From NCBI GenBank assembly GCA_900142905.1, contig FSRV01000001.1, positions 1,178,001 to 1,242,000 on the forward strand: a stretch of 64,000 nt of DNA, written 5' to 3'. The translations under genes were made by a program, and so were the position numbers. The DNA is from Burkholderia sp. GAS332. GTDB lineage: Bacteria; Pseudomonadota; Gammaproteobacteria; Burkholderiales; Burkholderiaceae. The notes under the pieces are model-generated. The model made no database searches. It was given only the letters and a program-made list of their open reading frames with translations, and had not been told where the DNA came from. This document shows, piece after piece, positions 1-64,000 of this stretch (positions within the stretch are counted from its first letter, which is position 1; every line of letters begins with the position of its first letter).

Positions 1-586
1 TATGCTGGCCAAGCCCCTGGAAGACGCAATCGGCGCGGCGAAAGCGGCGCAGGCGGAGCAGGGCATCGGCGCGTCGCGCGTCGTGATGATGTCGCCGCAA
101 GGCGCCACGCTGAATCACGATCGTGTCATGCAGTTCGCGGCCGAACCCGGTCTGATCCTGTTGTGCGGGCGCTATGAAGCGATCGATCAGCGTTTGCTCG
201 ACCGTGTCGTCGACGAAGAAGTCAGTCTTGGCGACTTCGTGCTGTCAGGCGGCGAATTGCCGGCCATGGCGTTGATGGATGCGGTGGTGCGTCAGTTGCC
301 CGGCGTGCTGAACGACTCGCAATCGGCGGTGCAGGACAGTTTCGTCGACGTACTGCTGGATTGTCCGCATTACACGCGTCCGGAGGAATACGATGGCGTG
401 CGTGTGCCCGATGTGCTGCTCGGCGGCCATCATGCGGAAATCGAAGCGTGGCGTCGGCGTGAGGCCTTGCGCAATACGTTGAACAAGCGGCCCGATCTGA
501 TCGTGAAGGCCAGAAAGAACAAGATGTTGAGCCGTGCCGACGAGGCATGGCTTACGAGTCTCGCGAAGGAAGCGTCGAAGGCGTAA
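1..586 (+). CDS. trmD: tRNA (guanine-N1-)-methyltransferase TrmD, 5' truncated by the window edge
   Basis: This is the C-terminal 194 residues or so of TrmD, the SAM-dependent enzyme that makes m1G37 in tRNAs reading CNN and GGG codons and so prevents frameshifting. The visible part holds the trefoil-knot SAM-binding segment ([13 protein letters not shown]) and the family motif [13 protein letters not shown]. About 60 N-terminal residues lie outside the window. It ends at TAA 584-586. rplS follows 155 bases later, the usual rpsP-rimM-trmD-rplS ribosomal operon order, so co-transcription is likely. The identification is firm; only the start is missing. Confidence 0.96.
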
Positions 587-741
587 AGCCTTGGTCTTTC
601 GAGCGGACATAGGCGGTGCCGCACATGCGTGTACGGCGCCAGATGTGAACCCATCCTCTATCGGGGCCGTAGCCAAGCGCAACAGGTCAAACCCGCGCGC
701 GGCAGGTACGAACGCCGACAAGATGGACTTAGGAGTCAGTG

Positions 742-1131
742 ATGAATCTGATTGCAATACTCGAGCAGGAAGAAATCGGCCGCGCCCTCGGCGAGAAGAC
801 CATCCCCGAATTCGCCCCCGGCGATACGGTGATCGTCAGCGTGAACGTGGTCGAAGGCACGCGTAAGCGTGTTCAGGCTTACGAAGGCGTCGTGATCGCC
901 AAGCGTAACCGTGGTCTGAATTCGTCGTTCATCGTCCGCAAGATTTCGTCGGGCGAAGGCGTCGAGCGTACGTTCCAGACGTACTCGCCGCTGCTGGCAA
1001 GCATCGTCGTGAAGCGTCGTGGCGATGTGCGTCGTGCGAAGCTGTACTACCTGCGCGACCGTTCGGGCAAGTCGGCTCGAATCAAGGAAAAGCTGGTCGC
1101 AAAGAAAGACCGCGCTGCTCCGGAAGCGTAA
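742..1131 (+). CDS. rplS: 50S ribosomal protein L19
   Basis: Encodes L19 (129 residues), which sits at the 30S-50S interface. The full family length is present, with the conserved segments [21 protein letters not shown] and the basic [17 protein letters not shown] near the C terminus. ATG 742 is chosen over the overlapping GTG at 739 because AGGAG (731-735) lies at a proper distance from it and because L19 proteins start MNLI. It is the last gene of the trmD operon and is followed directly by an intrinsic terminator at 1142-1170. Confidence 0.98.
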
Positions 1132-1141
1132 ATGCTGTAAG

Positions 1142-1170
1142 AAAAAGCACCCTTCGCGGGTGCTTTTTTG
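1142..1170 (+). terminator. Rho-independent terminator after rplS
   Basis: The stem AAAAAGCACCC / GGGTGCTTTTTT with a short TTCGC loop is followed by a T run, and it starts 11 bases after the rplS stop codon. It closes the ribosomal operon. Confidence 0.9.
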
Positions 1171-1224
1171 TTTGCCAGGTCAAAATAGCGGCATGTCCCC
1201 TATCCGCTCATTCCGAGAGACCCG

Positions 1225-1938
1225 TTGATCCGCCCCGCCTTTGAGCCCGAAACTCTACCTGTCGAAGCGACGGGTGCCGATCTGCCACCGGTCGTTGCCG
1301 GGCGCCTGACGCCCGACGGTCTGCGTGAGCGTTTCAAGCAGCGTCTTAGCTGGACGCCTGAACCCATTATCGAAGTGCCCTGGCGTGACGTGCGCGCCGA
1401 TCCGCGCGTGGCCGCCGTGCTGGTGCCCCTGGTCGTGCGCGACAACGGTCTCACCGTGCTGCTGACCCAACGTGCCGACCATCTGAACGACCACGCCGGC
1501 CAGGTGAGCTTTCCCGGCGGCCGTCATGAACCGTTCGACGCAGATTCGACCGCCACGGCATTGCGCGAGGCTCAGGAAGAAGTCGGACTCGATCCGTCGC
1601 GCGTGGAAATTCTCGGTGCGTTGCCCGACTATCTGACGGGCACCGGGTTTCGCGTCTCGCCCGTGATCGGCCTCGTGCACCCGCCTTTCACGTTGAAAGT
1701 GGATGCACTCGAAGTGGCCGAAGTCTTCGAAGTGCCGCTCGCTTTTCTGATGGATCCCGCGAATCACGAAGAACGCGTGTTTCGTTACGAGGGCGGCGAG
1801 CGGCGCTTCTTCGCCATGCCTTATCCGCGAGCCGCATCGGCGTCTGAAGATCGCGAGGATCAGGTGGGCGGCCATCATTTCATCTGGGGCGCGACAGCGG
1901 CGATGCTGCGCAACTTCTATCGCTTTCTCGCGGCGTGA
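1225..1938 (+). CDS. Nudix hydrolase, CoA pyrophosphatase (NudL) type
   Basis: This 237-residue protein has a Nudix box at about residues 98-122, with the catalytic core REAQEEVG preceded by SFPGGRHEPFD. The upstream signature LLTQRADHLNDHAGQ is the extra motif of the CoA/acyl-CoA pyrophosphatase branch, which splits CoA into 3',5'-ADP and phosphopantetheine. The start is read as TTG 1225, with GAGAGA just upstream (1214-1219); no ATG gives the full N terminus. The gene stands alone after the rplS terminator. The substrate is inferred from family motifs only. Confidence 0.85.
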   Translation: MIRPAFEPETLPVEATGADLPPVVAGRLTPDGLRERFKQRLSWTPEPIIEVPWRDVRADPRVAAVLVPLVVRDNGLTVLLTQRADHLNDHAGQVSFPGGRHEPFDADSTATALREAQEEVGLDPSRVEILGALPDYLTGTGFRVSPVIGLVHPPFTLKVDALEVAEVFEVPLAFLMDPANHEERVFRYEGGERRFFAMPYPRAASASEDREDQVGGHHFIWGATAAMLRNFYRFLAA

Positions 1939-2053
1939 GCTGCGCCGGACTGTGCAGTTGTTGGGTGTTTGTCAACGTCTGCGCTCAGTCGCATCCGACC
2001 CTGTGCTATCGTTATAAAACAATCGTAAAAACTCGAAAAGCACGGCGCATCGC

Positions 2054-2992
2054 ATGACTTTTTTCTCCGTATTGCTGGCTCTGATTATTGAACAGGTCCG
2101 CGCGCTGTCGCTGAACAATCCGGTGGCGGCATTGCTTCAATACCATGCGGAGTCGGCGGCGCACGGATTCGATGCCGGCAAGCCCAAGCATGGCTTGCTC
2201 GCGTGGCTCGTGGTGGTGGTGCCCTGGACGCTGGCCGTCGCGCTCATCTACTACGTGCTTTATCACATTCACTTTGCGCTGGCGTTCCTGTGGAACGTCG
2301 CGGTGCTGTACTTCACCCTCGGCTTTCGGCAGTTCAGCCATTACTTCACCGATATCCACCTCGCGTTGAACAACGACGATGTGCCGCGCGCGCGTGAAAT
2401 CCTGCATGAATGGACCGGGCTCGACACCGTCGACATGCCCGTCAGCGAAATCGTGCGTCATACGCTGATTCACGCGGTGGTGGCCTCGCACCGGCATGTG
2501 TTCGGCGTGTTCTTCTGGTTCCTGATTCCGGTTGGGCCGGCGGGTGCGGTGCTGTATCGGATTGCCGAATATCTGGCGCGTACGTGGGCACGGCCGGTCG
2601 ACGATCGTACCGCCGCGTTTTCGAGTTTCGCGCAGCGCGCCTTCTTCGTGATCGACTGGGTGCCGGCGCGGCTCACCTCGCTGGGCTTTGCTATCGTCGG
2701 TAATTTCGAGGACGCGATTTATGCATGGCGCAATCACGCGCGGCAGTGGCCGGATGCGAACGACGGCGTGTTGCTGGCCGCGGGCAGCGGGGCGCTGGGT
2801 GCGCGTCTGAGCGGGCCGCTCGCCGAACCGTCGAGCCTCGACGCGCTGGCTACCGGCGACGGCGGCCCGATGCAGGTTGGCGACGACTGCACACCGCGCA
2901 CGCTGCAGTCGGCGGTGGGTCTCGTGTGGCGCGCGGTGGTGCTGTGGATGATCTTGCTGTTGATGCTGACGATTGCCGTTTGGCTCGCCTGA
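2054..2992 (+). CDS. CobD/CbiB-family membrane protein
   Basis: A 312-residue integral membrane protein with hydrophobic segments near residues 55-105, 155-185 and 290-312. The N terminus (TFFSVLLALIIEQVRAL), the motif FTLGFRQFSHYFTDI and the aromatic-rich core resemble the CobD/CbiB family (adenosylcobinamide-phosphate synthase) and the related AmpE-like proteins. No other cobalamin gene lies in the window, and in beta-proteobacteria this branch often sits outside cob clusters, so a role in B12 synthesis is not established. ATG 2054 is the first in-frame start, and a terminator follows at 3041. Confidence 0.7.
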   Translation: MTFFSVLLALIIEQVRALSLNNPVAALLQYHAESAAHGFDAGKPKHGLLAWLVVVVPWTLAVALIYYVLYHIHFALAFLWNVAVLYFTLGFRQFSHYFTDIHLALNNDDVPRAREILHEWTGLDTVDMPVSEIVRHTLIHAVVASHRHVFGVFFWFLIPVGPAGAVLYRIAEYLARTWARPVDDRTAAFSSFAQRAFFVIDWVPARLTSLGFAIVGNFEDAIYAWRNHARQWPDANDGVLLAAGSGALGARLSGPLAEPSSLDALATGDGGPMQVGDDCTPRTLQSAVGLVWRAVVLWMILLLMLTIAVWLA

Positions 2993-3040
2993 TTCTGATT
3001 CAGATCGCTTGAGTCAGCGTGTGACTAACGCAACGCAGAG

Positions 3041-3070
3041 AAAAGCCGGGTGTGAACCCCGGCTTTTTTA
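3041..3070 (+). terminator. Rho-independent terminator after the CobD/CbiB-family gene
   Basis: Stem AAAAGCCGGG / CCCCGGCTTTTTT with a TGTGAA loop, 48 bases after the upstream stop codon. The A run on the other side could let it act in both directions against the converging rsgA-side genes. Confidence 0.85.
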
Positions 3071-3111
3071 TTGCTGACGCCGCGGTGGCTTCACCACTTA
3101 GCACCTGAGCC

Positions 3112-3222
3112 CCAGCCGCTTCACTGTCTATCAGCCGCACCCGAACCGCTTCACCGTTTGTCACCCGCGCCCGATCGATCGATCGATCGCTTCGCAGTTC
3201 GCCTACGCCCCAACCGCTTCAC
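3112..3222 (+). repeat. Short repeat patch: three CCGCTTCAC copies and (GATC)4
   Basis: CCGCTTCAC occurs at 3116, 3146 and 3214, and GATC is repeated four times without interruption at 3173-3188. The patch is intergenic except for the last copy, which runs into the 3' end of the DUF2007 gene. No function is evident. Confidence 0.7.
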
Positions 3223-3539
3223 CCATCCAGCGGATTGCGTGCCGTTCCACACTGCCAGCACACCGTGAACTGCGCCTCGAGCGTCTCCCCGCACTGTCGG
3301 CATTGCCATGAAGGCGTGCCCGCGGCCGGTCCATGCGAAGCCGCATCGATCAGGCGCCGCGCCATCACTTCGTCGCGTTCATCGACAAGCCACAGCTCCG
3401 GCGCGCACTGATCCGCCGGAATATCGCCGAGCGCGCCGTTCAGGTAACGGTTATGCAACTCGCAAGCGATGCCTGCCGTCTCCAGCACATTGACCCAATG
3501 CTGTCCGATGATCAGATTCGGCGCGCGCATCAATTTCAT
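3219..3539 (-). CDS. DUF2007-domain protein with C-terminal zinc ribbon
   Basis: A small (106 residues) cytosolic protein. Residues 1-70 (MKLMRAPNLIIGQHWVNVLE, then a QCAPELWLVDE strand) resemble DUF2007, a small ferredoxin-like fold often annotated as a putative signal-transducing protein. The C terminus has two CxxC pairs (CRQCGE and CWQCGT) that would bind one zinc ion. ATG 3539 is preferred over TTG 3545 because homologues begin close to the APNL motif. It lies 30 bases after the rsgA stop on the same strand and is probably co-transcribed. The function is unknown. Confidence 0.75.
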   Translation of the reverse strand: MKLMRAPNLIIGQHWVNVLETAGIACELHNRYLNGALGDIPADQCAPELWLVDERDEVMARRLIDAASHGPAAGTPSWQCRQCGETLEAQFTVCWQCGTARNPLDG

Positions 3540-3569
3540 CGTCAATCCATGGGTTGGCAGCGGCGCGCA

Positions 3570-4511
3570 TCAGCGCACGATCTGGCTGGCTTCGTGCACC
3601 AGTTGCGCATACAGGGCATGCCGTTCGCGCCGGATTCCGCCATCAGCGACCGCTTCGAGAATCGCGCAGCCCGGCTCCTGCAAGTGATGGCAGTTGTAGA
3701 AGCGGCAGTTCGGCAGCAACGGCCGGAACTCGGGAAATGCGCGTTCGAGCCGGCCTTCGGTCAGATGATGCAGACCGAATTCCTGGAAGCCCGGCGAATC
3801 GATCAACGCACCGCCGTCGCCACCGGGCAAAGGGTAGAGCCGCGTGAACGTGGTGGTATGCCGGCCGCTGTTCAACGCGGTTGAGATCTCACGCGTGGCG
3901 ACTTCGGCATCTGGAATCAGCAGATTCACCAACGTCGATTTGCCCATGCCCGACTGCCCGAGCAGCAGCGTCGAGTGACCTTGCAGATGCTCGAGCAAAG
4001 CGGGTCGCGCGGCATCAGGCTGCGTCTTGATCGACACTTCGACCACGGTGTAGCCGAGCGCGCGGTACGGCTCGAGCCGCTTGCGCGCACCCTCCAGCGC
4101 GCCGGTCACGTCGGTCTTGTTCAGCACGATCAACGGCTTCAGCTCGTTCGCCTCAGCGGCGACCAGCGCCCGTCCAAGCAGGTCCTCGCTGAAGTGCGGC
4201 TCGGTCGCGAGCACGACCAGCAACTGATCGAGGTTCGCAGCAAAGAGTTTCGATTTGTACTGATCCGAGCGATATAGCAGATTGCGCCGCTCGCCGATCT
4301 CGACGATCACGCCCTGATCCGCCGAAGTCGGTTCGTAAATCACGCGATCGCCGACCGCTACTTCGCTGCGCTTGCCGCGCGGGAAGCACTGGAGCATCGG
4401 GCTGCCGTCTTCCGGCGCGACCATGTAGTGGCGCCCATGGGCGGCAATCACGAGCCCTGCTACGCGCGTGCTGGACGGCGCGCGCGGCGCTTTCGGGGAG
4501 CGGGCGCTCAT
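3570..4511 (-). CDS. rsgA: Small ribosomal subunit biogenesis GTPase RsgA
   Basis: A circularly permuted GTPase (313 residues) that checks late 30S maturation. The G motifs appear in permuted order: G4 NKTD, then the P-loop GQSGMGKST, then G3 DSPGFQEFG. An N-terminal OB-fold ([11 protein letters not shown]...[16 protein letters not shown]) precedes the GTPase domain. A C-terminal zinc site is formed by [14 protein letters not shown]. The ATG overlaps the stop of the M48 protease gene by four bases (4508-4511), indicating translational coupling. Confidence 0.96.
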
Positions 4512-5767
4512 GCGTGCCGCAGCAGGCGGTCGATCCGCTGCGACGCCGGCGGATGCGAGTAATAGAAGGCGGTGTAGAGCGGATCCGGCGTCAGGGTCGA
4601 CGCGTTGTCCTCATACAGCTTGACGAGCGCGTTGACGAGGTCTTGCGCATCGGTTTGCGTCGCGGCGAAGGCGTCGGCTTCGAACTCGTGCTTGCGCGAG
4701 CTCAGGCTGCCAAGCGGCGTGACGAAGAACAGGAACACCGGCAGCGCGAGGAAGAACAGCACCAGCGCGAGGCCGCTATTGCCGCCGATCAGCGACGGCC
4801 GCACACCCAATCCTTCATAGAACCACACGCATTGCGTCAGCCAGCCGAGCAGGGCGAGCATCACGAGACTGATCGCGAACATGACGACCATCCGCTTGAT
4901 CACGTGACGGCGCTTGAAGTGGCCGAGTTCGTGCGCGAGCACCGCTTCGATCTCGTTGCCCGACAGGCGCGCGAGCAGCGTGTCGAAGAACACGATCCGC
5001 TTGGCCGCGCCGAAGCCGGTGAAATACGCATTGCCGTGTGCCGAACGGCGGCTGCCGTCCATCACGAACAGGCCCTTGGCGGCGAACCCGCAGCGCTTCA
5101 TCAGCGCTTCGATGCGGCTTTTCAACGCTTCGTCCTTGAGCGGCTCGAACTTGTTGAAGAGCGGTGCGATAAACGACGGATACAGTATCAGCACGAGCAA
5201 CTGAAACGCGACCCAGACGATCCAAGTCCACAGCCACCACAGGCTGCCCGCCTGGTTCATCAGCCACAGCACGACAAACAGCAGCGGCAACCCGAACGCG
5301 GCGCCGAGCAGGACGCCCTTGAGACGGTCGAGGAAGAAAATACCCTTGCTCATCCGGTTGAAGCCAAAGCGTTGCTCGACCACGAATTGCCGGTAGTACT
5401 CGAACGGCAGATCGATCGCGCTGGTGATCGCGATCACCGCCGCGACCAGCGCGATCTGACCGGCGTAGCCGCGGCCAAGCCAGTCGGAGATCGCCAGATC
5501 GAGCGCCTGCACGCCGCCCAGCAGCGTCAGACCGATCAGCACGGCCGCGCCGACGACGATCTCGATCATTGTCAGTCGCGTGCGTTCGACGGTGTAGTCG
5601 GCGGCGCGCTGGTGCGCGGTGAGCGCGATGGTGCCGGCAAACTGGCTCGGCACCTGCTCACGATGGCCGGCGACGAAGCGGATCTGCCGCGACGCGAGCC
5701 ACAGTTTGGTGCCGACCATCGCCACGACGGCGACGACGAACAGAACAGTGAAGTACAGGGTAGGCAT
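4508..5767 (-). CDS. M48 family zinc metalloprotease (Ste24/CAAX protease-like)
   Basis: A 419-residue membrane protease with hydrophobic segments near residues 3-25, 68-90, 103-125, 150-200 and 290-350. The zinc motif HELGH is at residues 279-283, and the third ligand lies in [11 protein letters not shown]. Together with the [16 protein letters not shown] region this is the Ste24p/CAAX-prenyl-protease-1 type, which is common in bacteria, where it probably serves membrane protein quality control. It heads a likely operon with rsgA and the DUF2007 gene and is transcribed divergently from orn. A TATAAT box lies about 30 bases upstream of the ATG. Confidence 0.9.
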
Positions 5768-5795
5768 CCGGGGATTCCGTGGTATCTATGCGAGA

Positions 5796-5827
5796 ATTAT
5801 ATGTTTCTTCCCGCCAGGCGGCGGGAA
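5796..5827 (-). promoter_or_regulatory. Candidate promoter of the M48 gene with an overlapping inverted repeat
   Basis: On the minus strand TATAAT occupies 5801-5796, about 30 bases before the protease ATG. Just upstream of it, where the -35 to -10 spacer and the -35 box would be, is a perfect 8-bp inverted repeat TTCCCGCC / GGCGGGAA with an AGGC spacer (5808-5827). No good -35 box is visible, so an activator- or repressor-bound operator is possible. Confidence 0.4.
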
Positions 5828-5923
5828 TAAGGCCAAGCCGGCCCAAACCAATCTCATACGAACAATCGCCGCGGCAAGCCTGCTTCCAGTGAAGCCGTCT
5901 GCCCGGCCATCAGGGTTGCCTTC

Positions 5924-6538
5924 ATGACTGACATCCTCGCCTCCACCGAACAGCCGCCGCTCGTGCGCAGCGACATGAATCTCGTCTGGCTGGACATGGA
6001 AATGACCGGGCTCGAACCGGACACCGACCGCATCATCGAAATCGCGGTAGTCGTGACGAATTCGACGCTCGACCGGCTGGTTGAAGGGCCGGTGCTGGCG
6101 ATTCATCAGAGCGACGAGACGCTCGCCAAAATGGATCAGTGGAACCAGAACACGCATGGCCGCTCGGGCCTGATCGACCGCGTCAAGGCGTCGACGGTGA
6201 GCGAGGCCGACGCCACCGAGCAGATTCGCGACTTTCTTAGCGCTTATGTCCCGCCGGGCAAATCGCCGATGTGCGGCAACTCGATCTGCCAGGACCGCCG
6301 CTTCATGGCGCGCTGGATGCCGGATCTGGAGCGCTTCTTCCACTACCGCAATCTCGACGTCAGCACCCTGAAAGAACTGTGCCGCCGCTGGCAGCCGGCC
6401 ATCTATAAGGGCTTCCAGAAGCGTGCGATGCACACGGCGCTGGCGGACATCCATGAATCGATCGACGAACTGAAGTACTACCGCGAGCACTTCCTGATTC
6501 CGGCGGCCTCGCAGGTCCCGGAAACACCTGCGGAATAA
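5924..6538 (+). CDS. orn: Oligoribonuclease
   Basis: A DEDDh 3'-5' exoribonuclease (204 residues) that clears 2-5-nt RNAs, including pGpG from c-di-GMP breakdown. The motifs are visible: LDMEMTG (Exo I), [12 protein letters not shown] (Exo II) and [11 protein letters not shown] (Exo III with the catalytic His). The N terminus has a short extension (about 18 residues) before [10 protein letters not shown]. It is divergent from the M48 gene. The identification is firm. Because it removes pGpG, it could bear on c-di-GMP signalling, but no link to the nearby fap-like cluster can be shown. Confidence 0.96.
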
Positions 6539-6560
6539 CCCGTCAGCCGCGGTTTCAGTT

Positions 6561-7229
6561 TCAATCCTGCCGAGGCGCGCGCTGCGCGTTCTTCGGCCGG
6601 AACGCCTTCACCACGTCGGCGTTGGTTTCAACGTACGGACCGCCGATCAGGTCGATGCAATAGGGCACCGCCGCAAAAATACCCGGCACCTTCACTGCGC
6701 CGCCCGCGTCTGCGTCACGCAAGCCTTCGAGCGTTTCCTTGATCGACTTCGGCTGCCCCGGCAGGTTGACGATCAGCGCCGCGTGCTCCGCGGTTTCGCG
6801 GATTACCGCCACCTGGCGCGACAGAATCGCGGTCGGCACGAAATTCAGGCTGATTTGCCGCATCTGCTCGCCGAAACCCGGCATTTCCCTGGTAGCGACA
6901 GCCAGAGTCGCTTCCGGCGTCACATCCCGGCGCGACGGGCCGGTGCCGCCGGTGGTCAGCACCAGATCGCAGCCGACCTCGTCGACCAGTTCGATCAGCG
7001 TGGCGGAAATGATGGGCGCGTCGTCCTGAATCAGGCGCGTGACCACTTGAAACGGGGAGGTCAGGGCGGCGCCGAGCCATTCCTGCAGCGCCGGTATGCC
7101 TTTGTCCTCATACACGCCGGTGGACGCCCGGTCGCTGATCGACACGAGGCCGATCACGATTTCGTCGAGGTGCTGACGGGTCGCCTTTTTTGCCACCTTA
7201 TTTGCCACGTTACGCGTCGCGGTCGTCAT
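6561..7229 (-). CDS. mog: Molybdopterin adenylyltransferase Mog
   Basis: A 222-residue protein of the MogA/MoaB fold that adenylates molybdopterin before metal insertion. It has the family start [11 protein letters not shown], the substrate loop [15 protein letters not shown] and the [11 protein letters not shown] segment. ATG 7229 is chosen, giving a short basic N-terminal extension before the conserved core. The first 20 bases overlap the end of the darP gene on the same strand, so the two are probably translated from one mRNA. The other Moco genes of the window are at 51037-54149. Confidence 0.93.
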
Positions 7230-7821
7230 CGTCGTCTTCCAGAGCGTCTTCTGCATCGGAATCGGTGTTGGTAGACGGGCCGTCGGCGTTCTTGATCCAC
7301 TGGAACAACTCGCGGAAGTAGCGCGGCGGCTTGCTTTGCTGCGCTTCCTTGCGGGCGTTGCGGATCAGCGTGCGGCCCTGCTGCGGGTCGGCATTGGGGT
7401 GCTGGCGGATGAATTCGGTCAGTGCGGCGTCGTCGGCGAGCAGTTTCTCGCGGGTGCGCTCGATCCAGTGCAGCTTGGCCGTTTCCGCCTTGTTGACGCC
7501 GTTGTAAGTGTCGAGCGCCGTGCGCAGCGCGGCGGTTTCCTCGTCCAGCAGCGAGCGCATCACGCGCCCGACGTACTGCACCTGGCGGCGCTTGCCCTCG
7601 TGGTCGGTGATGCGGCGCGCTTCGCGCACGGCATCGTCGAGTTTTTCGGGCATCGGCATGCGCTTGAGCGCGTCTTTCGGCAGCGCGATCAGCGCCGAGC
7701 CCAGTTCCTGCAGCTCGTGCATTTCGCGCTTGAGCTGGGACTTGCTGGGACGGTCGTAGCCGTTCTCGTCGACTTCCGGCTCGGCGGACTCAATGGGTTG
7801 AATGCGGGTTTTGCGTGTCAT
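7210..7821 (-). CDS. darP: Dual-action ribosomal maturation protein DarP (YjgA)
   Basis: A 203-residue, charged cytosolic protein of the DUF615/YjgA family, which associates with 50S precursors and aids late maturation. The family core is [16 protein letters not shown]...[16 protein letters not shown]. The C terminus is an unusual acidic tail ([15 protein letters not shown]). ATG 7821 is chosen because conservation begins there; the upstream in-frame codons run into the divergent promoter region. Divergent from pmbA, an arrangement seen in many proteobacteria. Confidence 0.92.
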
Positions 7822-8149
7822 ACCGATATTGTAACGTGCCGCGCGCGCGGAACCCGCCGTGCTGCTGCGCACAAGGCTTCGCGCGCGGGTTTTGGCCATC
7901 GAGGCAAACCCGGCAACCTGGGACAAAGCCGGGGCAAAGCCGTGACAAAGCCCGAGCACCGCCGGAGCAACGCCAGGCTCAGCGAATGCCAGGTACAGCG
8001 TCGCGTACCTTGCTATGATCGCGGGATGCGTGACTACGCAAATGAGCATGCAAATGAGCACGCAATTGGCGCGCGTAAAATGCGTACGCACGTGCGTGGC
8101 ATGGGCGAACACACAGGGCCGCTCGGCCCCGAACAGGACGGCAACGACA
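7822..8149. promoter_or_regulatory. Divergent darP/pmbA intergenic region with a 12-bp tandem repeat
   Basis: A 328-base region without a gene. It holds a tandem 12-mer (CGCAAATGAGCA at 8037-8048, TGCAAATGAGCA at 8049-8060 and a partial third copy CGCAATT). A possible plus-strand -10 box, TATGAT, lies near 8013-8018. If that is used, the pmbA leader would be about 125 nt and would contain the repeat. Confidence 0.4.
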
Positions 8150-9520
8150 ATGGCAGCAGACATGGACGTCAAGCAGCGCTTTTTTCCGCATACCCAGGAT
8201 GAACTGAAGGAAATCGCCTCGGACATCCTTCGTCACGCGAAGTCGCTCGGCGGTACCGACGCGGCAACCGAGATTTCCGAAGGCGACGGCCTGTCCGTCT
8301 CCGTGCGGCGCGGCGAAGTCGAGACGATCGAACACAACCGCGACAAGATGGTCGGCGTGACCGTGTTCATCGGCAACAAGCGCGGCAATGCGAGCACCTC
8401 GGACTTTTCGTCGCAGGCTTTGAAGGACACGGTCGCGGCGGCGTACAACATCGCGCGCTTCACGGCTGAAGACGACTGCGCGGGTCTTGCCGAAGCAGAC
8501 TTGCTCGAAACCGCACCGCGCGATCTCGATCTGTATCACCCGTGGAATCTCTCCGCGGACGAAGCGGTGGAAATCGCCCGCCGCTCGGAAGATGCCGCTT
8601 TCGCCACCGATCCGCAGATCAAGAACTCGGAAGGCGCGAGCGTCTCGGCGCAGCACTCGCAATTCGTGCTGGCGACGTCACGCGGCTTCCTCGCGGGTTA
8701 TCCGTACTCGCGTCACTACATCGCGTGCGCGCCGATCGCCGGCAGCGGCCGCAACATGCAGCGCGACGACTGGTACACGTCGACCCGCAGCGCGGCAGAC
8801 CTCGCCGATCCGGAAGCGGTAGGTCGTTACGCGGCGCAACGGGCGCTGTCGCGCATCGGCGCGCGCGGGCTCGACACGCGCAAGGTGCCGGTGCTGTTCG
8901 AAGCGCCGCTCGCCGCCGGCATTCTCGGCGCCTTCGTTCAGGCCACGAGCGGCGGTGCGCTGTACCGTAAGACCTCGTTCCTGGTCGACAGCCTCGGCAA
9001 GCCGGTGTTCGCGCCGCACATCCAGGTGGTCGAAGACCCGCACGTCGCGCGTGCGATGGGCAGCGCGCCGTTCGACGAAGAAGGTGTGCGCACCAAACAG
9101 CGTTCGGTGGTGAAGGACGGCGTGGTGGAAGGCTACTTCCTGTCCACCTACTCGGCGCGCAAGCTCGGCATGCAGACCACCGGCAATGCCGGCGGCTCGC
9201 ACAATCTGTCGCTGCGCAGCTCGAAGACGCGTCCGGAAGACGACTTCGAAGAAATGCTGAAGAAGCTCGGCACGGGCCTGTTGCTGACCGAACTGATGGG
9301 GCAGGGCGTGAACTACGTGACGGGCGACTATTCGCGCGGCGCGTCGGGGTTCTGGGTCGAGAATGGCAAGATCCAGTATCCGGTCGAGGAAATCACTGTG
9401 GCGAGCACCCTGCAGGAGATGTTCCGCCATATCGTCGCCATCGGCGCGGATACGATCACGCGCGGCACCAAGGAAACGGGCTCGGTGCTGATCGAACGGA
9501 TGACGATCGCGGGGCAGTAA
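8150..9520 (+). CDS. pmbA: Metalloprotease PmbA/TldE
   Basis: A 456-residue subunit of the TldD/TldE heterodimeric zinc protease, known for microcin B17 maturation and CcdA degradation. It has the family features [15 protein letters not shown] near the N terminus, [19 protein letters not shown], and the C-terminal [19 protein letters not shown]. PmbA lacks the HExxxH motif, which resides in TldD, and TldD is not in this window. ATG 8150 (AGGACG about 9 bases upstream) is preferred; ATG 8162 is an alternative. Confidence 0.94.
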
Positions 9521-9597
9521 GCGCTTCTTCGATCAAGCGACGCCCAAACCGGCCACGGACCATTCGCGGACCGGTCGGAGAGCAGGGCTGGAAACAG

Positions 9598-9632
9598 AAA
9601 CGCCACGCGTGCAACTGCGTGGCGTTTTTTTT
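9598..9632 (+). terminator. Rho-independent terminator between convergent pmbA and folA
   Basis: Stem AAACGCCACGC / GCGTGGCGTTT with a TGCAACT-type loop followed by eight T. The flanking A and T runs suggest it may serve both converging genes. Confidence 0.88.
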
Positions 9633-9720
9633 ATGCGTGCGTGGCGGCCGGTAGCGAACGATGAAGGCGCGATGCCCGGTGCGCGAGGCGCGGACCGTCA
9701 ATCAGGTGTGGCGCAAAACC

Positions 9721-10221
9721 TCAAGCGCCTTTGCGCTTATACGTCACGAACGCGTAATCGAAGTCATTCGGGGCATCCGCGCGATGCGTTTCATGCGCGA
9801 CTTCTTCCCACTCGCTTTCATCGAGCTCGGGGAACGTGGCGTCGCCTTCGAAGTCGGCGGAAATCTCCGTGATGATCAGCTTGTCGGCCTGACGCAATCC
9901 TTCCGCATACAGCTGCGCGCCGCCAATCAGAAACGCTTCCGGCGCCTGGTCCTGCGCGGCGAGCTTCAGTGCGTCCTCGAGCGTGGTGGCCGCGTCGCAG
10001 CCCTGAAAGCGCCGCGCGGCATCCCGTGTCACGACAATGTTGCGGCGTCCCGGCAATGGCCGGCCGATCGATTCATGCGTCTTGCGGCCCATGATGATGG
10101 GCGCGCCCATCGTGGTGCGCTTGAAGAACGCGAGGTCTTCGGGAAGTCGCCAGGGCAACTGGTTGTCGCGGCCGATCACGCCGTTATTGGCGCGAGCGAC
10201 GATCAGGGTGAGCGTCGTCAT
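9721..10221 (-). CDS. folA: Dihydrofolate reductase
   Basis: Encodes a 166-residue DHFR, which reduces dihydrofolate to tetrahydrofolate with NADPH. The active-site loop [23 protein letters not shown], the NADPH-binding [18 protein letters not shown] and the [13 protein letters not shown] segment are all present. Its metabolic partner thyA lies 10 kb away on the other side of the fap-like cassette (20487). The two are adjacent in many relatives (recalled, not checked), which suggests the cassette separates them here. Confidence 0.97.
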
Positions 10222-10424
10222 CGAATGGAGAGGGGAACGTAACCGGGTTGATTCTACCTGAGGCGCAAGACGGTGCCGCTATGTCAGCCGGCTCGGCACC
10301 CGGATGGGCGGCTGCGCTGGCGCGCAGCCTGCCCCGGTTGACGCTGCCACCGTGGCAGGCAACGCGCCACCCGCCAGGCAAGCCAACCCGTCCGGCGCTG
10401 CGCGTCACCGCGCGGGGCGCTGCG

Positions 10425-12032
10425 TCATTTGTGCGGCGCCTCGTCGGCGGCGAACGCTTCAATCGCCGCCTTCTCGTCGGCCGCACTCAGTTCCCGCAGT
10501 CCGTGGTGGCCCATCAGCCGGTACAGCGTCACGCGCGAGATGTTGAGATCCACCGCCGCCTCATTCAGCCGATGGCGGTGCCGCAGCAGCGCCGCTTCGA
10601 TCGCGCGCTTCTCGGCGGCTTCGCGCGCTTGCGAGAGCGTCACGGTCTGTTGTGCGGTGAACTGCGCGAGATCGAGGTCGTCGGCGGAAATCAGCTTGTT
10701 TTCCGCCATCACGATCGCGCGGCGTACCCGGTTGATCAGCTCGCGCACATTGCCAGGCCAGTTGTAGTTGTGCAGCGCTTCGATCGCCGACGGCGTGAAG
10801 CCGCGGATCTTGCGTGCGCTATCGGTCTTGAACTTGTGCAGGATGTGATGCGCGATGATTTCAATATCTTTGCCGCGCGCCCGCAACGGCGGTTCGTCCA
10901 CCCGCAGCACGCACAGGCGGTGAAACAGGTCGGCACGGAACTGTCCTTCGCGCATCGCGCCTTCAAGGTCGACGTGGGTCGCCGAAATGATCCGCACGTC
11001 GACCGGAATCGATTCGTGGCCGCCCAGGCGCTCGATCTTGCCTTCCTGCAGAAAGCGCAGCAGGCTCGCCTGGCTTTCGAGTGGCAGATCGCCGATTTCG
11101 TCGAGCAGCAGTGTGCCGCCATCGGCGGCTTCGACCCGGCCGATCTTGCGCTGATTCGCGCCGGTGAACGCGCCGCGCTCGTAGCCGAATAGTTCGGACT
11201 GCAACAGATGATGCGGAATCGCGCCGCAATTGATCGCGATGAACGGCGCCTTGCGGCGCGGCGAGCGTTCGTGAATCGCGAGCGCCGTGAGTTCCTTGCC
11301 GGTACCCGACTCGCCGGAGATGAACACGCTCACGTCGGTGTTCGCCACCTTGCGGATGGTGCGAAACAGTTGCTGCATCGCGTCGCAGGTACCGACCATT
11401 TCGTCGTCATCGTCGGCGGCGGGCGCGGCCGGCGGGATCTCATCGGCATCGCACAACGCCACCATGCCGAATGCGTGACTGGCGAGGTAGTCGATCGTGG
11501 CGTTGGCGACGGGTGTCTTGACGTAGTCGAAGCAGTAGTGGCGAATCAGGCGCCGCACGTCGGGGTCGGTGAGGCGTTCCGGCGTAGCGAGCGCAATCCA
11601 GCCGATCTGCTGTTGACGCAGGCTCGCTTCGAGGCCGCCCAGGTCGCGCAACGCAAAGCTGGCCAGGTCGACGATGCCGGTGCATATCACGTCAGGTTTG
11701 AGTAGGCGCGCGAGCTCATGCGCCGAGCGGGCGACCATCACGTGCCAGCTGCGGCTCTTCAGATGGGCGGTCAGCGTCTCGTCCGGCGTGCGCGCGACAT
11801 ACAACAACGTGCGTTCGGCCTGCGCTTGCGGCAGAGCGGTCTCTTTCGCGGCGGCGGAGGGTTTGTGCAAGCGCCCCACCGCGGCCTCCTGAGGGCGCAC
11901 CAAAGAGACTTCCGACGGACGCCCCCCGAGGACTTCCGTTACTCGTGTCACCGGTGCTTCCGGCGCTCGGGCAATTGACAGATGAGCGCCGGAGGGCGGT
12001 GTAACGCTGCTCAGATGGGGTGATTCGCGCAC
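10425..12032 (-). CDS. Sigma-54-dependent activator with VpsR-like architecture (regulator 1 of the fap-like cluster)
   Basis: An enhancer-binding protein of about 535 residues. After a Pro/Ala-rich N-terminal extension of about 70 residues comes a receiver-like domain (acidic residue in GIVDLASF). The AAA+ domain has Walker A GESGTGKE (about residue 240), the sigma-54 contact motif GAFTGA (about 288) and Walker B GGTLLLDE. A Fis-type HTH (NEAAVDLNISRVTLYRLM) ends the protein. GTG 12032, six bases after GAGG, is a better start than TTG 12038. It follows the fapF-like gene by 24 bases, so it is probably the last gene of the operon it controls. Its AAA+ domain is nearly identical to that of the gene at 18918. 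Confidence 0.88.
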   Translation of the reverse strand: MRESPHLSSVTPPSGAHLSIARAPEAPVTRVTEVLGGRPSEVSLVRPQEAAVGRLHKPSAAAKETALPQAQAERTLLYVARTPDETLTAHLKSRSWHVMVARSAHELARLLKPDVICTGIVDLASFALRDLGGLEASLRQQQIGWIALATPERLTDPDVRRLIRHYCFDYVKTPVANATIDYLASHAFGMVALCDADEIPPAAPAADDDDEMVGTCDAMQQLFRTIRKVANTDVSVFISGESGTGKELTALAIHERSPRRKAPFIAINCGAIPHHLLQSELFGYERGAFTGANQRKIGRVEAADGGTLLLDEIGDLPLESQASLLRFLQEGKIERLGGHESIPVDVRIISATHVDLEGAMREGQFRADLFHRLCVLRVDEPPLRARGKDIEIIAHHILHKFKTDSARKIRGFTPSAIEALHNYNWPGNVRELINRVRRAIVMAENKLISADDLDLAQFTAQQTVTLSQAREAAEKRAIEAALLRHRHRLNEAAVDLNISRVTLYRLMGHHGLRELSAADEKAAIEAFAADEAPHK

Positions 12033-12056
12033 GATCAACCTCGTATCGTTGGCACG

Positions 12057-13490
12057 TCAAAAAGTGTAGGGAAAGCGCACGCCGATCACGAAGTTCGGCG
12101 TGTCGGGCGTGAGGCCGACAGACACCGAACCGTTGATCGTCAAGTGCTTGTTCACTACATGATTCAAGCCGAAGGTCAGTGCGGCAGCGGTGGTCTCGCT
12201 GCCTGGCACCTTCGAATAGGTTCCGCCTGGCGCCTTGGTCTGCGACTCGGGCTCCAGCGCCATGGTGTACGAAATGCTGGCGGAGTCCTTGTCCGAGAAC
12301 GCCAGCGCCACGCCGCCGCCGAACTGCACCACGTCGCCGATCTTGACCGTCGCCGGTTCGGTCTGGCCGATGACCGACGAGATGTCCGAGAACGAGCGCG
12401 CGATGTTGTAGGTGTACGAAACGCTGCCGAACAGCACGACCGGATCGTAGGTCTTCAACACCGACAGACCTGCCGTGATGTTCCAGAAGCCGGTGCCGGT
12501 GGGCAGCTTGGTGGGGGCGACGAGGTTGGTGTTGTCGGCATCGACCTGCTGCAGCTTGATGCCGAACGGCGACGAACCGGTCGGCGCCTTGACGCGCAGG
12601 CTGCCGACCAGGTCCGGCAGGCTGTTGGTTTCCTTCAGGATCTCGTAGTAGAGCCCGAAGTTGACGTCACCAATGTCGCTCGAATTTGCCGAGGCGTCCG
12701 AGACCGTATTCGCGGCCCCGCCGGCCCCGCCGACGATGAAGTTGCTGTGCCGGTAGATATAGGGCACGTCGACGTCGACGCTGATGCGGTCGGTCAGACC
12801 GTAGCGCGTGTCGAGGTCGGCCATCACCTGGTGCGATTTGGTTTCGCCGAGGTTAATGTTGCCGAGGAAAATCGCGTCGAGCGCGAGGAAGCCGGACAGT
12901 TGCAACTGGCGGCGGTCATAGTAGGTATCGCTGATGCCCCAGTCCATGGTCAGCTTGTGCTCGAACAGCGGCGTGTGCTGCTGGTTCTGCACCACCGCGT
13001 CTTCCGATTGCGTGCGTACTGGTTGCGCGGCCTTCTGTGTCTGGCCGACCGCGCCGGTGCCGTCGGTCGCTGCCGGCAGGCCGCCCCCACCGCTGTTATC
13101 CGGCACCGGCGGATTGACCGGCACGCCGGTCGCGGTGCCCGTGCCGCTGCCCGGCGCACCCGGGTTCACCTGGGCCAACGGCGGCAGCGGCACAGGCAGG
13201 CCGTCCGCGCCAGGTTGCTCGGCGACTGTGGCGTCGCCGGTCGGCTCGCCGTAACCCGGCGCGCCGCGGCCGCGCTGCTCCATTTCGAGGTTCGTGACCT
13301 GCCGCTCGAGCGAGATGATCTGCTTTTGCTGCTCGCTGACGACGCGCATGAGCGTGTTCAGCCGGTCTTCAACCGATTGATCGGCGAGCGCCTGCGCGCT
13401 GGCCCCCTGCGATAGCGCAAACAGCATGACTGCGGCCGGAATGGCCGCTAACGCCATGCGTGGCGTACCGGTCTTTGAGAATCTGATCAT
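12057..13490 (-). CDS. FapF-like outer-membrane amyloid exporter (coiled coil plus beta-barrel)
   Basis: A 477-residue exported protein. The signal peptide is residues 1-33 or so (cleavage near ASAQA). A heptad-rich coiled coil follows at about 38-73 (DRLNTLMRVVSEQQKQIISL), then a Pro/Gly-rich linker to about 165, then alternating amphipathic strands to a C-terminal aromatic (VRFPYTF), typical of an outer-membrane barrel. A trimerising coiled coil ahead of a barrel is the known layout of FapF, the pore that secretes Fap amyloid subunits in Pseudomonas. Assigned from architecture and neighbours (protease, repeat subunits), not from clear sequence identity; a generic OmpP1/transporter-like protein is the alternative. 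Confidence 0.68.
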   Translation of the reverse strand: MIRFSKTGTPRMALAAIPAAVMLFALSQGASAQALADQSVEDRLNTLMRVVSEQQKQIISLERQVTNLEMEQRGRGAPGYGEPTGDATVAEQPGADGLPVPLPPLAQVNPGAPGSGTGTATGVPVNPPVPDNSGGGGLPAATDGTGAVGQTQKAAQPVRTQSEDAVVQNQQHTPLFEHKLTMDWGISDTYYDRRQLQLSGFLALDAIFLGNINLGETKSHQVMADLDTRYGLTDRISVDVDVPYIYRHSNFIVGGAGGAANTVSDASANSSDIGDVNFGLYYEILKETNSLPDLVGSLRVKAPTGSSPFGIKLQQVDADNTNLVAPTKLPTGTGFWNITAGLSVLKTYDPVVLFGSVSYTYNIARSFSDISSVIGQTEPATVKIGDVVQFGGGVALAFSDKDSASISYTMALEPESQTKAPGGTYSKVPGSETTAAALTFGLNHVVNKHLTINGSVSVGLTPDTPNFVIGVRFPYTF

Positions 13491-13600
13491 TTTTGTTCCC
13501 CCGGTATTCTGACTGCGCGTCGCATGTCTCCTTGCATCGCGCGGCCACTTTGATACTGCTTTGGTACTTGGTCTCGGTCCTGATCGGGTGGCGGCCCGTG

Positions 13601-14401
13601 TTATCTCCTTACGGTGTTTTGCAGGGCTTGCAGGACGCCTATCTGGCGCAGCATCGAAGCCGACATCTGCTGCGTCTGCAGATGCAGTTGCAACTGGTTG
13701 GCGACTTGCTGGTTATTGCCTGCGATCTGCAAGAGTTGGGCAATCATGCCGGCCTGTTGCGCACTGCTTGGCGTGATCGTTTGGGTGGCGAGCCCGGCCG
13801 GCGTTTGCAGCGCAATCGAAATGCCCCCGTTGGCGAAACTGACGGAGGCGGTCACCGAGCCGTTCGCATTGCTTGCGGCAGCCGACGTTGCGTTGTTATA
13901 GGTGCCTCCCGTCAGGCTGCCTGGTGAGGCGTCGAAATCGATCAGCGCCTGGTTGGTGCCGAGGTTGCCGTTGCCGGCCACCTGGGTGATCTGCGAGACG
14001 CCGTTGACGTTGACGTTCTGGCCGCCGTTCGCGCTGGCGTTGCGGTTGGCGCCGCTGCCCGAGGGTCCGTTCGGGCTGGTCACCAAGGCCGATGAGCTGA
14101 CCTGCACGCTCGGCTGGTTGAGCGCGTTGGTGACGATGGAGAGCGCGCCCGAGGCGACGGCGGTGGCGCCGTTCGGCAGTTGCCATTGCGACAGCAGATT
14201 GATGACGACGCCAGAAATGATGTCCCCGACAATCCCTTTGCCGGTCTGGTTGGCGAGGACGGTGTCGTCGACGGGTTGCAGCTTGAGGGCGCCGACGTCT
14301 TCAAACACAGTCGGCGCCTGCTCGGCAGCATGCGCGACTGATGCAAGGCCGCACGTTGTGAAGCACAACGCACAGCCAATGGTGAGTAAGTTTCGGTCCA
14401 T
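13601..14401 (-). CDS. Exported accessory protein of the fap-like operon (FapE position)
   Basis: A 266-residue secreted protein with a signal peptide to about residue 26 (cleavage VAHA-AEQ). It has a motif VDDTVLANQTGKGI after the N terminus, a Gly/Asn/Ser/Ala-rich middle, one repeat-like stretch (VSQITQVAGNGNLGTNQALI) reminiscent of the amyloid repeats, and a Gln-rich C terminus (NQLQLHLQTQQM). It begins 6 bases after the FapD-like gene stop, hence tight coupling. Position and composition fit FapE, a minor fibre component, but I cannot claim homology from sequence alone. Confidence 0.6.
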   Translation of the reverse strand: MDRNLLTIGCALCFTTCGLASVAHAAEQAPTVFEDVGALKLQPVDDTVLANQTGKGIVGDIISGVVINLLSQWQLPNGATAVASGALSIVTNALNQPSVQVSSSALVTSPNGPSGSGANRNASANGGQNVNVNGVSQITQVAGNGNLGTNQALIDFDASPGSLTGGTYNNATSAAASNANGSVTASVSFANGGISIALQTPAGLATQTITPSSAQQAGMIAQLLQIAGNNQQVANQLQLHLQTQQMSASMLRQIGVLQALQNTVRR

Positions 14402-14407
14402 GATGAG

Positions 14408-15118
14408 TCAGAACAACTCTGCCTTTATCAAACCGTATTCAACAAAGGGAGTCGCGGCCGTACCGTTTTCCAGCGCACGTTCGCGCAGCTTGAGCGCGAG
14501 CGACTCATTGCCTTGCAAGAGCGGAGAATCCTCCTTGAATGGCTTGCCGACGACCGCGAACACGAGGCCGTTCCACTTCTTGACGAAGTCGTCTTCCATG
14601 ACGATGCGGTTACCGAGGGCGGGGTCGGCAATGAAGATGCGGCCGTCTTCCGCGTGTTTGACGATCACGAAGTGCTCGTAGCCGTCGCTGTTCATCAGCA
14701 CGAGCACGGGAATCTGCAGGTGATAAAGCGCTTCGGCGTTGACGCGAAACCCTCGGCCGCGCAGGCCGATCGTTTCGACGAACTTCTTCATGTCGAGCAT
14801 CGAGAAGCCGTTCTTGACCACCACCTCGGGTGTCGAAAACACCATCATGCGGCGGATCATTTCGGTTTCGGGAATGTCGATGCCGTAGCCGTACTTCAGC
14901 AACGTGGCCAGAGCGGCCGAGCCGCAGCTGTAGTCGTAACGCTGCGAAACGATGTGGTTGTAGCGCAGCTCGCGGATCGACCGCACGTTCATGTTGAACG
15001 GCACGCCCGCTGCGGCGTTCATGGAAAGGGCACTCTGCGCATGACCCGTCTGCGAAAGCACGAGTCCAGCGAAGAGTGCCGCAAAAAAGCCATGCGATAC
15101 CCTGCTCACCCCGAACAT
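14408..15118 (-). CDS. C39-like cysteine peptidase of the fap-like operon (FapD-like)
   Basis: A 236-residue exported papain-fold peptidase. Signal peptide to about residue 27. The catalytic triad is visible: Cys65 in YDYSCGSAALATLL, His149 in GYEHFVIV and Asp165 in FIADPALGN. Unlike ABC-transporter C39 domains it stands alone and is directed to the periplasm, which is the known situation of FapD in the Pseudomonas functional-amyloid operon. It lies between the repeat-protein gene and the FapE-position gene, preceded by a strong hairpin (15139-15172) and a G-rich ribosome site. A role in processing or chaperoning subunits is inferred. Confidence 0.8.
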   Translation of the reverse strand: MFGVSRVSHGFFAALFAGLVLSQTGHAQSALSMNAAAGVPFNMNVRSIRELRYNHIVSQRYDYSCGSAALATLLKYGYGIDIPETEMIRRMMVFSTPEVVVKNGFSMLDMKKFVETIGLRGRGFRVNAEALYHLQIPVLVLMNSDGYEHFVIVKHAEDGRIFIADPALGNRIVMEDDFVKKWNGLVFAVVGKPFKEDSPLLQGNESLALKLRERALENGTAATPFVEYGLIKAELF

Positions 15119-15138
15119 GGTCTATCCCCCCCAGGGGA

Positions 15139-15172
15139 GACAACCGGTCAGCACGAAGGCTGACCGGTTGTC
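15139..15172 (-). promoter_or_regulatory. Intercistronic 14-bp perfect hairpin between the fapC-like and fapD-like genes
   Basis: GACAACCGGTCAGC / GCTGACCGGTTGTC with a 6-nt loop containing TTCG on the transcribed strand. No T run follows, so it is not a classical terminator. It could protect the upstream subunit mRNA or lower downstream expression. Confidence 0.75.
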
Positions 15173-15213
15173 TTCCTGCTATACAGCTTTAGCTGCTGAT
15201 TACCGACTACTGA

Positions 15214-16602
15214 TTACTGATGCGACACGCTGGCGACTGCAAGGCCATTGTGTTGCAGGTTGCCTACACCCGACGCGATATTCACACCGATGTTGCCGTC
15301 AGCGTGATTGAGCGCACCTGCACCGAGCATCGCCGAGCCGGTGAACTCACCCGTGACGCCTGCGGCAGCGGTCTGACAGTTCTGGTCGCTGGCGATGACT
15401 TCGCCACCTTGCATGCTGTCACGCCCCCTGCCTGCGGTGCTGCTGTCGGTCGTAGCCGACGCTGCCAGGCTGTTGTTTTGCACGTTGCCCGCACCCGAGG
15501 CCACGTTCACGCCGATATTGCCCGTGGCATTGGCCAGCGCGTTTGCGCCAACGGAAGCCACGAAGTTGAAGTCACCCACTTTCGCCGAGCCGCTCGACGC
15601 CTGGGTCGAGTAGATCTGCGCGGAGCCGAACACGGGGCCCACATCCATGTTCGACAGGGCGGCGTCATTTGACTGGGCGTTGTTGACGCCGCTGGAGATG
15701 TTGACGCCAATGTTGCCGCTTGCGGTATCCAGCGCGTCCTTGCCGACGCCGGCCGACATCGTCGTCGCCTTTTCGGTGTCGATGTGCTGGGTGACGCTGC
15801 CCGTGACGGTGATGGAGCCCTTGTTGTCATCGTAGTTATTGGCCCAGCCGTAGGCGTGGCTGCCTTCCGAGTAGCTTGCGCTGACCTTGCCACCATAGCC
15901 GCTGCGGGTTTCCGTCGCCGTGCTCTGGCTAGCTGCCGCGTAGCCGCCGTATGCCACGCCGTAGCCGGCCGCCTGCGCTTCAAGCCCGGCGCCGAAGTTG
16001 CTCGACTCGTGGGTGTTCAGCGCGCCAGCGAAGCCTGCTGCAACGCCGCCGAAGAGCACGCCGGGGCCGCCGCCGAGACCGGCGATAAAGCCCGCTGCGA
16101 GGAAGCCGTTCGCGGAGGCGTGCGTGTTCGAATAGTTGTAGCCCTTGACCGAGCCTTCGAGGCCGGCCGCGAAGCCGCCGCCCGCGATAAACGCGGCGCT
16201 CGACGAGGCCGAGTTGGTTTGCGTGTTGCTCTTGTCGTAGGCCCAGGCGCTATTGCTATACGACTGGCTCACGCCCCAGCTGCCGCCGCTACCGCTCGCA
16301 TGGTTCCAGCTATCCGTTGTGTTGATTTTGGTGGTCACGTTGCCGGAGGTGTAGCTCTGCGGAGGCGTCTTCATGTCGACGCCGGCGACGCTCACGTTTT
16401 GCGTGTTGTTGACCGTGGCGCCGGAGCTGCTCGACACGTTGACCCCGCCACGCAGCGTGATGAAGCCGAATTCGCCGATGTCGGTATAGATGTTGGTTGC
16501 CGTAAAGAGCTCAGCCGGGTCGCAGCCTGCCGTGCATTCGGCGTAAGCGGAACTTACTGCCATCGTCGACAGGACAGCCGCTGCAATGATAGTGCGCTTC
16601 AT
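15214..16602 (-). CDS. Large repeat-containing secreted protein, probable functional-amyloid subunit (FapC-like)
   Basis: A 462-residue protein with a signal peptide (cleavage near SAYA-EC) and a CTAGC pair just after it. The middle is Gly/Ala/Ser/Tyr-rich and low in charge (residues 100-250). The C-terminal half has three imperfect repeats at about 284-317, 350-383 and 425-458, each with an AL..A.GNIGVN(I/V).SG.(G/N)N.Q.N core, separated by variable linkers. This repeat-linker plan and the GNIGVN core match what is known of FapB/FapC amyloid subunits. GGAGCG precedes ATG 16602. The largest secreted product of the operon, so probably the major subunit; amyloid formation itself is inferred. 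Confidence 0.72.
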   Translation of the reverse strand: MKRTIIAAAVLSTMAVSSAYAECTAGCDPAELFTATNIYTDIGEFGFITLRGGVNVSSSSGATVNNTQNVSVAGVDMKTPPQSYTSGNVTTKINTTDSWNHASGSGGSWGVSQSYSNSAWAYDKSNTQTNSASSSAAFIAGGGFAAGLEGSVKGYNYSNTHASANGFLAAGFIAGLGGGPGVLFGGVAAGFAGALNTHESSNFGAGLEAQAAGYGVAYGGYAAASQSTATETRSGYGGKVSASYSEGSHAYGWANNYDDNKGSITVTGSVTQHIDTEKATTMSAGVGKDALDTASGNIGVNISSGVNNAQSNDAALSNMDVGPVFGSAQIYSTQASSGSAKVGDFNFVASVGANALANATGNIGVNVASGAGNVQNNSLAASATTDSSTAGRGRDSMQGGEVIASDQNCQTAAAGVTGEFTGSAMLGAGALNHADGNIGVNIASGVGNLQHNGLAVASVSHQ

Positions 16603-16631
16603 GATGACGCTCCGATAAAGAGTGTGGCTGG

Positions 16632-17282
16632 TTAGAAAAAGGTGCCCGCCGGGGGACGGAGCACAAAACTGTTTGAACTGACGTTACCTGAGCCGGCAGT
16701 CTGGTTGATCTGGACGATCCCACTGACGTTTTTGAGCGCGTCCGCACCGATGGACACCTCGCGTGCGTCGTGGTTATCGCCAGACTTTCCCTGACTGCCG
16801 ACTTTGGCGGTCGTAGCGGATAGCACCCCATCCGCTACGATCTCCGCTTCAACCGGTCCAGAACCAATTACGGCGCTGTTCCGCTGAAGATTCCCTACAC
16901 CCGCCGACTGATTCACTTCGATAAGGCCAGAGGTGTTTGAAAATGCGTTATTGCTGATCGTGCTTTTCGCGGCCGTCGTCCTTGCGTTCGTGGACGCGCT
17001 CTGCGAGCTGCCGATCAGATTGAGAGGGACTTGCCCGTTGGTGAGCACGCCCTGGTTTGCTTGCACGTTGTCGAGCCCTGCTGCCTCGTTGATGGCGACC
17101 ACGCCAGTCGCACCGTTAGCTACGCCGTTGCCGATCACCGACTGCACGTCGACGAGCGCGGACGGCGTTTGAGCGTGCGCCGCAACGCTCGCAAGGCTGA
17201 GGAGCGCACAGACCATCAGGGGCCAGCGCGGTTGCTTGCGGGACGGGAGGCGCTGCGCTGCCGGTGCGTGTGTTGTCTTCAT
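16632..17282 (-). CDS. Smaller repeat protein, probable amyloid nucleator or minor subunit (FapB-like)
   Basis: A 216-residue exported protein; the signal peptide ends near residue 37 (AHA-QTP). Three repeats of about 31 residues at 51-81, 110-140 and 178-208 share the pattern SG.(I/V).(I/V)N(Q/E).AG..N.Q.N, more degenerate than in the larger neighbour. ATG 17282 overlaps the previous gene's stop by four bases (ATGA), indicating coupled translation; the upstream in-frame stretch is the preceding gene in another frame. By analogy with Fap, where FapB is the nucleator, this is the likely minor subunit; that role is inference. Confidence 0.65.
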   Translation of the reverse strand: MKTTHAPAAQRLPSRKQPRWPLMVCALLSLASVAAHAQTPSALVDVQSVIGNGVANGATGVVAINEAAGLDNVQANQGVLTNGQVPLNLIGSSQSASTNARTTAAKSTISNNAFSNTSGLIEVNQSAGVGNLQRNSAVIGSGPVEAEIVADGVLSATTAKVGSQGKSGDNHDAREVSIGADALKNVSGIVQINQTAGSGNVSSNSFVLRPPAGTFF

Positions 17283-17767
17283 TTCATGGCTCCTAAAGCA
17301 GCGCCGAGGGGGGCGAGGGCACCGTTGACCGACTGGGCGATCGAGCTGCCGATTCCGCCGGCGCCGCCGAAGCTGGCGCCCGCGCCAACCGGAACGGAGT
17401 TGCCGTTGCCCGCGAGCATGTGCTGGATGCCGTTGGTGCCGACCAGCGCCGGCATAAAGCCGTTGCCGGTAATGCCGCTGGTACCGTGCGCGCTGTTCAG
17501 ATCGAGATCGCTGGCGGTCGAGCCGAGCGCGCCGTCGAAGGCCGCGGTCGGAAAGGTTTGGACCTGCACGGCAATCGGGTCCTGGTTCTTCGGCACCGGG
17601 ACGAACGCATCGCGTGGCGTGATGTCCCGCTCGATGATCAGGTTGCCCGGCGCGGTCGACTGCGCCGCCGCGCCCGTCACGGCGCCGGCAGCGAGCACGC
17701 CGAGCAGCGTGCACAGCAGGGCTGCGCTGGGGCTGCGGCTGCTCGGCTTCTGGGTTGAGGCGTTCAT
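17279..17767 (-). CDS. Small exported protein of unknown function in the fap-like operon
   Basis: A 162-residue protein with a long hydrophobic signal peptide (residues 18-40, LLCTLLGVLAAGAV) cleaved near AAAQS. The mature part begins with a polar segment (NLIIERDITPRDAFVPVPKN) and ends in a Gly/Ala/Ser-rich region (GAGASFGGAGGIGSS). I recognise no domain. It could occupy the FapA position (a chaperone-like regulator of FapC export in Pseudomonas), but no similarity is visible. ATG 17767 begins the signal peptide; the stop overlaps the next gene. Confidence 0.6.
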   Translation of the reverse strand: MNASTQKPSSRSPSAALLCTLLGVLAAGAVTGAAAQSTAPGNLIIERDITPRDAFVPVPKNQDPIAVQVQTFPTAAFDGALGSTASDLDLNSAHGTSGITGNGFMPALVGTNGIQHMLAGNGNSVPVGAGASFGGAGGIGSSIAQSVNGALAPLGAALGAMK

Positions 17768-17829
17768 GTCAGTTCCTTGCGGGCAGACGATCGGTCGGTG
17801 CGGTGTGGGGCAGCGAGCGGGTCGTGGTG

Positions 17830-18381
17830 CTAATTTCTTTGGTAGCTCGTGACGTTGCCTTGTGCGGAGCGGGCGACGTCGACGGGAACCGGCAACTGCG
17901 ACGGCGGGGCGATTTCGTCCCACAGCGTCACGCCGTTGCCACTGTTGTTAAAGCCGCGCATCAGTTGCGGCGTCGCTGCGACCATCACCATGCCGCCAAA
18001 GCCGCCGCGTTGGCTGGACAGCGCCTGATCGTCCAGCACCAGGTTGTTCACCGAGGCGGCGTCGGCGGGAATGCTCAGCGCGTTGCCGGCCAGATCGCTG
18101 TGTGACGCGGCGCTGTCGTCCGTGCCGGCCACGCTGGTGTCCACCGCAGTGGCGCTCGCGGTGCCGGTGACCGCCGTGTTCCGGAACGCCACCGCTGCGA
18201 GCGTCGTGCTCGCGAGGGTGGCGGAACCGGTATCGGTGGTTTCGGACATCGCGGCGGATTGGGGCAGGGTGAATTCCTGTGCATTGACGCCAACTGGCAG
18301 CACGATCAAAGCGGCTGCGGCGGCGCATAGTGCGGTGCAAGGTGCAATGCTGCTCAGGTCGATGCGGAAAGCGAGTCGCAT
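17830..18381 (-). CDS. First gene of the fap-like operon, exported protein of unknown function
   Basis: A 183-residue protein with a signal peptide (residues 1-37; core CAAAAALIVLPVGVNA). The mature part is Ala/Thr/Ser-rich, then carries LDDQALSSQRGGFGG at about residue 120 and a hydrophobic-aromatic tail (GNGVTLWDEIAPP). The D-x-x-L...(R)G(G) motif also occurs in the FapE-position protein. ATG 18381 has a strong ribosome site AAGGAG. It lies about 28 bases downstream of the sigma-54 promoter at 18409-18424. No recognised family; possibly a minor fibre component. Confidence 0.62.
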   Translation of the reverse strand: MRLAFRIDLSSIAPCTALCAAAAALIVLPVGVNAQEFTLPQSAAMSETTDTGSATLASTTLAAVAFRNTAVTGTASATAVDTSVAGTDDSAASHSDLAGNALSIPADAASVNNLVLDDQALSSQRGGFGGMVMVAATPQLMRGFNNSGNGVTLWDEIAPPSQLPVPVDVARSAQGNVTSYQRN

Positions 18382-18408
18382 GATGTGTCTCCTTGGTGCA
18401 CAGCATTT

Positions 18409-18424
18409 AGCGAAACGTGTGCCA
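18409..18424 (-). promoter_or_regulatory. Sigma-54 (-24/-12) promoter of the fap-like operon
   Basis: The minus strand reads TGGCACACGTTTCGCT. The consensus TGGCACRNNNNTTGCW is matched except for one base in the -12 box (TCGC for TTGC), with the obligatory GG-N10-GC spacing. Start of transcription would fall near 18398, giving a 17-nt leader that includes the AAGGAG ribosome site. Confidence 0.75.
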
Positions 18425-18498
18425 TGAGTCGCAATCCATTGGTGCGTCTGGCGGCGACCCGTATGCCTCGGAGTAACAAGGGAGAAATCAGACAAAAA

Positions 18499-18516
18499 CG
18501 TTTCAACGCTGAAACG
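18499..18516. promoter_or_regulatory. Candidate enhancer (upstream activator) dyad for the fap-like operon
   Basis: Perfect 7-bp inverted repeat CGTTTCA / TGAAACG with spacer ACGC, 75-92 bases upstream of the -24 box. The size and position suit a Fis-type HTH dimer. A second, weaker repeat GCAGG / CCTGC (18517-18535) abuts it. Confidence 0.5.
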
Positions 18517-18732
18517 GCAGGCAGAAAATACCTGCAATTCGTTAAATCCGACGGTATGAACTACCTGAGGGTGAACGCTAGGAAAAGCGCTTCCACTTTG
18601 CTTTTATTCATAAGCTGAATAACTCTTGATCGGCCGCCTGGCCTTGCTGGGAAAGGGGTCTCCGATTAAATTCGCATAATTGTTTTCCAAGTGGCGCGCG
18701 TATAGTAAGCTCTCGAAAACAGCTTCAGATTT

Positions 18733-18752
18733 AAAAAAGCCCGCTAACGGGC
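18733..18752 (-). terminator. Minus-strand intrinsic terminator inside the divergent region
   Basis: On the minus strand GCCCG TTAG CGGGC is followed by six T. The stem is only 5 bp but all GC. No gene precedes it on that strand; see the finding on the structured region 18733-18880. Confidence 0.5.
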
Positions 18753-18917
18753 CGTCTCAAACACACACGCCGCTTTCTTGGGGATCAGCTGTCCGCACGG
18801 AATGGAATGGCCGTTCGGGTTTTGCTATTTCGCGAATCCCGAACGAGTCAGCGTGTCTGAACTTCGGTTCAGGTGCGTGCGTCATCCTTAACGTTCGTTG
18901 ACGAGAGGATCTGAATA
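18753..18917. other. Structured non-coding stretch upstream of regulator 2
   Basis: Contains two further inverted repeats: GTTCGGG / CCCGAAC (18813-18819 with 18838-18844) and CTGAAC-TTCG-GTTCAG (18857-18872), which on the plus strand is a 6-bp stem closed by the stable cUUCGg tetraloop. A ribosome site GAGAGGA precedes ATG 18918. No convincing sigma-70 promoter was found. Confidence 0.4.
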
Positions 18918-20312
18918 ATGGAACCCGCAACGCGGCAACTGATTTACGTTTCACGCGATCCGAGCGCGGAGCTGAACACGCGCTTCCATCAGCGCGGCTG
19001 GCATGTCGAAGTCGTGGGGTCGGCGCGCGATGTGCGCCGTGCTGTTCGCGCTGGAATGGCGGCTGGCGGCTTGCTGGATCTGTCTAGCGATTTTCAGCCA
19101 CATGAAATCGCCGCCTTCGAGTCCTGCCTGACCATGCCGAACGTCGGCTGGGTCGCGGCGACCACGCCCGGGCAATTGCAGGACGCGGCCTTGCGCCGGC
19201 TGGTACGGGACTATTGTTTCGACTATGTAACGGTGCCTTACTCGGGCGACAGGATTGTCGATTCGGTCGGTCATGCATACGGCATGATTTCGCTTGGCGA
19301 GCCGGCATCGAACGACGGTTCGCAAGGCGCTGAAGGCGAAATGGTCGGATCGTGCGACGCGATGCTCGCGCTGTTCCGTTCGATCCGCAAAGTGGCGATG
19401 ACCGACGCGCCGGTGTTCATTTCAGGGGAATCGGGCACGGGCAAGGAGTTGACCGCAGTCGCGATCCACGAACGCTCGGCGCGCCGCAATGCGCCTTTTG
19501 TGCCGATCAACTGCGGGGCGATTCCGCCGCATCTGTTGCAATCCGAACTATTTGGCTATGAGCGCGGCGCGTTCACCGGCGCCAATCAGCGCAAGATCGG
19601 CCGCGTGGAAGCGGCCAATGGCGGCACGCTGTTTCTCGACGAAATTGGCGATCTGCCGCTCGAAAGCCAGGCGAGCCTGCTGCGCTTCCTGCAGGAACGC
19701 AAAGTGGAGCGGCTGGGCGGCCACGGTTCGATCGACGTCGACGTGCGCATCATCTCGGCGACTCACGTGGATATGACGGCCGCGATGATCGAAGGGCGGT
19801 TCCGCTCTGACTTGTATCACCGCCTGTGCGTGCTGCAAATCGACGAACCCCCGTTGCGGGCACGTGGTAAGGATATCGAACTGCTTGCGCGGCACATGCT
19901 GGAACGTTTCAAGAAAGATGCAAGCCGCCGTCTGCGCGGTTTCGCGCCCGACGCCATCGCGGCGCTGCATAACTACGGCTGGCCGGGCAACGTGCGCGAA
20001 TTGATCAACCGCGTGCGGCGCGCCATCGTGATGTCGGAAGGGCGCGCGATCACAGCCCGCGATCTTGAGTTGGCCGAGTATGTGGAGATCGTGCCGGTGT
20101 CGCTCGCCCAGGCGCGCGAAGCGGCCGAACGTCAGGCAATCGAACTCGCGCTCCTGCGTCATCGCGGTCGTCTCGGCGACGCCGCCCAGGAACTCGGCAT
20201 TTCGCGCGTGACGCTGTACCGTCTGCTGTGCTCACATGGCATGCGCCATATGGAAGGCGAACCGCTGAACACGCCGCACGGCGAGTTGCCGGCCTCGGTA
20301 CCGCATCTTTGA
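18918..20312 (+). CDS. Sigma-54-dependent activator with VpsR-like architecture (regulator 2 of the fap-like cluster)
   Basis: A 464-residue enhancer-binding protein. Residues 1-125 form a receiver-like domain in which Asp54 (GGLLDLSS) sits where the phospho-acceptor normally is. Walker A GESGTGKE is at 170-177, GAFTGA at 217-222, Walker B GGTLFLDE at 235-242, and a Fis-type HTH (GDAAQELGISRVTLYRLL) is near 425-445. This order, with an atypical receiver, is that of VpsR-type biofilm regulators, some of which respond to c-di-GMP. It is divergent from the fap-like operon, with the sigma-54 promoter between them. Clearly a paralogue of the gene at 10425 but without its N-terminal extension. Confidence 0.9.
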   Translation: MEPATRQLIYVSRDPSAELNTRFHQRGWHVEVVGSARDVRRAVRAGMAAGGLLDLSSDFQPHEIAAFESCLTMPNVGWVAATTPGQLQDAALRRLVRDYCFDYVTVPYSGDRIVDSVGHAYGMISLGEPASNDGSQGAEGEMVGSCDAMLALFRSIRKVAMTDAPVFISGESGTGKELTAVAIHERSARRNAPFVPINCGAIPPHLLQSELFGYERGAFTGANQRKIGRVEAANGGTLFLDEIGDLPLESQASLLRFLQERKVERLGGHGSIDVDVRIISATHVDMTAAMIEGRFRSDLYHRLCVLQIDEPPLRARGKDIELLARHMLERFKKDASRRLRGFAPDAIAALHNYGWPGNVRELINRVRRAIVMSEGRAITARDLELAEYVEIVPVSLAQAREAAERQAIELALLRHRGRLGDAAQELGISRVTLYRLLCSHGMRHMEGEPLNTPHGELPASVPHL

Positions 20313-20486
20313 CGGGCCTGGTGGGCCCTTAGCCGCCCACATAGTTGCCCACTTAGCCACCGATATTTTCTCCGTGACGCGCCCCGACCGGGCGCCGTCC
20401 GGCTGCGCTTGTTAAAATCGGGTTTTCCGCTCAATCTCCGTGGCGCATGCACCTGACCAGGTGCGCGCTGCGTCGAAGGAACCCGC

Positions 20487-21458
20487 ATGAAACAATACCT
20501 CGACCTCGTCCGCACGATTCTCGACACCGGCACGTGGCAGGAGAACCGCACCGGCATCCGCACCATCAGCATGCCGGGCGCCATGTTGCGCTTCGACCTC
20601 CAGCAGGGCTTTCCCGCCGTCACCACGAAAAAGCTGGCGTTCAAGTCGGCGGTGGGCGAACTGGTGGGGTTTCTGCGCGCTTCGCGCAGCGCCGCGGATT
20701 TCCGCGATCTGGGCTGTAAGGTGTGGGACGCGAACGCCAACCAGAATCCGCAATGGCTGGCCAATCCGTATCGCGAGGGCCCGGATGATCTCGGCGACGT
20801 GTATGGCGTGCAGTGGCGCCAGTGGCCGGCCTACAAGGTGCTGGACGCAGGCGCCAGCGCGCAACTGGCCGACGCCACGGCGCGTGGCTTCCAGGTGGTG
20901 ACGGAATTCGAGGAAGACGGCAGCCCCAAGGTCCTGCTGTACAAGGCGATCGACCAGTTGCGGCAGTGTCTCGACACGATCATGCAGAACCCCGCCGACC
21001 GGCGGATTTTGTTTCATGCCTGGAACCCCGCCGTGCTGGACCAGATCGCGCTGCCGGCTTGTCACCTGCTTTATCAGTTCCTGCCGAATGTCGCGCGGCG
21101 TGAAATCTCGCTGTGTTTGTACATTCGCAGCAACGATGTCGGCCTCGGCACGCCGTTCAATCTGACCGAAGGCGCGGCGTTGCTGCATCTGGTCGGCCGC
21201 CTGACGGGTTATACGCCGCGTTGGTTCACCTACTTCATCGGCGACGCGCACATCTACGAGAACCAGCTCGATATGCTGCAGCAACAGCTCACGCGCGAGC
21301 CGTACGAAAGCCCTGCTTTCGTGATTTCGGACCGTGTGCCGGACTATGCGAAAACCGGCGTCTATGAGCCGGAATGGCTGGAAAAGATCGAGCCGTCGGA
21401 TTTCTCGCTGGTTGGCTACCGGCATCACGAGCCGCTGACAGCGCCGATGGCGGTCTGA
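20487..21458 (+). CDS. thyA: Thymidylate synthase
   Basis: A 323-residue ThyA that methylates dUMP using methylene-tetrahydrofolate. The catalytic Cys is in [10 protein letters not shown], the dUMP-binding segment is [13 protein letters not shown], and the start is [20 protein letters not shown]. It is about 60 residues longer than the E. coli enzyme. The extra stretch, in the middle (GVQWRQWP then about 50 residues including [15 protein letters not shown]), matches the small-domain insertion of long-type enzymes. It belongs metabolically with folA (9721). A terminator follows at 21496. Confidence 0.97.
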
Positions 21459-21495
21459 GCAGCGATCTAAACCTTCGCCCGCAGCCTGCCCAAAG

Positions 21496-21530
21496 AAAAA
21501 CCCCCGCGATGTGAATCGCGGGGGTTTTTT
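21496..21530 (+). terminator. Rho-independent terminator between convergent thyA and the FecR-domain gene
   Basis: AAAAACCCCCGCGAT / ATCGCGGGGGTTTTTT with a GTGA loop. The symmetrical A and T runs make it suitable for both converging genes. Confidence 0.92.
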
Positions 21531-21584
21531 GTTGCGACCTTCCGACCATCGAGTTGCAGGCGCACTTAGCTGCGCGCGTCACCC

Positions 21585-23975
21585 TTAGCCGTTGTGGTGC
21601 TCGTCACGGCCGCGGCTCGAATGCTCCTCCTTCTGCTGCGGATGCGACTCAGGGTGGGGCTGCTGCACTTGCTGCGGATGCGGCTCAGGGCGCGGCTGCT
21701 GCGCCTGTTGCGGACGCGGCTCGGGGCGTGGCTGCTGCGCCGGTTGCGGACGCGGCTCAGGACGCGGCTGCTGGGCCTGTTGCGGCTGCGGATGATATTC
21801 CTGACGCGGTTGCTGCGCCTCCTGCACCGGTTGCGGGCGGGGTTCCTGCGGCTGTGCGTGCGCCTCAGGCGCGCGCTGCGGCTGCGCTTCCGGCTGACGC
21901 TGAGCCTGTTGCTGCTCAGGACGCCCCTCCGGCTGGCGTGTCTGTTCCTGCGGGGCGCCATGTTGCTGCGCCTGCTGGGCCATCGGCGTGTGCGGCTGCG
22001 TCCATGCGGGCTCGTGACGACCTTCCGCGCCCGCTTGCTGACCGGCTTGTGCCGGCGCGCCGTGCTGCTGCGCGTAAGCATTCGGGTTGGCGCCGTTCGC
22101 TTGCGGCGGATGCGGCACGCCATTGGACGGATGAGCTGCCTCGCCGGGTTGCTGATGCTCGTTGGCCATTTGTGGCGCCATGCCCGGCCGCGCTTGCGGT
22201 TCACCGCCACGCTGCGGCTGACCGTTGCCCGGTGCTTCGCCCGGCCGCTGACCCGCCTGTTGCATGCCGTTAGGCGCACCCGGCGCTGCGCCCGGCGTCC
22301 GCCCAGCCATATGCGACTGTACGACCCGAACGTTCTGCACCGGCATGGCCGCCGGACCGCCCGCCATGTGAGCCGGCACCGAGGTGCGCACGATCGGCTC
22401 GCCCGCGCCCGGCACCCGACCGCCGTTCTGCGCAAAGCGTTGCGCGAGGCTGTCGTGGTACGCGGCCGGCACGGCCGGACTGCGCGTAGCGACGACCGAA
22501 CGCGCCATCACGGCGGCTGGCGGACGGTAGTTCGCGTTACGCAGGCCGGGCCCGAAGCTTTCCTTCACCGGCGCGATCCCCGGGCCGCCCGGATTGATCT
22601 GGGCGTTGCGCCACTGTTGCGGATCGACCTTCTGCGCGAAGCGGCCGACCGATTGGCCGTGCACGAAGGCCGTCGCCGGCACTGCGGTCACACCACCCGG
22701 TGCGCGATAGTTGATGTACGTGTTGTGAATGTTGGTCACATTCACATTCGTCACGTTGACGTTGTGGTTGTAGTTGTTGACGACAGTCGTGTTGTTGACG
22801 CGATTGTAGTAACCCGGGCTCCAGTTGTTGTGGCCACCCCAGTTCGGATGCCACGGCTCGCCCGGGCCCAGCGGGAACCACGCGACGCCGGCCGCGACCG
22901 CGCCGCCAATCGCCAGGCTCACGCCCCAGTTGACCCCGCCGCCACCGCCACCCACGAAGGCAACCAGCGCCGGCGCGTAGACGGGCGGTGCGCTGACCAC
23001 GATGGGACCCGGCACCCACGCCCACGAGTCGTCGACGTAGGCCCAGCGGCCATAGTGGTAGGGCGCGAAGCCCCACGGCGCGTCGTCGACCCAGGTCCAA
23101 CCCCAGGGCGCTTGCCATACCCAGTGCCCGTCGTGGTAAGGCGCCCAGCCGGCCGGGGTCGCGCGCGGCACCCACACTTCACCGTACTGAGGGCTGCTTT
23201 GCCACGTACCGTTCGCGTCGAGGTCTTGATAGCCGGGGATATCGCGCGACACATAGCGTGCTGACACCGAGCGGTCTTCCGCTGCGTCGCGGCTGGCCGC
23301 CCATTGATCGAAGCCGTCGAGGCCTGGCGCGCCGTTGTCGGCGACCTGTTGCAGGTTGGTGCCGGCAAAGCGGATCTGCTGGCCGGCGGCAACCGGCACC
23401 TGGCCGCTGTCGCCGTACACGGTCGCGCTGCCGCTGCGCACGGTGACGGTGGTGCTGCTGCCGTCCGGCGCGACGTCGACGCGGTAGTCGCCGGGGCCGT
23501 TCAGGCCGAGCGCCAGATTTGGCGTGTCGATTTCGTACGAGGAGCCGGGCGCCATTTCGCGCACTCGCGCGGACAACGTGCCCTGCGCGACCTTCAGTTG
23601 CGCGCTGTTGTCGTCGAGATTGAGGATGTCGAGGCTGGTGGACTGGTCAAGGCGCACCGCGGTCGACCCGATATGCAGTTCGGAGCGCGCGTTCTGATCG
23701 TTCCACAACTGATCGCCGGTCGTGAGTGGGCGATTGATCTGTGCGTACGACCAGTCAGTGGCGCCGGCCGGTTCGGTGGTCACGGCGCCGGCCGTGTAGT
23801 TCAGACGCGCGACGCGCCCTGGAGGATCGGTATTCTGCGTGGCCGCGCCCAGCGGCGCTTGTTCGGCTTCCTGTGCGAAGCTGGCTTGCGCCGCGAACAG
23901 AAACGCCGCAGCGGCGATCAGCGTGTAGCCGGTTATCCGGCGTTTCGAGTGTTGGGGTGTGGTCACTGTTCTCAT
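21585..23975 (-). CDS. FecR-domain exported protein with tryptophan-rich central region and Pro/Gln repeat tail
   Basis: A 796-residue protein. Signal peptide to about residue 34 (AQASFAQ). A FecR-like domain lies at about 55-200 (ELHIGSTAVRLDQSTSLDIL). An aromatic block at about 245-340 (GEWVPRATPAGWAPYHDGHW type, repeated W-x-W and PYHYGRW motifs) is the DUF6600 style. A Gly-rich hydrophobic stretch and an Asn/Val-rich segment (NNYNHNVNVTNVNVTN) follow. From about 540 on it is disordered Pro/Gln-rich, ending in 12-residue repeats of QPRPEPRPQQAQ type. No TonB or sigma-factor partner is nearby, so FecR here is probably a structural domain. Likely periplasmic or envelope-associated; function unknown. 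Confidence 0.8.
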   Translation of the reverse strand: MRTVTTPQHSKRRITGYTLIAAAAFLFAAQASFAQEAEQAPLGAATQNTDPPGRVARLNYTAGAVTTEPAGATDWSYAQINRPLTTGDQLWNDQNARSELHIGSTAVRLDQSTSLDILNLDDNSAQLKVAQGTLSARVREMAPGSSYEIDTPNLALGLNGPGDYRVDVAPDGSSTTVTVRSGSATVYGDSGQVPVAAGQQIRFAGTNLQQVADNGAPGLDGFDQWAASRDAAEDRSVSARYVSRDIPGYQDLDANGTWQSSPQYGEVWVPRATPAGWAPYHDGHWVWQAPWGWTWVDDAPWGFAPYHYGRWAYVDDSWAWVPGPIVVSAPPVYAPALVAFVGGGGGGVNWGVSLAIGGAVAAGVAWFPLGPGEPWHPNWGGHNNWSPGYYNRVNNTTVVNNYNHNVNVTNVNVTNIHNTYINYRAPGGVTAVPATAFVHGQSVGRFAQKVDPQQWRNAQINPGGPGIAPVKESFGPGLRNANYRPPAAVMARSVVATRSPAVPAAYHDSLAQRFAQNGGRVPGAGEPIVRTSVPAHMAGGPAAMPVQNVRVVQSHMAGRTPGAAPGAPNGMQQAGQRPGEAPGNGQPQRGGEPQARPGMAPQMANEHQQPGEAAHPSNGVPHPPQANGANPNAYAQQHGAPAQAGQQAGAEGRHEPAWTQPHTPMAQQAQQHGAPQEQTRQPEGRPEQQQAQRQPEAQPQRAPEAHAQPQEPRPQPVQEAQQPRQEYHPQPQQAQQPRPEPRPQPAQQPRPEPRPQQAQQPRPEPHPQQVQQPHPESHPQQKEEHSSRGRDEHHNG
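21629..21795 (-). repeat. 36-bp tandem repeat encoding a 12-residue Pro/Gln/Arg unit
   Basis: Anchor positions at 21648, 21684, 21720 and 21756 are exactly 36 bp apart, with flanking degenerate copies. The repeat stays in frame within the 3' end of the FecR-domain gene, so copy-number change would alter tail length only. Confidence 0.85.
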
Positions 23976-24158
23976 GGTTTATCTCCGACGGACGCGGCAT
24001 TGTGCAGCATCCGTGAGAACGACTCTACCCGTACCGTTTGTTTCAAGGCCCCCACTTTTGTAAGGCCCTCTCGCGAGCCTGTAACAAAAGGTCTCGATAA
24101 GGCTTGTTGTAAGCTGTTCGAACAAATTCTGTAATTGTATCAATCAGTTAACGATGTC

Positions 24159-24872
24159 TCAGGTGGCGAGGAGCGCGTCGAAATGGCGGTGGCCGGCCGG
24201 TGTGATGCGCAAGATTCGCGGCCGCTCGGTGCGCTCGACCCAGCCATGAGCCGACCACGAATCGAGCAACGCGGCGCCGAGTGCGCCACCCAGATGCGGA
24301 CGCCGCTCGCTCCAGTCGGGACAGGTGCAGGCAAAGCGGCGCCGACGGCTCTTCTGGGCGGACATGTCGATACCCCAATCGGCAAAACGGGCGGCGCCGT
24401 TGGCAGTGGCTTCGAGTGACGAGCCGTGCAGTGTCAGCAGGCCGCTCCCGACCAGCCGCTCGAACACCCGCACCGACAATTCGCCCGCCATATGGTCGTA
24501 GCAGGTGCGGGCGTAGCGCATGTCGACCGGCACGGTGCGCACCGGCCGCGGCACGGCCCGTTGCGGCGCGCTGACCTGCGCGACGTTGGCGAGTGCTTCG
24601 ATGGACGCGGCAATGTCCGGCGACGCGATCCGGAAGTAGCGGTGCCGGCCGCGCACTTCGAGCGCGAGCAAGCCGCCGTCGGTCAGACGCGCCAGATGGG
24701 CGCTGGCCGCCGACGGCGAGAGCCCGGCGATCATTGTCAGTTCACCGGCCGGGCGGGCGCTGCCGTCCATCAACGCCCATAGCATCGCAGCGCGGCCGGG
24801 ATCGGCGAGCAGCGAACCGATACGGCTCAAGCCTGGGAAATGGTTGTGTTCGTCTGCGAGGTTGGCGGGCAT
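24159..24872 (-). CDS. ArsR-family winged-helix transcriptional regulator
   Basis: A 237-residue regulator with a winged helix at residues 15-90 (LLADPGRAAMLWALMDG, then GLSPSAASAHLARLTDGGLL as the recognition helix and HRYFRI as the wing). A longer C-terminal part has several Cys (YARTCYDHMAGEL and RRFACTCPDWSERRPHLGG), which might sense metal or redox state. The standard ArsR metal box ELCVCDL is absent, so the inducer is unknown. It lies upstream of, and on the same strand as, the FecR-domain gene, 183 bases apart. An imperfect repeat TTTCA / TGAAA sits about 70-90 bases upstream. Confidence 0.85.
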   Translation of the reverse strand: MPANLADEHNHFPGLSRIGSLLADPGRAAMLWALMDGSARPAGELTMIAGLSPSAASAHLARLTDGGLLALEVRGRHRYFRIASPDIAASIEALANVAQVSAPQRAVPRPVRTVPVDMRYARTCYDHMAGELSVRVFERLVGSGLLTLHGSSLEATANGAARFADWGIDMSAQKSRRRRFACTCPDWSERRPHLGGALGAALLDSWSAHGWVERTERPRILRITPAGHRHFDALLAT

Positions 24873-25008
24873 TAGGCGTCTCCGGTTGGTGGCGCGGGCA
24901 GGGCGCCATGCAGTCCACTGTATCGGGCTTGCGTATTCGATGTTTCAGCTTAGCGTGAAATGTTGAATGCAGCGGTTACGAAAACCCGGTGGCTGGCGCA
25001 GGCTAGTG

Positions 25009-25045
25009 GGTGCTTTGGTGCTTTGGTGCTTTGGTGCTTTGGTGC
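25009..25045 (+). repeat. Octanucleotide tandem repeat GGTGCTTT x4.6
   Basis: Four perfect GGTGCTTT units and a partial fifth lie 74 bases upstream of the small lipoprotein start, in a region that should carry its promoter. Confidence 0.9.
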
Positions 25046-25118
25046 GTCAACGTCGCATCTGAGCCGCGCCCGCCCGCCAGGCTAGAATCGAAGCCTGTCT
25101 TTGCAGGAACACGCTGTC

Positions 25119-25262
25119 ATGAAATTTCTTTTTGCCGCCGCTGCCGCGGTTCTGCTGTTCAGCGCTTGTGCGCAGGGCGGTTCCGGTTCGAGCTCGGGTG
25201 CCGGCACGGGCAGCATCACGATGTACGGGACGATCGACGAAGGCATTACGGTTCACAAGTAA
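25119..25262 (+). CDS. Small (47-residue) putative lipoprotein
   Basis: ATG 25119 to TAA 25260-25262 reads MKFLFAAAAAVLLFSACAQG at its start. This is a textbook short lipoprotein signal, with SAC at the cleavage site; the -3 residue is Phe rather than the usual Leu. The mature peptide is a Gly/Ser linker followed by ITMYGTIDEGITVHK. The ending MYGTIDEG recalls the start of Burkholderiales porins (VTLYGVIDAG), which may be coincidence. GCAGGAA precedes the start. It is too short for standard gene finders and I know no function. Confidence 0.7.
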   Translation: MKFLFAAAAAVLLFSACAQGGSGSSSGAGTGSITMYGTIDEGITVHK

Positions 25263-25393
25263 GCCCGAAGGCGGCCGCTTTTTCCGGCGATGAGCGCGGT
25301 GGTTGGCTGGAATTGATGCATCATTGGCATTTCTGCCACCCCCGGCCATGTGACGATCTGGGCATCGCCACTGTCGCCGTCCGAGGCCTACCG

Positions 25394-26686
25394 ATGCCGC
25401 CGTCCGTTGCTTCCTCTGCTGTTGCCCCCACAGTTTCCTCCGCCGTTGCCTCTGTTGCCGCCAGTCAAACCGGCTCCGGCCACTCCGATCCCCACGGGCG
25501 GCGCGCCGCACGCGTGCTGGCGGTCTGCCAGGCGCTCTACACGTCATCTGTCTCGATCGATCTCACCTTGACCGGTCTGGTCGGCTATACGCTCGCCGAC
25601 GACAAGGCGCTCGCGACGCTGCCGTTCTCGCTGATTACCGTCGCCGCGGCGCTGACCACGATTTTTGCGTCGTTCCTGATGGCGCGCATCGGCCGGCGCG
25701 CGGGCTTTGTACTGGGCGCGGGCGTCGGCGCGCTGGGCGGGGCCGTCTCGGTGTGGGCGATCTTTCATCACAGTTTCTGGGCGTTCTGCGCCGGCACGGC
25801 GACGGTCGGTGTGTTTCAGGCGTTCGCGCAGTACTACCGGCTGGCGGCCGCGGATGCCGTCGGAATCGACGGTAAAAGCCGCGCGATTTCGACGGTGCTC
25901 ACCGGCGGCGTGGTGGCCGCCGTTTGCGGGCCGCTGCTCGCCGCGTGGAGCAAGGATTGGCTCGCGCCGGTCGCGTTTGCTGGTTCCTATGCGCTTGTCA
26001 CCGGCTTCGGGCTCGCATCGATCGCGATGCTGGCGCTGCTGTATCGCGACGCCGCACCGCACGCGAGCGCGGCTGTAACGCACGAGCCGGCCCGGCCGCT
26101 CGGCGAAATCGTGCGGCAGCCGATCTTTGCCGCGGCGCTCGCCAACAATGCGCTCGGCTATGCCGTCATGATGTTCGTGATGACCGCGACGCCGATTGCG
26201 GCGGTCGCATGCGGCCACACGATCGGCGACGGCGCGGCGATCATTCAATGGCATCTGGTCGGCATGTTCGCGCCGTCGCTGTTTTCCGCGCGGCTGATCA
26301 GGCGCTTCGGCGTGCTGCCGGTGATCGGTGCGGGCACTGCGCTATCGGCTTTGTGCGGTGTGGTGGCGTTGCGCTCGACCGATCTGCCGCACTTCTACGC
26401 GGCCCTCGCATGCCTCGGCGTGGGGTGGAATTTTATGTTCGTCGGTGGCTCGACGCTGCTCGCGCAATCGTACCGGCCGTCCGAGCGAGCCAAGACACAG
26501 GCAACCAGCGAATTCACGACCTTTGCGTTTTCCGCGCTGGGCTCGCTGTTTGCCGGGCAATTGCTTGCGCGCTTCGGCTGGGCGACGATCAATGCAGCGA
26601 TTTTCCCGCTGCTCGGGATGGCGGCGTTGGCCACGCTTGGGTATGCGTGGTCGAGTAAGCGGCAAAGCGCGCAGGGGGTTTCCTGA
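25394..26686 (+). CDS. MFS transporter
   Basis: A 430-residue major facilitator with about 12 hydrophobic segments. The A-motif-like loop between TM2 and TM3 is ARIGRRAGFVLG, and the central cytoplasmic loop is after LLYRDAAPH. ATG 25394, with GAGG 8 bases upstream, is chosen; it leaves a Ser/Ala/Val-rich N-terminal tail of about 45 residues before TM1. The final TGA shares its A with the ATG of the GlxA-type regulator gene, so the two form an operon. The substrate is unknown. Confidence 0.85.
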   Translation: MPPSVASSAVAPTVSSAVASVAASQTGSGHSDPHGRRAARVLAVCQALYTSSVSIDLTLTGLVGYTLADDKALATLPFSLITVAAALTTIFASFLMARIGRRAGFVLGAGVGALGGAVSVWAIFHHSFWAFCAGTATVGVFQAFAQYYRLAAADAVGIDGKSRAISTVLTGGVVAAVCGPLLAAWSKDWLAPVAFAGSYALVTGFGLASIAMLALLYRDAAPHASAAVTHEPARPLGEIVRQPIFAAALANNALGYAVMMFVMTATPIAAVACGHTIGDGAAIIQWHLVGMFAPSLFSARLIRRFGVLPVIGAGTALSALCGVVALRSTDLPHFYAALACLGVGWNFMFVGGSTLLAQSYRPSERAKTQATSEFTTFAFSALGSLFAGQLLARFGWATINAAIFPLLGMAALATLGYAWSSKRQSAQGVS

Positions 26687-27957
26687 TGGCTGCACGTCAT
26701 ATCGTTTTCGCGGTCGCGCCTGACCTCGTGCTGCTCGATGCGTGCGGGCCGCTTGAAGCGTTCTGGCGCGCTGAATTGACGATGGCTGCCGCGGCTGGTG
26801 TAGCGAGCGGCCCAGCTGCTTCTGGCGTTGCAAGCGGATCGGCCGGTGTCGGCCGGGTCGGTGGCCCGGATGGGTCGAGCGGCTCAATCGAATCGAGCGG
26901 CTCATTCGGATCGAGCGGCTCATTCGGATCGAGCGGCTCATTCGGATCAAGCGGCTCAATCGGATCGAGTGGCTCAATCGGATCAGATGACGCAATTGGC
27001 TCAGCCGGCACGCTCGGCGAGCCCGCTGGGCCGATTGCCTATCGCACGACAGTCGCGTCGATCGACGGCGGCGTGTTGCAAACCTTCCCGGGCTTGCCGG
27101 TCGTCACGCAACGGCTCGATTCGCTCGACGATCAGCCGATCGACACGCTGATCGTCCCCGGCGTTCCGATTGACGAACACTGCACGTTGCAGCCGGAGCT
27201 TGTCGAGTGGATCAGGCGCCGTGCGCCGCAGGCGCGGCGCGTGTGTTCGGTTTGCACGGGCGCGTTTTATCTGGCGGCAGCCGGCCTGCTCGACGGCCGC
27301 CGCGCGACCACCCATTGGCACGCTGCGCGGGATCTCGCGCGCCGTTTCCCCAATGTGCAGGTTGATGCCGATCCGATCTTCATCCGCGACGTGGGGCACG
27401 GCGAAGAAAAGCGCGTAGTCTGGACGTCAGCGGGCGTGACGGCGGGCATTGATCTGGCGTTGGCGCTGATCGAAGAGGATGTCGGCCATGCGGTCGCGAT
27501 GCAGGCGGCGCGGCGGCTCGTGGTGTTCATGAAGCGGCCCGGCGGCCAGTCGCAGTTCAGCGCGGCGCTGGCAGCGCAGGCGTCGGCGGGTGGGCCGTTC
27601 GAGGCGCTGCATAGCTGGATGGCGGCCCATTTGCGCGACGACCTGTCGGTCGAGCGGTTGGCCGAGCGCGCGCAAATGAGTCCGCGGACTTTCGCGCGAC
27701 GCTACGTCGACGAGGTTGGCCGCACGCCGGCCAAGACCGTGTCGGCATTGCGTCTGGAGGCGGCCGCGCGGACGCTGGCTGAGTCGCATCGGCCGCTCAA
27801 GCGGATAGCGCTCGATTGCGGTTTCGGCAGCGAGCAGAACTTGCGGCGCGCTTTTGTGCGGCGTTTCGGCGTGTTGCCGCTCGAGTATCGGGAGCGTTTC
27901 GAGTCCGCGGTGGTGCCGCGGCGCGCGGCGGCTCCCGCGGCAGTGGCGGCGGGTTGA
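26686..27957 (+). CDS. GlxA-type AraC regulator (DJ-1/PfpI domain plus HTH) with a serine/glycine repeat insertion
   Basis: A 423-residue regulator. The N-terminal DJ-1/PfpI domain is recognisable from FAVAPDLVLLDACGPLEAFW and the nucleophile-elbow region RRVCSVCTGAFYLAAAGLLDG. A C-terminal AraC-type HTH pair occupies about 310-410 (SVERLAERAQMSPRTFARRY...LKRIALDCGFGSEQNLRRAF). Between the first helix and second strand of the DJ-1 domain lies an insertion of about 80 residues (32-115) of Gly/Ser repeats. Coupled to the MFS gene by a 1-base overlap; it probably regulates it. Confidence 0.9.
   Translation: MAARHIVFAVAPDLVLLDACGPLEAFWRAELTMAAAAGVASGPAASGVASGSAGVGRVGGPDGSSGSIESSGSFGSSGSFGSSGSFGSSGSIGSSGSIGSDDAIGSAGTLGEPAGPIAYRTTVASIDGGVLQTFPGLPVVTQRLDSLDDQPIDTLIVPGVPIDEHCTLQPELVEWIRRRAPQARRVCSVCTGAFYLAAAGLLDGRRATTHWHAARDLARRFPNVQVDADPIFIRDVGHGEEKRVVWTSAGVTAGIDLALALIEEDVGHAVAMQAARRLVVFMKRPGGQSQFSAALAAQASAGGPFEALHSWMAAHLRDDLSVERLAERAQMSPRTFARRYVDEVGRTPAKTVSALRLEAAARTLAESHRPLKRIALDCGFGSEQNLRRAFVRRFGVLPLEYRERFESAVVPRRAAAPAAVAAG
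26872..26985 (+). repeat. 18-bp in-frame tandem repeat (GSSGSF/GSSGSI) in the GlxA-type gene
   Basis: About six units encoding GSSGS(F/I), with some 15-bp shortened forms, inside the coding sequence. Unit changes would preserve the frame. Confidence 0.85.
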
Positions 27958-28061
27958 GTGGAGGTGGTTGGCGAAAGGTCGACGAAAGCATGGTGGCCGT
28001 CCAAGCCGAAATTCGGCAAGATAACCCCATCCGACCCGCGACGGAGTCAATATTGCGCTCG

Positions 28062-28067
28062 TATAAT
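28062..28067 (+). promoter_or_regulatory. Possible -10 box of the thioesterase gene
   Basis: TATAAT at 28062-28067, 38 bases before ATG 28105. A recognisable -35 box is missing. Confidence 0.4.
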
Positions 28068-28104
28068 CGCCTCCTTTAAATGCATCCGATTGACGGGAGT
28101 CAAG

Positions 28105-28611
28105 ATGAGCACCCCTGCCTTAGCACCGTTGGACCGTTCGGAAACCACCTTCCGTTTTCTCGCCGAGCCTAGCTCGGTCAACTTCGGCGGCAAGGTGCAT
28201 GGCGGCGCGTTGATGAAGTGGATCGACGAGACCGCGTACGCGTGCTCAGCGGTGTGGTCGGGGCGCTATTGTGTGACGGTCAGCGTGGGCAATATCCGCT
28301 TTCGCCGGCCGATCCTCGTCGGCAACCTGGTCGAACTGCGCGCGCGGGTCGTGGCGACGGGCCGTACCAGCATGCACATTCACGTGTCGGTGCAGGCGGG
28401 CGATCCGAAGGGCGGCGAACTGCTGCAAACCACGGACTGCCTGGTGGTGATGGTCGCGGTCAACGAGAACGGCCACCCGGTGCCGGTGCCGGCGTTCGTG
28501 CCGGAAACGGATGAGCAGAAGCGCCTCGCCAAGTACGCGATGGACGTGAAGGAAGCACTCGACGCGATCGTCGAGTTGAAGCCGGAAGAAGTGGCACAGG
28601 GAAAGGTTTAA
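28105..28611 (+). CDS. Acyl-CoA thioesterase, hotdog fold
   Basis: A 168-residue single-hotdog protein of the YciA/ACOT group that hydrolyses acyl-CoA to free acid and CoA. The signature NFGGKVHGGALMKWIDETAYACS contains the catalytic Asp of this family, and VSVGNIRFRRPILVGNLVELRARVV forms the central strands. ATG 28105 has GGGAG 9 bases upstream. It appears monocistronic, with a terminator-like hairpin after it. The chain-length preference cannot be read from sequence. Confidence 0.9.
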   Translation: MSTPALAPLDRSETTFRFLAEPSSVNFGGKVHGGALMKWIDETAYACSAVWSGRYCVTVSVGNIRFRRPILVGNLVELRARVVATGRTSMHIHVSVQAGDPKGGELLQTTDCLVVMVAVNENGHPVPVPAFVPETDEQKRLAKYAMDVKEALDAIVELKPEEVAQGKV

Positions 28612-28696
28612 GCGACGTCTGCTATAGCGCCGCTCCGGGCGGCGTTGCCACGCTTTGCGGGTACGTGTCGTCGTCGCTCGCAAGTGCCATGAACCG

Positions 28697-28738
28697 GGCC
28701 GCGCGATCATTGCGTCCGCGCGGCCTGTTATTTCATTT
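28697..28738 (+). terminator. Probable terminator after the thioesterase gene
   Basis: GGCCGCGCG / CGCGCGGCC (28697-28725) followed by a T-rich TGTTATTTCATTT. The tail is not a clean T run. Confidence 0.55.
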
Positions 28739-28790
28739 CACGTCAGGCAATCTGACGAACCGGCCAACCTGCGGCGGATCCCATCGTCGA

Positions 28791-30191
28791 TCACCCAGCC
28801 GAATGCCCGACCATATCGTTCGGCCGCACCCATTCGTCGAACTGCTGTTCGGTGACATAGCCGAGCGCGAGCGCGGACGCCTTCAGCGTCGTGCCTTCCT
28901 TATGCGCTTTCTTCGCAATCTGCGCGGCCTTGTCGTAGCCGATGTGCGGATTGAGCGCCGTCACCAGCATCAGCGATTCGTTGAGCAACGTATCGATGCG
29001 CTCGCGATTCGGCTCGATCCCCACCGCACAGTTGTCGTTGAAGCTGTGGGCGCCGTCGGCGAGCAAACGGATCGATTGCAGCACGTTGTGCGCGATCATC
29101 GGCCGGAACACGTTCAACTCGAAGTTGCCGCTCGCGCCGCCGATATTCACCGCGACGTCGTTGCCGAACACCTGTGCGCACAGCATCGTCAAGGCTTCGG
29201 ACTGGGTCGGGTTGACCTTGCCAGGCATGATCGAGCTGCCGGGTTCGTTCTCCGGAATCGACAGTTCGCCCAGGCCGCAACGCGGGCCGCTCGCGAGCCA
29301 GCGGATGTCGTTGGCGATCTTGTTCAGGCTCGCCGCCACCGTCTTCAACGCGCCGTGCGCGAACACCAGTGCATCGGCCGCTGCCATCACTTCGAATTTG
29401 TTGGGCGCGGAGACGAACGGCAAGCCGGTCAGCTTGCCGATTGCCGCCGCCACCTTGTCGGCGAATTGCGGATGCGCATTCAAACCGGTGCCGACCGCCG
29501 TGCCGCCCTGCGCGAGTTCGTACAGATGCGGCAGCGCCGATTCCACGTGACGGATGCTTTGATCGAGTTGCGCGACGTAGCCTGAAAACTCCTGGCCGAG
29601 CGTCAGCGGCGTGGCGTCCTGCAAGTGCGTGCGGCCGATCTTGACGATGTCGGCGAAGGCTTTCGCCTTGCCGTCGAGCGTATTGCGCAACGTCTTCAGC
29701 GCGGGCACCAGATGCTTGACGATCGCATCGGCGGCAGCGACGTGCATGGCGGTCGGAAACACGTCGTTCGACGACTGGCCGCGATTCACATCGTCGTTCG
29801 GATGCACCTTGCGTGCCTCGCCGCGCTCACCACCGAGCAGCTCGCTCGCGCGATTCGCGATCACCTCGTTAAGGTTCATATTGGTCTGCGTGCCGGAACC
29901 GGTTTGCCAGACCGCGAGCGGAAATTCCCCGGGGTGCTTGCCGGCGATGATCTCATCGGCCGCTTGCATGATCGCCTTCGCCTTGTTCCCGTCGAGCACG
30001 CCCAAACCCTCGTTGACCTCGGCGGCGGCGCGCTTGATGACGGCCAGCGCGGTGATCAGCTCGGGCGATTGTTTCTCGGACGAAATGCGGAAATTCTGCA
30101 GCGAGCGCTGAGTCTGCGCGCCCCATAAACGAGCGTTCGGCACGGCGATCTCACCGAACGTGTCGCGCTCCATTCGTACGTCTTCGGTCAT
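28791..30191 (-). CDS. fumC: Class II fumarate hydratase
   Basis: A 466-residue, heat-stable, iron-free fumarase interconverting fumarate and L-malate in the TCA cycle. The signature [13 protein letters not shown], the N-terminal [11 protein letters not shown] and [20 protein letters not shown] are all present. Full family length. It is 16 bases downstream of the phospholipase D family gene on the same strand, so it may be read from that gene's transcript, though functionally unrelated. Confidence 0.96.
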
Positions 30192-30207
30192 GGTTCAGCT
30201 CCGCTTC

Positions 30208-31938
30208 TCAAAGTTGTGCGTTGACAGGCAATAGGGAGAATAGACCCGTTAGCGCATTCCGGTAAAAACCCGCTTGCGGATCGAAGATATAGGTGCGGCG
30301 CGCGCCATCCTCGACGTCGGTCCAGACGAGCGGCGAGAGGGGCGCGCCGATCGAACGCAGATAGGCGAGTTGCGCCGGATCGGCGAGCGTGACGCGGTAG
30401 CTTGCTTCGGGCGCGATGGCACGTTCGAAGATCTGCGCGACCTGCTCGGCGAGTGCCGGGCTATGGATGACCAGCGTCTGCTCGGTGTTCAGATTGGCCG
30501 AGCGCGGATCGAGATTCATCGAGCCGATCACCAGAATTTTGCGGTCGATGACATAGGTCTTGGCGTGCAGGCTGGCTCGCGAGCGAGAGCCGGTGAAACC
30601 GACGCGCGGCATCTTCTGCTGCGGTTTGAATTCATACAATTCCACGCCCTGCTGCAGCAGCGGCACGCGAAAGGGGCTATAGCCGGCTTGCACGGCCACC
30701 GCGTCCGTCGCGGCGAGCGAGTTGGTCAGCACGGCAATGCGCACGCCTCGATGCGTCAGTTCGCCCGCTGCCTTGACGCCGGATTCGTGCGGAACGAAGT
30801 AGGGCGAAATGATCAGAAAATCTTTCTGCGCGTCGCGCATCAGCTCGGCCAACCGCTGCATTGGCGGGCTGACGTAGTCTGGCGACGGATGGACGATTTT
30901 CTCCGGCAGGTCCGCCTTGAATTCGGCCGGCGCCCACGTCAAGCCGAGTTGATCCTGGGCGATCTGCGAGGCGAGCGGGGTGGCGTTCAGCGGTTTCGCG
31001 TTGTACGGATCGGCATACGTGCGCCAGTGCTGCCGTAGATCGTCGCGCGTCTGGTCGAGTTCCTTCTCATCGAACTTCTGTTTGTTCAACACCCGCAGCG
31101 GATAGGCGATGCTGCTGTTCCAGTAGTCGTCAAAGCTGGCGGAGACGTCGGCGGTGATCGGGCCGGCGGCCAGCACGTCGAGGTCGCGAAACTGCAGCGT
31201 TTCGCTGGCGCTGAAATATTCGTCGCCGAGATTGCGGCCGCCGACAATGGCCAGCTGGTTGTCCGCGATCATCGACTTGTTGTGCATGCGGCGCGTGAAA
31301 TGGCCGATCTGCGTGAATACGTTCGTGGTGCGTTCGAACACGCCTTCCTGCGCGCTGCCGAACGGATTGAAGACTCGGATCTCGATGTTGTCGTGCGAGT
31401 TCAGACCCGCCATCGTACGGTCGATGTCCTTGAAGTTCAGATCGTCGACCAGCATGCGCACTCTCACACCATGGTCGGCCGCGAAGAGCGCGGCGCCGAG
31501 CAGCAGTTTGCCGGTGGTGTCCTCGTTGGCAATGTAGTACTGCATGTCGAGGGTTTTCGTCGCTGCACGCGCGAGTGCGATGCGCATTTGCAAGGCGTCA
31601 GTGCCGCTCGACAATACCCGGAAGCCAGACTCGTTTGGATGCGCGGCTTCGAGCGGCGCGAGGGCCGTGTGAAGTGGCGTGGTTTCAGTGGCGGGCAGTG
31701 CGTGGGTGACTTGACGGTCGAACGCGGTGGCGGGCGGGCGGTTCGCGCAAGCGGTCAAAAGTGCCGTTGCGCAGCACAGGAGGAAGAAGTGTCTCGTTTT
31801 CCCCCAGGGGGACTTCCTGCGAGCCGCACCCCAATCCCCCAAGGGGACTTCCTTCGGGGTTGGAGACTTGCTGCGCGGCGTGCCAAACGCTCGCAGGCGG
31901 GGCAGTGCGGTCTGACTTTGATTCAGATGCCACGACAC
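30208..31938 (-). CDS. Phospholipase D family lipoprotein (cardiolipin synthase ClsC-like)
   Basis: A 576-residue protein with two HKD motifs: HNKSMIADNQLAIVGGRN and HAKTYVIDRKILVIGSMN. A lipobox LLTAC sits at the end of a hydrophobic stretch (FFLLCCATALLTACAN), so the mature enzyme is probably membrane-anchored. Domain order and the FISPYFVPHESG motif match ClsC-type enzymes, which condense phospholipids into cardiolipin. The N terminus before the lipoprotein signal (about 48 residues) is encoded by an interspersed repeat (31803-31858). The true start may be TTG inside it, preceded by AAGGAAG, so the 5' boundary is uncertain. Confidence 0.85.
   Translation of the reverse strand: MSWHLNQSQTALPRLRAFGTPRSKSPTPKEVPLGDWGAARRKSPWGKTRHFFLLCCATALLTACANRPPATAFDRQVTHALPATETTPLHTALAPLEAAHPNESGFRVLSSGTDALQMRIALARAATKTLDMQYYIANEDTTGKLLLGAALFAADHGVRVRMLVDDLNFKDIDRTMAGLNSHDNIEIRVFNPFGSAQEGVFERTTNVFTQIGHFTRRMHNKSMIADNQLAIVGGRNLGDEYFSASETLQFRDLDVLAAGPITADVSASFDDYWNSSIAYPLRVLNKQKFDEKELDQTRDDLRQHWRTYADPYNAKPLNATPLASQIAQDQLGLTWAPAEFKADLPEKIVHPSPDYVSPPMQRLAELMRDAQKDFLIISPYFVPHESGVKAAGELTHRGVRIAVLTNSLAATDAVAVQAGYSPFRVPLLQQGVELYEFKPQQKMPRVGFTGSRSRASLHAKTYVIDRKILVIGSMNLDPRSANLNTEQTLVIHSPALAEQVAQIFERAIAPEASYRVTLADPAQLAYLRSIGAPLSPLVWTDVEDGARRTYIFDPQAGFYRNALTGLFSLLPVNAQL
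31803..31858. repeat. Interspersed repeat with paired GACTTCC motifs at the clsC-like 5' end
   Basis: GACTTCC occurs at 31811 and 31846 within matching G/C-rich arms (CCAGGGG and CCAAGGGG). A similar pair (11907 and 11931) lies in the N-terminal extension of the sigma-54 regulator at 10425. Confidence 0.6.
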
Positions 31939-32114
31939 GCTGTTTCTCCCTTGTTTGCAGGCTTCTCATGGCGGTAGCGCGTGTGGCTTGCCCACGCTGT
32001 CGAGAAATGCATTCTAAGGGGAATCAGGCCAGATCAGGTCGGTGAGCTTGCGTTCCTCCGTCTGAACTGGGCGAGAGACTGTGGCGTGGTTTGTCGGCCT
32101 ATGCGGAGTGTGGT

Positions 32115-32139
32115 GTCTGCACGCCTCAGGCGTGCAGAC
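32115..32139. repeat. 25-bp perfect palindrome in the clsC-like/panS-like gap
   Basis: GTCTGCACGCCT / AGGCGTGCAGAC around one central C. No T run on either side, so not a terminator; the 278-base gap (31939-32216) otherwise holds nothing recognisable. Confidence 0.75.
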
Positions 32140-32216
32140 CGATGCCGCTAGTCATCAAAGCCAAAAGCCTTGGGCCAGCGGCGCTTCATGGTCGCTTGAT
32201 AATCGCGTGGTGATGA

Positions 32217-33176
32217 TTACCCGCGTTCGGCGTTCAACACGCGCTCGCCATCCGGATGCGTAGACCCTTTCGCGGGGCGTCCTGCCCAATATCCCGCAAG
32301 CAGCGAGCCGGACAGGTTATGCCACACCGAAAACAACGCACCCGGCAACGCCGCGATCGGCGTGAAATACAGCTTGCCGAGCGTCGCTGCGAGTCCCGAG
32401 TTCTGCATGCCCACTTCGATCGCCAGCGTGCGGCAGACGGCTTCGTCGAAGCCGAGCAGACGGCCGCCCCAGTAGCCGCCGAGCAAACCAATGCCGTTGT
32501 GCAGCACCACACCCAGCATCACCACCATGCCCACCGACGCGATGCTCTTCTGCGTGCCACCCACCACCGCGCCGATGATCAGCACAATCGCGACCATCGA
32601 GATCAGCGGCAAAATCGGCTCGACCTTGCGCACGGCCTTGTTGAACAACTGGTTGACGACGAGGCCGACCACGATCGGCAGCGCGACGATCTGCAGGATG
32701 CTCATCAGCATGCCGTGCACGTCGACGACAATCGACGCATCCACATAAAGACGCGTGAGCAGCGGCGTCGCGAACACGCCGACCAGCGTCGACAACGCGC
32801 TGATCGTCACCGACAACGCCACGTCGCCGCGCGCCAGATAGATCATGACGTTCGATGCCGTGCCGCTTGCCACGCTGCCCACCAGCACCATGCCGGCAGT
32901 CAGATCCGGCGGCATGCGCAGTGCCTTGGCGATTGCCCATGCGGCGAGCGGCATCACGAGGTAATGCAGCACGATGCCGGCAATCACCGGCGCGGGTCGC
33001 GTAAAGACGCGCTGGAAATCGGCCACCGAAAGCGTGACACCCATGGCCAGCATGATGATCGTCAGGAGCGCGGTGACGTGCGGCGCAATACCGGAGAACG
33101 AGGCGGGCGAGAAGTACGCGGCAATCGAAACGAGCACGGCCCAGAGCGGAAATAAACGGGTGACGCGGGCAAGCAT
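32217..33176 (-). CDS. Bile acid:sodium symporter (BASS) family transporter, PanS-like
   Basis: A 319-residue membrane protein with about 10 hydrophobic segments. The family segments [28 protein letters not shown] and [20 protein letters not shown], which form the two crossing helices and sodium sites of BASS proteins, are clear. The PanS branch transports ketopantoate or pantothenate-type organic acids; the exact substrate here is inferred. ATG 33176 has AAGGACC upstream, and the longer reading frame before it lacks transporter features. Confidence 0.85.
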
Positions 33177-33589
33177 GGCGGGTGGTCCTTGATTATGTTT
33201 TATAGCGAGAATGGAAGGTCGGTCGAGCGGCATGCCGTCAGTCGAGGGAGCATGCTCGGGGCGCCGCTCGCAAGGAGCGGCAGGCCCTGGCGGCGGGTGT
33301 CGGGCCGTCGGGCGGCGCGGGCCTTTGTGAGGTGCGCGAGCGGCGTCACGCGGGTGCGCGTGGTTTCGCCAACGCGCGCATTTTACCGTTCGCGACACGT
33401 TTGCCGCGGAACGTTGGTTGCGCGTGCAACCAGATGGCCGGACAAGGTTGAACTTGGCCGTTGCATCCAACCGTAGGCGCAAAAGCGGCCGCACAAAAAA
33501 GAAACCCGCGCAGTGCGCGGGCTGAAACCCTGTCAGAGGAGTGTCAAGAAGACACGCGAATCGTAACGCGCGGCCCGACTCGCGGCCAA
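33177..33589. other. 413-base intergenic region with operator-like dyad and MATE terminator
   Basis: A perfect dyad TGGTTGC-GCGT-GCAACCA (33415-33432) lies about 240 bases upstream of the PanS-like start. An intrinsic terminator for the MATE gene is at 33495-33522. Nothing else is seen. Confidence 0.55.
33495..33522 (-). terminator. Rho-independent terminator after the MATE gene
   Basis: Minus strand: CCCGCGC ACT GCGCGGG followed by TTTCTTTTTT. It lies about 70 bases downstream of the MATE stop codon. Confidence 0.85.
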
Positions 33590-35026
33590 CTAAGAATCCG
33601 TGCTTTGCTTAGCTAGCGCGGACGGCGCAGGCGGCGTGCCAGACGTGACCGGCACGCGCCGCAAGCTCAGTTTGTGAAAGCGCAGCGTCATCAGCAGCGC
33701 GACGCTCGCGAGGCCGGCCGCGAGTCCCCACCACAAACCGCGCGCCCCCAGCCCGAAGTGAAATGCCAGCACGTAACCGGTCGGAAAGCCGATAACCCAG
33801 TACCCGAAGGTCGCGGCGATCATCGGCACCCGCGTGTCCTTCAGGCCGCGCAGACAGCCCGAGCCGACCGTCTGCATGCCGTCGACGATCTGGAAGATCG
33901 CCGCCACGCCGAGCAGCGAACTCGCCAACGTCACCGTGGCGGCGTTGACCGGGTCGTCGAGATGCAGATACAAGCCCACGATCCAGTGCGGCGCGGCGAT
34001 CAGCACGATGCCCGACAGCGTCATGAAGCCGACGCCGAGGGCGAGCGCGACGAAACCTGCGTGGCGCGCGGCGAGCGGCTGGCCGGCGCCGGACCAGTAG
34101 CCGATCCGTACATTGGCTGCCTGCCCGATCGCGAGCGGCACCATGAAGGCCACCGAGGCCACGTTCAACGCGATCTGATGCGCGGCCAGTTGCGATTCGC
34201 CGAGCAGGCCGACCATCAGGCCGGTGGCGAGGAACAGGGTCGATTCGACGCCGTAGGTGATCGCGACCGGCCAGCCGATGCCGAACAGCTCGCCCATCAA
34301 CGGTACGTTCGGCCGCGTCGCGACGACGAAATGTTTATAGCGTGGCCGAAGATGCAGCAAGGCCATCAGGACCAGCGCGCTCAGCCAGACGGTGATCGAG
34401 GTGGCCGCCGCCGAACCGAGAAAACCAAGACGAGGCAGTCCGTAGGCGCCGTGAATCAGCCCGTAGTTGAGAAACCCGTTGACGAACACGCTAATCAACG
34501 ACACCCACAAAAGCCGCTTGGCCGCGCCGATGGCCGGCAGGAATGAGCGCATCAGGCCGACGCCGATCAGACTGCCGAGCGAGCCCCAGCGCAGCACGGC
34601 CGCGTATTCACCGACGTTGTGCGCAAGCAGCGCGGGTTCGCCGAAGGCCAGCAGGACCGGGGTGGCGAACGACAGCAGGAAGAACGCCGGCACCGACAGC
34701 AGCACCGACAACACCAGGCCGGTCCAGTAAATATGCGGCACCCGGCCTTCGTCCTGCGCGCCGCGTGCATGCGACACGCTCACGCTGACGGAGGTGAGCA
34801 CGCCTTGCAGCAGCGTGACCACGACGAAAAACAGGTTGGCGCCGAGGCCGCCGGCGGCGAGCGCGTCCGGGCCGAGCGAGCCGAGCAGGATCGTGTCGGT
34901 GACGCCCATTGCCATTTGCGACAGTTGCGCGATGGCGAGCGGCGCCGCGAGCCGGGCGGTGTCGGCGGCGTGGCGGGTCAGGGTCGGCGGCCGGGCGGCC
35001 ACCCGGGTGAAGCCGGATTGAGTCAT
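33590..35026 (-). CDS. MATE family multidrug efflux transporter (NorM-like)
   Basis: A 478-residue, 12-helix MATE exporter that uses an ion gradient to expel drugs or cationic metabolites. Family features include [24 protein letters not shown] in helix 1-2, [23 protein letters not shown] at the start of the second half and the repeated domain arrangement. ATG 35026 is followed by a short polar N terminus before helix 1; the upstream in-frame codons are GC-rich non-conserved sequence. Monocistronic with its own terminator. Confidence 0.92.
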
Positions 35027-35374
35027 GGAGCGCTTGGAGCGGAAGGGGCGACAGCGTGGCGGCGGGCGCCAACGTGGCGACTTGCGCGGCTGGCGCGCGG
35101 CCGGTGGCGAAATACGGCGGCTCGCCAAAAGCGTAGGGCGGCTGTCAGCCGATTGTTTGTCTGTCGAAACTGACAGCTTATTGCCTGGGCGCGGCAATGT
35201 CGATGGAGGAAGCACGATTTTGGTGCGCGCGGTCCCCCGAGTTTTCGGACTCAACGTTGTGGATGACGGGGCGTTGGCTGCCGGTTTTCAGCTTGGCCTT
35301 CACGGCTGTCCGTCTCCGTCTCCGGCTCGGCGTCTTTGACTGCGAGTTTGTCCCGAGTCCGGCGAAGCAGCGCC
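35027..35374. other. Intergenic region upstream of the MATE gene
   Basis: A 348-base stretch without a recognisable gene. A small inverted repeat CTGTC-GAAACT-GACAG lies near 35161-35176. No clear promoter was found by eye. Confidence 0.4.
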
Positions 35375-35593
35375 TTAAGCCTCGTGCACTGCGATTCGCG
35401 TATCACCGAGCAGCACGACCTGCCCCGCGCGGATTTTGCAGGTTTTACGCGTTTCGACCTGGCCGTCGACGGTCACCGCACCGTCCGCGACCATCATTTT
35501 TGCCTGCCCGCCGCTGTCCGCGAGCCCCGTTATCTTCAGGAGATTATGCAGTTCGACGTAGTCGCCGGTCAGTGTGAAATCGAGGTTGGGCAT
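35375..35593 (-). CDS. S4-domain RNA-binding protein (YbcJ-like)
   Basis: A 72-residue protein made almost entirely of one S4 fold: YVELHNLLKITGLADSGGQAK then VTVDGQVETRKTCKIRAGQVV. This is the YbcJ type, thought to bind structured RNA. ATG 35593 gives the typical short N terminus (MPNLDFTL); the alternative start 21 bases upstream adds nothing conserved. It stands alone. Confidence 0.88.
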   Translation of the reverse strand: MPNLDFTLTGDYVELHNLLKITGLADSGGQAKMMVADGAVTVDGQVETRKTCKIRAGQVVLLGDTRIAVHEA

Positions 35594-35899
35594 GGCGTTT
35601 GCACCTTGAGGCAAAGGGTTCGCATCATAAGCCAGAAGCTTGCCCTGGATGGAAATCCCCGTGTTGACGGGACACGCTCAGGCGATTGCAAGCAGATGTT
35701 ATGTAGTTGTCAGAAAATGAAACGTTCCGTAACAGGGGTCGTAAGTTACGAACTTCACTCGTAAAGTGCAGGTCTGTAGGAAAGTCTGCTGGATTTTTCC
35801 GGCAGCGAATAGACCGGACGAGGCGCGCACGAAACACACGCCAAAGTGCCGCGCCGGATATGACGCCCGCGTCACAACAACCTTAGAGAGGATTTAGCC

Positions 35900-36355
35900 A
35901 TGACTCAGATTCGTACGCTCCTGATCGGTACCGCCCTGACTGCTTTCGCCGCTACCGCCGCGGTCGCGCAGACCGCGCAACCGGCCGCTAGTATGAACGG
36001 CCAGGCACAGGTCCAGATGCAAGGCGCCGACGCTGCGCCTGCTGCACCGGCAGCACAGGGTGTGCAGCCGGTGACCCCGGCACCGACGCGTCTGACCGCA
36101 TCGGGTTCGACCGATCCGCTGGTCCAGAAGCGTGACGCCAACGCCCAGGCTAATGCGGAATACAAGGCGTCGAAGAAGGCGTCCAAGGCGGAGTTGAAGG
36201 AACAGCAGAAGGCGGCCAAGTCGCAGTACAAGGACCAGGTGAAAAATGCCAAGATCAACCAGAAGGCTGACAAACAGGCTGCCAACAACGAAATGAAGAT
36301 GGACATGCAAGGCCAGGCGGCCGATCAGGACAGCAGCGCTGACGTCAAGCACTAA
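35900..36355 (+). CDS. Small exported lysine/alanine-rich protein of unknown function
   Basis: A 151-residue protein with a clear signal peptide (TLLIGTALTAFAATAAVAQ). The mature part is Ala/Pro/Gln-rich to about residue 70, then strongly basic and helical (NAEYKASKKASKAELKEQQKAAK). The composition suggests a DNA- or polyanion-binding or largely disordered periplasmic protein; no domain recognised. A good ribosome site (AGAGAGGA) precedes ATG 35900. The 306-base region upstream (35594-35899) has no gene, and a strong terminator follows. Confidence 0.75.
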   Translation: MTQIRTLLIGTALTAFAATAAVAQTAQPAASMNGQAQVQMQGADAAPAAPAAQGVQPVTPAPTRLTASGSTDPLVQKRDANAQANAEYKASKKASKAELKEQQKAAKSQYKDQVKNAKINQKADKQAANNEMKMDMQGQAADQDSSADVKH

Positions 36356-36410
36356 GCCTGAGTCCTGAAGCACGCGGGCGTGGCGGCGATCCTGGCCGCC
36401 GCGCCGCGGG

Positions 36411-36450
36411 AAAACGGCCCGGAGCGATTATGCGCTCCGGGCCGTTTCTT
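36411..36450 (+). terminator. Rho-independent terminator after the small exported protein
   Basis: AAACGGCCCGGAGCG / CGCTCCGGGCCGTTT with an ATTATG loop, followed by CTTT. Confidence 0.85.
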
Positions 36451-36492
36451 TGACGCGGTACGGAAAAAGGGGCGCTTGTCTCCAGGACTTGT

Positions 36493-38697
36493 ATGGATAT
36501 ACAGTATGCGTCGTCGCGTCAACGCCACCCCAGGTCCGAATCCACCGTGCTCTCCGTCGCTGAATCTCCGCCATCGTCCTATTCCGGTACCGAGAGCGCC
36601 GCCTGGCTGGCCAAGCTCAACGACGCGCAACGCGAGGCCGTCGAATTCGGCGCCGACAGCCCCAACGCGCCACCGGGCGCGCTGCTGGTGATCGCGGGGG
36701 CGGGCTCCGGCAAGACCAACACGCTGGCGCATCGCGTCGCCAATCTGGTGGTGAAGGGCGCCGACCCGCGCCGTATCCTGCTGCTGACCTTCTCACGCCG
36801 CGCCGCGCTCGAAATGACCCGCCGCGTCACGCGCATCGCCGGAGCGGCACTTGGCACGCGCGCCGCGTTGGCGCAAGGGCTGACGTGGTCGGGCACTTTC
36901 CACAGTGTCGGCGCGCGGCTCTTGCGCGAATACGCGGAGCTGATCGGCCTCGCGCCCGCCTTCACGATTAACGACCGTGAGGATTCCGCCGACCTGATGA
37001 ATCTCGTGCGCCACGAGCTGGGTTTGTCGGCGAAAGAACGGCGTTTTCCGGCCAAGGGCACCTGCTTCGCAATCTACTCGCGCGTGGTGAACACCGGCGC
37101 GTCGCTCACCGACGTGCTCAACAGCGCGTTTCCCTGGTGCCGCGAGTGGGACGCCGATCTGCGCATGTTGTTCGCGGCGTACGTCGACGCCAAGCAGAAG
37201 CAGAGCGTGCTCGACTACGACGACCTGCTGCTCTACTGGTCGCATATGGCCGCTGAGCCTGCGATCGCGGCCGATCTGTCGGCGCGCTTCGATTACGTTC
37301 TGGTCGACGAGTACCAGGACACCAACCGCCTGCAGGCGTCGATCCTGCTCGCGCTGAAGCCCAACGGCCGCGGCCTGACTGTGGTCGGCGACGACGCCCA
37401 GTCGATCTATTCATTTCGCGGCGCGACCGTGCGCAACATTCTCGACTTCCCGGCGCACTTCAACCCGCCCGCCAAACAGATCACGCTCGAGCGCAATTAC
37501 CGCTCGACCGGGCCGATTCTGGCGGCGTCGAATGCGGTGATCGAGCTCGCGAGCGAGCGCTACACGAAGAATCTGTGGACCGACAAGGCCTCGGCGCAGC
37601 GCCCGCGTCTGGTGACGGTCGCCGACGAAGCGGATCAGGCGCGCTACATCGTCGAGCAGGTGCTCGAAGCGCGCGAGCAGGGCATGAAGCTGAAGTCGCA
37701 GGCGGTGCTGTTTCGCGCCGCCCATCACAGCGCCGCACTCGAGATCGAACTGACCCGGCGCAACATTCCGTTCGTGAAGTTCGGCGGCCTGAAGTTCCTC
37801 GACTCGGTGCATGTCAAGGATGTGCTCGCCTTGCTGCGCTGGGCGGAGAATCCACGCGACCGTGTCGCGGGTTTTCGCGTCGTGCAGTTGCTGCCGGGCG
37901 TCGGTCCCGCCACCGCCGCGAAGGTGCTGGACGAGGTCGTGGCCCGTTTGGGCGCTGGCAATCCGGCCGATCTCACTCATAGCGCCGGCGGCGCGTTGGC
38001 GGCCTTTGCGCCGCCTGCTCGTGCGCAGGAAGACTGGCATCCGTTCGTCAAGCTGATGTCGAGCGTGTACGGCCGCCAGACGCCGTGGCCGGCCGAGTTC
38101 GAAATGGTGCGGCGCTGGTACGAGCCGCATCTCGAACGCAATCATGAGGACGCGGCGATCCGTCACGCAGACGTGCTGCAGATGGAAAGCATCGCGGGCA
38201 CCTATGCCTCGCGCGAACGCTTCCTGACCGAGCTGACGCTCGATCCGCCGGACGCCACCAGCGACGAATCCGGCGTGCCGCTGATCGACGAGGACTACCT
38301 GATCCTGTCCACGATCCATTCGGCGAAAGGGCAGGAGTGGCGCAACGTGTTCGTGCTGAACGGCGTCGACGGTTGCATTCCGTCCGATCTCGGCACGGGC
38401 AGCGAGGAGGAAATCGACGAGGAACGGCGCCTGTTATATGTGGCGATGACGCGTGCGAAGGAAGACCTGCATATTGTCGTGCCGCAGCGCTTTTACGTGC
38501 ACAACCAGACGCATATGGGCGACCGTCACGTTTGGGCGTCGCGCACGCGGTTCATTCCGGCGCATCTGATGCCCTTGTTCGACGCGTACGCTTGGCCGCG
38601 CGTACCGGTGCCGAGCGCCCCCACAGCGGCGGGGTTGGCCGCGGCGGCGCAGGCGAAGATCGAGATTGGGGCCAGGCTCAGGAAGATGTGGGATTGA
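36493..38697 (+). CDS. UvrD/Rep-type ATP-dependent DNA helicase (SF1A)
   Basis: A 734-residue superfamily 1 helicase. Motifs in order: Walker A GAGSGKTNTLAHRV; Ia LTFSRRAALEM; motif II VDEYQDTN; III GDDAQSIYSFRGA; IV ERNYRST; V ILSTIHSAKGQEW; VI RLLYVAMTRAKEDLHI. The first about 60 residues are a non-conserved Ser/Arg-rich leader, so GTG near 36547 could be the real start. It is not the main uvrD, rep or pcrA by length and C terminus; a repair or replication-restart role is likely. It stands alone. Confidence 0.9.
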   Translation: MDIQYASSRQRHPRSESTVLSVAESPPSSYSGTESAAWLAKLNDAQREAVEFGADSPNAPPGALLVIAGAGSGKTNTLAHRVANLVVKGADPRRILLLTFSRRAALEMTRRVTRIAGAALGTRAALAQGLTWSGTFHSVGARLLREYAELIGLAPAFTINDREDSADLMNLVRHELGLSAKERRFPAKGTCFAIYSRVVNTGASLTDVLNSAFPWCREWDADLRMLFAAYVDAKQKQSVLDYDDLLLYWSHMAAEPAIAADLSARFDYVLVDEYQDTNRLQASILLALKPNGRGLTVVGDDAQSIYSFRGATVRNILDFPAHFNPPAKQITLERNYRSTGPILAASNAVIELASERYTKNLWTDKASAQRPRLVTVADEADQARYIVEQVLEAREQGMKLKSQAVLFRAAHHSAALEIELTRRNIPFVKFGGLKFLDSVHVKDVLALLRWAENPRDRVAGFRVVQLLPGVGPATAAKVLDEVVARLGAGNPADLTHSAGGALAAFAPPARAQEDWHPFVKLMSSVYGRQTPWPAEFEMVRRWYEPHLERNHEDAAIRHADVLQMESIAGTYASRERFLTELTLDPPDATSDESGVPLIDEDYLILSTIHSAKGQEWRNVFVLNGVDGCIPSDLGTGSEEEIDEERRLLYVAMTRAKEDLHIVVPQRFYVHNQTHMGDRHVWASRTRFIPAHLMPLFDAYAWPRVPVPSAPTAAGLAAAAQAKIEIGARLRKMWD

Positions 38698-38824
38698 AGC
38701 GGTGATGCCGGGTTCGGATGAGACCGAGGCCGCCATGCTGCGGCCTCCTGGTCCGATGTCCTGGCAATCCTTCCGGCAACCCGTGCGGTCGCCTTCAGTT
38801 GCCGCGAGTCGCTGCCGGCTGAAT

Positions 38825-39604
38825 TTAGCGCGACTGCCGTTGCTGGCGTTGTTGCTGTTGTTGCGGCAGCGGACGCGGCGGCACAAAGAAATTGCGCAGC
38901 CAGGCGGCGAGGCGTGAGAACACGTCGTACGGTTCGTCGACGAAAATCTCCGGCTTCAGCAAGCGCAGGTACTCCATGATCTGCTGCGCTTCCTGCTTCT
39001 GGAACGAACCGTGCGAAATACCCAGGCGCAACAGGCCACGCAGTTCGCCGAGCTTTTCGCGCGCGGTGCTGCCCTCGCCGGTTTCGCACGCTACTTTGGC
39101 TTCGTAGACACGCTGGCGCAGCGATTCCACCAGCCGCCAGGCGGGCGTCTGCATGATTTCCTCGAGCGCCTGGATGTCCTGCGCCTCGCTCTTGATCTGC
39201 GCCGCGAGTGGATCGATCAGCGCCGCGTCGCCTTCCGCTTCCTTAACGATGGCCGCCGCCCAGTCGCGGCACTGCTTGGCGAGCTCCTCGGGCGTCCATT
39301 CCGAGCGGGCTGCAAAGCCGAAACCGAATTCTCCCGCTTGCCGCATCAGAATCGCGACGACGTCCGGGAATTCCTTGTCCAGCGTGCGTTTCGCCCACGC
39401 GTACTGGCCACCTTGCAACATCCGCTGAACGGCATGCTCGGTTAGCGGCACCATATTGTCGAGCAGCTTGGCGCGCAAAAAGTCCTCAAACGACGGCGTC
39501 GCGAACTGCGGATCGAGCTTCAGCGAAACCCGCAGAAAAGCGTCGAAATCCTTGCGCAGCGTCGCAATGGTCTCGTCTTTGAGTGTGAGGGTGATTTGAC
39601 CCAT
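38825..39604 (-). CDS. Conserved-looking protein of unknown function with polyglutamine tail
   Basis: A 259-residue soluble, mostly helical protein without signal peptide or membrane segment. It starts with a beta-like MGQITLTLKDETIATL, has amphipathic helices throughout (AKRTLDKEFPDVVAILMRQAG; KLGELRGLLRLGISHG) and ends in PPRPLPQQQQQRQQRQSR. No domain is recognised. Codon use looks like that of its neighbours. It is convergent with the helicase gene and has no evident operon partner. Confidence 0.7.
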   Translation of the reverse strand: MGQITLTLKDETIATLRKDFDAFLRVSLKLDPQFATPSFEDFLRAKLLDNMVPLTEHAVQRMLQGGQYAWAKRTLDKEFPDVVAILMRQAGEFGFGFAARSEWTPEELAKQCRDWAAAIVKEAEGDAALIDPLAAQIKSEAQDIQALEEIMQTPAWRLVESLRQRVYEAKVACETGEGSTAREKLGELRGLLRLGISHGSFQKQEAQQIMEYLRLLKPEIFVDEPYDVFSRLAAWLRNFFVPPRPLPQQQQQRQQRQSR

Positions 39605-39943
39605 GTGTTATCCCGTTTGGTCCTGCCGCACCTTATCGTCATGTCGGCAGTTCGCGCACGGACCCCGTGAGACGCGATGCCAATGCCGGCGCGGTTGATT
39701 CCTGCCTGTTGCCGCGTAACCAGCGGGACGTATCCCGACGAGCGGACCTCGACTCCTTATCGGCGGATTCAGGGAAAACTTAAGGGCGCGCGGGGTATGG
39801 CCGGCGGCTTTAGAGGGATGTATCGCCCGTGAGGGGGGCGCGGCGGGCGCCCCCCGTGCCAAATTAGCCGCGTTGGGTCCCTATGGCAGCGTCGGCAACG
39901 TTTGCGCGCGATGTCGCGCCTCGAATCGCGTCCCGAGCAGCGC
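39605..39943. other. Intergenic region without recognisable features
   Basis: 339 bases between the unknown gene and azlD. The short reading frames here show no family signal, and I see no terminator or promoter. It presumably carries the promoter of the unknown gene on the minus strand. Confidence 0.4.
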
Positions 39944-40267
39944 CTATTTAAGCACGATGCCTTGCCAGGCAAAAAAGACCGTCAGGCCGACCGCGATGGT
40001 CAGGAGTGGCCGCCGCGTCAGCGCGCTGACGACGATGGCAGCCAACGCTCCGACCAGTTGCGGATTGCGCCAGGTCAATTCGGCGCCGGTGCCGTGCGGC
40101 GAGACCGCCATCGGGACGATGATCGCCGTCAGCACGGTAACGGGCACGAAGCCGAGCGCGGTGCGCACGAGCGGCGGAAACACCAGCCGGTCGCCGAGCA
40201 CGAAGACGGCGGCGCGGATCACCCACGTGATGGCCGCCATGCCGAGGATCAGAACGACGTAGTTCAT
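39944..40267 (-). CDS. azlD: AzlD branched-chain amino-acid transporter small subunit
   Basis: A 107-residue membrane protein with three to four helices: VVLILGMAAITWVIRAAVFV, LGFVPVTVLTAIIVPMAV and LLTIAVGLTVFFAWQG. It is the small partner of AzlC in export of branched-chain amino acids or analogues such as azaleucine. Its ATG overlaps the azlC stop by four bases (40264-40267), the usual AzlCD coupling. Confidence 0.92.
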   Translation of the reverse strand: MNYVVLILGMAAITWVIRAAVFVLGDRLVFPPLVRTALGFVPVTVLTAIIVPMAVSPHGTGAELTWRNPQLVGALAAIVVSALTRRPLLTIAVGLTVFFAWQGIVLK

Positions 40268-41103
40268 CGCGACGCCTCCATGGTTTCCTTCGAGGTTTTC
40301 CGTGGGGCTTCCCGGCGGGGGCCCTGTGAGGTTTCGCGTGAAGCCGTTCGCGAGGATTCGTGATTTCCGCGTGTGCCTCGCCCAAATCGCGGCGCCGACA
40401 GCAAGACACCGATTGCCACGCCAGCGAACACGGCGCCGAGCAGGCCGAGTTTGTACGGCCACGCCTGCCAGAAGAAGGCTAGCGTGCCCGCGGTAGCGGC
40501 CGCTGCGATATAGCGAACGGCGACCAGCTGCGGCACGACGATCGCAATGAACGTGGCGACCATCGCGAAATCGAGTCCGAGCGACTGCAGGCCCGGAAAG
40601 GCCGCGCCAAACAGTAGACCGGCAACGGTCCAGAGCTGCCAGTTCAGGTACATCGCCAGACCCGCGCCAAAGAAGTAGTGCGGGCCGACCGTGCCGGGCT
40701 CCCGGTGCCGGTAATGTTCCCACGCGACCGCGAAGACCTCGTCGGTGAGCAGCGCGCCGAGCGCCCAGCGCCAGCGTGGCGGGAGATGTGCGACATGCGG
40801 CGCGAGCGTCGCGCTATACAGCACGTGGCGCAGATTGACGACGAGCGTGGTCGCCCAGATCACCGCAAAACTCGCGTGGCCGGCGATCAGGCCCAGTGCG
40901 ATGAATTGCGCGGAGCCGGCGAACACGACGAGCGACATCAACTGCCCGTGCCATAGATGCAGCGGGCCGGAAGCGACCAGGGTGCCGAAGATCACGCCGA
41001 AGGGCGCCGCGCCGACCATCATCGGGATGATGTCGCGCGCGCCGGCGGTGAATTCTTTTAAGTGGCCTGTGCTCGAGGGCTGGCCGGGGTTGGAATGGGT
41101 CAA
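40264..41103 (-). CDS. azlC: AzlC branched-chain amino-acid exporter large subunit
   Basis: A 279-residue membrane protein of the AzlC/YgaZ family, with the conserved PMMVGAAPFGVIFGTLV and VVFAGSAQFIALGLI segments and a LTDEVFAVAWEHY motif. The start is TTG 41103: a perfect AAGGAGG lies 5 bases upstream, whereas the upstream in-frame ATG has none and would add 49 non-conserved residues. The C-terminal tail is basic and Ser/Thr-rich (about 35 residues). The AraC-type gene upstream on the same strand is its probable regulator. Confidence 0.92.
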   Translation of the reverse strand: MTHSNPGQPSSTGHLKEFTAGARDIIPMMVGAAPFGVIFGTLVASGPLHLWHGQLMSLVVFAGSAQFIALGLIAGHASFAVIWATTLVVNLRHVLYSATLAPHVAHLPPRWRWALGALLTDEVFAVAWEHYRHREPGTVGPHYFFGAGLAMYLNWQLWTVAGLLFGAAFPGLQSLGLDFAMVATFIAIVVPQLVAVRYIAAAATAGTLAFFWQAWPYKLGLLGAVFAGVAIGVLLSAPRFGRGTRGNHESSRTASRETSQGPRREAPRKTSKETMEASR

Positions 41104-41353
41104 TCTTGCCTCCTTGATTCGGGAAGCATAGCGAGTGATGGTGGGCGGGGCTTGTACGTTCTTGCGGTGGGGCGCAGATGCTGCGGAGGACTGCGGGTTG
41201 ACCGAGCTGATGCAATGCGCGAGGCGGCTGGGGGAATATGGCGGGGCCAATCAGGGCGGGCCCTGAAGAGGTCGGCCCTGAGGTTGTATCGCTACATGGT
41301 CGTGGCTGCGTGGGCTGCCGGCGCGGCCGCTTATGCCGTCCTGTGAGCCCTTG

Positions 41354-42181
41354 TCAGCTGCCTTGCCAGCGTCCCGGCGGCACGCCGAACATGCGCCGGA
41401 AATGGCGCGTGAAATGACTTTGGTCCGTGAACCCGCTAGCTGCGGCGACATCCGTCACGGAGACGCCCGCGCGTAGCGGTGCGAGCGAGCGTTGCAGGCG
41501 CACCTGGTTGCGCCATGCGTGCGGCGGCAGACCGGTTGCCTGGTTGAAAAGGCGTGCGGCATGAAAGGGCGACAGTCCGGCGGCCTGGGCGACTTCGGCC
41601 AGCGTGACAGCTTCGGCAAGGTCGCCTGTCAGGTGTTCCTGCATGGTCGCGACGCGAGCGTCGTCAACGGCGAGGCGCAGCGGTTCCGGCTGCGTTTGCG
41701 AGTAGCGGACCAGCAGGGTAGATAGCGCGTCGAGCATGGCAGCCTCGGCGGCGAGCGGATCGTCGCCGGCCTCCAGCAGGCAGTGCGCGCGCGCCAGCCG
41801 CTGCGCCAGATCGGGATCGCGGATCACGCCCGGTGCGAACCACGGCAAGGCTTGCGGCTTGCCGGCGACTTCATTGGCGAGCTCGTGAATGAAATCCACC
41901 GGCGCATACATCACGCGATACCGCCAGCCTGCCTCGACAGCCTTCGAACCCGTGTGCAACTCGCCGGGATTGATGATCGGCACGCTGCCCGCCTCGGCGA
42001 CATAGTCCGAGCCGCGATACCGATAGCCCTCGGCGCCCGCGACGATCACCGGAATCGTGTACGCATCGTGCCAGTGCGGCGTGAACTCGTGATCGTGATA
42101 TTCGGCCGTGAGCAGGTCCGCGCCGGGCAGAAGCGGCGTGCGCCAGTAGCGGGCGGAATCCTGGAAACGATGGGCGGTCAT
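41354..42181 (-). CDS. AraC-family regulator with N-terminal cupin, probable azlCD regulator
   Basis: A 275-residue regulator. The cupin-like sensor domain has HDHEFTPHWHDAYTIPV and PIINPGELHTG. The C-terminal AraC HTH pair is LAEVAQAAGLSPFHAARLF and VTDVAAASGFTDQSHFTRHFRRMFG. It is located 250 bases upstream of azlC on the same strand, a pairing often seen for AzlCD exporters, so it probably responds to an amino acid and controls their expression. The effector is not deducible. Confidence 0.88.
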   Translation of the reverse strand: MTAHRFQDSARYWRTPLLPGADLLTAEYHDHEFTPHWHDAYTIPVIVAGAEGYRYRGSDYVAEAGSVPIINPGELHTGSKAVEAGWRYRVMYAPVDFIHELANEVAGKPQALPWFAPGVIRDPDLAQRLARAHCLLEAGDDPLAAEAAMLDALSTLLVRYSQTQPEPLRLAVDDARVATMQEHLTGDLAEAVTLAEVAQAAGLSPFHAARLFNQATGLPPHAWRNQVRLQRSLAPLRAGVSVTDVAAASGFTDQSHFTRHFRRMFGVPPGRWQGS

Positions 42182-42311
42182 GGTGAAAGTCTGGCGATCG
42201 GCGGTCCGGTGATCCGGCTGGACCGATCAGTTTAGCGCGAGGTAGCTGTGGCCGCTGCCGTTACTCACGCATGCATGCCTTTGCGTATTGAGTTTTGCCG
42301 TAGGGCGGCGA

Positions 42312-42788
42312 TCATTTGACCGGGATCGTCGTACCGGCCGGGATCGGCACGGCGCTCACGCTGTTTTTCGCGCTGCCGCTGACGACGCGGTCACTGTAGG
42401 TCATGTACACCAGCGTGTTGCGCTTCGCGTCGACCACCCGCACGACATGCAGCGATTTGAAGATCAGCGACATGCTCACGGAGAATACGTCGGCCTGCTG
42501 TTTCACGGGCCCGGTGAAGCGAATCGCGCCGACCTGACGGCAGGCGATCGACGCTTCGGTCGGATCTTCGGCGATACCGAGCGTGCCTTTGACGCCGCCC
42601 GTGCGCGCCCGCGACACGTAGCAGGTCACCCCCTGGACCAGCGGGTCGTCATACGCTTCGACGACCACGCGGTCCGAGCCCGTGATGCGGAAGTTGGTAT
42701 TGACGCTGGCGACTTCTTCACTGTGAGCCGGAGACAGCAGCAGGGCGGTAGTGACGGCAAACGCGATGCGCAACAAGGTCGGTTTCAT
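42312..42788 (-). CDS. creA: CreA family exported protein
   Basis: A 158-residue protein with signal peptide (LLRIAFAVTTALLLSPAHS). The CreA core is present: FRITGSDRVVVEAYDDPLVQGVTCYVSRAR, then SIACRQVGAI and MSLIFKSLHVVRVVD, including the two Cys. ATG 42788 starts the signal peptide. CreA proteins are periplasmic and of unclear function; no creBCD is nearby. Confidence 0.93.
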   Translation of the reverse strand: MKPTLLRIAFAVTTALLLSPAHSEEVASVNTNFRITGSDRVVVEAYDDPLVQGVTCYVSRARTGGVKGTLGIAEDPTEASIACRQVGAIRFTGPVKQQADVFSVSMSLIFKSLHVVRVVDAKRNTLVYMTYSDRVVSGSAKNSVSAVPIPAGTTIPVK

Positions 42789-42981
42789 GAGGTGGCCGGG
42801 AAGGAGTGTTGGGGTTGAGCGCGAGAGGGCGTTGCGCCGATAAAACAGCATCGTATAACGGTGTGTCCGTCATGGGGTCGGTGCAAATGTTCGAGGCTAT
42901 GCGCTACTTTGCAACCGGAATAAACGGTCGCCCTCCGATTTGGCTACCTGATCCGGCATTGAAACAGGTCAGGCCAAAACG

Positions 42982-43019
42982 CCAAGCCAAAACAAAAAGG
43001 CCAAGCCAAAACAAAAAGG
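42982..43019. repeat. Exact 19-bp tandem duplication
   Basis: CCAAGCCAAAACAAAAAGG occurs twice head to tail (42982-43000 and 43001-43019), immediately beyond the tRNA terminator stem. It duplicates the terminator's T-rich tail on the minus strand. Confidence 0.9.
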
Positions 43020-43037
43020 CCCGCACGAATGCGGGCC
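43013..43037 (-). terminator. Rho-independent terminator of the tRNA-Asn transcript
   Basis: Minus strand: GGCCCGCA / TGCGGGCC followed by TTTTTG. It lies 12 bases after the 3' end of the second tRNA-Asn. Confidence 0.85.
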
Positions 43038-43049
43038 TTCTAAATTTTT

Positions 43050-43125
43050 TGGCTCCTCGACCTGGGCTCGAACCAGGGACCTACGGATTAACAGTCCGGC
43101 GCTCTACCGACTGAGCTATCGAGGA
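43050..43125 (-). tRNA. tRNA-Asn (GUU), second copy in the transcript
   Basis: A 76-nt cloverleaf including encoded CCA. Acceptor stem TCCTCGA / TCGAGGA, D arm GCTCAGTCGGTAGAGC, anticodon loop CTGTTAA (anticodon GTT) and T arm with GGTTCGAGCC. The sequence is identical to the copy at 43188. Confidence 0.97.
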
Positions 43126-43147
43126 ACAGCAGTACAACTTGATCTAC

Positions 43148-43180
43148 ATAAAAAAGCCCGTATTGGTTAACGGGCTTTTG
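43148..43180 (-). terminator. Hairpin between the two tRNA-Asn genes
   Basis: AAAAGCCCGT / ACGGGCTTTT with an 8-nt loop and T run on the minus strand. It could terminate the first tRNA separately or act as a processing signal. Confidence 0.7.
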
Positions 43181-43187
43181 CAATTCT

Positions 43188-43263
43188 TGGCTCCTCGACC
43201 TGGGCTCGAACCAGGGACCTACGGATTAACAGTCCGGCGCTCTACCGACTGAGCTATCGAGGA
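43188..43263 (-). tRNA. tRNA-Asn (GUU), first copy in the transcript
   Basis: Identical in all 76 positions to the copy at 43050-43125, CCA included. The pair is arranged head to tail with a 62-base spacer. Confidence 0.97.
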
Positions 43264-43378
43264 ACAGAACAACAAACAGCAGAGAAGCGAAATTGTAGAA
43301 GCAGCTTAAGCGCCTGTCAATACCCTGTGTTCATCTCGATTTGATTCGAATGCAACAGCGGGGGACAGGCCGAACCGC

Positions 43379-43702
43379 TTAACGGGCGAGCAGGGCCAGC
43401 TTTTCCTTCACGTCCTTGAACTCGTCGGCTTCCGGCAGCGGCGCCTTGGTCTTGGTGATGCTCGGCCAGTTCTTCGCCAGCTCGGCATTCAGTTCGGTGA
43501 AGTGCTGCTGGTCGCCCGGCACGTCTTCCTCGGCATAAATGGCATTCACCGGGCACTCGGCTACGCACACGGCGCAGTCGATGCATTCATCGGGGTCGAT
43601 CGCGAGGAAGTTGGGACCTTCGCGAAAGCAGTCCACCGGGCACACATCGACGCAGTCGGTATAGCGGCACTTGATGCAGCTTTCGGTCACAACGTGAGTC
43701 AT
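43379..43702 (-). CDS. fdxA: 7Fe (3Fe-4S/4Fe-4S) ferredoxin FdxA
   Basis: A 107-residue electron carrier. The cluster ligands are visible in [18 protein letters not shown] and [16 protein letters not shown]; the variant spacing of the first motif is that of the Azotobacter-type 7Fe ferredoxins. The C-terminal helical extension ([15 protein letters not shown]) is typical of FdxA. ATG 43702 has AGGAG about 9 bases upstream. Confidence 0.95.
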
Positions 43703-43982
43703 TCAGGCAGCTCCTGCATGCGGAATCAGAGAAGGCGGATACGCCAAAAGCGCTATTGTAACGTAACGTCAAGAGGCGCATACGGCATCGGTCAACGGCT
43801 TTTATACGTTTTCGTGATTAGTTTATGGCGTCCGGCGCGGTAGCCCGCCGGCGCGCTGAATCCGGGCGCATTCGGGTAACATGCGTCAGGCCGGTGCGCA
43901 CAGGGCGTGCCGCACGTGCATGGGTTGACGCGTTTGGTCGAGCCAAGCCTTCCGTTTTTCCTGCAGTCCAGTTCGCACCATC

Positions 43983-45179
43983 ATGATTATTACTTCGCTG
44001 CTCGACACCGATCTGTACAAGTTCACGATGATGCAAGTGGTGTTGCATCACTTTCCCGCGGCGAATGTCGAGTACCGCTTTCGCTGCCGCACGCCGAATG
44101 TCGACCTCGTGCCGTATATCGCCGAGATCCGCGATGAAGTGCGCAAGCTCTGCGACCTGCGCTTCACCGACGACGAACTCGACTACCTGCGGCGCATGCG
44201 CTTCATCAAGGGCGACTTTATCGAGTTTCTCGCGCTGTTCCATCTGAACGAGAAATACATTTCGATCGAACCGTCGCCGAAGGGCAACGGCGAAATCGAC
44301 ATCGAGATCAAGGGACCGTGGCTGCACACGATCCTGTTCGAGATCCCGATGCTCGCGATCGTCAACGAGGTCTACTTCCGCAACACCCAGCAAAAGCCTG
44401 ACTACAGCGAAGGGCGCGGCCGTCTCGTCGAAAAGATCAAGCTGCTGGGCGCGCGCCCGGAATTCGCCGACTGCAAGATCGCCGACTACGGCACGCGCCG
44501 GCGCTTCTCGAAGCAATGGCACGAAGAAGTGATCCTCACGTTGAAAGACGGCCTCGGCGAGCAATTTGCCGGCACCAGCAACGTCTTCTACGCGATGAAG
44601 CACAACCTCACGCCGCTTGGCACCATGGCGCATGAATACCTGCAGGCGTGTCAGGCCCTCGGCCCGCGGCTGCGTGATTCGCAGATCTACGGCTTCGAGA
44701 TGTGGGCGAAGGAGTATCGCGGCGACTTGGGTATTGCCCTGTCGGACGTGTACGGCATGGAGGCCTTCCTGCGCGACTTCGATATGTACTTCTGCAAGCT
44801 GTTCGACGGCGCGCGCCACGATTCCGGCGATCCGTTCGATTGGGGCGAGCGCCTGCTCAAGCACTACGAAGCGAACCGCTGCGACCCGCGCACCAAGATC
44901 CTTGTGTTCTCCGACGCGCTCGACATTCCGAAGGTGCTGCAACTGTACGAGCGTTTCCGCGGCCGCTGCAAGCTGGCGTTCGGCGTAGGAACCAATCTGA
45001 CCAATGACTTGGGCTACAACCCGTTGCAGATCGTCATCAAGATGGTTCGCTGCAACGGTCAACCGGTGGCGAAGCTGTCGGATTCGCCGGGCAAGAACAT
45101 GTGTGAAGACAAGGCCTATCTCGCGTATCTGCGTCAGGTGTTCGGCATCGCGCAGCCCGAGGAAGACGCTGCGAAGTAA
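43983..45179 (+). CDS. pncB: Nicotinate phosphoribosyltransferase
   Basis: A 398-residue enzyme that converts nicotinate and PRPP to NaMN in NAD salvage. Conserved segments are [21 protein letters not shown] at the start, [12 protein letters not shown] (around the regulatory His), [22 protein letters not shown], and [17 protein letters not shown]. Full family length. It is divergent from fdxA across a 280-base gap (43703-43982) without another gene. Confidence 0.97.
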
Positions 45180-45360
45180 CGCGGCGTCTGCGCGGCGCGT
45201 GTGCGACTCACGCGCTGATATCTTGCTGGGATCTCGCTGAGATCGTGTTCGCCGCGTGGCCGATGCGCTGCCTTAGGCCGTTCGGCCAGGGTGTTCGCGC
45301 GCAGGGTGGCCGGTATAATCCTCGTCACATCGCACGGCTGTCGACACGAGGATTTTGCAT

Positions 45361-46023
45361 ATGGACACATCGATTGCCCGCCGTAACATCCTGGCGCGCA
45401 TCCGCGCGGCACAGGGGCGCGAGCCTGAGCCGTCCGCGTCCGAGCGTGAGGCGGTTGTGGATTATCTGGCGCGCCATCCCCAAGGGCCGCGTCCGGAGAT
45501 GCCGGCCGATTTGACCACGCGCTTTATCGAAGAAGCGCAGAAGATGGCAACCACTGTCGACACGGTCGAATCGCTGAGCGAGGTGCCTTCCGCCGCGCAT
45601 CGCTACCTCACTGAACACGCTCTGCCGCTGCAGGCAATCGCATGGCAAACCCTGCAAGATTTGCCATGGACTCAAGTCGGGCTCAACGTCGAATTCCGCA
45701 AACCTGAAGATAGCGACGTGGTCGGACTCACCGGCTGCTTTTGCGCGATCGCGGAGACCGGTACGCTCGCCCTGCTATCCGGGCCGGAGACCTACGCTTC
45801 CGCAGGCTTGCTGCCGGAAACGCATATTGCGATCGTGCCGGCTTCGCGCATCGTCTCAGGACATGAAGAGGCGTTTGGCCTGATTCGCAGCGAACGCGGC
45901 GAACTTCCGCGCGCGGTCAATTTTGTCTCCGGGCCGTCGCGCACCGGGGATATCGAACAGACTATCGTGCTTGGCGCGCATGGGCCTTATCGGGTGCATG
46001 TGATTGTCGTGCGTGGCGCCTGA
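45361..46023 (+). CDS. lutC: LutC/YkgG-family protein (lactate utilization C)
   Basis: A 220-residue LUD-domain protein. The motifs GLTGCFCAIAETGTLALLSGPET and LLPETHIAIVPASRIV, with the C-terminal SGPSRTGDIEQTIVLGAHGPYRVHVI, are diagnostic of LutC. LutC normally works with LutA and LutB to oxidise L-lactate; neither is within the window, so this is a solitary copy. ATG 45361 has GAGGA 8 bases upstream; the TTG two codons earlier is too close to it. A perfect dyad GATCTC-GCT-GAGATC (45230-45244) lies in the gap after pncB. Confidence 0.88.
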   Translation: MDTSIARRNILARIRAAQGREPEPSASEREAVVDYLARHPQGPRPEMPADLTTRFIEEAQKMATTVDTVESLSEVPSAAHRYLTEHALPLQAIAWQTLQDLPWTQVGLNVEFRKPEDSDVVGLTGCFCAIAETGTLALLSGPETYASAGLLPETHIAIVPASRIVSGHEEAFGLIRSERGELPRAVNFVSGPSRTGDIEQTIVLGAHGPYRVHVIVVRGA

Positions 46024-46095
46024 GCGCGTTGGGCGGCAGGGTCTTCCGCTGCGCACCGTCACCCGCGTTACCGCGTTAACAAGGACTTCAAGAAT

Positions 46096-47523
46096 ATGAA
46101 ACGACATGCCGTGTGGTCGAGCATGGTGCTCGCCGCTGCTCTGACGCTGGCCGGATGGCCTCAACTGGCTTCGGCGGCGACGCTCGACGGCGCGACGTTG
46201 TCGGCGCTGTGGGGTTTGCCGTTTGCAGGCGTGTTGTTGTCGATTGCGGTGTTTCCGTTGGTCGCGCCGGCATTCTGGCATCACCACTTCGGCAAGATCG
46301 CGACAGGGTGGGCGCTGCTGTTTCTGGTGCCGTTTGCGCTTACCTTCGGCACGGGCGTCGCATTCGGAACGTTGGTGCATGCGGTGCTCGAAGAATACAT
46401 TCCGTTCATCGTGTTGCTGACGGCGCTTTATACGGTCGCCGGCGGCATCTGTGTGCGCGGCAACCTGCATGGCACGCCGCGGCTGAATACCGCCATTCTC
46501 GCCCTCGGCACCTTGTTGGCCAGCATCATGGGTACGACTGGCGCAGCGATGCTGCTGATCCGCCCATTGCTGCGGGCCAACGACAACCGTAAGCACGTCG
46601 TTCATGTGGTGGTGTTCTTCATCTTTCTGGTGGCAAACGCGGGCGGCTCGTTGTCGCCGCTCGGCGACCCGCCGCTTTTTCTCGGTTTTCTGCAGGGCGT
46701 GAGTTTCTTCTGGACCACCACGCATCTGGCGTTGCCGATGCTGTTCGTCTGCGTCGTGCTGCTGGTTGCGTTCTATGCCTTGGACTCGTTCTATTTTCAT
46801 CGGCGTGAAGAAGAGCGCTCGCGCTTTCTCGATCCGACGCCGGATTCGCCGCCACTAGGCGTCGACGGCAAGATCAACTTCGTGCTGCTCGCTGCCGTGA
46901 TTGCGCTGGTTTTGATGAGCGGACTCTGGAAGTCAGACGTCGTGTTCGACGTTTTCGGTACGCATGTCGCGTTGCAAAATGCCGTGCGCGATGTCGCGCT
47001 GATCGGCGTCACCTTGATCTCGCTGGCGTTCACGCCGCGCGCGGCGCGCGCGGGCAACGACTTCAACTGGGCGCCGATCGAAGAAGTCGCCAAACTGTTT
47101 GCCGGCATCTTCGTGACGATCGCGCCGGTCATCACGATCCTGCGTGCCGGCGAGACGGGCGCGTTTGCCGGCATCGTCCATCTGGTCAACCCGGCTGGCG
47201 CGCCACACGACTTGATGTACTTTTGGGCGACTGGTTTGCTATCGTCGTTTCTCGACAATGCGCCGACCTACCTGGTGTTCTTCAACCTGGCCGGCGGTGA
47301 CGCACAGACGTTGATGACCACCGGCGCGACCACGCTCGCGGCGATCTCCGCCGGCGCAGTCTTCATGGGCGCTAACACCTATATCGGCAATGCGCCGAAC
47401 TTCATGGTGAAAGCGATCGCGGAGTCGCGCGGCATTCGCATGCCGAGCTTTTTCGCGTATCTGGGCTGGTCGGTTGTGGTGTTGATGCCGCTGTTTCTCG
47501 TCACTGGCTTTCTGTTTTTCTGA
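46096..47523 (+). CDS. Sodium:proton antiporter, NhaD/ArsB-like (ion transporter superfamily)
   Basis: A 475-residue membrane protein with about 12 segments; the first is a signal-like anchor (MVLAAALTLAGWPQLASA). The motifs GTTGAAMLLIRPLLRAN and GGSLSPLGDPPLFLGFLQGV, and the mirrored SSFLDNAPTYLVFFNLAGG and GANTYIGNAPNFMVKAIAE near the C terminus, are the two inverted-repeat hairpins of the NhaD-type ion transporters. Sodium or proton exchange is known for relatives; the substrate here is inferred. Confidence 0.85.
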   Translation: MKRHAVWSSMVLAAALTLAGWPQLASAATLDGATLSALWGLPFAGVLLSIAVFPLVAPAFWHHHFGKIATGWALLFLVPFALTFGTGVAFGTLVHAVLEEYIPFIVLLTALYTVAGGICVRGNLHGTPRLNTAILALGTLLASIMGTTGAAMLLIRPLLRANDNRKHVVHVVVFFIFLVANAGGSLSPLGDPPLFLGFLQGVSFFWTTTHLALPMLFVCVVLLVAFYALDSFYFHRREEERSRFLDPTPDSPPLGVDGKINFVLLAAVIALVLMSGLWKSDVVFDVFGTHVALQNAVRDVALIGVTLISLAFTPRAARAGNDFNWAPIEEVAKLFAGIFVTIAPVITILRAGETGAFAGIVHLVNPAGAPHDLMYFWATGLLSSFLDNAPTYLVFFNLAGGDAQTLMTTGATTLAAISAGAVFMGANTYIGNAPNFMVKAIAESRGIRMPSFFAYLGWSVVVLMPLFLVTGFLFF

Positions 47524-47589
47524 CGCCAGGTTTCGCGCTTATCCTGACGCCGAGGTAGTGGGACTCGACGTGCTATCCGGAGAATTGCA

Positions 47590-48579
47590 ATGCAGAAAAT
47601 CCTCGTCGCCCGTCCGATCTTTCCCGACGTGATCGAACGGCTCAAACAGGTTTTCGACGTCGACTGGCACCAGGGCGACGTGTTGTCCGCTGAAGAGTTG
47701 ACGCGCCGTCTCGCGGATAAAGACGGTGCGTTGACCGCGGGCGATCCGGTCGGCGCGGCGGTGCTCGCCGCGGCGCCGCGCCTGCGCGTGGTGTCGAATA
47801 TGGCCGTGGGCTACAACAACTTCGACATGGCGGCGTTCAACGCGGCGAATGTGCTCGGCACCAATACGCCGGACGTGCTGAACGAATCGACCGCTGACTT
47901 CGGCTGGGCGCTGATGATGGCCGCGGCACGCCGCATCGCCGAATCGGAGCACTGGCTGCGCGCGGGCAAATGGCAGAAGTGGACCTACGACGGCTTTCTC
48001 GGTAGCGACATTTACGGCTCGACGCTCGGCGTGATCGGCATGGGCCGGATCGGGCAGGCGCTGGCGCGTCGCGCCAAGGGCTTCAACATGCAGGTGATCT
48101 ATCACAACCGTTCGCGCGTCGCGCCGGAGATCGAGGCCGAGTTGAACGCGGAGTACGTATCCAAACAGGATCTGCTGCAACGCGCCGATCACGTGGTGCT
48201 CGTCTTGCCGTACACGAAGGAAAACCATCACACGATCGGCGCGGCCGAATTCGCGCAGATGAAGCCGACCGCAACGCTCACCAACATCGCGCGCGGTGGC
48301 ATCGTCGACGATGCGGCGCTGGTCGAGGCGCTGCGCACTAAACAGATCGCGGCAGCCGGCCTGGATGTGTACGAAGGCGAGCCGAATCTGAATCCGGACC
48401 TGCTGAGCGTGCCGAATGTCGTGCTGACGCCGCACATCGCCAGTGCGACCGAAGTCACGCGCCGCGCCATGGCGAACCTCGCCGCGGACAATCTGATCGC
48501 GGCGCTGGGTGAAGGCCCGCGCGCTGGCCGGCCGCCGAATCCGATCAACCCCGAGGTCATCGGCAAGGCGCGTTCATGA
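47590..48579 (+). CDS. D-2-hydroxyacid dehydrogenase (glyoxylate/hydroxypyruvate or 2-ketogluconate reductase type)
   Basis: A 329-residue NAD(P)H-dependent oxidoreductase. The Rossmann motif GVIGMGRIGQALARRAKG is followed by the catalytic Arg (NIARGGIVDD), Glu (YEGEPNLNPDLL) and His (LTPHIASAT). YHNRSRV after the dinucleotide fold, with Asn-Arg in place of Asp, suggests NADPH preference as in GhrB. Its stop overlaps the rmuC start by four bases. Confidence 0.9.
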   Translation: MQKILVARPIFPDVIERLKQVFDVDWHQGDVLSAEELTRRLADKDGALTAGDPVGAAVLAAAPRLRVVSNMAVGYNNFDMAAFNAANVLGTNTPDVLNESTADFGWALMMAAARRIAESEHWLRAGKWQKWTYDGFLGSDIYGSTLGVIGMGRIGQALARRAKGFNMQVIYHNRSRVAPEIEAELNAEYVSKQDLLQRADHVVLVLPYTKENHHTIGAAEFAQMKPTATLTNIARGGIVDDAALVEALRTKQIAAAGLDVYEGEPNLNPDLLSVPNVVLTPHIASATEVTRRAMANLAADNLIAALGEGPRAGRPPNPINPEVIGKARS

Positions 48580-50024
48580 CAATGATTCTGGTGGCGGCCG
48601 TTGCCGTGCTGGCGGTCGCCTTGGTCATCGCGTTGGCATTGCTGATGCGCGGCCATAGCCGCGCTGACGAAAGCGAGCAGTTCGAACTACTCAGCGAGCG
48701 GATCGACGCAGCGGCCGATGCGCAATCGCATGCTTATGAGCGGCTCGAGCGGCAACTGCGCAATGACATCACTGAAACGGCGCGCGTGTCGCGTACCGAG
48801 CAGAGCAGTGGCTTCGCGCAATTTCAGCAAACGCTGGCATCGCAATTCAGCAGTATGACGACGGTGCAGGGCGGCAAGATCGACGGCTTCGCGCAGCAAC
48901 TCGACGCGGTGCGTCACAGCCTGCAGCAGCAGGCGCAACAGGCGCGCGACGAGCAAGGGCGCACGCTCAAGCAGTTTGGTGAAACGCTGACCTTGCAACT
49001 GGGCCAACTCACCGAGGCAAACGATCGCCGCTTCGCCGAAGTGCGTGCCACCATCGAGCAGCGTCTGAAAGACATCGAGGCGAACAACTCGACCAAGCTC
49101 GACGAGATGCGCCGCACCGTCGACGAAAAATTGCACGCCACGCTCGAACAACGCCTCGGCGAATCGTTCAAGCTGGTGTCCGACCGGCTCGAGCAGGTGC
49201 ATCGCGGTTTGGGCGAAATGCAGACACTGGCTGCGGGTGTCGGCGATCTGAAAAAGGTGCTCACCAACGTCAAAACGCGCGGCACATGGGGTGAAGTGCA
49301 ACTCGAAGCCTTGCTCGAACAACTGCTCACCGCGGATCAATACGCGAAGAACGTCGCGACGGTGCCGAAGAGCGCCGATCGCGTCGAATTCGCGATCAAA
49401 CTGCCGGGCCGTGCGGAGACGGGTGGTCCGGCCACGCCGGTCTGGTTGCCCATCGACGCCAAGTTTCCGCGCGAAGACTACGAGCGGCTGATCGAGGCTC
49501 AGGAACGCGCCGATCCGGTTGCGGTGGAGGAGGCGTCGCGCGCGCTCGAAGCGCGGATTCGCGCCGAAGCACGCACGATTGCGGAGAAGTACGTGTCGCC
49601 GCCGCACACCACGGATTTCGCGCTGCTGTTTCTGCCGACCGAAGGCCTGTACGCGGAAGTGCTGCGTCGCCCGGGCTTGACGGACATGCTGCAACGCGAC
49701 TACCGCGTGACGATTGCCGGCCCGACCACGCTCACCGCCTTGCTCAATAGTTTGCAGATGGGTTTCCGCACGCTGGCGATCGAGAAGCGATCAAGCGAGG
49801 TGTGGCAAGTGCTGGGCGCGGTTAAAACGGAGTTCGGCAAATTCGGCGACGTGCTGGCAAAGACCAAGGCACAGCTTGAAACCGTCACGCGGTCGATCGA
49901 AGCCGCGGAAACGCGTACCCGCGTGATGAACCGCAAGTTGCGTGACGTCGAGGCATTGCCGGGCGAAGAGGCGAGCGGGTTGCTCGGCGATGCGCTAACG
50001 GGCGTGGATCCCGATGAGCAATAG
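48576..50024 (+). CDS. rmuC: DNA recombination protein RmuC
   Basis: A 482-residue protein with one N-terminal membrane anchor (ILVAAVAVLAVALVIALALLM), a long coiled coil (about 40-220) and the RmuC endonuclease-like domain (about 220-450: TRGTWGEVQLEALLEQ, VWLPIDAKFPREDYERL, DFALLFLPTEGLYAEVL). In E. coli it limits recombination at inverted repeats. ATG 48576 overlaps the upstream dehydrogenase stop (ATGA), so the pair is translationally coupled although functionally unrelated. Confidence 0.94.
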   Translation: MTMILVAAVAVLAVALVIALALLMRGHSRADESEQFELLSERIDAAADAQSHAYERLERQLRNDITETARVSRTEQSSGFAQFQQTLASQFSSMTTVQGGKIDGFAQQLDAVRHSLQQQAQQARDEQGRTLKQFGETLTLQLGQLTEANDRRFAEVRATIEQRLKDIEANNSTKLDEMRRTVDEKLHATLEQRLGESFKLVSDRLEQVHRGLGEMQTLAAGVGDLKKVLTNVKTRGTWGEVQLEALLEQLLTADQYAKNVATVPKSADRVEFAIKLPGRAETGGPATPVWLPIDAKFPREDYERLIEAQERADPVAVEEASRALEARIRAEARTIAEKYVSPPHTTDFALLFLPTEGLYAEVLRRPGLTDMLQRDYRVTIAGPTTLTALLNSLQMGFRTLAIEKRSSEVWQVLGAVKTEFGKFGDVLAKTKAQLETVTRSIEAAETRTRVMNRKLRDVEALPGEEASGLLGDALTGVDPDEQ

Positions 50025-50157
50025 AATTGGAGAGTTGGAGTAGAGCGCGTCCGGGCTGAATTTTCGGGAAGCCTCTGATCTGCTTTAGCGGCCCGAGTCC
50101 TGGAACTCCGTATCGAGCGGGAGCCCAGCTGGGAGGCTCGGTTAGGCGAGAACAGAG

Positions 50158-50649
50158 TCAGTCGGAGCCAGCCTCTGCGGCCAACTGTTCGAGTGCTTCG
50201 CCCGTCAGGCGCACGACACGCCAATCCGGCATCACCGTCGCGCCCAACTTTTCGTAGAAGCTAATGGCCTGCTTGTTCCAGTCGAGCACGGTCCATTCAA
50301 AGCGTCCGCACTGCCGCTCGACGGCCAGCGCTGCCAGTCGGGCCAGCATCGCGGCGCCCAGACCGCTGCCGCGTTGACTCGGTTGCACGTAGACATCTTC
50401 GAGATACAGCCCGCGCTTGCCGGCGAAGCTCGAGTAATTGTGGAAGAACAGCGCATAGCCGACGATGCGTCCTTCGTTTTCCGCCACCAGCGCTTCGATC
50501 GAGGGCCGCGCGCCGAACAGGGCGTCACGCAAACCGTCTTCGGTCGCGACAAATACGTGCGTGAGGCTTTCGAATTCAGCCAACTCGTACGTCAGCGCGA
50601 AGATTGCGCCCGTATCCGCGGGCATCGCGGCGCGGATCGTCGCGGTCAT
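50158..50649 (-). CDS. GNAT family N-acetyltransferase (diamine acetyltransferase-like)
   Basis: A 163-residue single GNAT domain. The acetyl-CoA loop is VQPSQRGSGLGAAMLARLAALA, and the catalytic-site region WTVLDWNKQAISFYEKLGA is characteristic of the SSAT-like (spermidine/diamine) branch. The start ATRIRAAMPADTGAIFALTYELA-type segment is typical for this group. ATG 50649 shares a base with the stop of the small membrane protein gene upstream (TAATG), hence coupled translation. Confidence 0.88.
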   Translation of the reverse strand: MTATIRAAMPADTGAIFALTYELAEFESLTHVFVATEDGLRDALFGARPSIEALVAENEGRIVGYALFFHNYSSFAGKRGLYLEDVYVQPSQRGSGLGAAMLARLAALAVERQCGRFEWTVLDWNKQAISFYEKLGATVMPDWRVVRLTGEALEQLAAEAGSD

Positions 50650-50924
50650 TACGCTTCTTCCGGCGCGTCGGTCAGCTGGATTTCGATACCGCCAAAGCGC
50701 GACGCCACCCAGTTGTACGCGTGGCATGCAATCCACAGCAGGATGAAGCCGAGAATCGCGTTCAGCAGCAGCGCGCTGAACACCGTGCTCAGTTCGACCG
50801 AGCCGTAGCGGATGAAGGCGACCAGTACGCCGAGCAGCACGATCGGCACCGAAAACGTCAGGTACACAAGGATAAGTGCTTTGGCCGTCTGTCCCGGTGC
50901 AATGAACGAGATCTGTTTTTTCAT
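50649..50924 (-). CDS. Small two-helix membrane protein, DUF3566-like
   Basis: A 91-residue protein with two hydrophobic helices, LILVYLTFSVPIVLLGVLVAF and LLLNAILGFILLWIACHAYNW. The plan (I/F-x-P-G-x-x-A-K before TM1, RFGGIEIQL at the end) resembles DUF3566 proteins; function unknown. ATG 50924 starts MKKQISF; TTG 50933 is an alternative. Coupled to the GNAT gene. Confidence 0.75.
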   Translation of the reverse strand: MKKQISFIAPGQTAKALILVYLTFSVPIVLLGVLVAFIRYGSVELSTVFSALLLNAILGFILLWIACHAYNWVASRFGGIEIQLTDAPEEA

Positions 50925-51036
50925 GTAAGTCAAACCCGTGTGTCGTAGTGGTAATGGGTAAAGCGGCTAATGAGGCTGCCAATGAGGCCGCAGATGAATC
51001 TGCAAAGAGGCCGCAACAGAAGCGTTCCGTCAGTCG

Positions 51037-52338
51037 TCAGATAAGACCGTCGAACAGCATGATATCGACGTGCTCTCCCGCGGCAATATCGGCTTCATCG
51101 TGCCCGAGAACGATGAAACAATTTGCTTCGCTCATCGAACTTAGCACGCCGGAGCTTTGCGACCCGGTTGGCGTGACATGCCATAGGCCGTGCGCGTCCC
51201 GCTCGGCGACGCCGCGCTGGTACTCGGTGCGGCCGGCGCGCTTGCGGATGGTCTGGCGGCTGGCGGCGCGCAGGACCGGCAGTGGCTGTGGCGTTGCGCC
51301 GGACATCAGCAGCAGCGCCTCGCGCACGATCTGGTAGAACGTCACCATCACGGCCACGGGATTGCCCGGCAAGCCGAAGAATAACGCGGGCAGCCCGAGG
51401 CCCGGATGCTCGCCGGACCAGACGCGGCCAAAAGCGAGCGGCCGGCCCGGACGCATCGCAAGACTCCAGAAGGCGACGTCGCCGAACGTCTGCAGCAATT
51501 GCTTGGTGAAATCCGCCTCGCCGACCGAGACGCCGCCCGAGGTCAACACCACGTCGGCGCTGGCTGCGGCGCTGCGCAACGCGGCTTCGAGCGCGGCGGG
51601 TTCGTCGCGCACCACGCCGAGGTCGAACGTATCCATATTCAGGCGCCGGAGCATCGCAAACAGTGTGTAGCGATTGCTGTCGTACACCGAACCCGGGTCG
51701 AGCGGTTCGCCGAGCGAGCGCAACTCGTCCCCCGTGGAGAAAAACGCGACGCGCAAGCGCCGCCGTACGCTGACTTCGCCAATGCCAAGCGAAGCCAGCA
51801 AACCGAGGTCCGAAGCACGCATGATGCGGCCGGCACGTAGCGCGGCACGGCCGTGTGCGAGGTCTTCGCCGGCCAGACGCCGGTTGGCGCCGGCCCGCAA
51901 GGCGTTGGCCGCAAAGCGGATCGAGGGGGAATCGGCACTGCGCTCGACCAACTCTTGCGGCACGACGGTGTCGCAGCCAGCCGGCATGCAGGCGCCCGTC
52001 ATGACGCGTACGCATTGCGTGGTGTCGACGTGGCCCGCGAACGGATGGCCGGCCAGCGCCTTGCCGACGATCGTCAAATCGACCGCAGACGCACTCGTTG
52101 CCAATGCCGCGCCGTTGAATGCGTAGCCGTCCATAGCCGAGTTGTCGTGCGAAGGGACGTCGATCGGTGACACGATGTCGGCCGCCAGCACACGGTCGAG
52201 CGCATCGCGCAACGGCACGCGTTCGACCGCCGTGACCGGCGTGGCCCAGTGACGGACGATCGCCTGGGCGGCCGAAACAGGTAGCGCGTGAGGATCGTAC
52301 TGCGCGACGCAGCGGGAAAATTCGTTAAGCGTGGTCAT
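51037..52338 (-). CDS. moeA: Molybdopterin molybdenumtransferase MoeA
   Basis: A 433-residue enzyme inserting molybdate into adenylated molybdopterin. Conserved: SPIDVPSHDNSAMDGYAF, VMTGACMPAGCDTVVPQE, LTSGGVSVGEADFTK and FGLPGNPVAVMVTFYQ. ATG 52338 is chosen; the frame upstream to 52515 runs into GC-rich sequence between mobA and moeA. It is third in a moaA-mobA-moeA series on the minus strand; mog at 6561 acts just before it. Confidence 0.95.
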   Translation of the reverse strand: MTTLNEFSRCVAQYDPHALPVSAAQAIVRHWATPVTAVERVPLRDALDRVLAADIVSPIDVPSHDNSAMDGYAFNGAALATSASAVDLTIVGKALAGHPFAGHVDTTQCVRVMTGACMPAGCDTVVPQELVERSADSPSIRFAANALRAGANRRLAGEDLAHGRAALRAGRIMRASDLGLLASLGIGEVSVRRRLRVAFFSTGDELRSLGEPLDPGSVYDSNRYTLFAMLRRLNMDTFDLGVVRDEPAALEAALRSAAASADVVLTSGGVSVGEADFTKQLLQTFGDVAFWSLAMRPGRPLAFGRVWSGEHPGLGLPALFFGLPGNPVAVMVTFYQIVREALLLMSGATPQPLPVLRAASRQTIRKRAGRTEYQRGVAERDAHGLWHVTPTGSQSSGVLSSMSEANCFIVLGHDEADIAAGEHVDIMLFDGLI

Positions 52339-52412
52339 GAAGGGCTGGGCGTCGCGACCGGAGGCGGGAGCGGCTGTTGCCGTGCGGCCGGAGCGGGGTT
52401 TCAACCGGCGCC

Positions 52413-53027
52413 TCAACAACGCTCGAGGTCGGCGAGTTCTTGTAACGAATTGATATTGTAAAACGCGCGCTCGTCGGGAAAGGCGACTTCGACCGTCTTG
52501 TGGCGCGCGTACCACGCGCGAACCTTGCGCTCACCGGCTTCCAGAAAGGCTGCCAGGTCGTCCGCGAGACTCGCGCGGAGCAACGCGAACACGGGATGGA
52601 GCGAGACGTGGCCTTCGGCGTCGGTGGTTGTGACGGTGGCGATGTCGGCCTGATTCGAGTCGAGTGCCTGCGTGAGGCGGGCGGCGAGTTCGGCCGGCAG
52701 TCCCGGCGTGTCGCAGGGCGCGCTCAGCACGTACGTGGTGCCGGCCGCGCGCAGCCCGGCGAGCAGGCCCGCCAGCGGGCCGGGAAAGCCGGGCACGGTA
52801 TCGGCAAGCACCTTGGCGCCGAACGGCACGCCGAGTGTGGCGTAGACATCAGGGTGACGGTTGGCGCTGATCAGCAGGGCGCCGGTTTGCGGTGCGAGGC
52901 GCTTCAGCACATGGGAGGCGAGCGGCTCGCCGTGTAGTGTTTGCAGCCCTTTGTCGACGCCGCCCATCCGCATGCCGCGTCCGCCCGCGAGGACCAGACC
53001 GGTGATGTGGTCGCGTGCTGGGTTCAT
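52413..53027 (-). CDS. mobA: Molybdenum cofactor guanylyltransferase MobA
   Basis: A 204-residue nucleotidyltransferase that joins GMP to Mo-molybdopterin to make MGD for DMSO-reductase-family enzymes. The N-terminal GTP-binding signature GLVLAGGRGMRMGGVDKGL is followed by ISANRHPDVY and YVLSAPCDTPGLP. It starts 12 bases after the moaA stop, so the two are in one operon. Confidence 0.95.
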   Translation of the reverse strand: MNPARDHITGLVLAGGRGMRMGGVDKGLQTLHGEPLASHVLKRLAPQTGALLISANRHPDVYATLGVPFGAKVLADTVPGFPGPLAGLLAGLRAAGTTYVLSAPCDTPGLPAELAARLTQALDSNQADIATVTTTDAEGHVSLHPVFALLRASLADDLAAFLEAGERKVRAWYARHKTVEVAFPDERAFYNINSLQELADLERC

Positions 53028-53039
53028 GGGCTCGCCTGA

Positions 53040-54149
53040 CTAGCCGCCGATGTACGACATTTCCACGCGACGGCCGTCCTGCTCGCGCGGCGCGGCTGCA
53101 CTGCTGCCGCGCAATTGCGAATAACGGTCGCTGCGGCCTTGCCAGATTTCGGCGACGGCGGTGGCGATATCGGCGTCGCTCGCGCCGTTGCGCAGTAACG
53201 CGCGCAGATCGTGACCGGACGACGCGAACAGGCACAGGTACAGCTTGCCCTCGGTCGACAGACGCGCGCGCGTACAACTGCCGCAAAATGCGCGTGTCAC
53301 GCTCGAAATCACGCCGACCTCGCCACCGCCGTCTGCGTAACCCCAGCGCTGGGCGGTTTCGGCTGCGCTGTGCGCTTCGAGCGGCATGAGGGGGAAATGC
53401 TCTGCGATGCGCGTCACGACATCAGCGGAAGGCAGCACTTCGGTCATGTTCCAGCCGTTCGACGTGCCCACGTCCATGTACTCGATGAAGCGCAACACCG
53501 TGCCCGAGCCTTTGAAATGACGCGCCATCGGCACGATTTCGCTGTCGTTGGTGCCGCGCTTGACGACCATGTTGACCTTCACCGGCGCGAGCCCGACTGC
53601 GTGCGCCGCGGCGATTCCGTCCAGCACGTCGGCGACCGCGAAGTCGGCGTCGTTCATGCGGCGAAACAGGGTGTCGTCGAGCGCGTCGAGACTCACTGTC
53701 ACGCGGGTCAGGCCGGCGTCTTTCAGGCTGCGCGCTTTGCGCTCCAGCAGCGAGCCGTTGGTGGTCAGCGTCAGATCGAGTGGGCGGCCTTCCGGCGTGG
53801 TGAGCTGCGCGAGTCTTTCAATCAGGAATTCCAGATTTTTGCGCAGCAGCGGCTCGCCACCCGTAAGACGGATTTTCTCGACGCCATGTGCGACGAAGAG
53901 CCGCGCCAGCCGTTCGATTTCTTCGAAGCTGAGCAGGGCGCTATGCGGCAAGAACGCGTAGTCCTTGTCGAACACCGCGCGCGGCATGCAGTAGACGCAG
54001 CGAAAATTGCAGCGATCCGTCACCGAGATGCGCAGGTCGCGCAGCGGGCGCGCCAGCGTGTCGTGCAGCGCGCCGCTGGGCGCCTGCACGGGGCCGGAGA
54101 TGACCGGCACCGCGCTGAAATCGGTAACAGGGATGATGCGTCGGGACAT
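53040..54149 (-). CDS. moaA: GTP 3',8-cyclase MoaA
   Basis: A 369-residue radical-SAM enzyme catalysing the first step of molybdopterin synthesis. The SAM cluster motif is CNFRCVYC, with [11 protein letters not shown] following. The second cluster ligands are in [21 protein letters not shown], and the essential C-terminal Gly-Gly is present (YIGG). The N-terminal extension of about 25 residues before [12 protein letters not shown] is slightly longer than usual. First gene of the moaA-mobA-moeA operon. Confidence 0.96.
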
Positions 54150-54322
54150 GAGTTACTTCGTTTTGGGCTGCTTAAGTGCTGTGACGGGTGCTGCGATTGG
54201 CGCCTAGATCTTCATTCTAGCGGAAATGCATCCGGCGGCTGCCGGCCTCCGGACGCTGTCCGGGTATACGGGGAGTGGCATACCGCACGCGATCGGGCGG
54301 GTGCGCGTGACGCCCATAAAAC

Positions 54323-54352
54323 AAAAAGCCCGCCGGTGAGGGCGGGCTTTTT
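54323..54352. terminator. Rho-independent terminator after rne
   Basis: AAAAAGCCCGCC / GGCGGGCTTTTT with a GGTGAG loop, 17 bases beyond the rne stop and 170 bases upstream of moaA. Symmetrical, so active on either strand. Confidence 0.9.
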
Positions 54353-54369
54353 GCATGGCGGCGGTTCGC

Positions 54370-57300
54370 TTACTGCGGGTGCTTACCGGTTTCCACCATT
54401 TGCATCGGCGCGGTTTCGACCGGCGGCAACGCCTTACGCTCGCGACCCACACGAACCGGCTTGGCCGCTTGCGCTGCCGCTTCCTGCGCGGCACGCAGCT
54501 TGTCGGCGTCGGTGTTCACCCAGACGAGACCGGCTTGTTCCAGCACCGGCTTCAGGGCTTCCTCCGACACAACGGCGTGACGCGGGGCTTGCGGCGCAGC
54601 GGCGACGGGCGCCGGCTCGACTGCTACCGGTTCAGCGACAGCTTCAACCGCCGGTGCGACCGCTGCAACGACCGGTTGTGCTTCGAAGATATCGGCTTGC
54701 CGCGGTGCCGGCTGGGCGGCCGGTGCTTCGACCACTGCCGCCGGGGCGGCGGTTTCTACCGGAGCCGGAGCAGCTTGCGCTTCAACGGCCGGAGCCACTG
54801 CTGGCGTTTCGACCCGTGCTTCAACCGGGGTTTCAACGCGAGCGACCGGTTCGACGAACGAAACCGTTTCGCTGGCGGCCTGCACAGCTTGCGCTGCTTC
54901 GGCCGGGGCGGCAGCGGCTTGCGCCACCGGCGCTTCCACTGCTTGCTCGACTGCAACCGGTGCCACCGGCGCTTCTGCGACCGGCGCAAGCGTTTCCGCC
55001 TTCGCAGCTGTCTCGACGGCGACAGCCGACGTTTCAGTTACAGCGTGCAGTTCGCTGATCACAACGGTTTCCGTCGCGACAGCAGCGACAACCACTTCCA
55101 CCGGCTTAACGTCGCTCACTTCGTTGACTTCAGCCTTGTGCTCGACCGGCTGATGCGCGGTGCGCACCGGCGCTTCGTCGGTCACATTTGCGATGTCGCT
55201 TTCGCCTTCCGCGACGTCCGCAGCCAGGTTGCCGTTGACGTCTTCTTCACGCTCACGACGGCCACCACGACGGCCGCGACGGCGACGACGGCGCTCTTCA
55301 CCTTCACGCGCCACTGCTTCCTGATCGATCGGCGCACCGTTTTCGCCCAAGGCGGTCTGGTTTTGCGCGAGTTCTTCCGCTGTTTGCGATTCGTTTTGCG
55401 TCAGTGCCTCGGCCGCTTCCGGCTGCTGCTTGCGGCGTTCGCCACGTTCAGCGCGCTCGCCACGCTCACGGCGTTCGCCGCGTTCCTGGCGCTCGCCACG
55501 TTCGGCGCGCGGAGCGCCGTCGACGGTTTCCGCACGGTCGCTGCCACGCGTGTCGCGGTCACGGTTTTCACGGCCCTCGCGACCTTCACGCGGCTCACGA
55601 GCCTCGCGCGGTTCACGGCCTTCGCGGGCCTCACGCGGCTCGCGGTTGCCACGCGGCTCGCGCGATTCACGTGCTTCACGCGGCTCACGACCTTCGCGCG
55701 CCTCACGGCCTTCACGCGGTTCACGTTCCTCGCGACGCGGCGACGGCTGTTGACCTTGCGCCGGACGGCCGCCAGTCGTGCCTTCAGCACGGCCCGCGGC
55801 ATCCCGGCCACCTGCGCCGCCACGGCGATTGCGGTTGCGATCGCCACCGCGTTCGCCGGTGCGCTCACCGCGCTCCGTGCGTTCGCCGCGTTGCGGACGC
55901 GTCTGCTTTTCCGTCGTTGCCGGTGCAACAGGCTCCGGCGCTGCCGGCTGCATGCCGAACAGGTTCTTCAACCAACCGATAAATCCGCCGCTGGCCGGCG
56001 TAACAGCCACCGGAGCCGGGGTTGCCGCCGGACGAACCGGCGCGCTCGGGGCCGGCTTCTCAGGCGTGATGCCCTTGACCGCCGCTTCCTGCTTCGGCTT
56101 CACTTCTTCAGCGCGCTTGCTGTAACCGGTTTCCGATTCCAGTTCGCGGGCTGCTTCTTCGGCCATCTTCCACGAGGCGCGCGGCTCGTCGAGGCGCGCA
56201 TCGTCGTGACGCAGGCGCTCGAGCTTGTAATGCGGCGTGTCGAGGTGCTTGTTCGGGATCAGAACGACGTTGACCTTGAAACGCGACTCGATCTTGTTGA
56301 TTTCCGCGCGTTTTTCGTTCAACAGGAAGGCGGTCACTTCGACCGGCACCTGGCAATGGATCGCCGCGGTGTTTTCCTTCATCGCTTCTTCCTGAATGAT
56401 CCGCAGCACTTGCAGCGCGGACGATTCGGTATCGCGGATGTGGCCTGTGCCGTTACAGCGCGGGCACGTCACGTGGCTGCCTTCCGACAAAGCCGGGCGC
56501 AGACGTTGACGCGACAGTTCCATCAGGCCGAAGCGCGAGATCTTGCCCATCTGGACGCGCGCACGGTCGTGCTTCAAAGCGTCTTTCAGGCGTTGCTCGA
56601 CTTCACGCTGGCTCTTGGCCGATTCCATGTCGATGAAGTCGATCACGATCAGGCCGCCCAGGTCGCGCAGGCGCAACTGGCGGGCCACTTCGTCGGCGGC
56701 TTCGAGGTTGGTGCGTGCTGCGGTTTCCTCGATGTCGGCGCCCTTGGTGGCGCGCGCCGAGTTCACGTCGATCGCGACCAGGGCTTCCGTGTGGTCGATC
56801 ACGATGGCGCCGCCCGAAGGCAACGGCACCGTGCGCGAGTACGCGGTTTCGATCTGGTGTTCGATCTGAAAGCGCGAGAACAGCGGCACGTCGTCGTGAT
56901 ACCGCTTCACCTTGCTGACATTGTCCGGCATCACAATATCCATGAAGGCGCGGGCCTGGTCATGAATTTCGGTGGTGTCGATCAGGATTTCGCCGATATC
57001 CGGCTGGAAATAGTCACGAATCGCGCGAATCACGAGGCTCGATTCGAGATAGATCAGCATCGGCTGTCCGCTCGAACCGCTTTGCGACGCGGCCTCGATG
57101 GCGCGCCACAGTTGCATCAGGTAGTTCAGGTCCCACTGCAGCTCTTCGGCGCTGCGGCCAATACCGGCCGTGCGCGCGATGATGCTCATGCCTTCCGGCA
57201 ATTGCAGCTGCGCCATGGTTTCGCGCAATTCCTGACGGTCGTCGCCTTCGATCCGGCGCGACACACCGCCGCCGCGCGGGTTGTTCGGCATCAAAACCAG

Positions 57301-57675
57301 ATACCGGCCGGCGAGCGAGATGAAGGTGGTGAGGGCGGCGCCCTTGTTGCCGCGCTCTTCCTTTTCGACCTGAACGATCAGTTCCTGGCCTTCGCGGAGG
57401 GCGTCCTGGATGCGCGCGGAGCGCATATCGACGCCATCACGGAAATACTGGCGGGCGACTTCCTTGAACGGCAAAAAGCCGTGGCGGTCTTCGCCGTAGT
57501 TGACGAAACAGGCTTCGAGCGAAGGCTCGATGCGGGTGATGATGCCCTTGTAAATATTGCCTTTGCGCTGTTCGCGCCCGGCGGTTTCGATGTCGATATC
57601 GATGAGTTTTTGCCCATCGACGATGGCGACGCGCAGTTCTTCCTGCTGCGTCGCGTTGAACAACATTCGTTTCAT
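54370..57675 (-). CDS. rne: Ribonuclease E
   Basis: A 1101-residue endoribonuclease, the main initiator of mRNA decay and a tRNA/rRNA processing enzyme. The N-terminal half (to about 520) has the S1 domain, the 5' sensor, the DNase I-like catalytic part ([21 protein letters not shown]) and the zinc link CPRCNGTGH. The C-terminal half is disordered: an Arg/Glu/Gly repeat block at about 645-715 ([12 protein letters not shown] style), Arg-rich stretches ([15 protein letters not shown]) that would bind RNA, then a long Ala/Val/Pro/Glu-rich tail ending near KHPQ. Divergent from rluC. The leader upstream is long, which would suit autoregulation. Confidence 0.96.
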
Positions 57676-58407
57676 TGAACGGCTCCAGGCGGCTTAGCTA
57701 GCCCTCAGCTGCGCGGTTGTCAGTCGCGAGAGCCATGAGGGCAGCGGCATGCCGCGCCTTATTGTGTTTTCACAAGCACGCTGGAGCGGGAAAAATGGCG
57801 GGAGAATTGCCTGAGAGGGCCCGGCCCCATTAAAAAGTGGGCACGGTGCCGCAGGGCACATGCGAACACGGCTTCAAATAACGACCCGACACGCCGCGGG
57901 TTCTGCCAGCAGACCTTCATAAGCCTTGCGTCCACTCGCGCCGGTGCGCCGGGTGGGCGCGTGACCGGAGGGTCGAAGGCTGCGGTCATGCCGCAGCGGG
58001 AAGTTCGCGCAGTCGGCGCGTCTTTTCTCGCTGGGGGTGTCTCGCCTCATTTTGACGTCGCCATGTCTTGTACTTTCTACAAGACGCCTCGGGCGCACGC
58101 CGTATTTTCGCAACTCGCAGCTTCCTACTGCAGGGCGTCAGACCGCCCGATACCGAAGCTGAAAGTTAAATTCTTTTTTACCAAAATTCCGTTACCGTCG
58201 AAGCTGACCTTGACCGAACGCGCCTGTGGGCGCCGTCCCTGCCGGGTACTGACCTCGTGCGTGCAACATGTTGCATCTCATTTTCAGGGTGAGCAACCAG
58301 ACCCCGGCGCAAGTAAAATAACGGTTTATCGCTTGCGCCTGCGCAATCCGCCCGAATTCCGGACACTGCGCCGGCCGCCGCAGACTGCTGGGCAAATTAT
58401 ATTCATA
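57676..58407. promoter_or_regulatory. Divergent rne/rluC leader and promoter region
   Basis: 732 bases without a convincing gene. It contains a small hairpin TTGTG-TTTT-CACAA (57762-57775), the perfect dyad at 58065-58085 and an AT-rich segment at 58160-58195 that could hold the rne promoter. If so, the rne leader exceeds 450 nt, comparable to the long autoregulatory leader known from E. coli. Confidence 0.45.
58065..58085. repeat. Perfect dyad between rne and rluC
   Basis: GTCTTGTA-CTTTC-TACAAGAC: 8-bp arms, 5-bp spacer, neither side followed by a T run. Confidence 0.7.
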
Positions 58408-59433
58408 ATGAAAGAGTTAGGCAAAATATCCCAGAAATCGGTCGCAAGCGACCAGGTCTCGATGATCGAGATCGACGACAGTGCGGCCGGACAGCGCATT
58501 GATAACTTCCTGTTGCGCGTCTGTAAAGGCGTGCCGAAAAGCCATATTTACCGCATCCTGCGTAGCGGGGAAGTGCGTGTCAACAAGGGCCGGATCGATG
58601 CGCAGTACCGCCTCGAGCTGGGCGATCTGGTGCGTGTGCCACCCATTCGCGTCGCTCAACCGAACGAAGCCATCGCCCAGGCGCCGGTGCCGAGCGCCGA
58701 TTTCAAAATTATTTTTGAAGACGAGCACATGCTCGTGATCGACAAACCGGCCGGCGTGGCGGTCCACGGGGGCAGCGGTGTCGCGTTCGGTGTGATCGAA
58801 CAGATGCGCGAAGCGCGGCCGCAGGCGAAATTCCTCGAATTGGTGCATCGGCTGGATCGCGAGACGTCCGGCATCCTGATGCTCGCCAAGAAACGCTCCG
58901 CGCTGGTCAATCTGCACGAGCAGATTCGCGAGAACAAGATGGATAAGCGCTACTATGCGTGCGTCCACGGCGATTGGGTGAGCGACTGGGGCCGCCGCCG
59001 CGCGGTCAAGGAGCCGCTGCATAAGTATTTGACCGCGGACGGCGAACGGCGCGTGCGCGTCCAGGCCGACGGCCTCGCGTCGCACACGGTCTTCAATCTG
59101 ATCGACCGCTGGCCGGAGTACGCGCTGCTCGAGGCGGAACTGAAGACGGGGCGCACGCATCAGATTCGCGTCCATTTGCAGCATCTGGAATTGCCGATCG
59201 TCGGCGATGCCAAATACGGCGACTTCGCGCTGAACAAGGCGCTGGCCCGTTCCAACGCCAAGCCGGGCCTGAAGCGCATGTTCCTGCACGCCTACCGTCT
59301 TAAGCTGACGCACCCGGCGACTGGCGCGCCCGTGCAGTTCGAGGCGCCGTTGCCGGCCGAATGCCGCAGCTTCATTGCGCAGCTCAATGATTTACGAAAT
59401 GGGTCTAACCCGGAGACGACACCGCATGGCTAG
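58408..59433 (+). CDS. rluC: Ribosomal large subunit pseudouridine synthase RluC
   Basis: A 341-residue RluA-family enzyme that makes pseudouridines in 23S rRNA. An N-terminal S4 domain (QRIDNFLLRVCKGVPKSHIYRILRSGEVRVN) precedes the catalytic domain, with the Asp in LVHRLDRETSGILMLAK. ATG 58408 is chosen since conservation begins soon after; the frame upstream to 57961 is not conserved. Its end overlaps the HAD gene by 8 bases. The rne-rluC divergent arrangement is conserved in many proteobacteria. Confidence 0.95.
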   Translation: MKELGKISQKSVASDQVSMIEIDDSAAGQRIDNFLLRVCKGVPKSHIYRILRSGEVRVNKGRIDAQYRLELGDLVRVPPIRVAQPNEAIAQAPVPSADFKIIFEDEHMLVIDKPAGVAVHGGSGVAFGVIEQMREARPQAKFLELVHRLDRETSGILMLAKKRSALVNLHEQIRENKMDKRYYACVHGDWVSDWGRRRAVKEPLHKYLTADGERRVRVQADGLASHTVFNLIDRWPEYALLEAELKTGRTHQIRVHLQHLELPIVGDAKYGDFALNKALARSNAKPGLKRMFLHAYRLKLTHPATGAPVQFEAPLPAECRSFIAQLNDLRNGSNPETTPHG

Positions 59434-60085
59434 AGAGCAATTTGATCTGATCGTCTTCGACTGGGACGGGACGCTGATGGATTCGACCGCGCACATCACG
59501 CGCAGCATCCAGTCCGCATGCCGCGATCTCGGTCTGCCGGTTCCCGCGGATGAGGCCGCCAGCTACGTGATCGGCCTCGGCCTGCGCGACGCGCTGCAAA
59601 TCGCCGCGCCTACGTTGGATCCGGCCGACTACCCACGCCTCGCTGAGCGCTACCGCTTCCACTATTTAGTGAAGGACCAGACCACCGAGCTGTTCGTCGG
59701 CGTGCGCGAGATGCTGCAGGCGTTGCGCGACGAGGGTTATCTGCTGGCAGTGGCAACCGGCAAGAGCCGTGTCGGATTGAACCGGGCGCTCGACCAGTCG
59801 CGCCTGACGAGCCTGTTCGACGGCACCCGCTGTGCGGACGAAACCTTTTCGAAGCCGCATCCGGCTATGCTGCATGAACTGACGCGTGAACTGGGGCAGG
59901 ATCCGGTGCGCACGGTGATGGTCGGCGATACGACGCACGATCTGCAGATGGCGATCAATGCCGGAGTCGCGGGTATCGGTGTCACATACGGCGCGCATCC
60001 TGCCGGTTCGTTGACGGCTTTGTCGCCGAAATTCGTCGCCTCCAGCGTGAGCGCGCTGTCAGAATGGCTGCGAGAGAACGCATGA
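59426..60085 (+). CDS. HAD-superfamily phosphatase (phosphoglycolate phosphatase-like)
   Basis: A 219-residue HAD hydrolase. Motif I DWDGTLMDS with the two catalytic Asp-type positions, motif II AVATGKSRVG, the KPHP Lys and motif IV VGDTTHDLQMA are all visible, with a helical cap (about 20-80) as in Gph/PGP enzymes. It follows rluC with an 8-base overlap and overlaps the Rieske gene start by four bases, so rluC-HAD-Rieske-sppA looks like one operon. Substrate uncertain. Confidence 0.9.
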   Translation: MAREQFDLIVFDWDGTLMDSTAHITRSIQSACRDLGLPVPADEAASYVIGLGLRDALQIAAPTLDPADYPRLAERYRFHYLVKDQTTELFVGVREMLQALRDEGYLLAVATGKSRVGLNRALDQSRLTSLFDGTRCADETFSKPHPAMLHELTRELGQDPVRTVMVGDTTHDLQMAINAGVAGIGVTYGAHPAGSLTALSPKFVASSVSALSEWLRENA

Positions 60086-60486
60086 ACACGGGTATGGCCG
60101 AAGCGGCGGCGGAAGCGGTTCGCATTTGCGCGTCCGAAGAACTGGTCGACGGCGGCGCGGGCGTGCGGCGCGCGGCCACGCTCGGTGGCGGCGACGTCGT
60201 GGTATTTTTTGTTCGCTATGATGGCCATGTGTATGGCTATCTGAATCGCTGCGCGCACGTGCCGATGGAGCTTGATTGGGCTGAAGGGCAGTTCTTCGAG
60301 TCGTCCGGTTTATACTTGATGTGCGCCACACATGGCGCGATTTACGCGCCTGATACGGGCAAATGCGTCGGCGGCCCGTGCCGCGGCGGCCGGTTGCGTC
60401 CCCTCCAGGTCGACGAGCGGGATTCACCTGACGGCCGCGCGGTGTTCTGGCTGCCGGACGGCGAACTCCGCCCGGCCACCTCCTGA
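60082..60486 (+). CDS. Rieske [2Fe-2S] ferredoxin-like protein
   Basis: A 134-residue soluble Rieske protein. The cluster ligands are CAHVPME and CATHGAIY (CxH ... CxxH). It lacks membrane segments and catalytic domains, so it is a small electron carrier or sensor rather than an oxygenase subunit. ATG 60082 overlaps the HAD stop (ATGA); the ATG at 60064 would overlap more and adds only six residues. Partner unknown. Confidence 0.87.
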   Translation: MNTGMAEAAAEAVRICASEELVDGGAGVRRAATLGGGDVVVFFVRYDGHVYGYLNRCAHVPMELDWAEGQFFESSGLYLMCATHGAIYAPDTGKCVGGPCRGGRLRPLQVDERDSPDGRAVFWLPDGELRPATS

Positions 60487-60519
60487 TTTTTCTCCTCTTC
60501 GATTTTTCCACTGCACCGC

Positions 60520-61524
60520 ATGTCCGACAATTTGACTCCCGAACCGAAGGAACCGTCCCTGACAGGCCGCCCGCGCACGCCTGCCGATGAGCCGGGCTGG
60601 GAGCGCGCAGCGCTCGAGCGCATCGCGCTTGCCGCTATCACCGAACAGCGCGCGGCACGCCGCTGGAAGATCTTCTTCCGCTTTGTGTTCCTGATCGTCT
60701 TGCTGCTGGCGGTATGGGGCGCCTTCGATTTCTCCGGCGACAAGGTTTCGACCACTGGGCGGCACACGGCAATGGTGACGCTTGACGGCGAAATCTCTGC
60801 CGATACGAACGCGAATGCGGAAGATATCAACACGGCACTGGAAAGTGCGTTCGACGACGAGGGTACGGCAGGCGTGATTCTGCGCTGTAATAGCCCGGGC
60901 GGCAGCCCGGTGCAGGCGGGCATTATCTACAACGAGATTCGCCGGCTGCGCGCCAAGTATCCGTCGATTCCGTTGTATGTCGTGGTCGGCGACATGTGTG
61001 CCTCGGGCGGCTATTACGCGGCTGCGGCGGCCGACAAGATTTACGTGGACAAGGCGAGCATCGTCGGTTCGATTGGCGTGCTGATGGATAGCTTCGGCTT
61101 CACGGGTTTGATGGACAAGCTGGGGATCCAGCGCCGCCTGCACACCTCGGGTGAGAACAAGGGCTTTTTCGACCCGTTCTCGCCGGAAACTCCGAAGATG
61201 GACGAACATGCGCAGGACATGCTCGATCAGATCCACGCGCAGTTTATCGACGCCGTGCGCGAAGGCCGCGGCAAGCGCCTGCACGAAACGCCGGACATGT
61301 TCTCGGGCCTGTTCTGGACCGGTCAAAAGAGTGTCGAACTGGGGCTTGCAGACGGTTTCGGCGACGCGGATTACGTCGCGCGCGACCTCTTCAAGGCGCC
61401 GGATATCGTCGACTACACGGTTAAGGAAAGCATTACGGACCGCGTGGCGCGCAAGTTCGGTGCGGCGGTCGGCAGTGGCGCCGTTCACGCAATGGCGCTC
61501 GGCGGGAAGATGAGCCTGCGTTGA
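60520..61524 (+). CDS. sppA: S49 family signal peptide peptidase SppA
   Basis: A 334-residue membrane serine protease that degrades cleaved signal peptides. One N-terminal anchor (IFFRFVFLIVLLLAVWGAF, about 51-70). The catalytic Ser is in DMCASGGYYAAAAADKIY, and the Lys region follows in SFGFTGLMDKLGIQRRLHTSGENKG. Single-domain, short form like Bacillus SppA and many beta-proteobacterial proteins. It ends with a strong terminator. Confidence 0.93.
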   Translation: MSDNLTPEPKEPSLTGRPRTPADEPGWERAALERIALAAITEQRAARRWKIFFRFVFLIVLLLAVWGAFDFSGDKVSTTGRHTAMVTLDGEISADTNANAEDINTALESAFDDEGTAGVILRCNSPGGSPVQAGIIYNEIRRLRAKYPSIPLYVVVGDMCASGGYYAAAAADKIYVDKASIVGSIGVLMDSFGFTGLMDKLGIQRRLHTSGENKGFFDPFSPETPKMDEHAQDMLDQIHAQFIDAVREGRGKRLHETPDMFSGLFWTGQKSVELGLADGFGDADYVARDLFKAPDIVDYTVKESITDRVARKFGAAVGSGAVHAMALGGKMSLR

Positions 61525-61532
61525 TTTGATGC

Positions 61533-61578
61533 AAAAAAAGCCCCGTGCGGTCGAAAGTCGATCGCACGGGGCTTTTTT
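61533..61578 (+). terminator. Rho-independent terminator after sppA
   Basis: AAAAAAGCCCCGTGCG / CGCACGGGGCTTTTTT around a 13-nt loop that is itself partly paired (GTCGAAAGTCGAT). Symmetrical, between convergent genes. Confidence 0.93.
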
Positions 61579-61648
61579 GTTTTTTCGCTGCTAGACGGCA
61601 AACAGCACGCCGATCGGCGAGTTGATCCGGTTTAAGACGTGGTTGCGA

Positions 61649-62368
61649 TCAGACCGCGAGAATCAGGAAAATTGCCGGCCGCTTGTGCAGATCGATAGCC
61701 GGTTTCTTCTTCCACTCGGCCACGGTGCGGCTGGCGATGGTTTCCGTTTCCAGCGTCAGATCGACGGCGACGCAAACCAACGTGGACGGCGCGCATGTCG
61801 CGAGCAACGTGTCGAGCAGCGGCTTATTCCGATAGGGCGTTTCGATAAAGATCTGCGTTTGCTTGCCCTTGCGCGATTGCTGCTCCAGGTCGCGCAGGCG
61901 CTTGGCCCGTTCGATGGCGTCCACCGGCAGATAGCCGTGGAACGCAAAACTCTGGCCATTCAGGCCGGACGCCATCAACGCCAGCAGAATCGAACTCGGT
62001 CCGACAAACGGCACGACCTTCACGCCGCGTTCATGCGCGCGGCGCACCAGCAGGGCGCCCGGGTCAGCGACCGCCGGGCAGCCGGCCTCGGATACCAGAC
62101 CCGCGTCAGTGCCGGCCAGCACAGGCGCGAGCAGTTTGTCGATTTCACCGGCCGGCGTGTTGACATTCAGTTCGCGAATCTCGATGTCCTGGATCGGTCT
62201 TTCGGTGCCGACCTTTTTCAGGAAAGCGCGGGTGGTTTTCGCGTTTTCGCCGATGTAATAGTTGAGCGATGCCGCGCGGGCGCGCACCGGCGCGGGCAGG
62301 ACGGCGTCGAGCGCGTCGGCTTCGCCTTCGCCGAGGGTGTTGGGGATCAGATACAAAGTGCCGCTCAT
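61649..62368 (-). CDS. SAM-dependent methyltransferase, tetrapyrrole-methylase fold (RsmI paralogue)
   Basis: A 239-residue protein with the RsmI/YraL fold: LYLIPNTLGEG at the start, LVSEAGCPAVADPGALLVRRAHERGV and FVGPSSILLALMASGLNGQSFAFHGYLP. It lacks the C-terminal part of genuine RsmI and has diverged, so it is the RsmI-like paralogue common beside maf rather than the rRNA 2'-O-methyltransferase itself. Its start overlaps the maf stop by four bases. Confidence 0.83.
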   Translation of the reverse strand: MSGTLYLIPNTLGEGEADALDAVLPAPVRARAASLNYYIGENAKTTRAFLKKVGTERPIQDIEIRELNVNTPAGEIDKLLAPVLAGTDAGLVSEAGCPAVADPGALLVRRAHERGVKVVPFVGPSSILLALMASGLNGQSFAFHGYLPVDAIERAKRLRDLEQQSRKGKQTQIFIETPYRNKPLLDTLLATCAPSTLVCVAVDLTLETETIASRTVAEWKKKPAIDLHKRPAIFLILAV

Positions 62369-62982
62369 AGCGTCCTCAGGAGTGGGTAGCCGGCGGCGAG
62401 CAGCATGCGCGACAGCGCGATCAGCGGCAGGCCGACCAGTGCGGTCGGGTCGTCGGAATGAATCGCCTCGAGCAAGGCGATGCCGAGGCCTTCGGATTTG
62501 GCGCTGCCCGCGACGTCGTACGGTGTTTCGGCGCGCAGATAGGCGTCCAGTTCCGCGTCCGGCAAATCCCGGAACTGCACACGGGTAATGACATCGGCCG
62601 ATTGCGCCGCCCCCGAGCGGCTGTCGAACAGGCACAGTGCGCTATGAAACAGCACTTCCCGGCCGCGCATGGCCTGCAACTGGGCGAGCGCCTTGTCATG
62701 CGTGCCGGGCTTGCCGATCTGTAGGCCGTCATAGGTGGCAACCTGATCGGAGCCGATGACGAGTGCGGCTTCGCCGGCGCCGAGCTTGTCTGTCACGGCC
62801 CGGGCTTTTGCCTCGGCGAGCCGCAGCGCGGTCACTTCGGGCGTTTCGCCGGCGAGCGGCGTCTCGTCGATCGCCGGCACGATGACATCGAACGGAACGC
62901 GCAGGCGCTCGAGCAGCTCGCGACGATAAGGCGAACTCGACGCCAGAATCAGGCGTGGCGGGCGATTGGGGGAGTCTGACAT
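62365..62982 (-). CDS. Maf family nucleoside triphosphate pyrophosphatase (YceF-like)
   Basis: A 205-residue house-cleaning NTP pyrophosphatase. The family start LILASSSPYRRELLERL, the catalytic IGSDQVA and the GKPGTHDKA loop are visible. IDETPLAGETPE and the Gln-Val at SDQVA suit the YceF (m7GTP) subgroup. ATG 62982 is chosen over TTG 62988. Coupled to the methyltransferase gene; divergent from yceD. Confidence 0.93.
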   Translation of the reverse strand: MSDSPNRPPRLILASSSPYRRELLERLRVPFDVIVPAIDETPLAGETPEVTALRLAEAKARAVTDKLGAGEAALVIGSDQVATYDGLQIGKPGTHDKALAQLQAMRGREVLFHSALCLFDSRSGAAQSADVITRVQFRDLPDAELDAYLRAETPYDVAGSAKSEGLGIALLEAIHSDDPTALVGLPLIALSRMLLAAGYPLLRTL

Positions 62983-63053
62983 GGTCAACCAACGGCTAGA
63001 GAGGCGGGCCGTACGGGGTCGCGCGGAGTTCGCGCGTGTACGGGCTTAAGTGT

Positions 63054-63082
63054 TTGACTCGAAAAGACAAAACGGATATGAT
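63054..63082 (+). promoter_or_regulatory. Sigma-70 promoter of the yceD-rpmF operon
   Basis: TTGACT (63054-63059), a 17-bp spacer and TATGAT (63077-63082). The start point would be near 63089, giving a leader of about 128 nt before yceD. Confidence 0.75.
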
Positions 63083-63216
63083 TTCGGGCTTTTCATCGGT
63101 ATGCTATTGCGTAGACGGCCCTGCCGTGTGGGCAATACGCGGCCCGCACGAGTTCCGCGGGCTACTTTGCAAACCGATTTACCCCCGGCGAAATCCTTGC
63201 CGACGCAGGAGCGCAC

Positions 63217-63861
63217 ATGACTCAACATCCTGGCAACCCTGCTGGTCTGTCCGACCCGCACGATATCGATCTGTTCGAATTTGCGCGGAGTGGGCGTCAG
63301 GCCGCGGGTGTCGTGCGCGTCTCGCAACTGCCGCGCATGTTAAACGAAGTCCCGGCAGAAGCGCCAGACCGCGATACCGCGTTCACCTGGCAAGCCGAAG
63401 GGGCGACGCAGCCGGAATTGCAGGACGACGGCACCGAGGGTCCGCAGCCTTATCTGAGGCTCGCGATTCACGGCGCTGCATGGCTCGAATGTCAGCGGTG
63501 CATGACACCGTATTTGCAGTCGTTCAATGTCGATGCAACTTACCGGATCGTCAGCACTGAGGCGGAAGCCGAAGAGTTTCCGCTCGACGAGGATGAAGTC
63601 GAAGTGATCGTGGGCTCGCGCCAGTTCGATCTCATCGACTTGATCGAAGAAGAGTTGCTGCTTTCCTTGCCGCTCGTGCCCAAGCACGAGGTGTGTCCCG
63701 AAGTGCACGAGAGCCTCGTCTCTGGTGTGGCCGGAGCAGAGGGCGAGGGCGAAGAGGCTGCGCCGGACGAAGCTGGCGAGGGCGGTGAGCCCGAGCGGCC
63801 CAATCCGTTTGCGGCGCTCGAAAGTCTCAAGCGCGGTGAGCCGGGCGACAAGAAGCACTGA
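63217..63861 (+). CDS. yceD: Large ribosomal RNA subunit accumulation protein YceD (DUF177)
   Basis: A 214-residue protein needed for 23S rRNA accumulation. The DUF177 core has the CQRCMTP metal-like motif (LECQRCMTPY) and the C-terminal region LPLVPKHEVCPEVHE. An unusually long acidic Glu/Gly/Ala insertion (GAEGEGEEAAPDEAGEGGEP) precedes the terminal NPFAALESLKRG. It lies before rpmF as in most bacteria and is likely co-transcribed with it. Confidence 0.92.
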   Translation: MTQHPGNPAGLSDPHDIDLFEFARSGRQAAGVVRVSQLPRMLNEVPAEAPDRDTAFTWQAEGATQPELQDDGTEGPQPYLRLAIHGAAWLECQRCMTPYLQSFNVDATYRIVSTEAEAEEFPLDEDEVEVIVGSRQFDLIDLIEEELLLSLPLVPKHEVCPEVHESLVSGVAGAEGEGEEAAPDEAGEGGEPERPNPFAALESLKRGEPGDKKH

Positions 63862-63962
63862 ACAGTTGCAGGGTTGCGCGATGCGGGCGCATTGGCCATT
63901 CGGTCAATGGCGGACACCGGGTCGGGCTGTGTTAGAATTCGGAAAATTTTTAGGAGTTAGTC

Positions 63963-64000
63963 ATGGCAGTTCAACAAAATAAGAAGTCGCCGTCGAAGCG
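63963..64000 (+). CDS. rpmF: 50S ribosomal protein L32, 3' truncated by the window edge
   Basis: The first 12 codons read MAVQQNKKSPSK, the usual L32 N terminus. TAGGAG stands 6 bases upstream of ATG 63963. It follows yceD by 101 bases, the conserved yceD-rpmF order that leads into plsX and the fab genes. Confidence 0.93.
   Translation, partial: MAVQQNKKSPSK

Follow-up and report, generated by a model that had tools for sequence, protein, structure and literature searches.

Comparison of the Fap locus of Burkholderia sp. GAS332 with its relatives suggests that FapD cuts two Sec-exported proteins, FapE and the product of fapX, an additional gene at the head of the operon. The cut would fall at a double-glycine-type leader, ahead of exit through FapF. 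We give this reading, which is drawn from sequence, a probability of a little under 60%. The substrate of FapD is stated as not known in the available text of two earlier papers (PMC5557850, PMC6173800); the comparison names a residue-level site in FapE and, with FapX, a second candidate with a textbook GG. Judged by its genes, the locus, which lies in a stretch of 64,000 nucleotides (the window) of a Paraburkholderia-like genome, is a Fap operon, fapABCDEF, with fapX in front, and its predicted product is an amyloid fibre on the cell surface. The Fap identification is right but not new, because Burkholderia Fap operons were reported in 2013, in the same family of organisms and with the same type of operon; the available part of that report is silent on an extra gene, a leader motif and sigma-54 control (PMC3792158). 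The present analysis adds to the known operon fapX, the leader of FapX and FapE, and the sigma-54 promoter with its palindrome and two VpsR-type activators. The operon is composed as follows.

17830..18381, minus strand: fapX, 183 aa; extra first gene; signal peptide, variable region, double-glycine leader and VTLWDE region
17279..17767, minus strand: fapA, 162 aa; NCBIfam NF058617, 2.2e-10
16632..17282, minus strand: fapB, 216 aa; NCBIfam NF058557, 1.4e-20
15214..16602, minus strand: fapC, 462 aa; NCBIfam NF058558, 9.1e-14
15229..15771, minus strand: FapC region with three amyloid repeats (GNIGVN cores), from sequence and alignment to 9u4u/9nqd
14408..15118, minus strand: fapD, 236 aa; exported stand-alone C39 peptidase with Cys65/His149/Asp165; NCBIfam FapD, 1.1e-60
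13601..14401, minus strand: fapE, 266 aa; identified through aligned relatives (NF058559)
12057..13490, minus strand: fapF, 477 aa; coil and outer-membrane barrel; NCBIfam NF058560, 3.9e-101

The preliminary description of this DNA had reported seven consecutive minus-strand genes with signal peptides, matching the Pseudomonas Fap system in parts and order. The open reading frames were found where it had placed them, each with a hydrophobic, signal-peptide-like N terminus (judged by eye), and the profile search that it had proposed as a check returned NCBIfam Fap models for five of these frames, which follow the Pseudomonas order A-B-C-D-F. Six genes and their order could be confirmed; the count of seven could not, since 17830-18381 has no counterpart in fapABCDEF. 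The window shares with Pseudomonas Fap the order of six genes, the FapD triad, the FapF barrel and the FapC repeats, and differs in its extra first gene. It also differs in that all scores stayed under the NCBI equivalog cut-offs, which are naming thresholds and not biological features (bits/cut-off: A 41.1/110, B 73.7/190, C 51.9/195, D 204.7/330, F 338.9/700). The exact starts of fapA and fapB were taken from the sequence, in which the fapB start codon overlaps the fapA stop. The window's own FapE had no match to the FapE model NF058559, whereas 18 of the 26 aligned FapE relatives did match that model, at E up to 1 and 3.3e-14 at best. The protein at 15214 had been noted as a repeat protein, and its residues 279-458 match solved FapC (9u4u, 9nqd), aligning to 59-235 of 9u4u, with the three cores present in the sequence and about 220 more residues ahead of the repeats than in the solved chain. 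For the proposed coiled coil and barrel at 12057, the barrel is borne out by homology to solved FapF (5o65, residues 177-477, E=4e-79), and the stretch preceding it gave a weak coil-like match to SlyX, below cut-off. The catalytic triad noticed in the C39-like peptidase is invariant in 74/74 aligned FapD rows. Because named relatives show the same genes in this order wherever their contigs extend over them, the operon is not a chance arrangement; in one named locus (L054) the fap genes are partial.

The operon is flanked by two regulatory genes and preceded by conserved promoter elements.

18918..20312, plus strand: REG2, VpsR-type sigma-54 enhancer-binding protein, divergent from the operon; Pfam VpsR 1.4e-20, Sigma54_activat 5.6e-68
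10425..12038, minus strand: REG1, second VpsR-type sigma-54 enhancer-binding protein, downstream of fapF; Pfam VpsR 8.2e-25, Sigma54_activat 3.9e-69
18409..18424, minus strand: sigma-54 type -24/-12 promoter TGGCACACGTTTCGCT, beginning 43 bases ahead of the fapX start codon
18500..18515, minus strand: palindrome GTTTCA-N4-TGAAAC, single copy in the 64 kb window

Both activators have the VpsR domain, AAA+ domain, GAFTGA motif (residue 217 in REG2, 289 in REG1) and Fis-type HTH, and REG2 is present in 52 of 55 named loci, at 80-100% identity. By contrast, the Pseudomonas operon is said, in the available text of PMC6173800, to encode no regulatory proteins. The promoter scored at least 13 of 16 in 49/53 named loci and lay at -42 to -44 in 47/53; scores of 14 occurred at 8 places within the window. 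A relaxed form of the palindrome was found upstream of fapX in 45/53 named loci; the palindrome is the likely activator (enhancer) site. By description, the arrangement resembles BerB of Burkholderia cenocepacia, a sigma-54 activator that controls a biofilm locus with c-di-GMP; unlike REG1 and REG2, BerB is encoded beside the bep cluster, as far as the available text goes (PMC5552954). Promoter and activators offer a testable switch for the Paraburkholderia operon. Rfam had no match in 18300-19000, and a small RNA is not claimed for the conserved block 18731-18820, which contains a terminator-like hairpin, because its folding does not surpass that of shuffled sequences (z 0.05). Two loci, L096 and L104, look decayed, as neither has the sigma-54 site and L096 also has a weak FapB match.

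FapX itself had no Pfam or NCBIfam match in the profile searches. Its C-terminal half carries LDDQxLSxQRGG, a double-glycine motif of the kind found in C39 leaders, and VTLWDE, and a similar leader-like motif occurs in FapE.

18001..18036, minus strand: FapX double-glycine leader LDDQALSSQRGG, residues 116-127
14237..14272, minus strand: FapE leader-like motif VDDTVLANQTGK, residues 44-55

FapX has the features of a C39 substrate, with L/I at -12, L at -7 and GG at -2/-1. The strict pattern, which was fixed after the FapX and FapE sequences had been seen, was present in the window and in 53/53 named FapX, against a shuffled expectation of 0.2-0.6%; shuffles and background ORFs ruled out a motif arisen by chance. 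LDDQxLSxQRGG is the form in the window and most named loci, with T at -1 in L045 and L046 and R or T in other genera. Among 25 further loci, 24 had the strict and 1 the loose pattern, which became 20 strict and 1 loose of 21 after removal of three repeats of named records (L118 = L046, L120 = L045, L121 = L048) and of the eroded L123; the extra loci L084-L093 were excluded from the counts. Second LWDE copies near fapF, also dropped from the counts, were seen in L094 (motif present), L101 (one residue off) and L126 (motif absent).

In principle, FapX could be a sigma-54-controlled exported peptide of a VpsR-type regulon that has its own job, as a signal or matrix factor, and is only loosely tied to Fap. 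The distribution of the gene gives this some weight: 13 genomes without fap keep a FapX-like gene with LWDE beside the regulator, and 11 of the 13 have the sigma-54 site. FapX is present in 30/35 genomes of the family sample that have operon-type FapF and in 6/14 distant Fap loci outside the family, so it is not essential to Fap, a point against the processing reading. Against an independent role, fapX stands first in the operon in all 53 of the 55 named relatives whose contigs reach that far (those of L027 and L051 are too short), and FapX bears the protease motif only beside fapD, the eroded L123 apart. In the FapX-like genes of genomes without fapA-F the leader was found in 0/13, which corresponds to 2-3 independent losses, and no stand-alone FapD relative was found in 12 of these 13 genomes, where FapD either had no match or matched only long frames (708-1046 aa) that we took for ABC transporters. 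Leader and fap cluster were concordant in 46/46 tree rows, counted with the exclusion of L123 (eroded operon) and of L127 and L128 (no FapX found); the loss contrast comprises 2 supported independent pairs (3 at most, p=0.5), in which loss of FapD and loss of the fibre are confounded. One genome, G646 (L123), is an exception, as its FapX keeps LDDRMLDHQRGR with only fapC and fapF remnants nearby and with a sister copy at 38%, not a FapD orthologue, as its sole FapD relative. This may be recent decay, because the FapX frame has only 88 codons, but it is still an exception. We consider an independent role for FapX rather improbable, at around one chance in four.

In FapE, residues V44, D46, L49, Q52, G54 and K55 are invariant in 26/26 Burkholderiaceae rows. 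Among 22 FapE of other families the motif ends in GK or GR in 22/22; the strict pattern holds in 16, and in the other 6 the site is the same except for the residue at -10. The strict pattern was found in 45/54 named FapE, and of the other nine, eight have Ser at -3 and one (L043) has a called ORF start that falls after the motif. At -2/-1, FapE does not have GG (or GA): the residues are GK or GR in Fap proper, and GG occurs only in the sister systems described below. These counts refer to a sample, with wide regions taken for 14/21 genomes with FapE matches, in which no FapE reaches the FapE cut-off or is known as Pseudomonas, the type-system FapE lying outside it. AlphaFold2 was confident about the motif only with FapD attached: pLDDT of the block was 51 for FapE alone and 85 for FapE joined to FapD, where the model shows the motif as helical, with bridges at T53 and K55 on either side of G54. 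This contrast comes from one run each with differing alignments (65 and 38 rows), and docking would be visible only in coordinates. For FapF, the same site was looked for and is not claimed, as the coil mostly ends in LE[RQ]QVT[NDE]LEM[AS]QRGRG, one residue out of register, and the strict pattern was found in 0/55.

We also considered C39+FapF-like loci in which the window's FapB/C found no match (sister loci), for which 20 of 26 second-tier FapF genomes were sampled. With the preset pattern, exported neighbours matched in 16/20 (one of the 16 off-site); with a pattern retuned after that count they matched in 20/20, at a background of 10/1829 ORFs, and 45/52 of the retuned-pattern matches end in RGG. 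Several sister FapF-like proteins have the motif in register. These loci bear on the idea that the motif derives from the first half of the Fap amyloid repeat (x4-A-L-x3-T-G-N-I-G-V-N), as a relic or a variant of it, and serves fibre docking instead of proteolysis. The repeats do share the L-x4-G spacing, the strict pattern occurs in 12/54 FapC (inside the amyloid repeats in the examples shown), and distant FapX have C-terminal ends with NN-x-Q-like stretches. Yet FapB, which has the same kind of repeats, matches in 0/54, the sister loci have the motif as RGG, and a similar site is present in an exported neighbour in an Acinetobacter locus with a C39 peptidase, so that we regard a repeat origin as quite unlikely.

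Published data, as far as the available texts go, bear on processing by FapD. FapC secretion is abolished by FapD C38A, FapE is the only protein with complete N-terminal processing, and FapA-D were unprocessed in mass spectrometry; FapE peptides are missing over about 70 residues, a longer stretch than the leader, FapF is also a suspected target, and the Fap proteins are described as having no canonical C39 site (PMC5557850). According to a 2025 review, the presumed targets of FapD are the FapE N terminus and the FapF periplasmic region (PMC12822426). The FapD fold resembles PCAT1/ComA and 6mpz, a double-glycine protease with leader; in contrast to the C39 exporters PCAT1 and ComA, FapD is stand-alone, Sec-exported and not fused to an ABC transporter, and in contrast to double-glycine leader peptides its presumed substrates have Sec signals. 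For C39 enzymes, K, R or T at the last leader position is unusual. The motif might be a docking or targeting element for FapD or FapF that is bound uncut, with FapD a chaperone or gate for FapX and FapE: outside Paraburkholderia many FapX have R or T at P1, and FapE has K/R there, which suits binding better than the usual GG cleavage, and some C39-like domains merely bind their substrate (available text of PMC6173800 and PMC5557850). We hold this to be unlikely, if less so than a repeat origin, given that the whole FapD triad is kept, that the C38A mutant abolishes secretion and that the canonical RGG is retained in the sister systems.

In the scheme we infer, the VpsR-type activators and sigma-54 would turn the operon on, probably under c-di-GMP (as suggested by VpsR and BerB only), and all seven proteins would reach the periplasm by Sec. 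FapD would then dock on the leader helix L-x-D-x-x-L-x-x-x-R-G and cut directly after it, which would free some 56 residues of FapX as a peptide (128-183, including VTLWDEIAPP) and take the first ~30 mature residues from FapE. FapB, FapC, FapE and probably the FapX peptide would pass through FapF, and FapC would form the fibre. Among the points against this scheme, one FapD would meet GG (FapX) and GK (FapE) in one cell, and FapA (30/54 rows in the strict-pattern scan) and FapC carry similar stretches although FapA-D were published as unprocessed (available text of PMC5557850).

More tentatively, and with slightly less than even odds, FapD-FapF may be a Sec-fed double-glycine exporter in which the C39 peptidase acts in the periplasm and not on an ABC transporter. 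It would trim FapE in all Fap systems, and in many of them also FapX, a new small LWDE peptide, and pass both on to FapF, such that Fap, Fil, Nap and the glycine-rich sister loci would be branches of one secretion class and the question of the FapD substrate would be settled. If this is right, a common processing signal unites a set of outer-membrane amyloid and peptide exporters, and genomes can be searched with it for their cargo. The gonococcal nap island (NapP C39, NapF) likewise combines a C39 peptidase, a FapF-like channel and GG-motif peptides; unlike in Fap, the nap peptides act in autolysis, and the available text names no Fap subunits there (PMC11798529). The Fil system of Acinetobacter (NCBIfam FilB/FilC) also pairs a C39 peptidase with a FapF-like protein, and on the window genes its models score far lower than the Fap models (117.5 vs 204.7 bits and 74.9 vs 338.9 bits). 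Sites similar to the leader were also seen in named Croceicoccus, Polymorphobacter, Photobacterium and Cupriavidus records.

The Fap-like operon proposed in the preliminary description is, with very little doubt, a Fap system, and it represents a known kind of operon with a new component (FapX) and a specific, testable processing signal. Published background was taken from PMC3792158, PMC6173800, PMC5557850, PMC3684753, PMC5552954, PMC12822426 and PMC11798529. Fap operons were described in 2013 in Burkholderia and other proteobacteria, with the B. cepacia complex being without them (PMC3792158). The features discussed here are:

18918-20312, plus strand: REG2, VpsR-type sigma-54 activator
Palindrome GTTTCA-N4-TGAAAC, ending 75 bases further upstream of the -24/-12 element
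-24/-12 element TGGCACACGTTTCGCT, starting 43 bases before fapX
17830-18381, minus strand: fapX, the first gene, ahead of fapA-B-C-D-E-F (which run to 12057)
10425-12038, minus strand: REG1, VpsR-type sigma-54 activator

One scan of named genome contigs gave 55 named loci from Paraburkholderia and Trinickia, including records deposited as Burkholderia sp.; two of the loci end short of fapX, so that FapX counts use 53. The operon was headed by fapX in all 53, and the order REG2, fapX, fapA-F, REG1 was kept across the named loci with exceptions: L052, where a separate REG1 match was absent within the stretch, and L054, with partial fap genes and no REG2 match in its usual position. FapX had no match to the Pfam or NCBIfam family models. 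When 28 FapX sequences were aligned, the N-terminal half was variable, and D117, D118, L121, Q124, R125, G126, G130 and V151-E156 were invariant. This alignment matched in 43 of 120 sampled genomes of the family, spanning 7 of 25 genera. Within that sample, an operon-type FapF (above 360 bits) was present in 35 genomes. Of these, 29 had a match to the FapX alignment, and in one more (G690, locus L126) FapX was recognized by eye; FapX was not found in the other five (L127-L131). Outside the family, 6 of 14 fetched fap loci (L133, L134, L135, L138, L139 and L142) carried a small FapX-like exported protein with the plan signal peptide, leader motif, LWDE. Second LWDE-type exported proteins were seen at the fapF end of the operon (L094:5139-5549, L101:3050-3502 and L126:10866-11291), with a leader motif that was intact, near-intact or degenerate.

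Double-glycine leaders have the consensus LSxxELxxIxGG. The FapX motif is LDDQxLSxQRGG, that of Burkholderiaceae FapE, located after the signal peptide, is V[DG]DxVLxxQ[TS]GK, and distant FapE sites resemble LSDxELxxMRG[KR]. Position by position, both proteins read as carrying a double-glycine leader, with K/R for the last G in FapE. A single strict search pattern matched FapX in 54/54 cases (window plus 53 loci) and FapE in 45/54; eight of the remaining nine have Ser at -3 and one has a misplaced ORF start. It also matched 16 of 22 distant FapE proteins, the other six differing by the residue at -10, and had no match in FapB, FapD or FapF. The main warning is that the pattern is not exclusive, since it matched FapA in 30/54 and FapC in 12/54 (shown FapC examples fall inside the amyloid repeats). 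We put the probability that FapD, the exported C39 peptidase, cuts FapX and FapE at this leader at roughly 0.57. According to PMC5557850, FapD is essential, and FapC secretion needs its active Cys; complete N-terminal processing was shown by FapE alone, the FapF linker was possibly processed too, and a canonical C39 site was stated to be absent from Fap proteins. The substrate of FapD is given as unknown in that paper and in PMC6173800. Among the matches listed, the term double glycine was absent from literature on FapE/FapD cleavage; in literature on C39 peptidase, double-glycine, periplasm and amyloid, to which the gonococcal nap paper also belongs, a Fap secretion paper used it once.

Since fapD and fapE lie in the same frame, reading the intervening TGA as Gly allowed both proteins to be modelled in a single chain. 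In the AlphaFold2 model of this joined chain, the FapE motif block had a pLDDT of 85; FapE 46-51 formed a helix, and T53 and K55, on either side of G54, were assigned as bridges. In FapE alone the block had a pLDDT of 51, falling below 50 immediately after it. The remaining FapE blocks scored nearly the same alone and joined. This predicted contrast, from a single run each with different alignments, is consistent with leader docking on FapD.

Thirteen of the 120 sampled genomes had a FapX-like gene beside the regulator and no operon-type FapF; fap genes were not found in their stretches except for a weak FapB match in L096. The leader motif was present, even loosely, in none of these 13 FapX-like proteins; LWDE was kept in 13/13 and the sigma-54 site in 11/13. 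A stand-alone FapD relative was not found in 12 of them, and that of the thirteenth (G726, 34% identity) was part of a sister system. In the eroded clusters L096 and L104, an LWDE ORF remains without the sigma-54 site. On a REG2 tree the operon label needed three changes, and motif and operon were concordant in 46/46 rows (L123 not included). This loss contrast amounts to only two supported independent pairs (three at most), which is far from significance by itself, and it cannot separate FapD loss from fibre loss. A counter-example is G646 (L123), whose stretch holds only fapC and fapF remnants: it lacks a FapD orthologue, has a sister copy at 38% and retains the motif as LDDRMLDHQRGR, its FapX frame being 88 codons long. 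This genome may be in recent decay, or may use the sister peptidase.

Second-tier FapF matches (about 30% identity) occurred in 26 genomes, of which 20 were fetched (L154-L173). All 20 loci had a FapD-like gene at 33-38% identity, and none had a match to the window FapB/C at E 1e-3. A pattern set in advance matched a neighbouring exported protein encoded on the same strand as FapD in 16/20 loci, one of them off-site. A second pattern, retuned after seeing the first result and searched on both strands, matched in 20/20 with two to four matches each (RGG ending in 45/52), against a background of 10/1829 comparable ORFs; all these ORFs were mechanical, and export was judged from a hydrophobic stretch. 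Sites in named records were LSEEVLARQRGG (Croceicoccus), ITDYELATMRGG (Polymorphobacter), LTDDEMSSLRGG and LTEAFMTHSRGG (Photobacterium) and VASSKLDDVRGG (Cupriavidus metallidurans). An A. baumannii locus had MDDAALSAATGQ, Indioceanicola had a degenerate stretch only, and in an Acinetobacter plasmid locus the pattern failed and LSRQEMKDTQGA was picked out by eye. A published parallel is the gonococcal nap island, in which GG peptides occur together with a C39 peptidase and a channel resembling FapF (PMC11798529). Long glycine-rich exported proteins adjoin some Burkholderiaceae sister loci (L154, L155, L156 and L162).

Upstream of fapX, -24/-12 scores of at least 14 were reached in 44/53 loci and in 15/2650 shuffled regions; because the 64 kb window has such scores at 8 places, the evidence lies in the conserved place of the element and not in its score. 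The palindrome is single-copy in the window and present in relaxed form in 45/53 loci. Both regulators contain GAFTGA, and the sigma-54 DNA-binding family had two matches in the genome (G000, contigs C1 and C2), so there are likely two rpoN genes. By analogy with BerB (PMC5552954), we infer that REG1 and REG2 would bind at these sites and sense c-di-GMP. Between REG2 and fapX (18731-18820, minus strand) lies a largely conserved block of ~90 bases (18 aligned sequences), ending in a terminator-like hairpin and T run; it had no Rfam match, and its folding was no better than that of shuffles.

Compared with the solved FapC chain, the window FapC has ~220 extra residues ahead of the repeats (15771-16602), judged by eye to contain much Ser, Asn and Gly. 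The cysteines of this FapC are residues 23, 27 and 409 of 462. In FapF (12057-13490), the coil end at about residues 60-76 reads LERQVTNLEMEQRGRG, similarly in relatives, and is near the leader motif in sequence yet out of register. Finally, 21585-23975 (minus strand) encodes a protein of 796 residues that has DUF6600 and a long tail rich in Pro and Gln.
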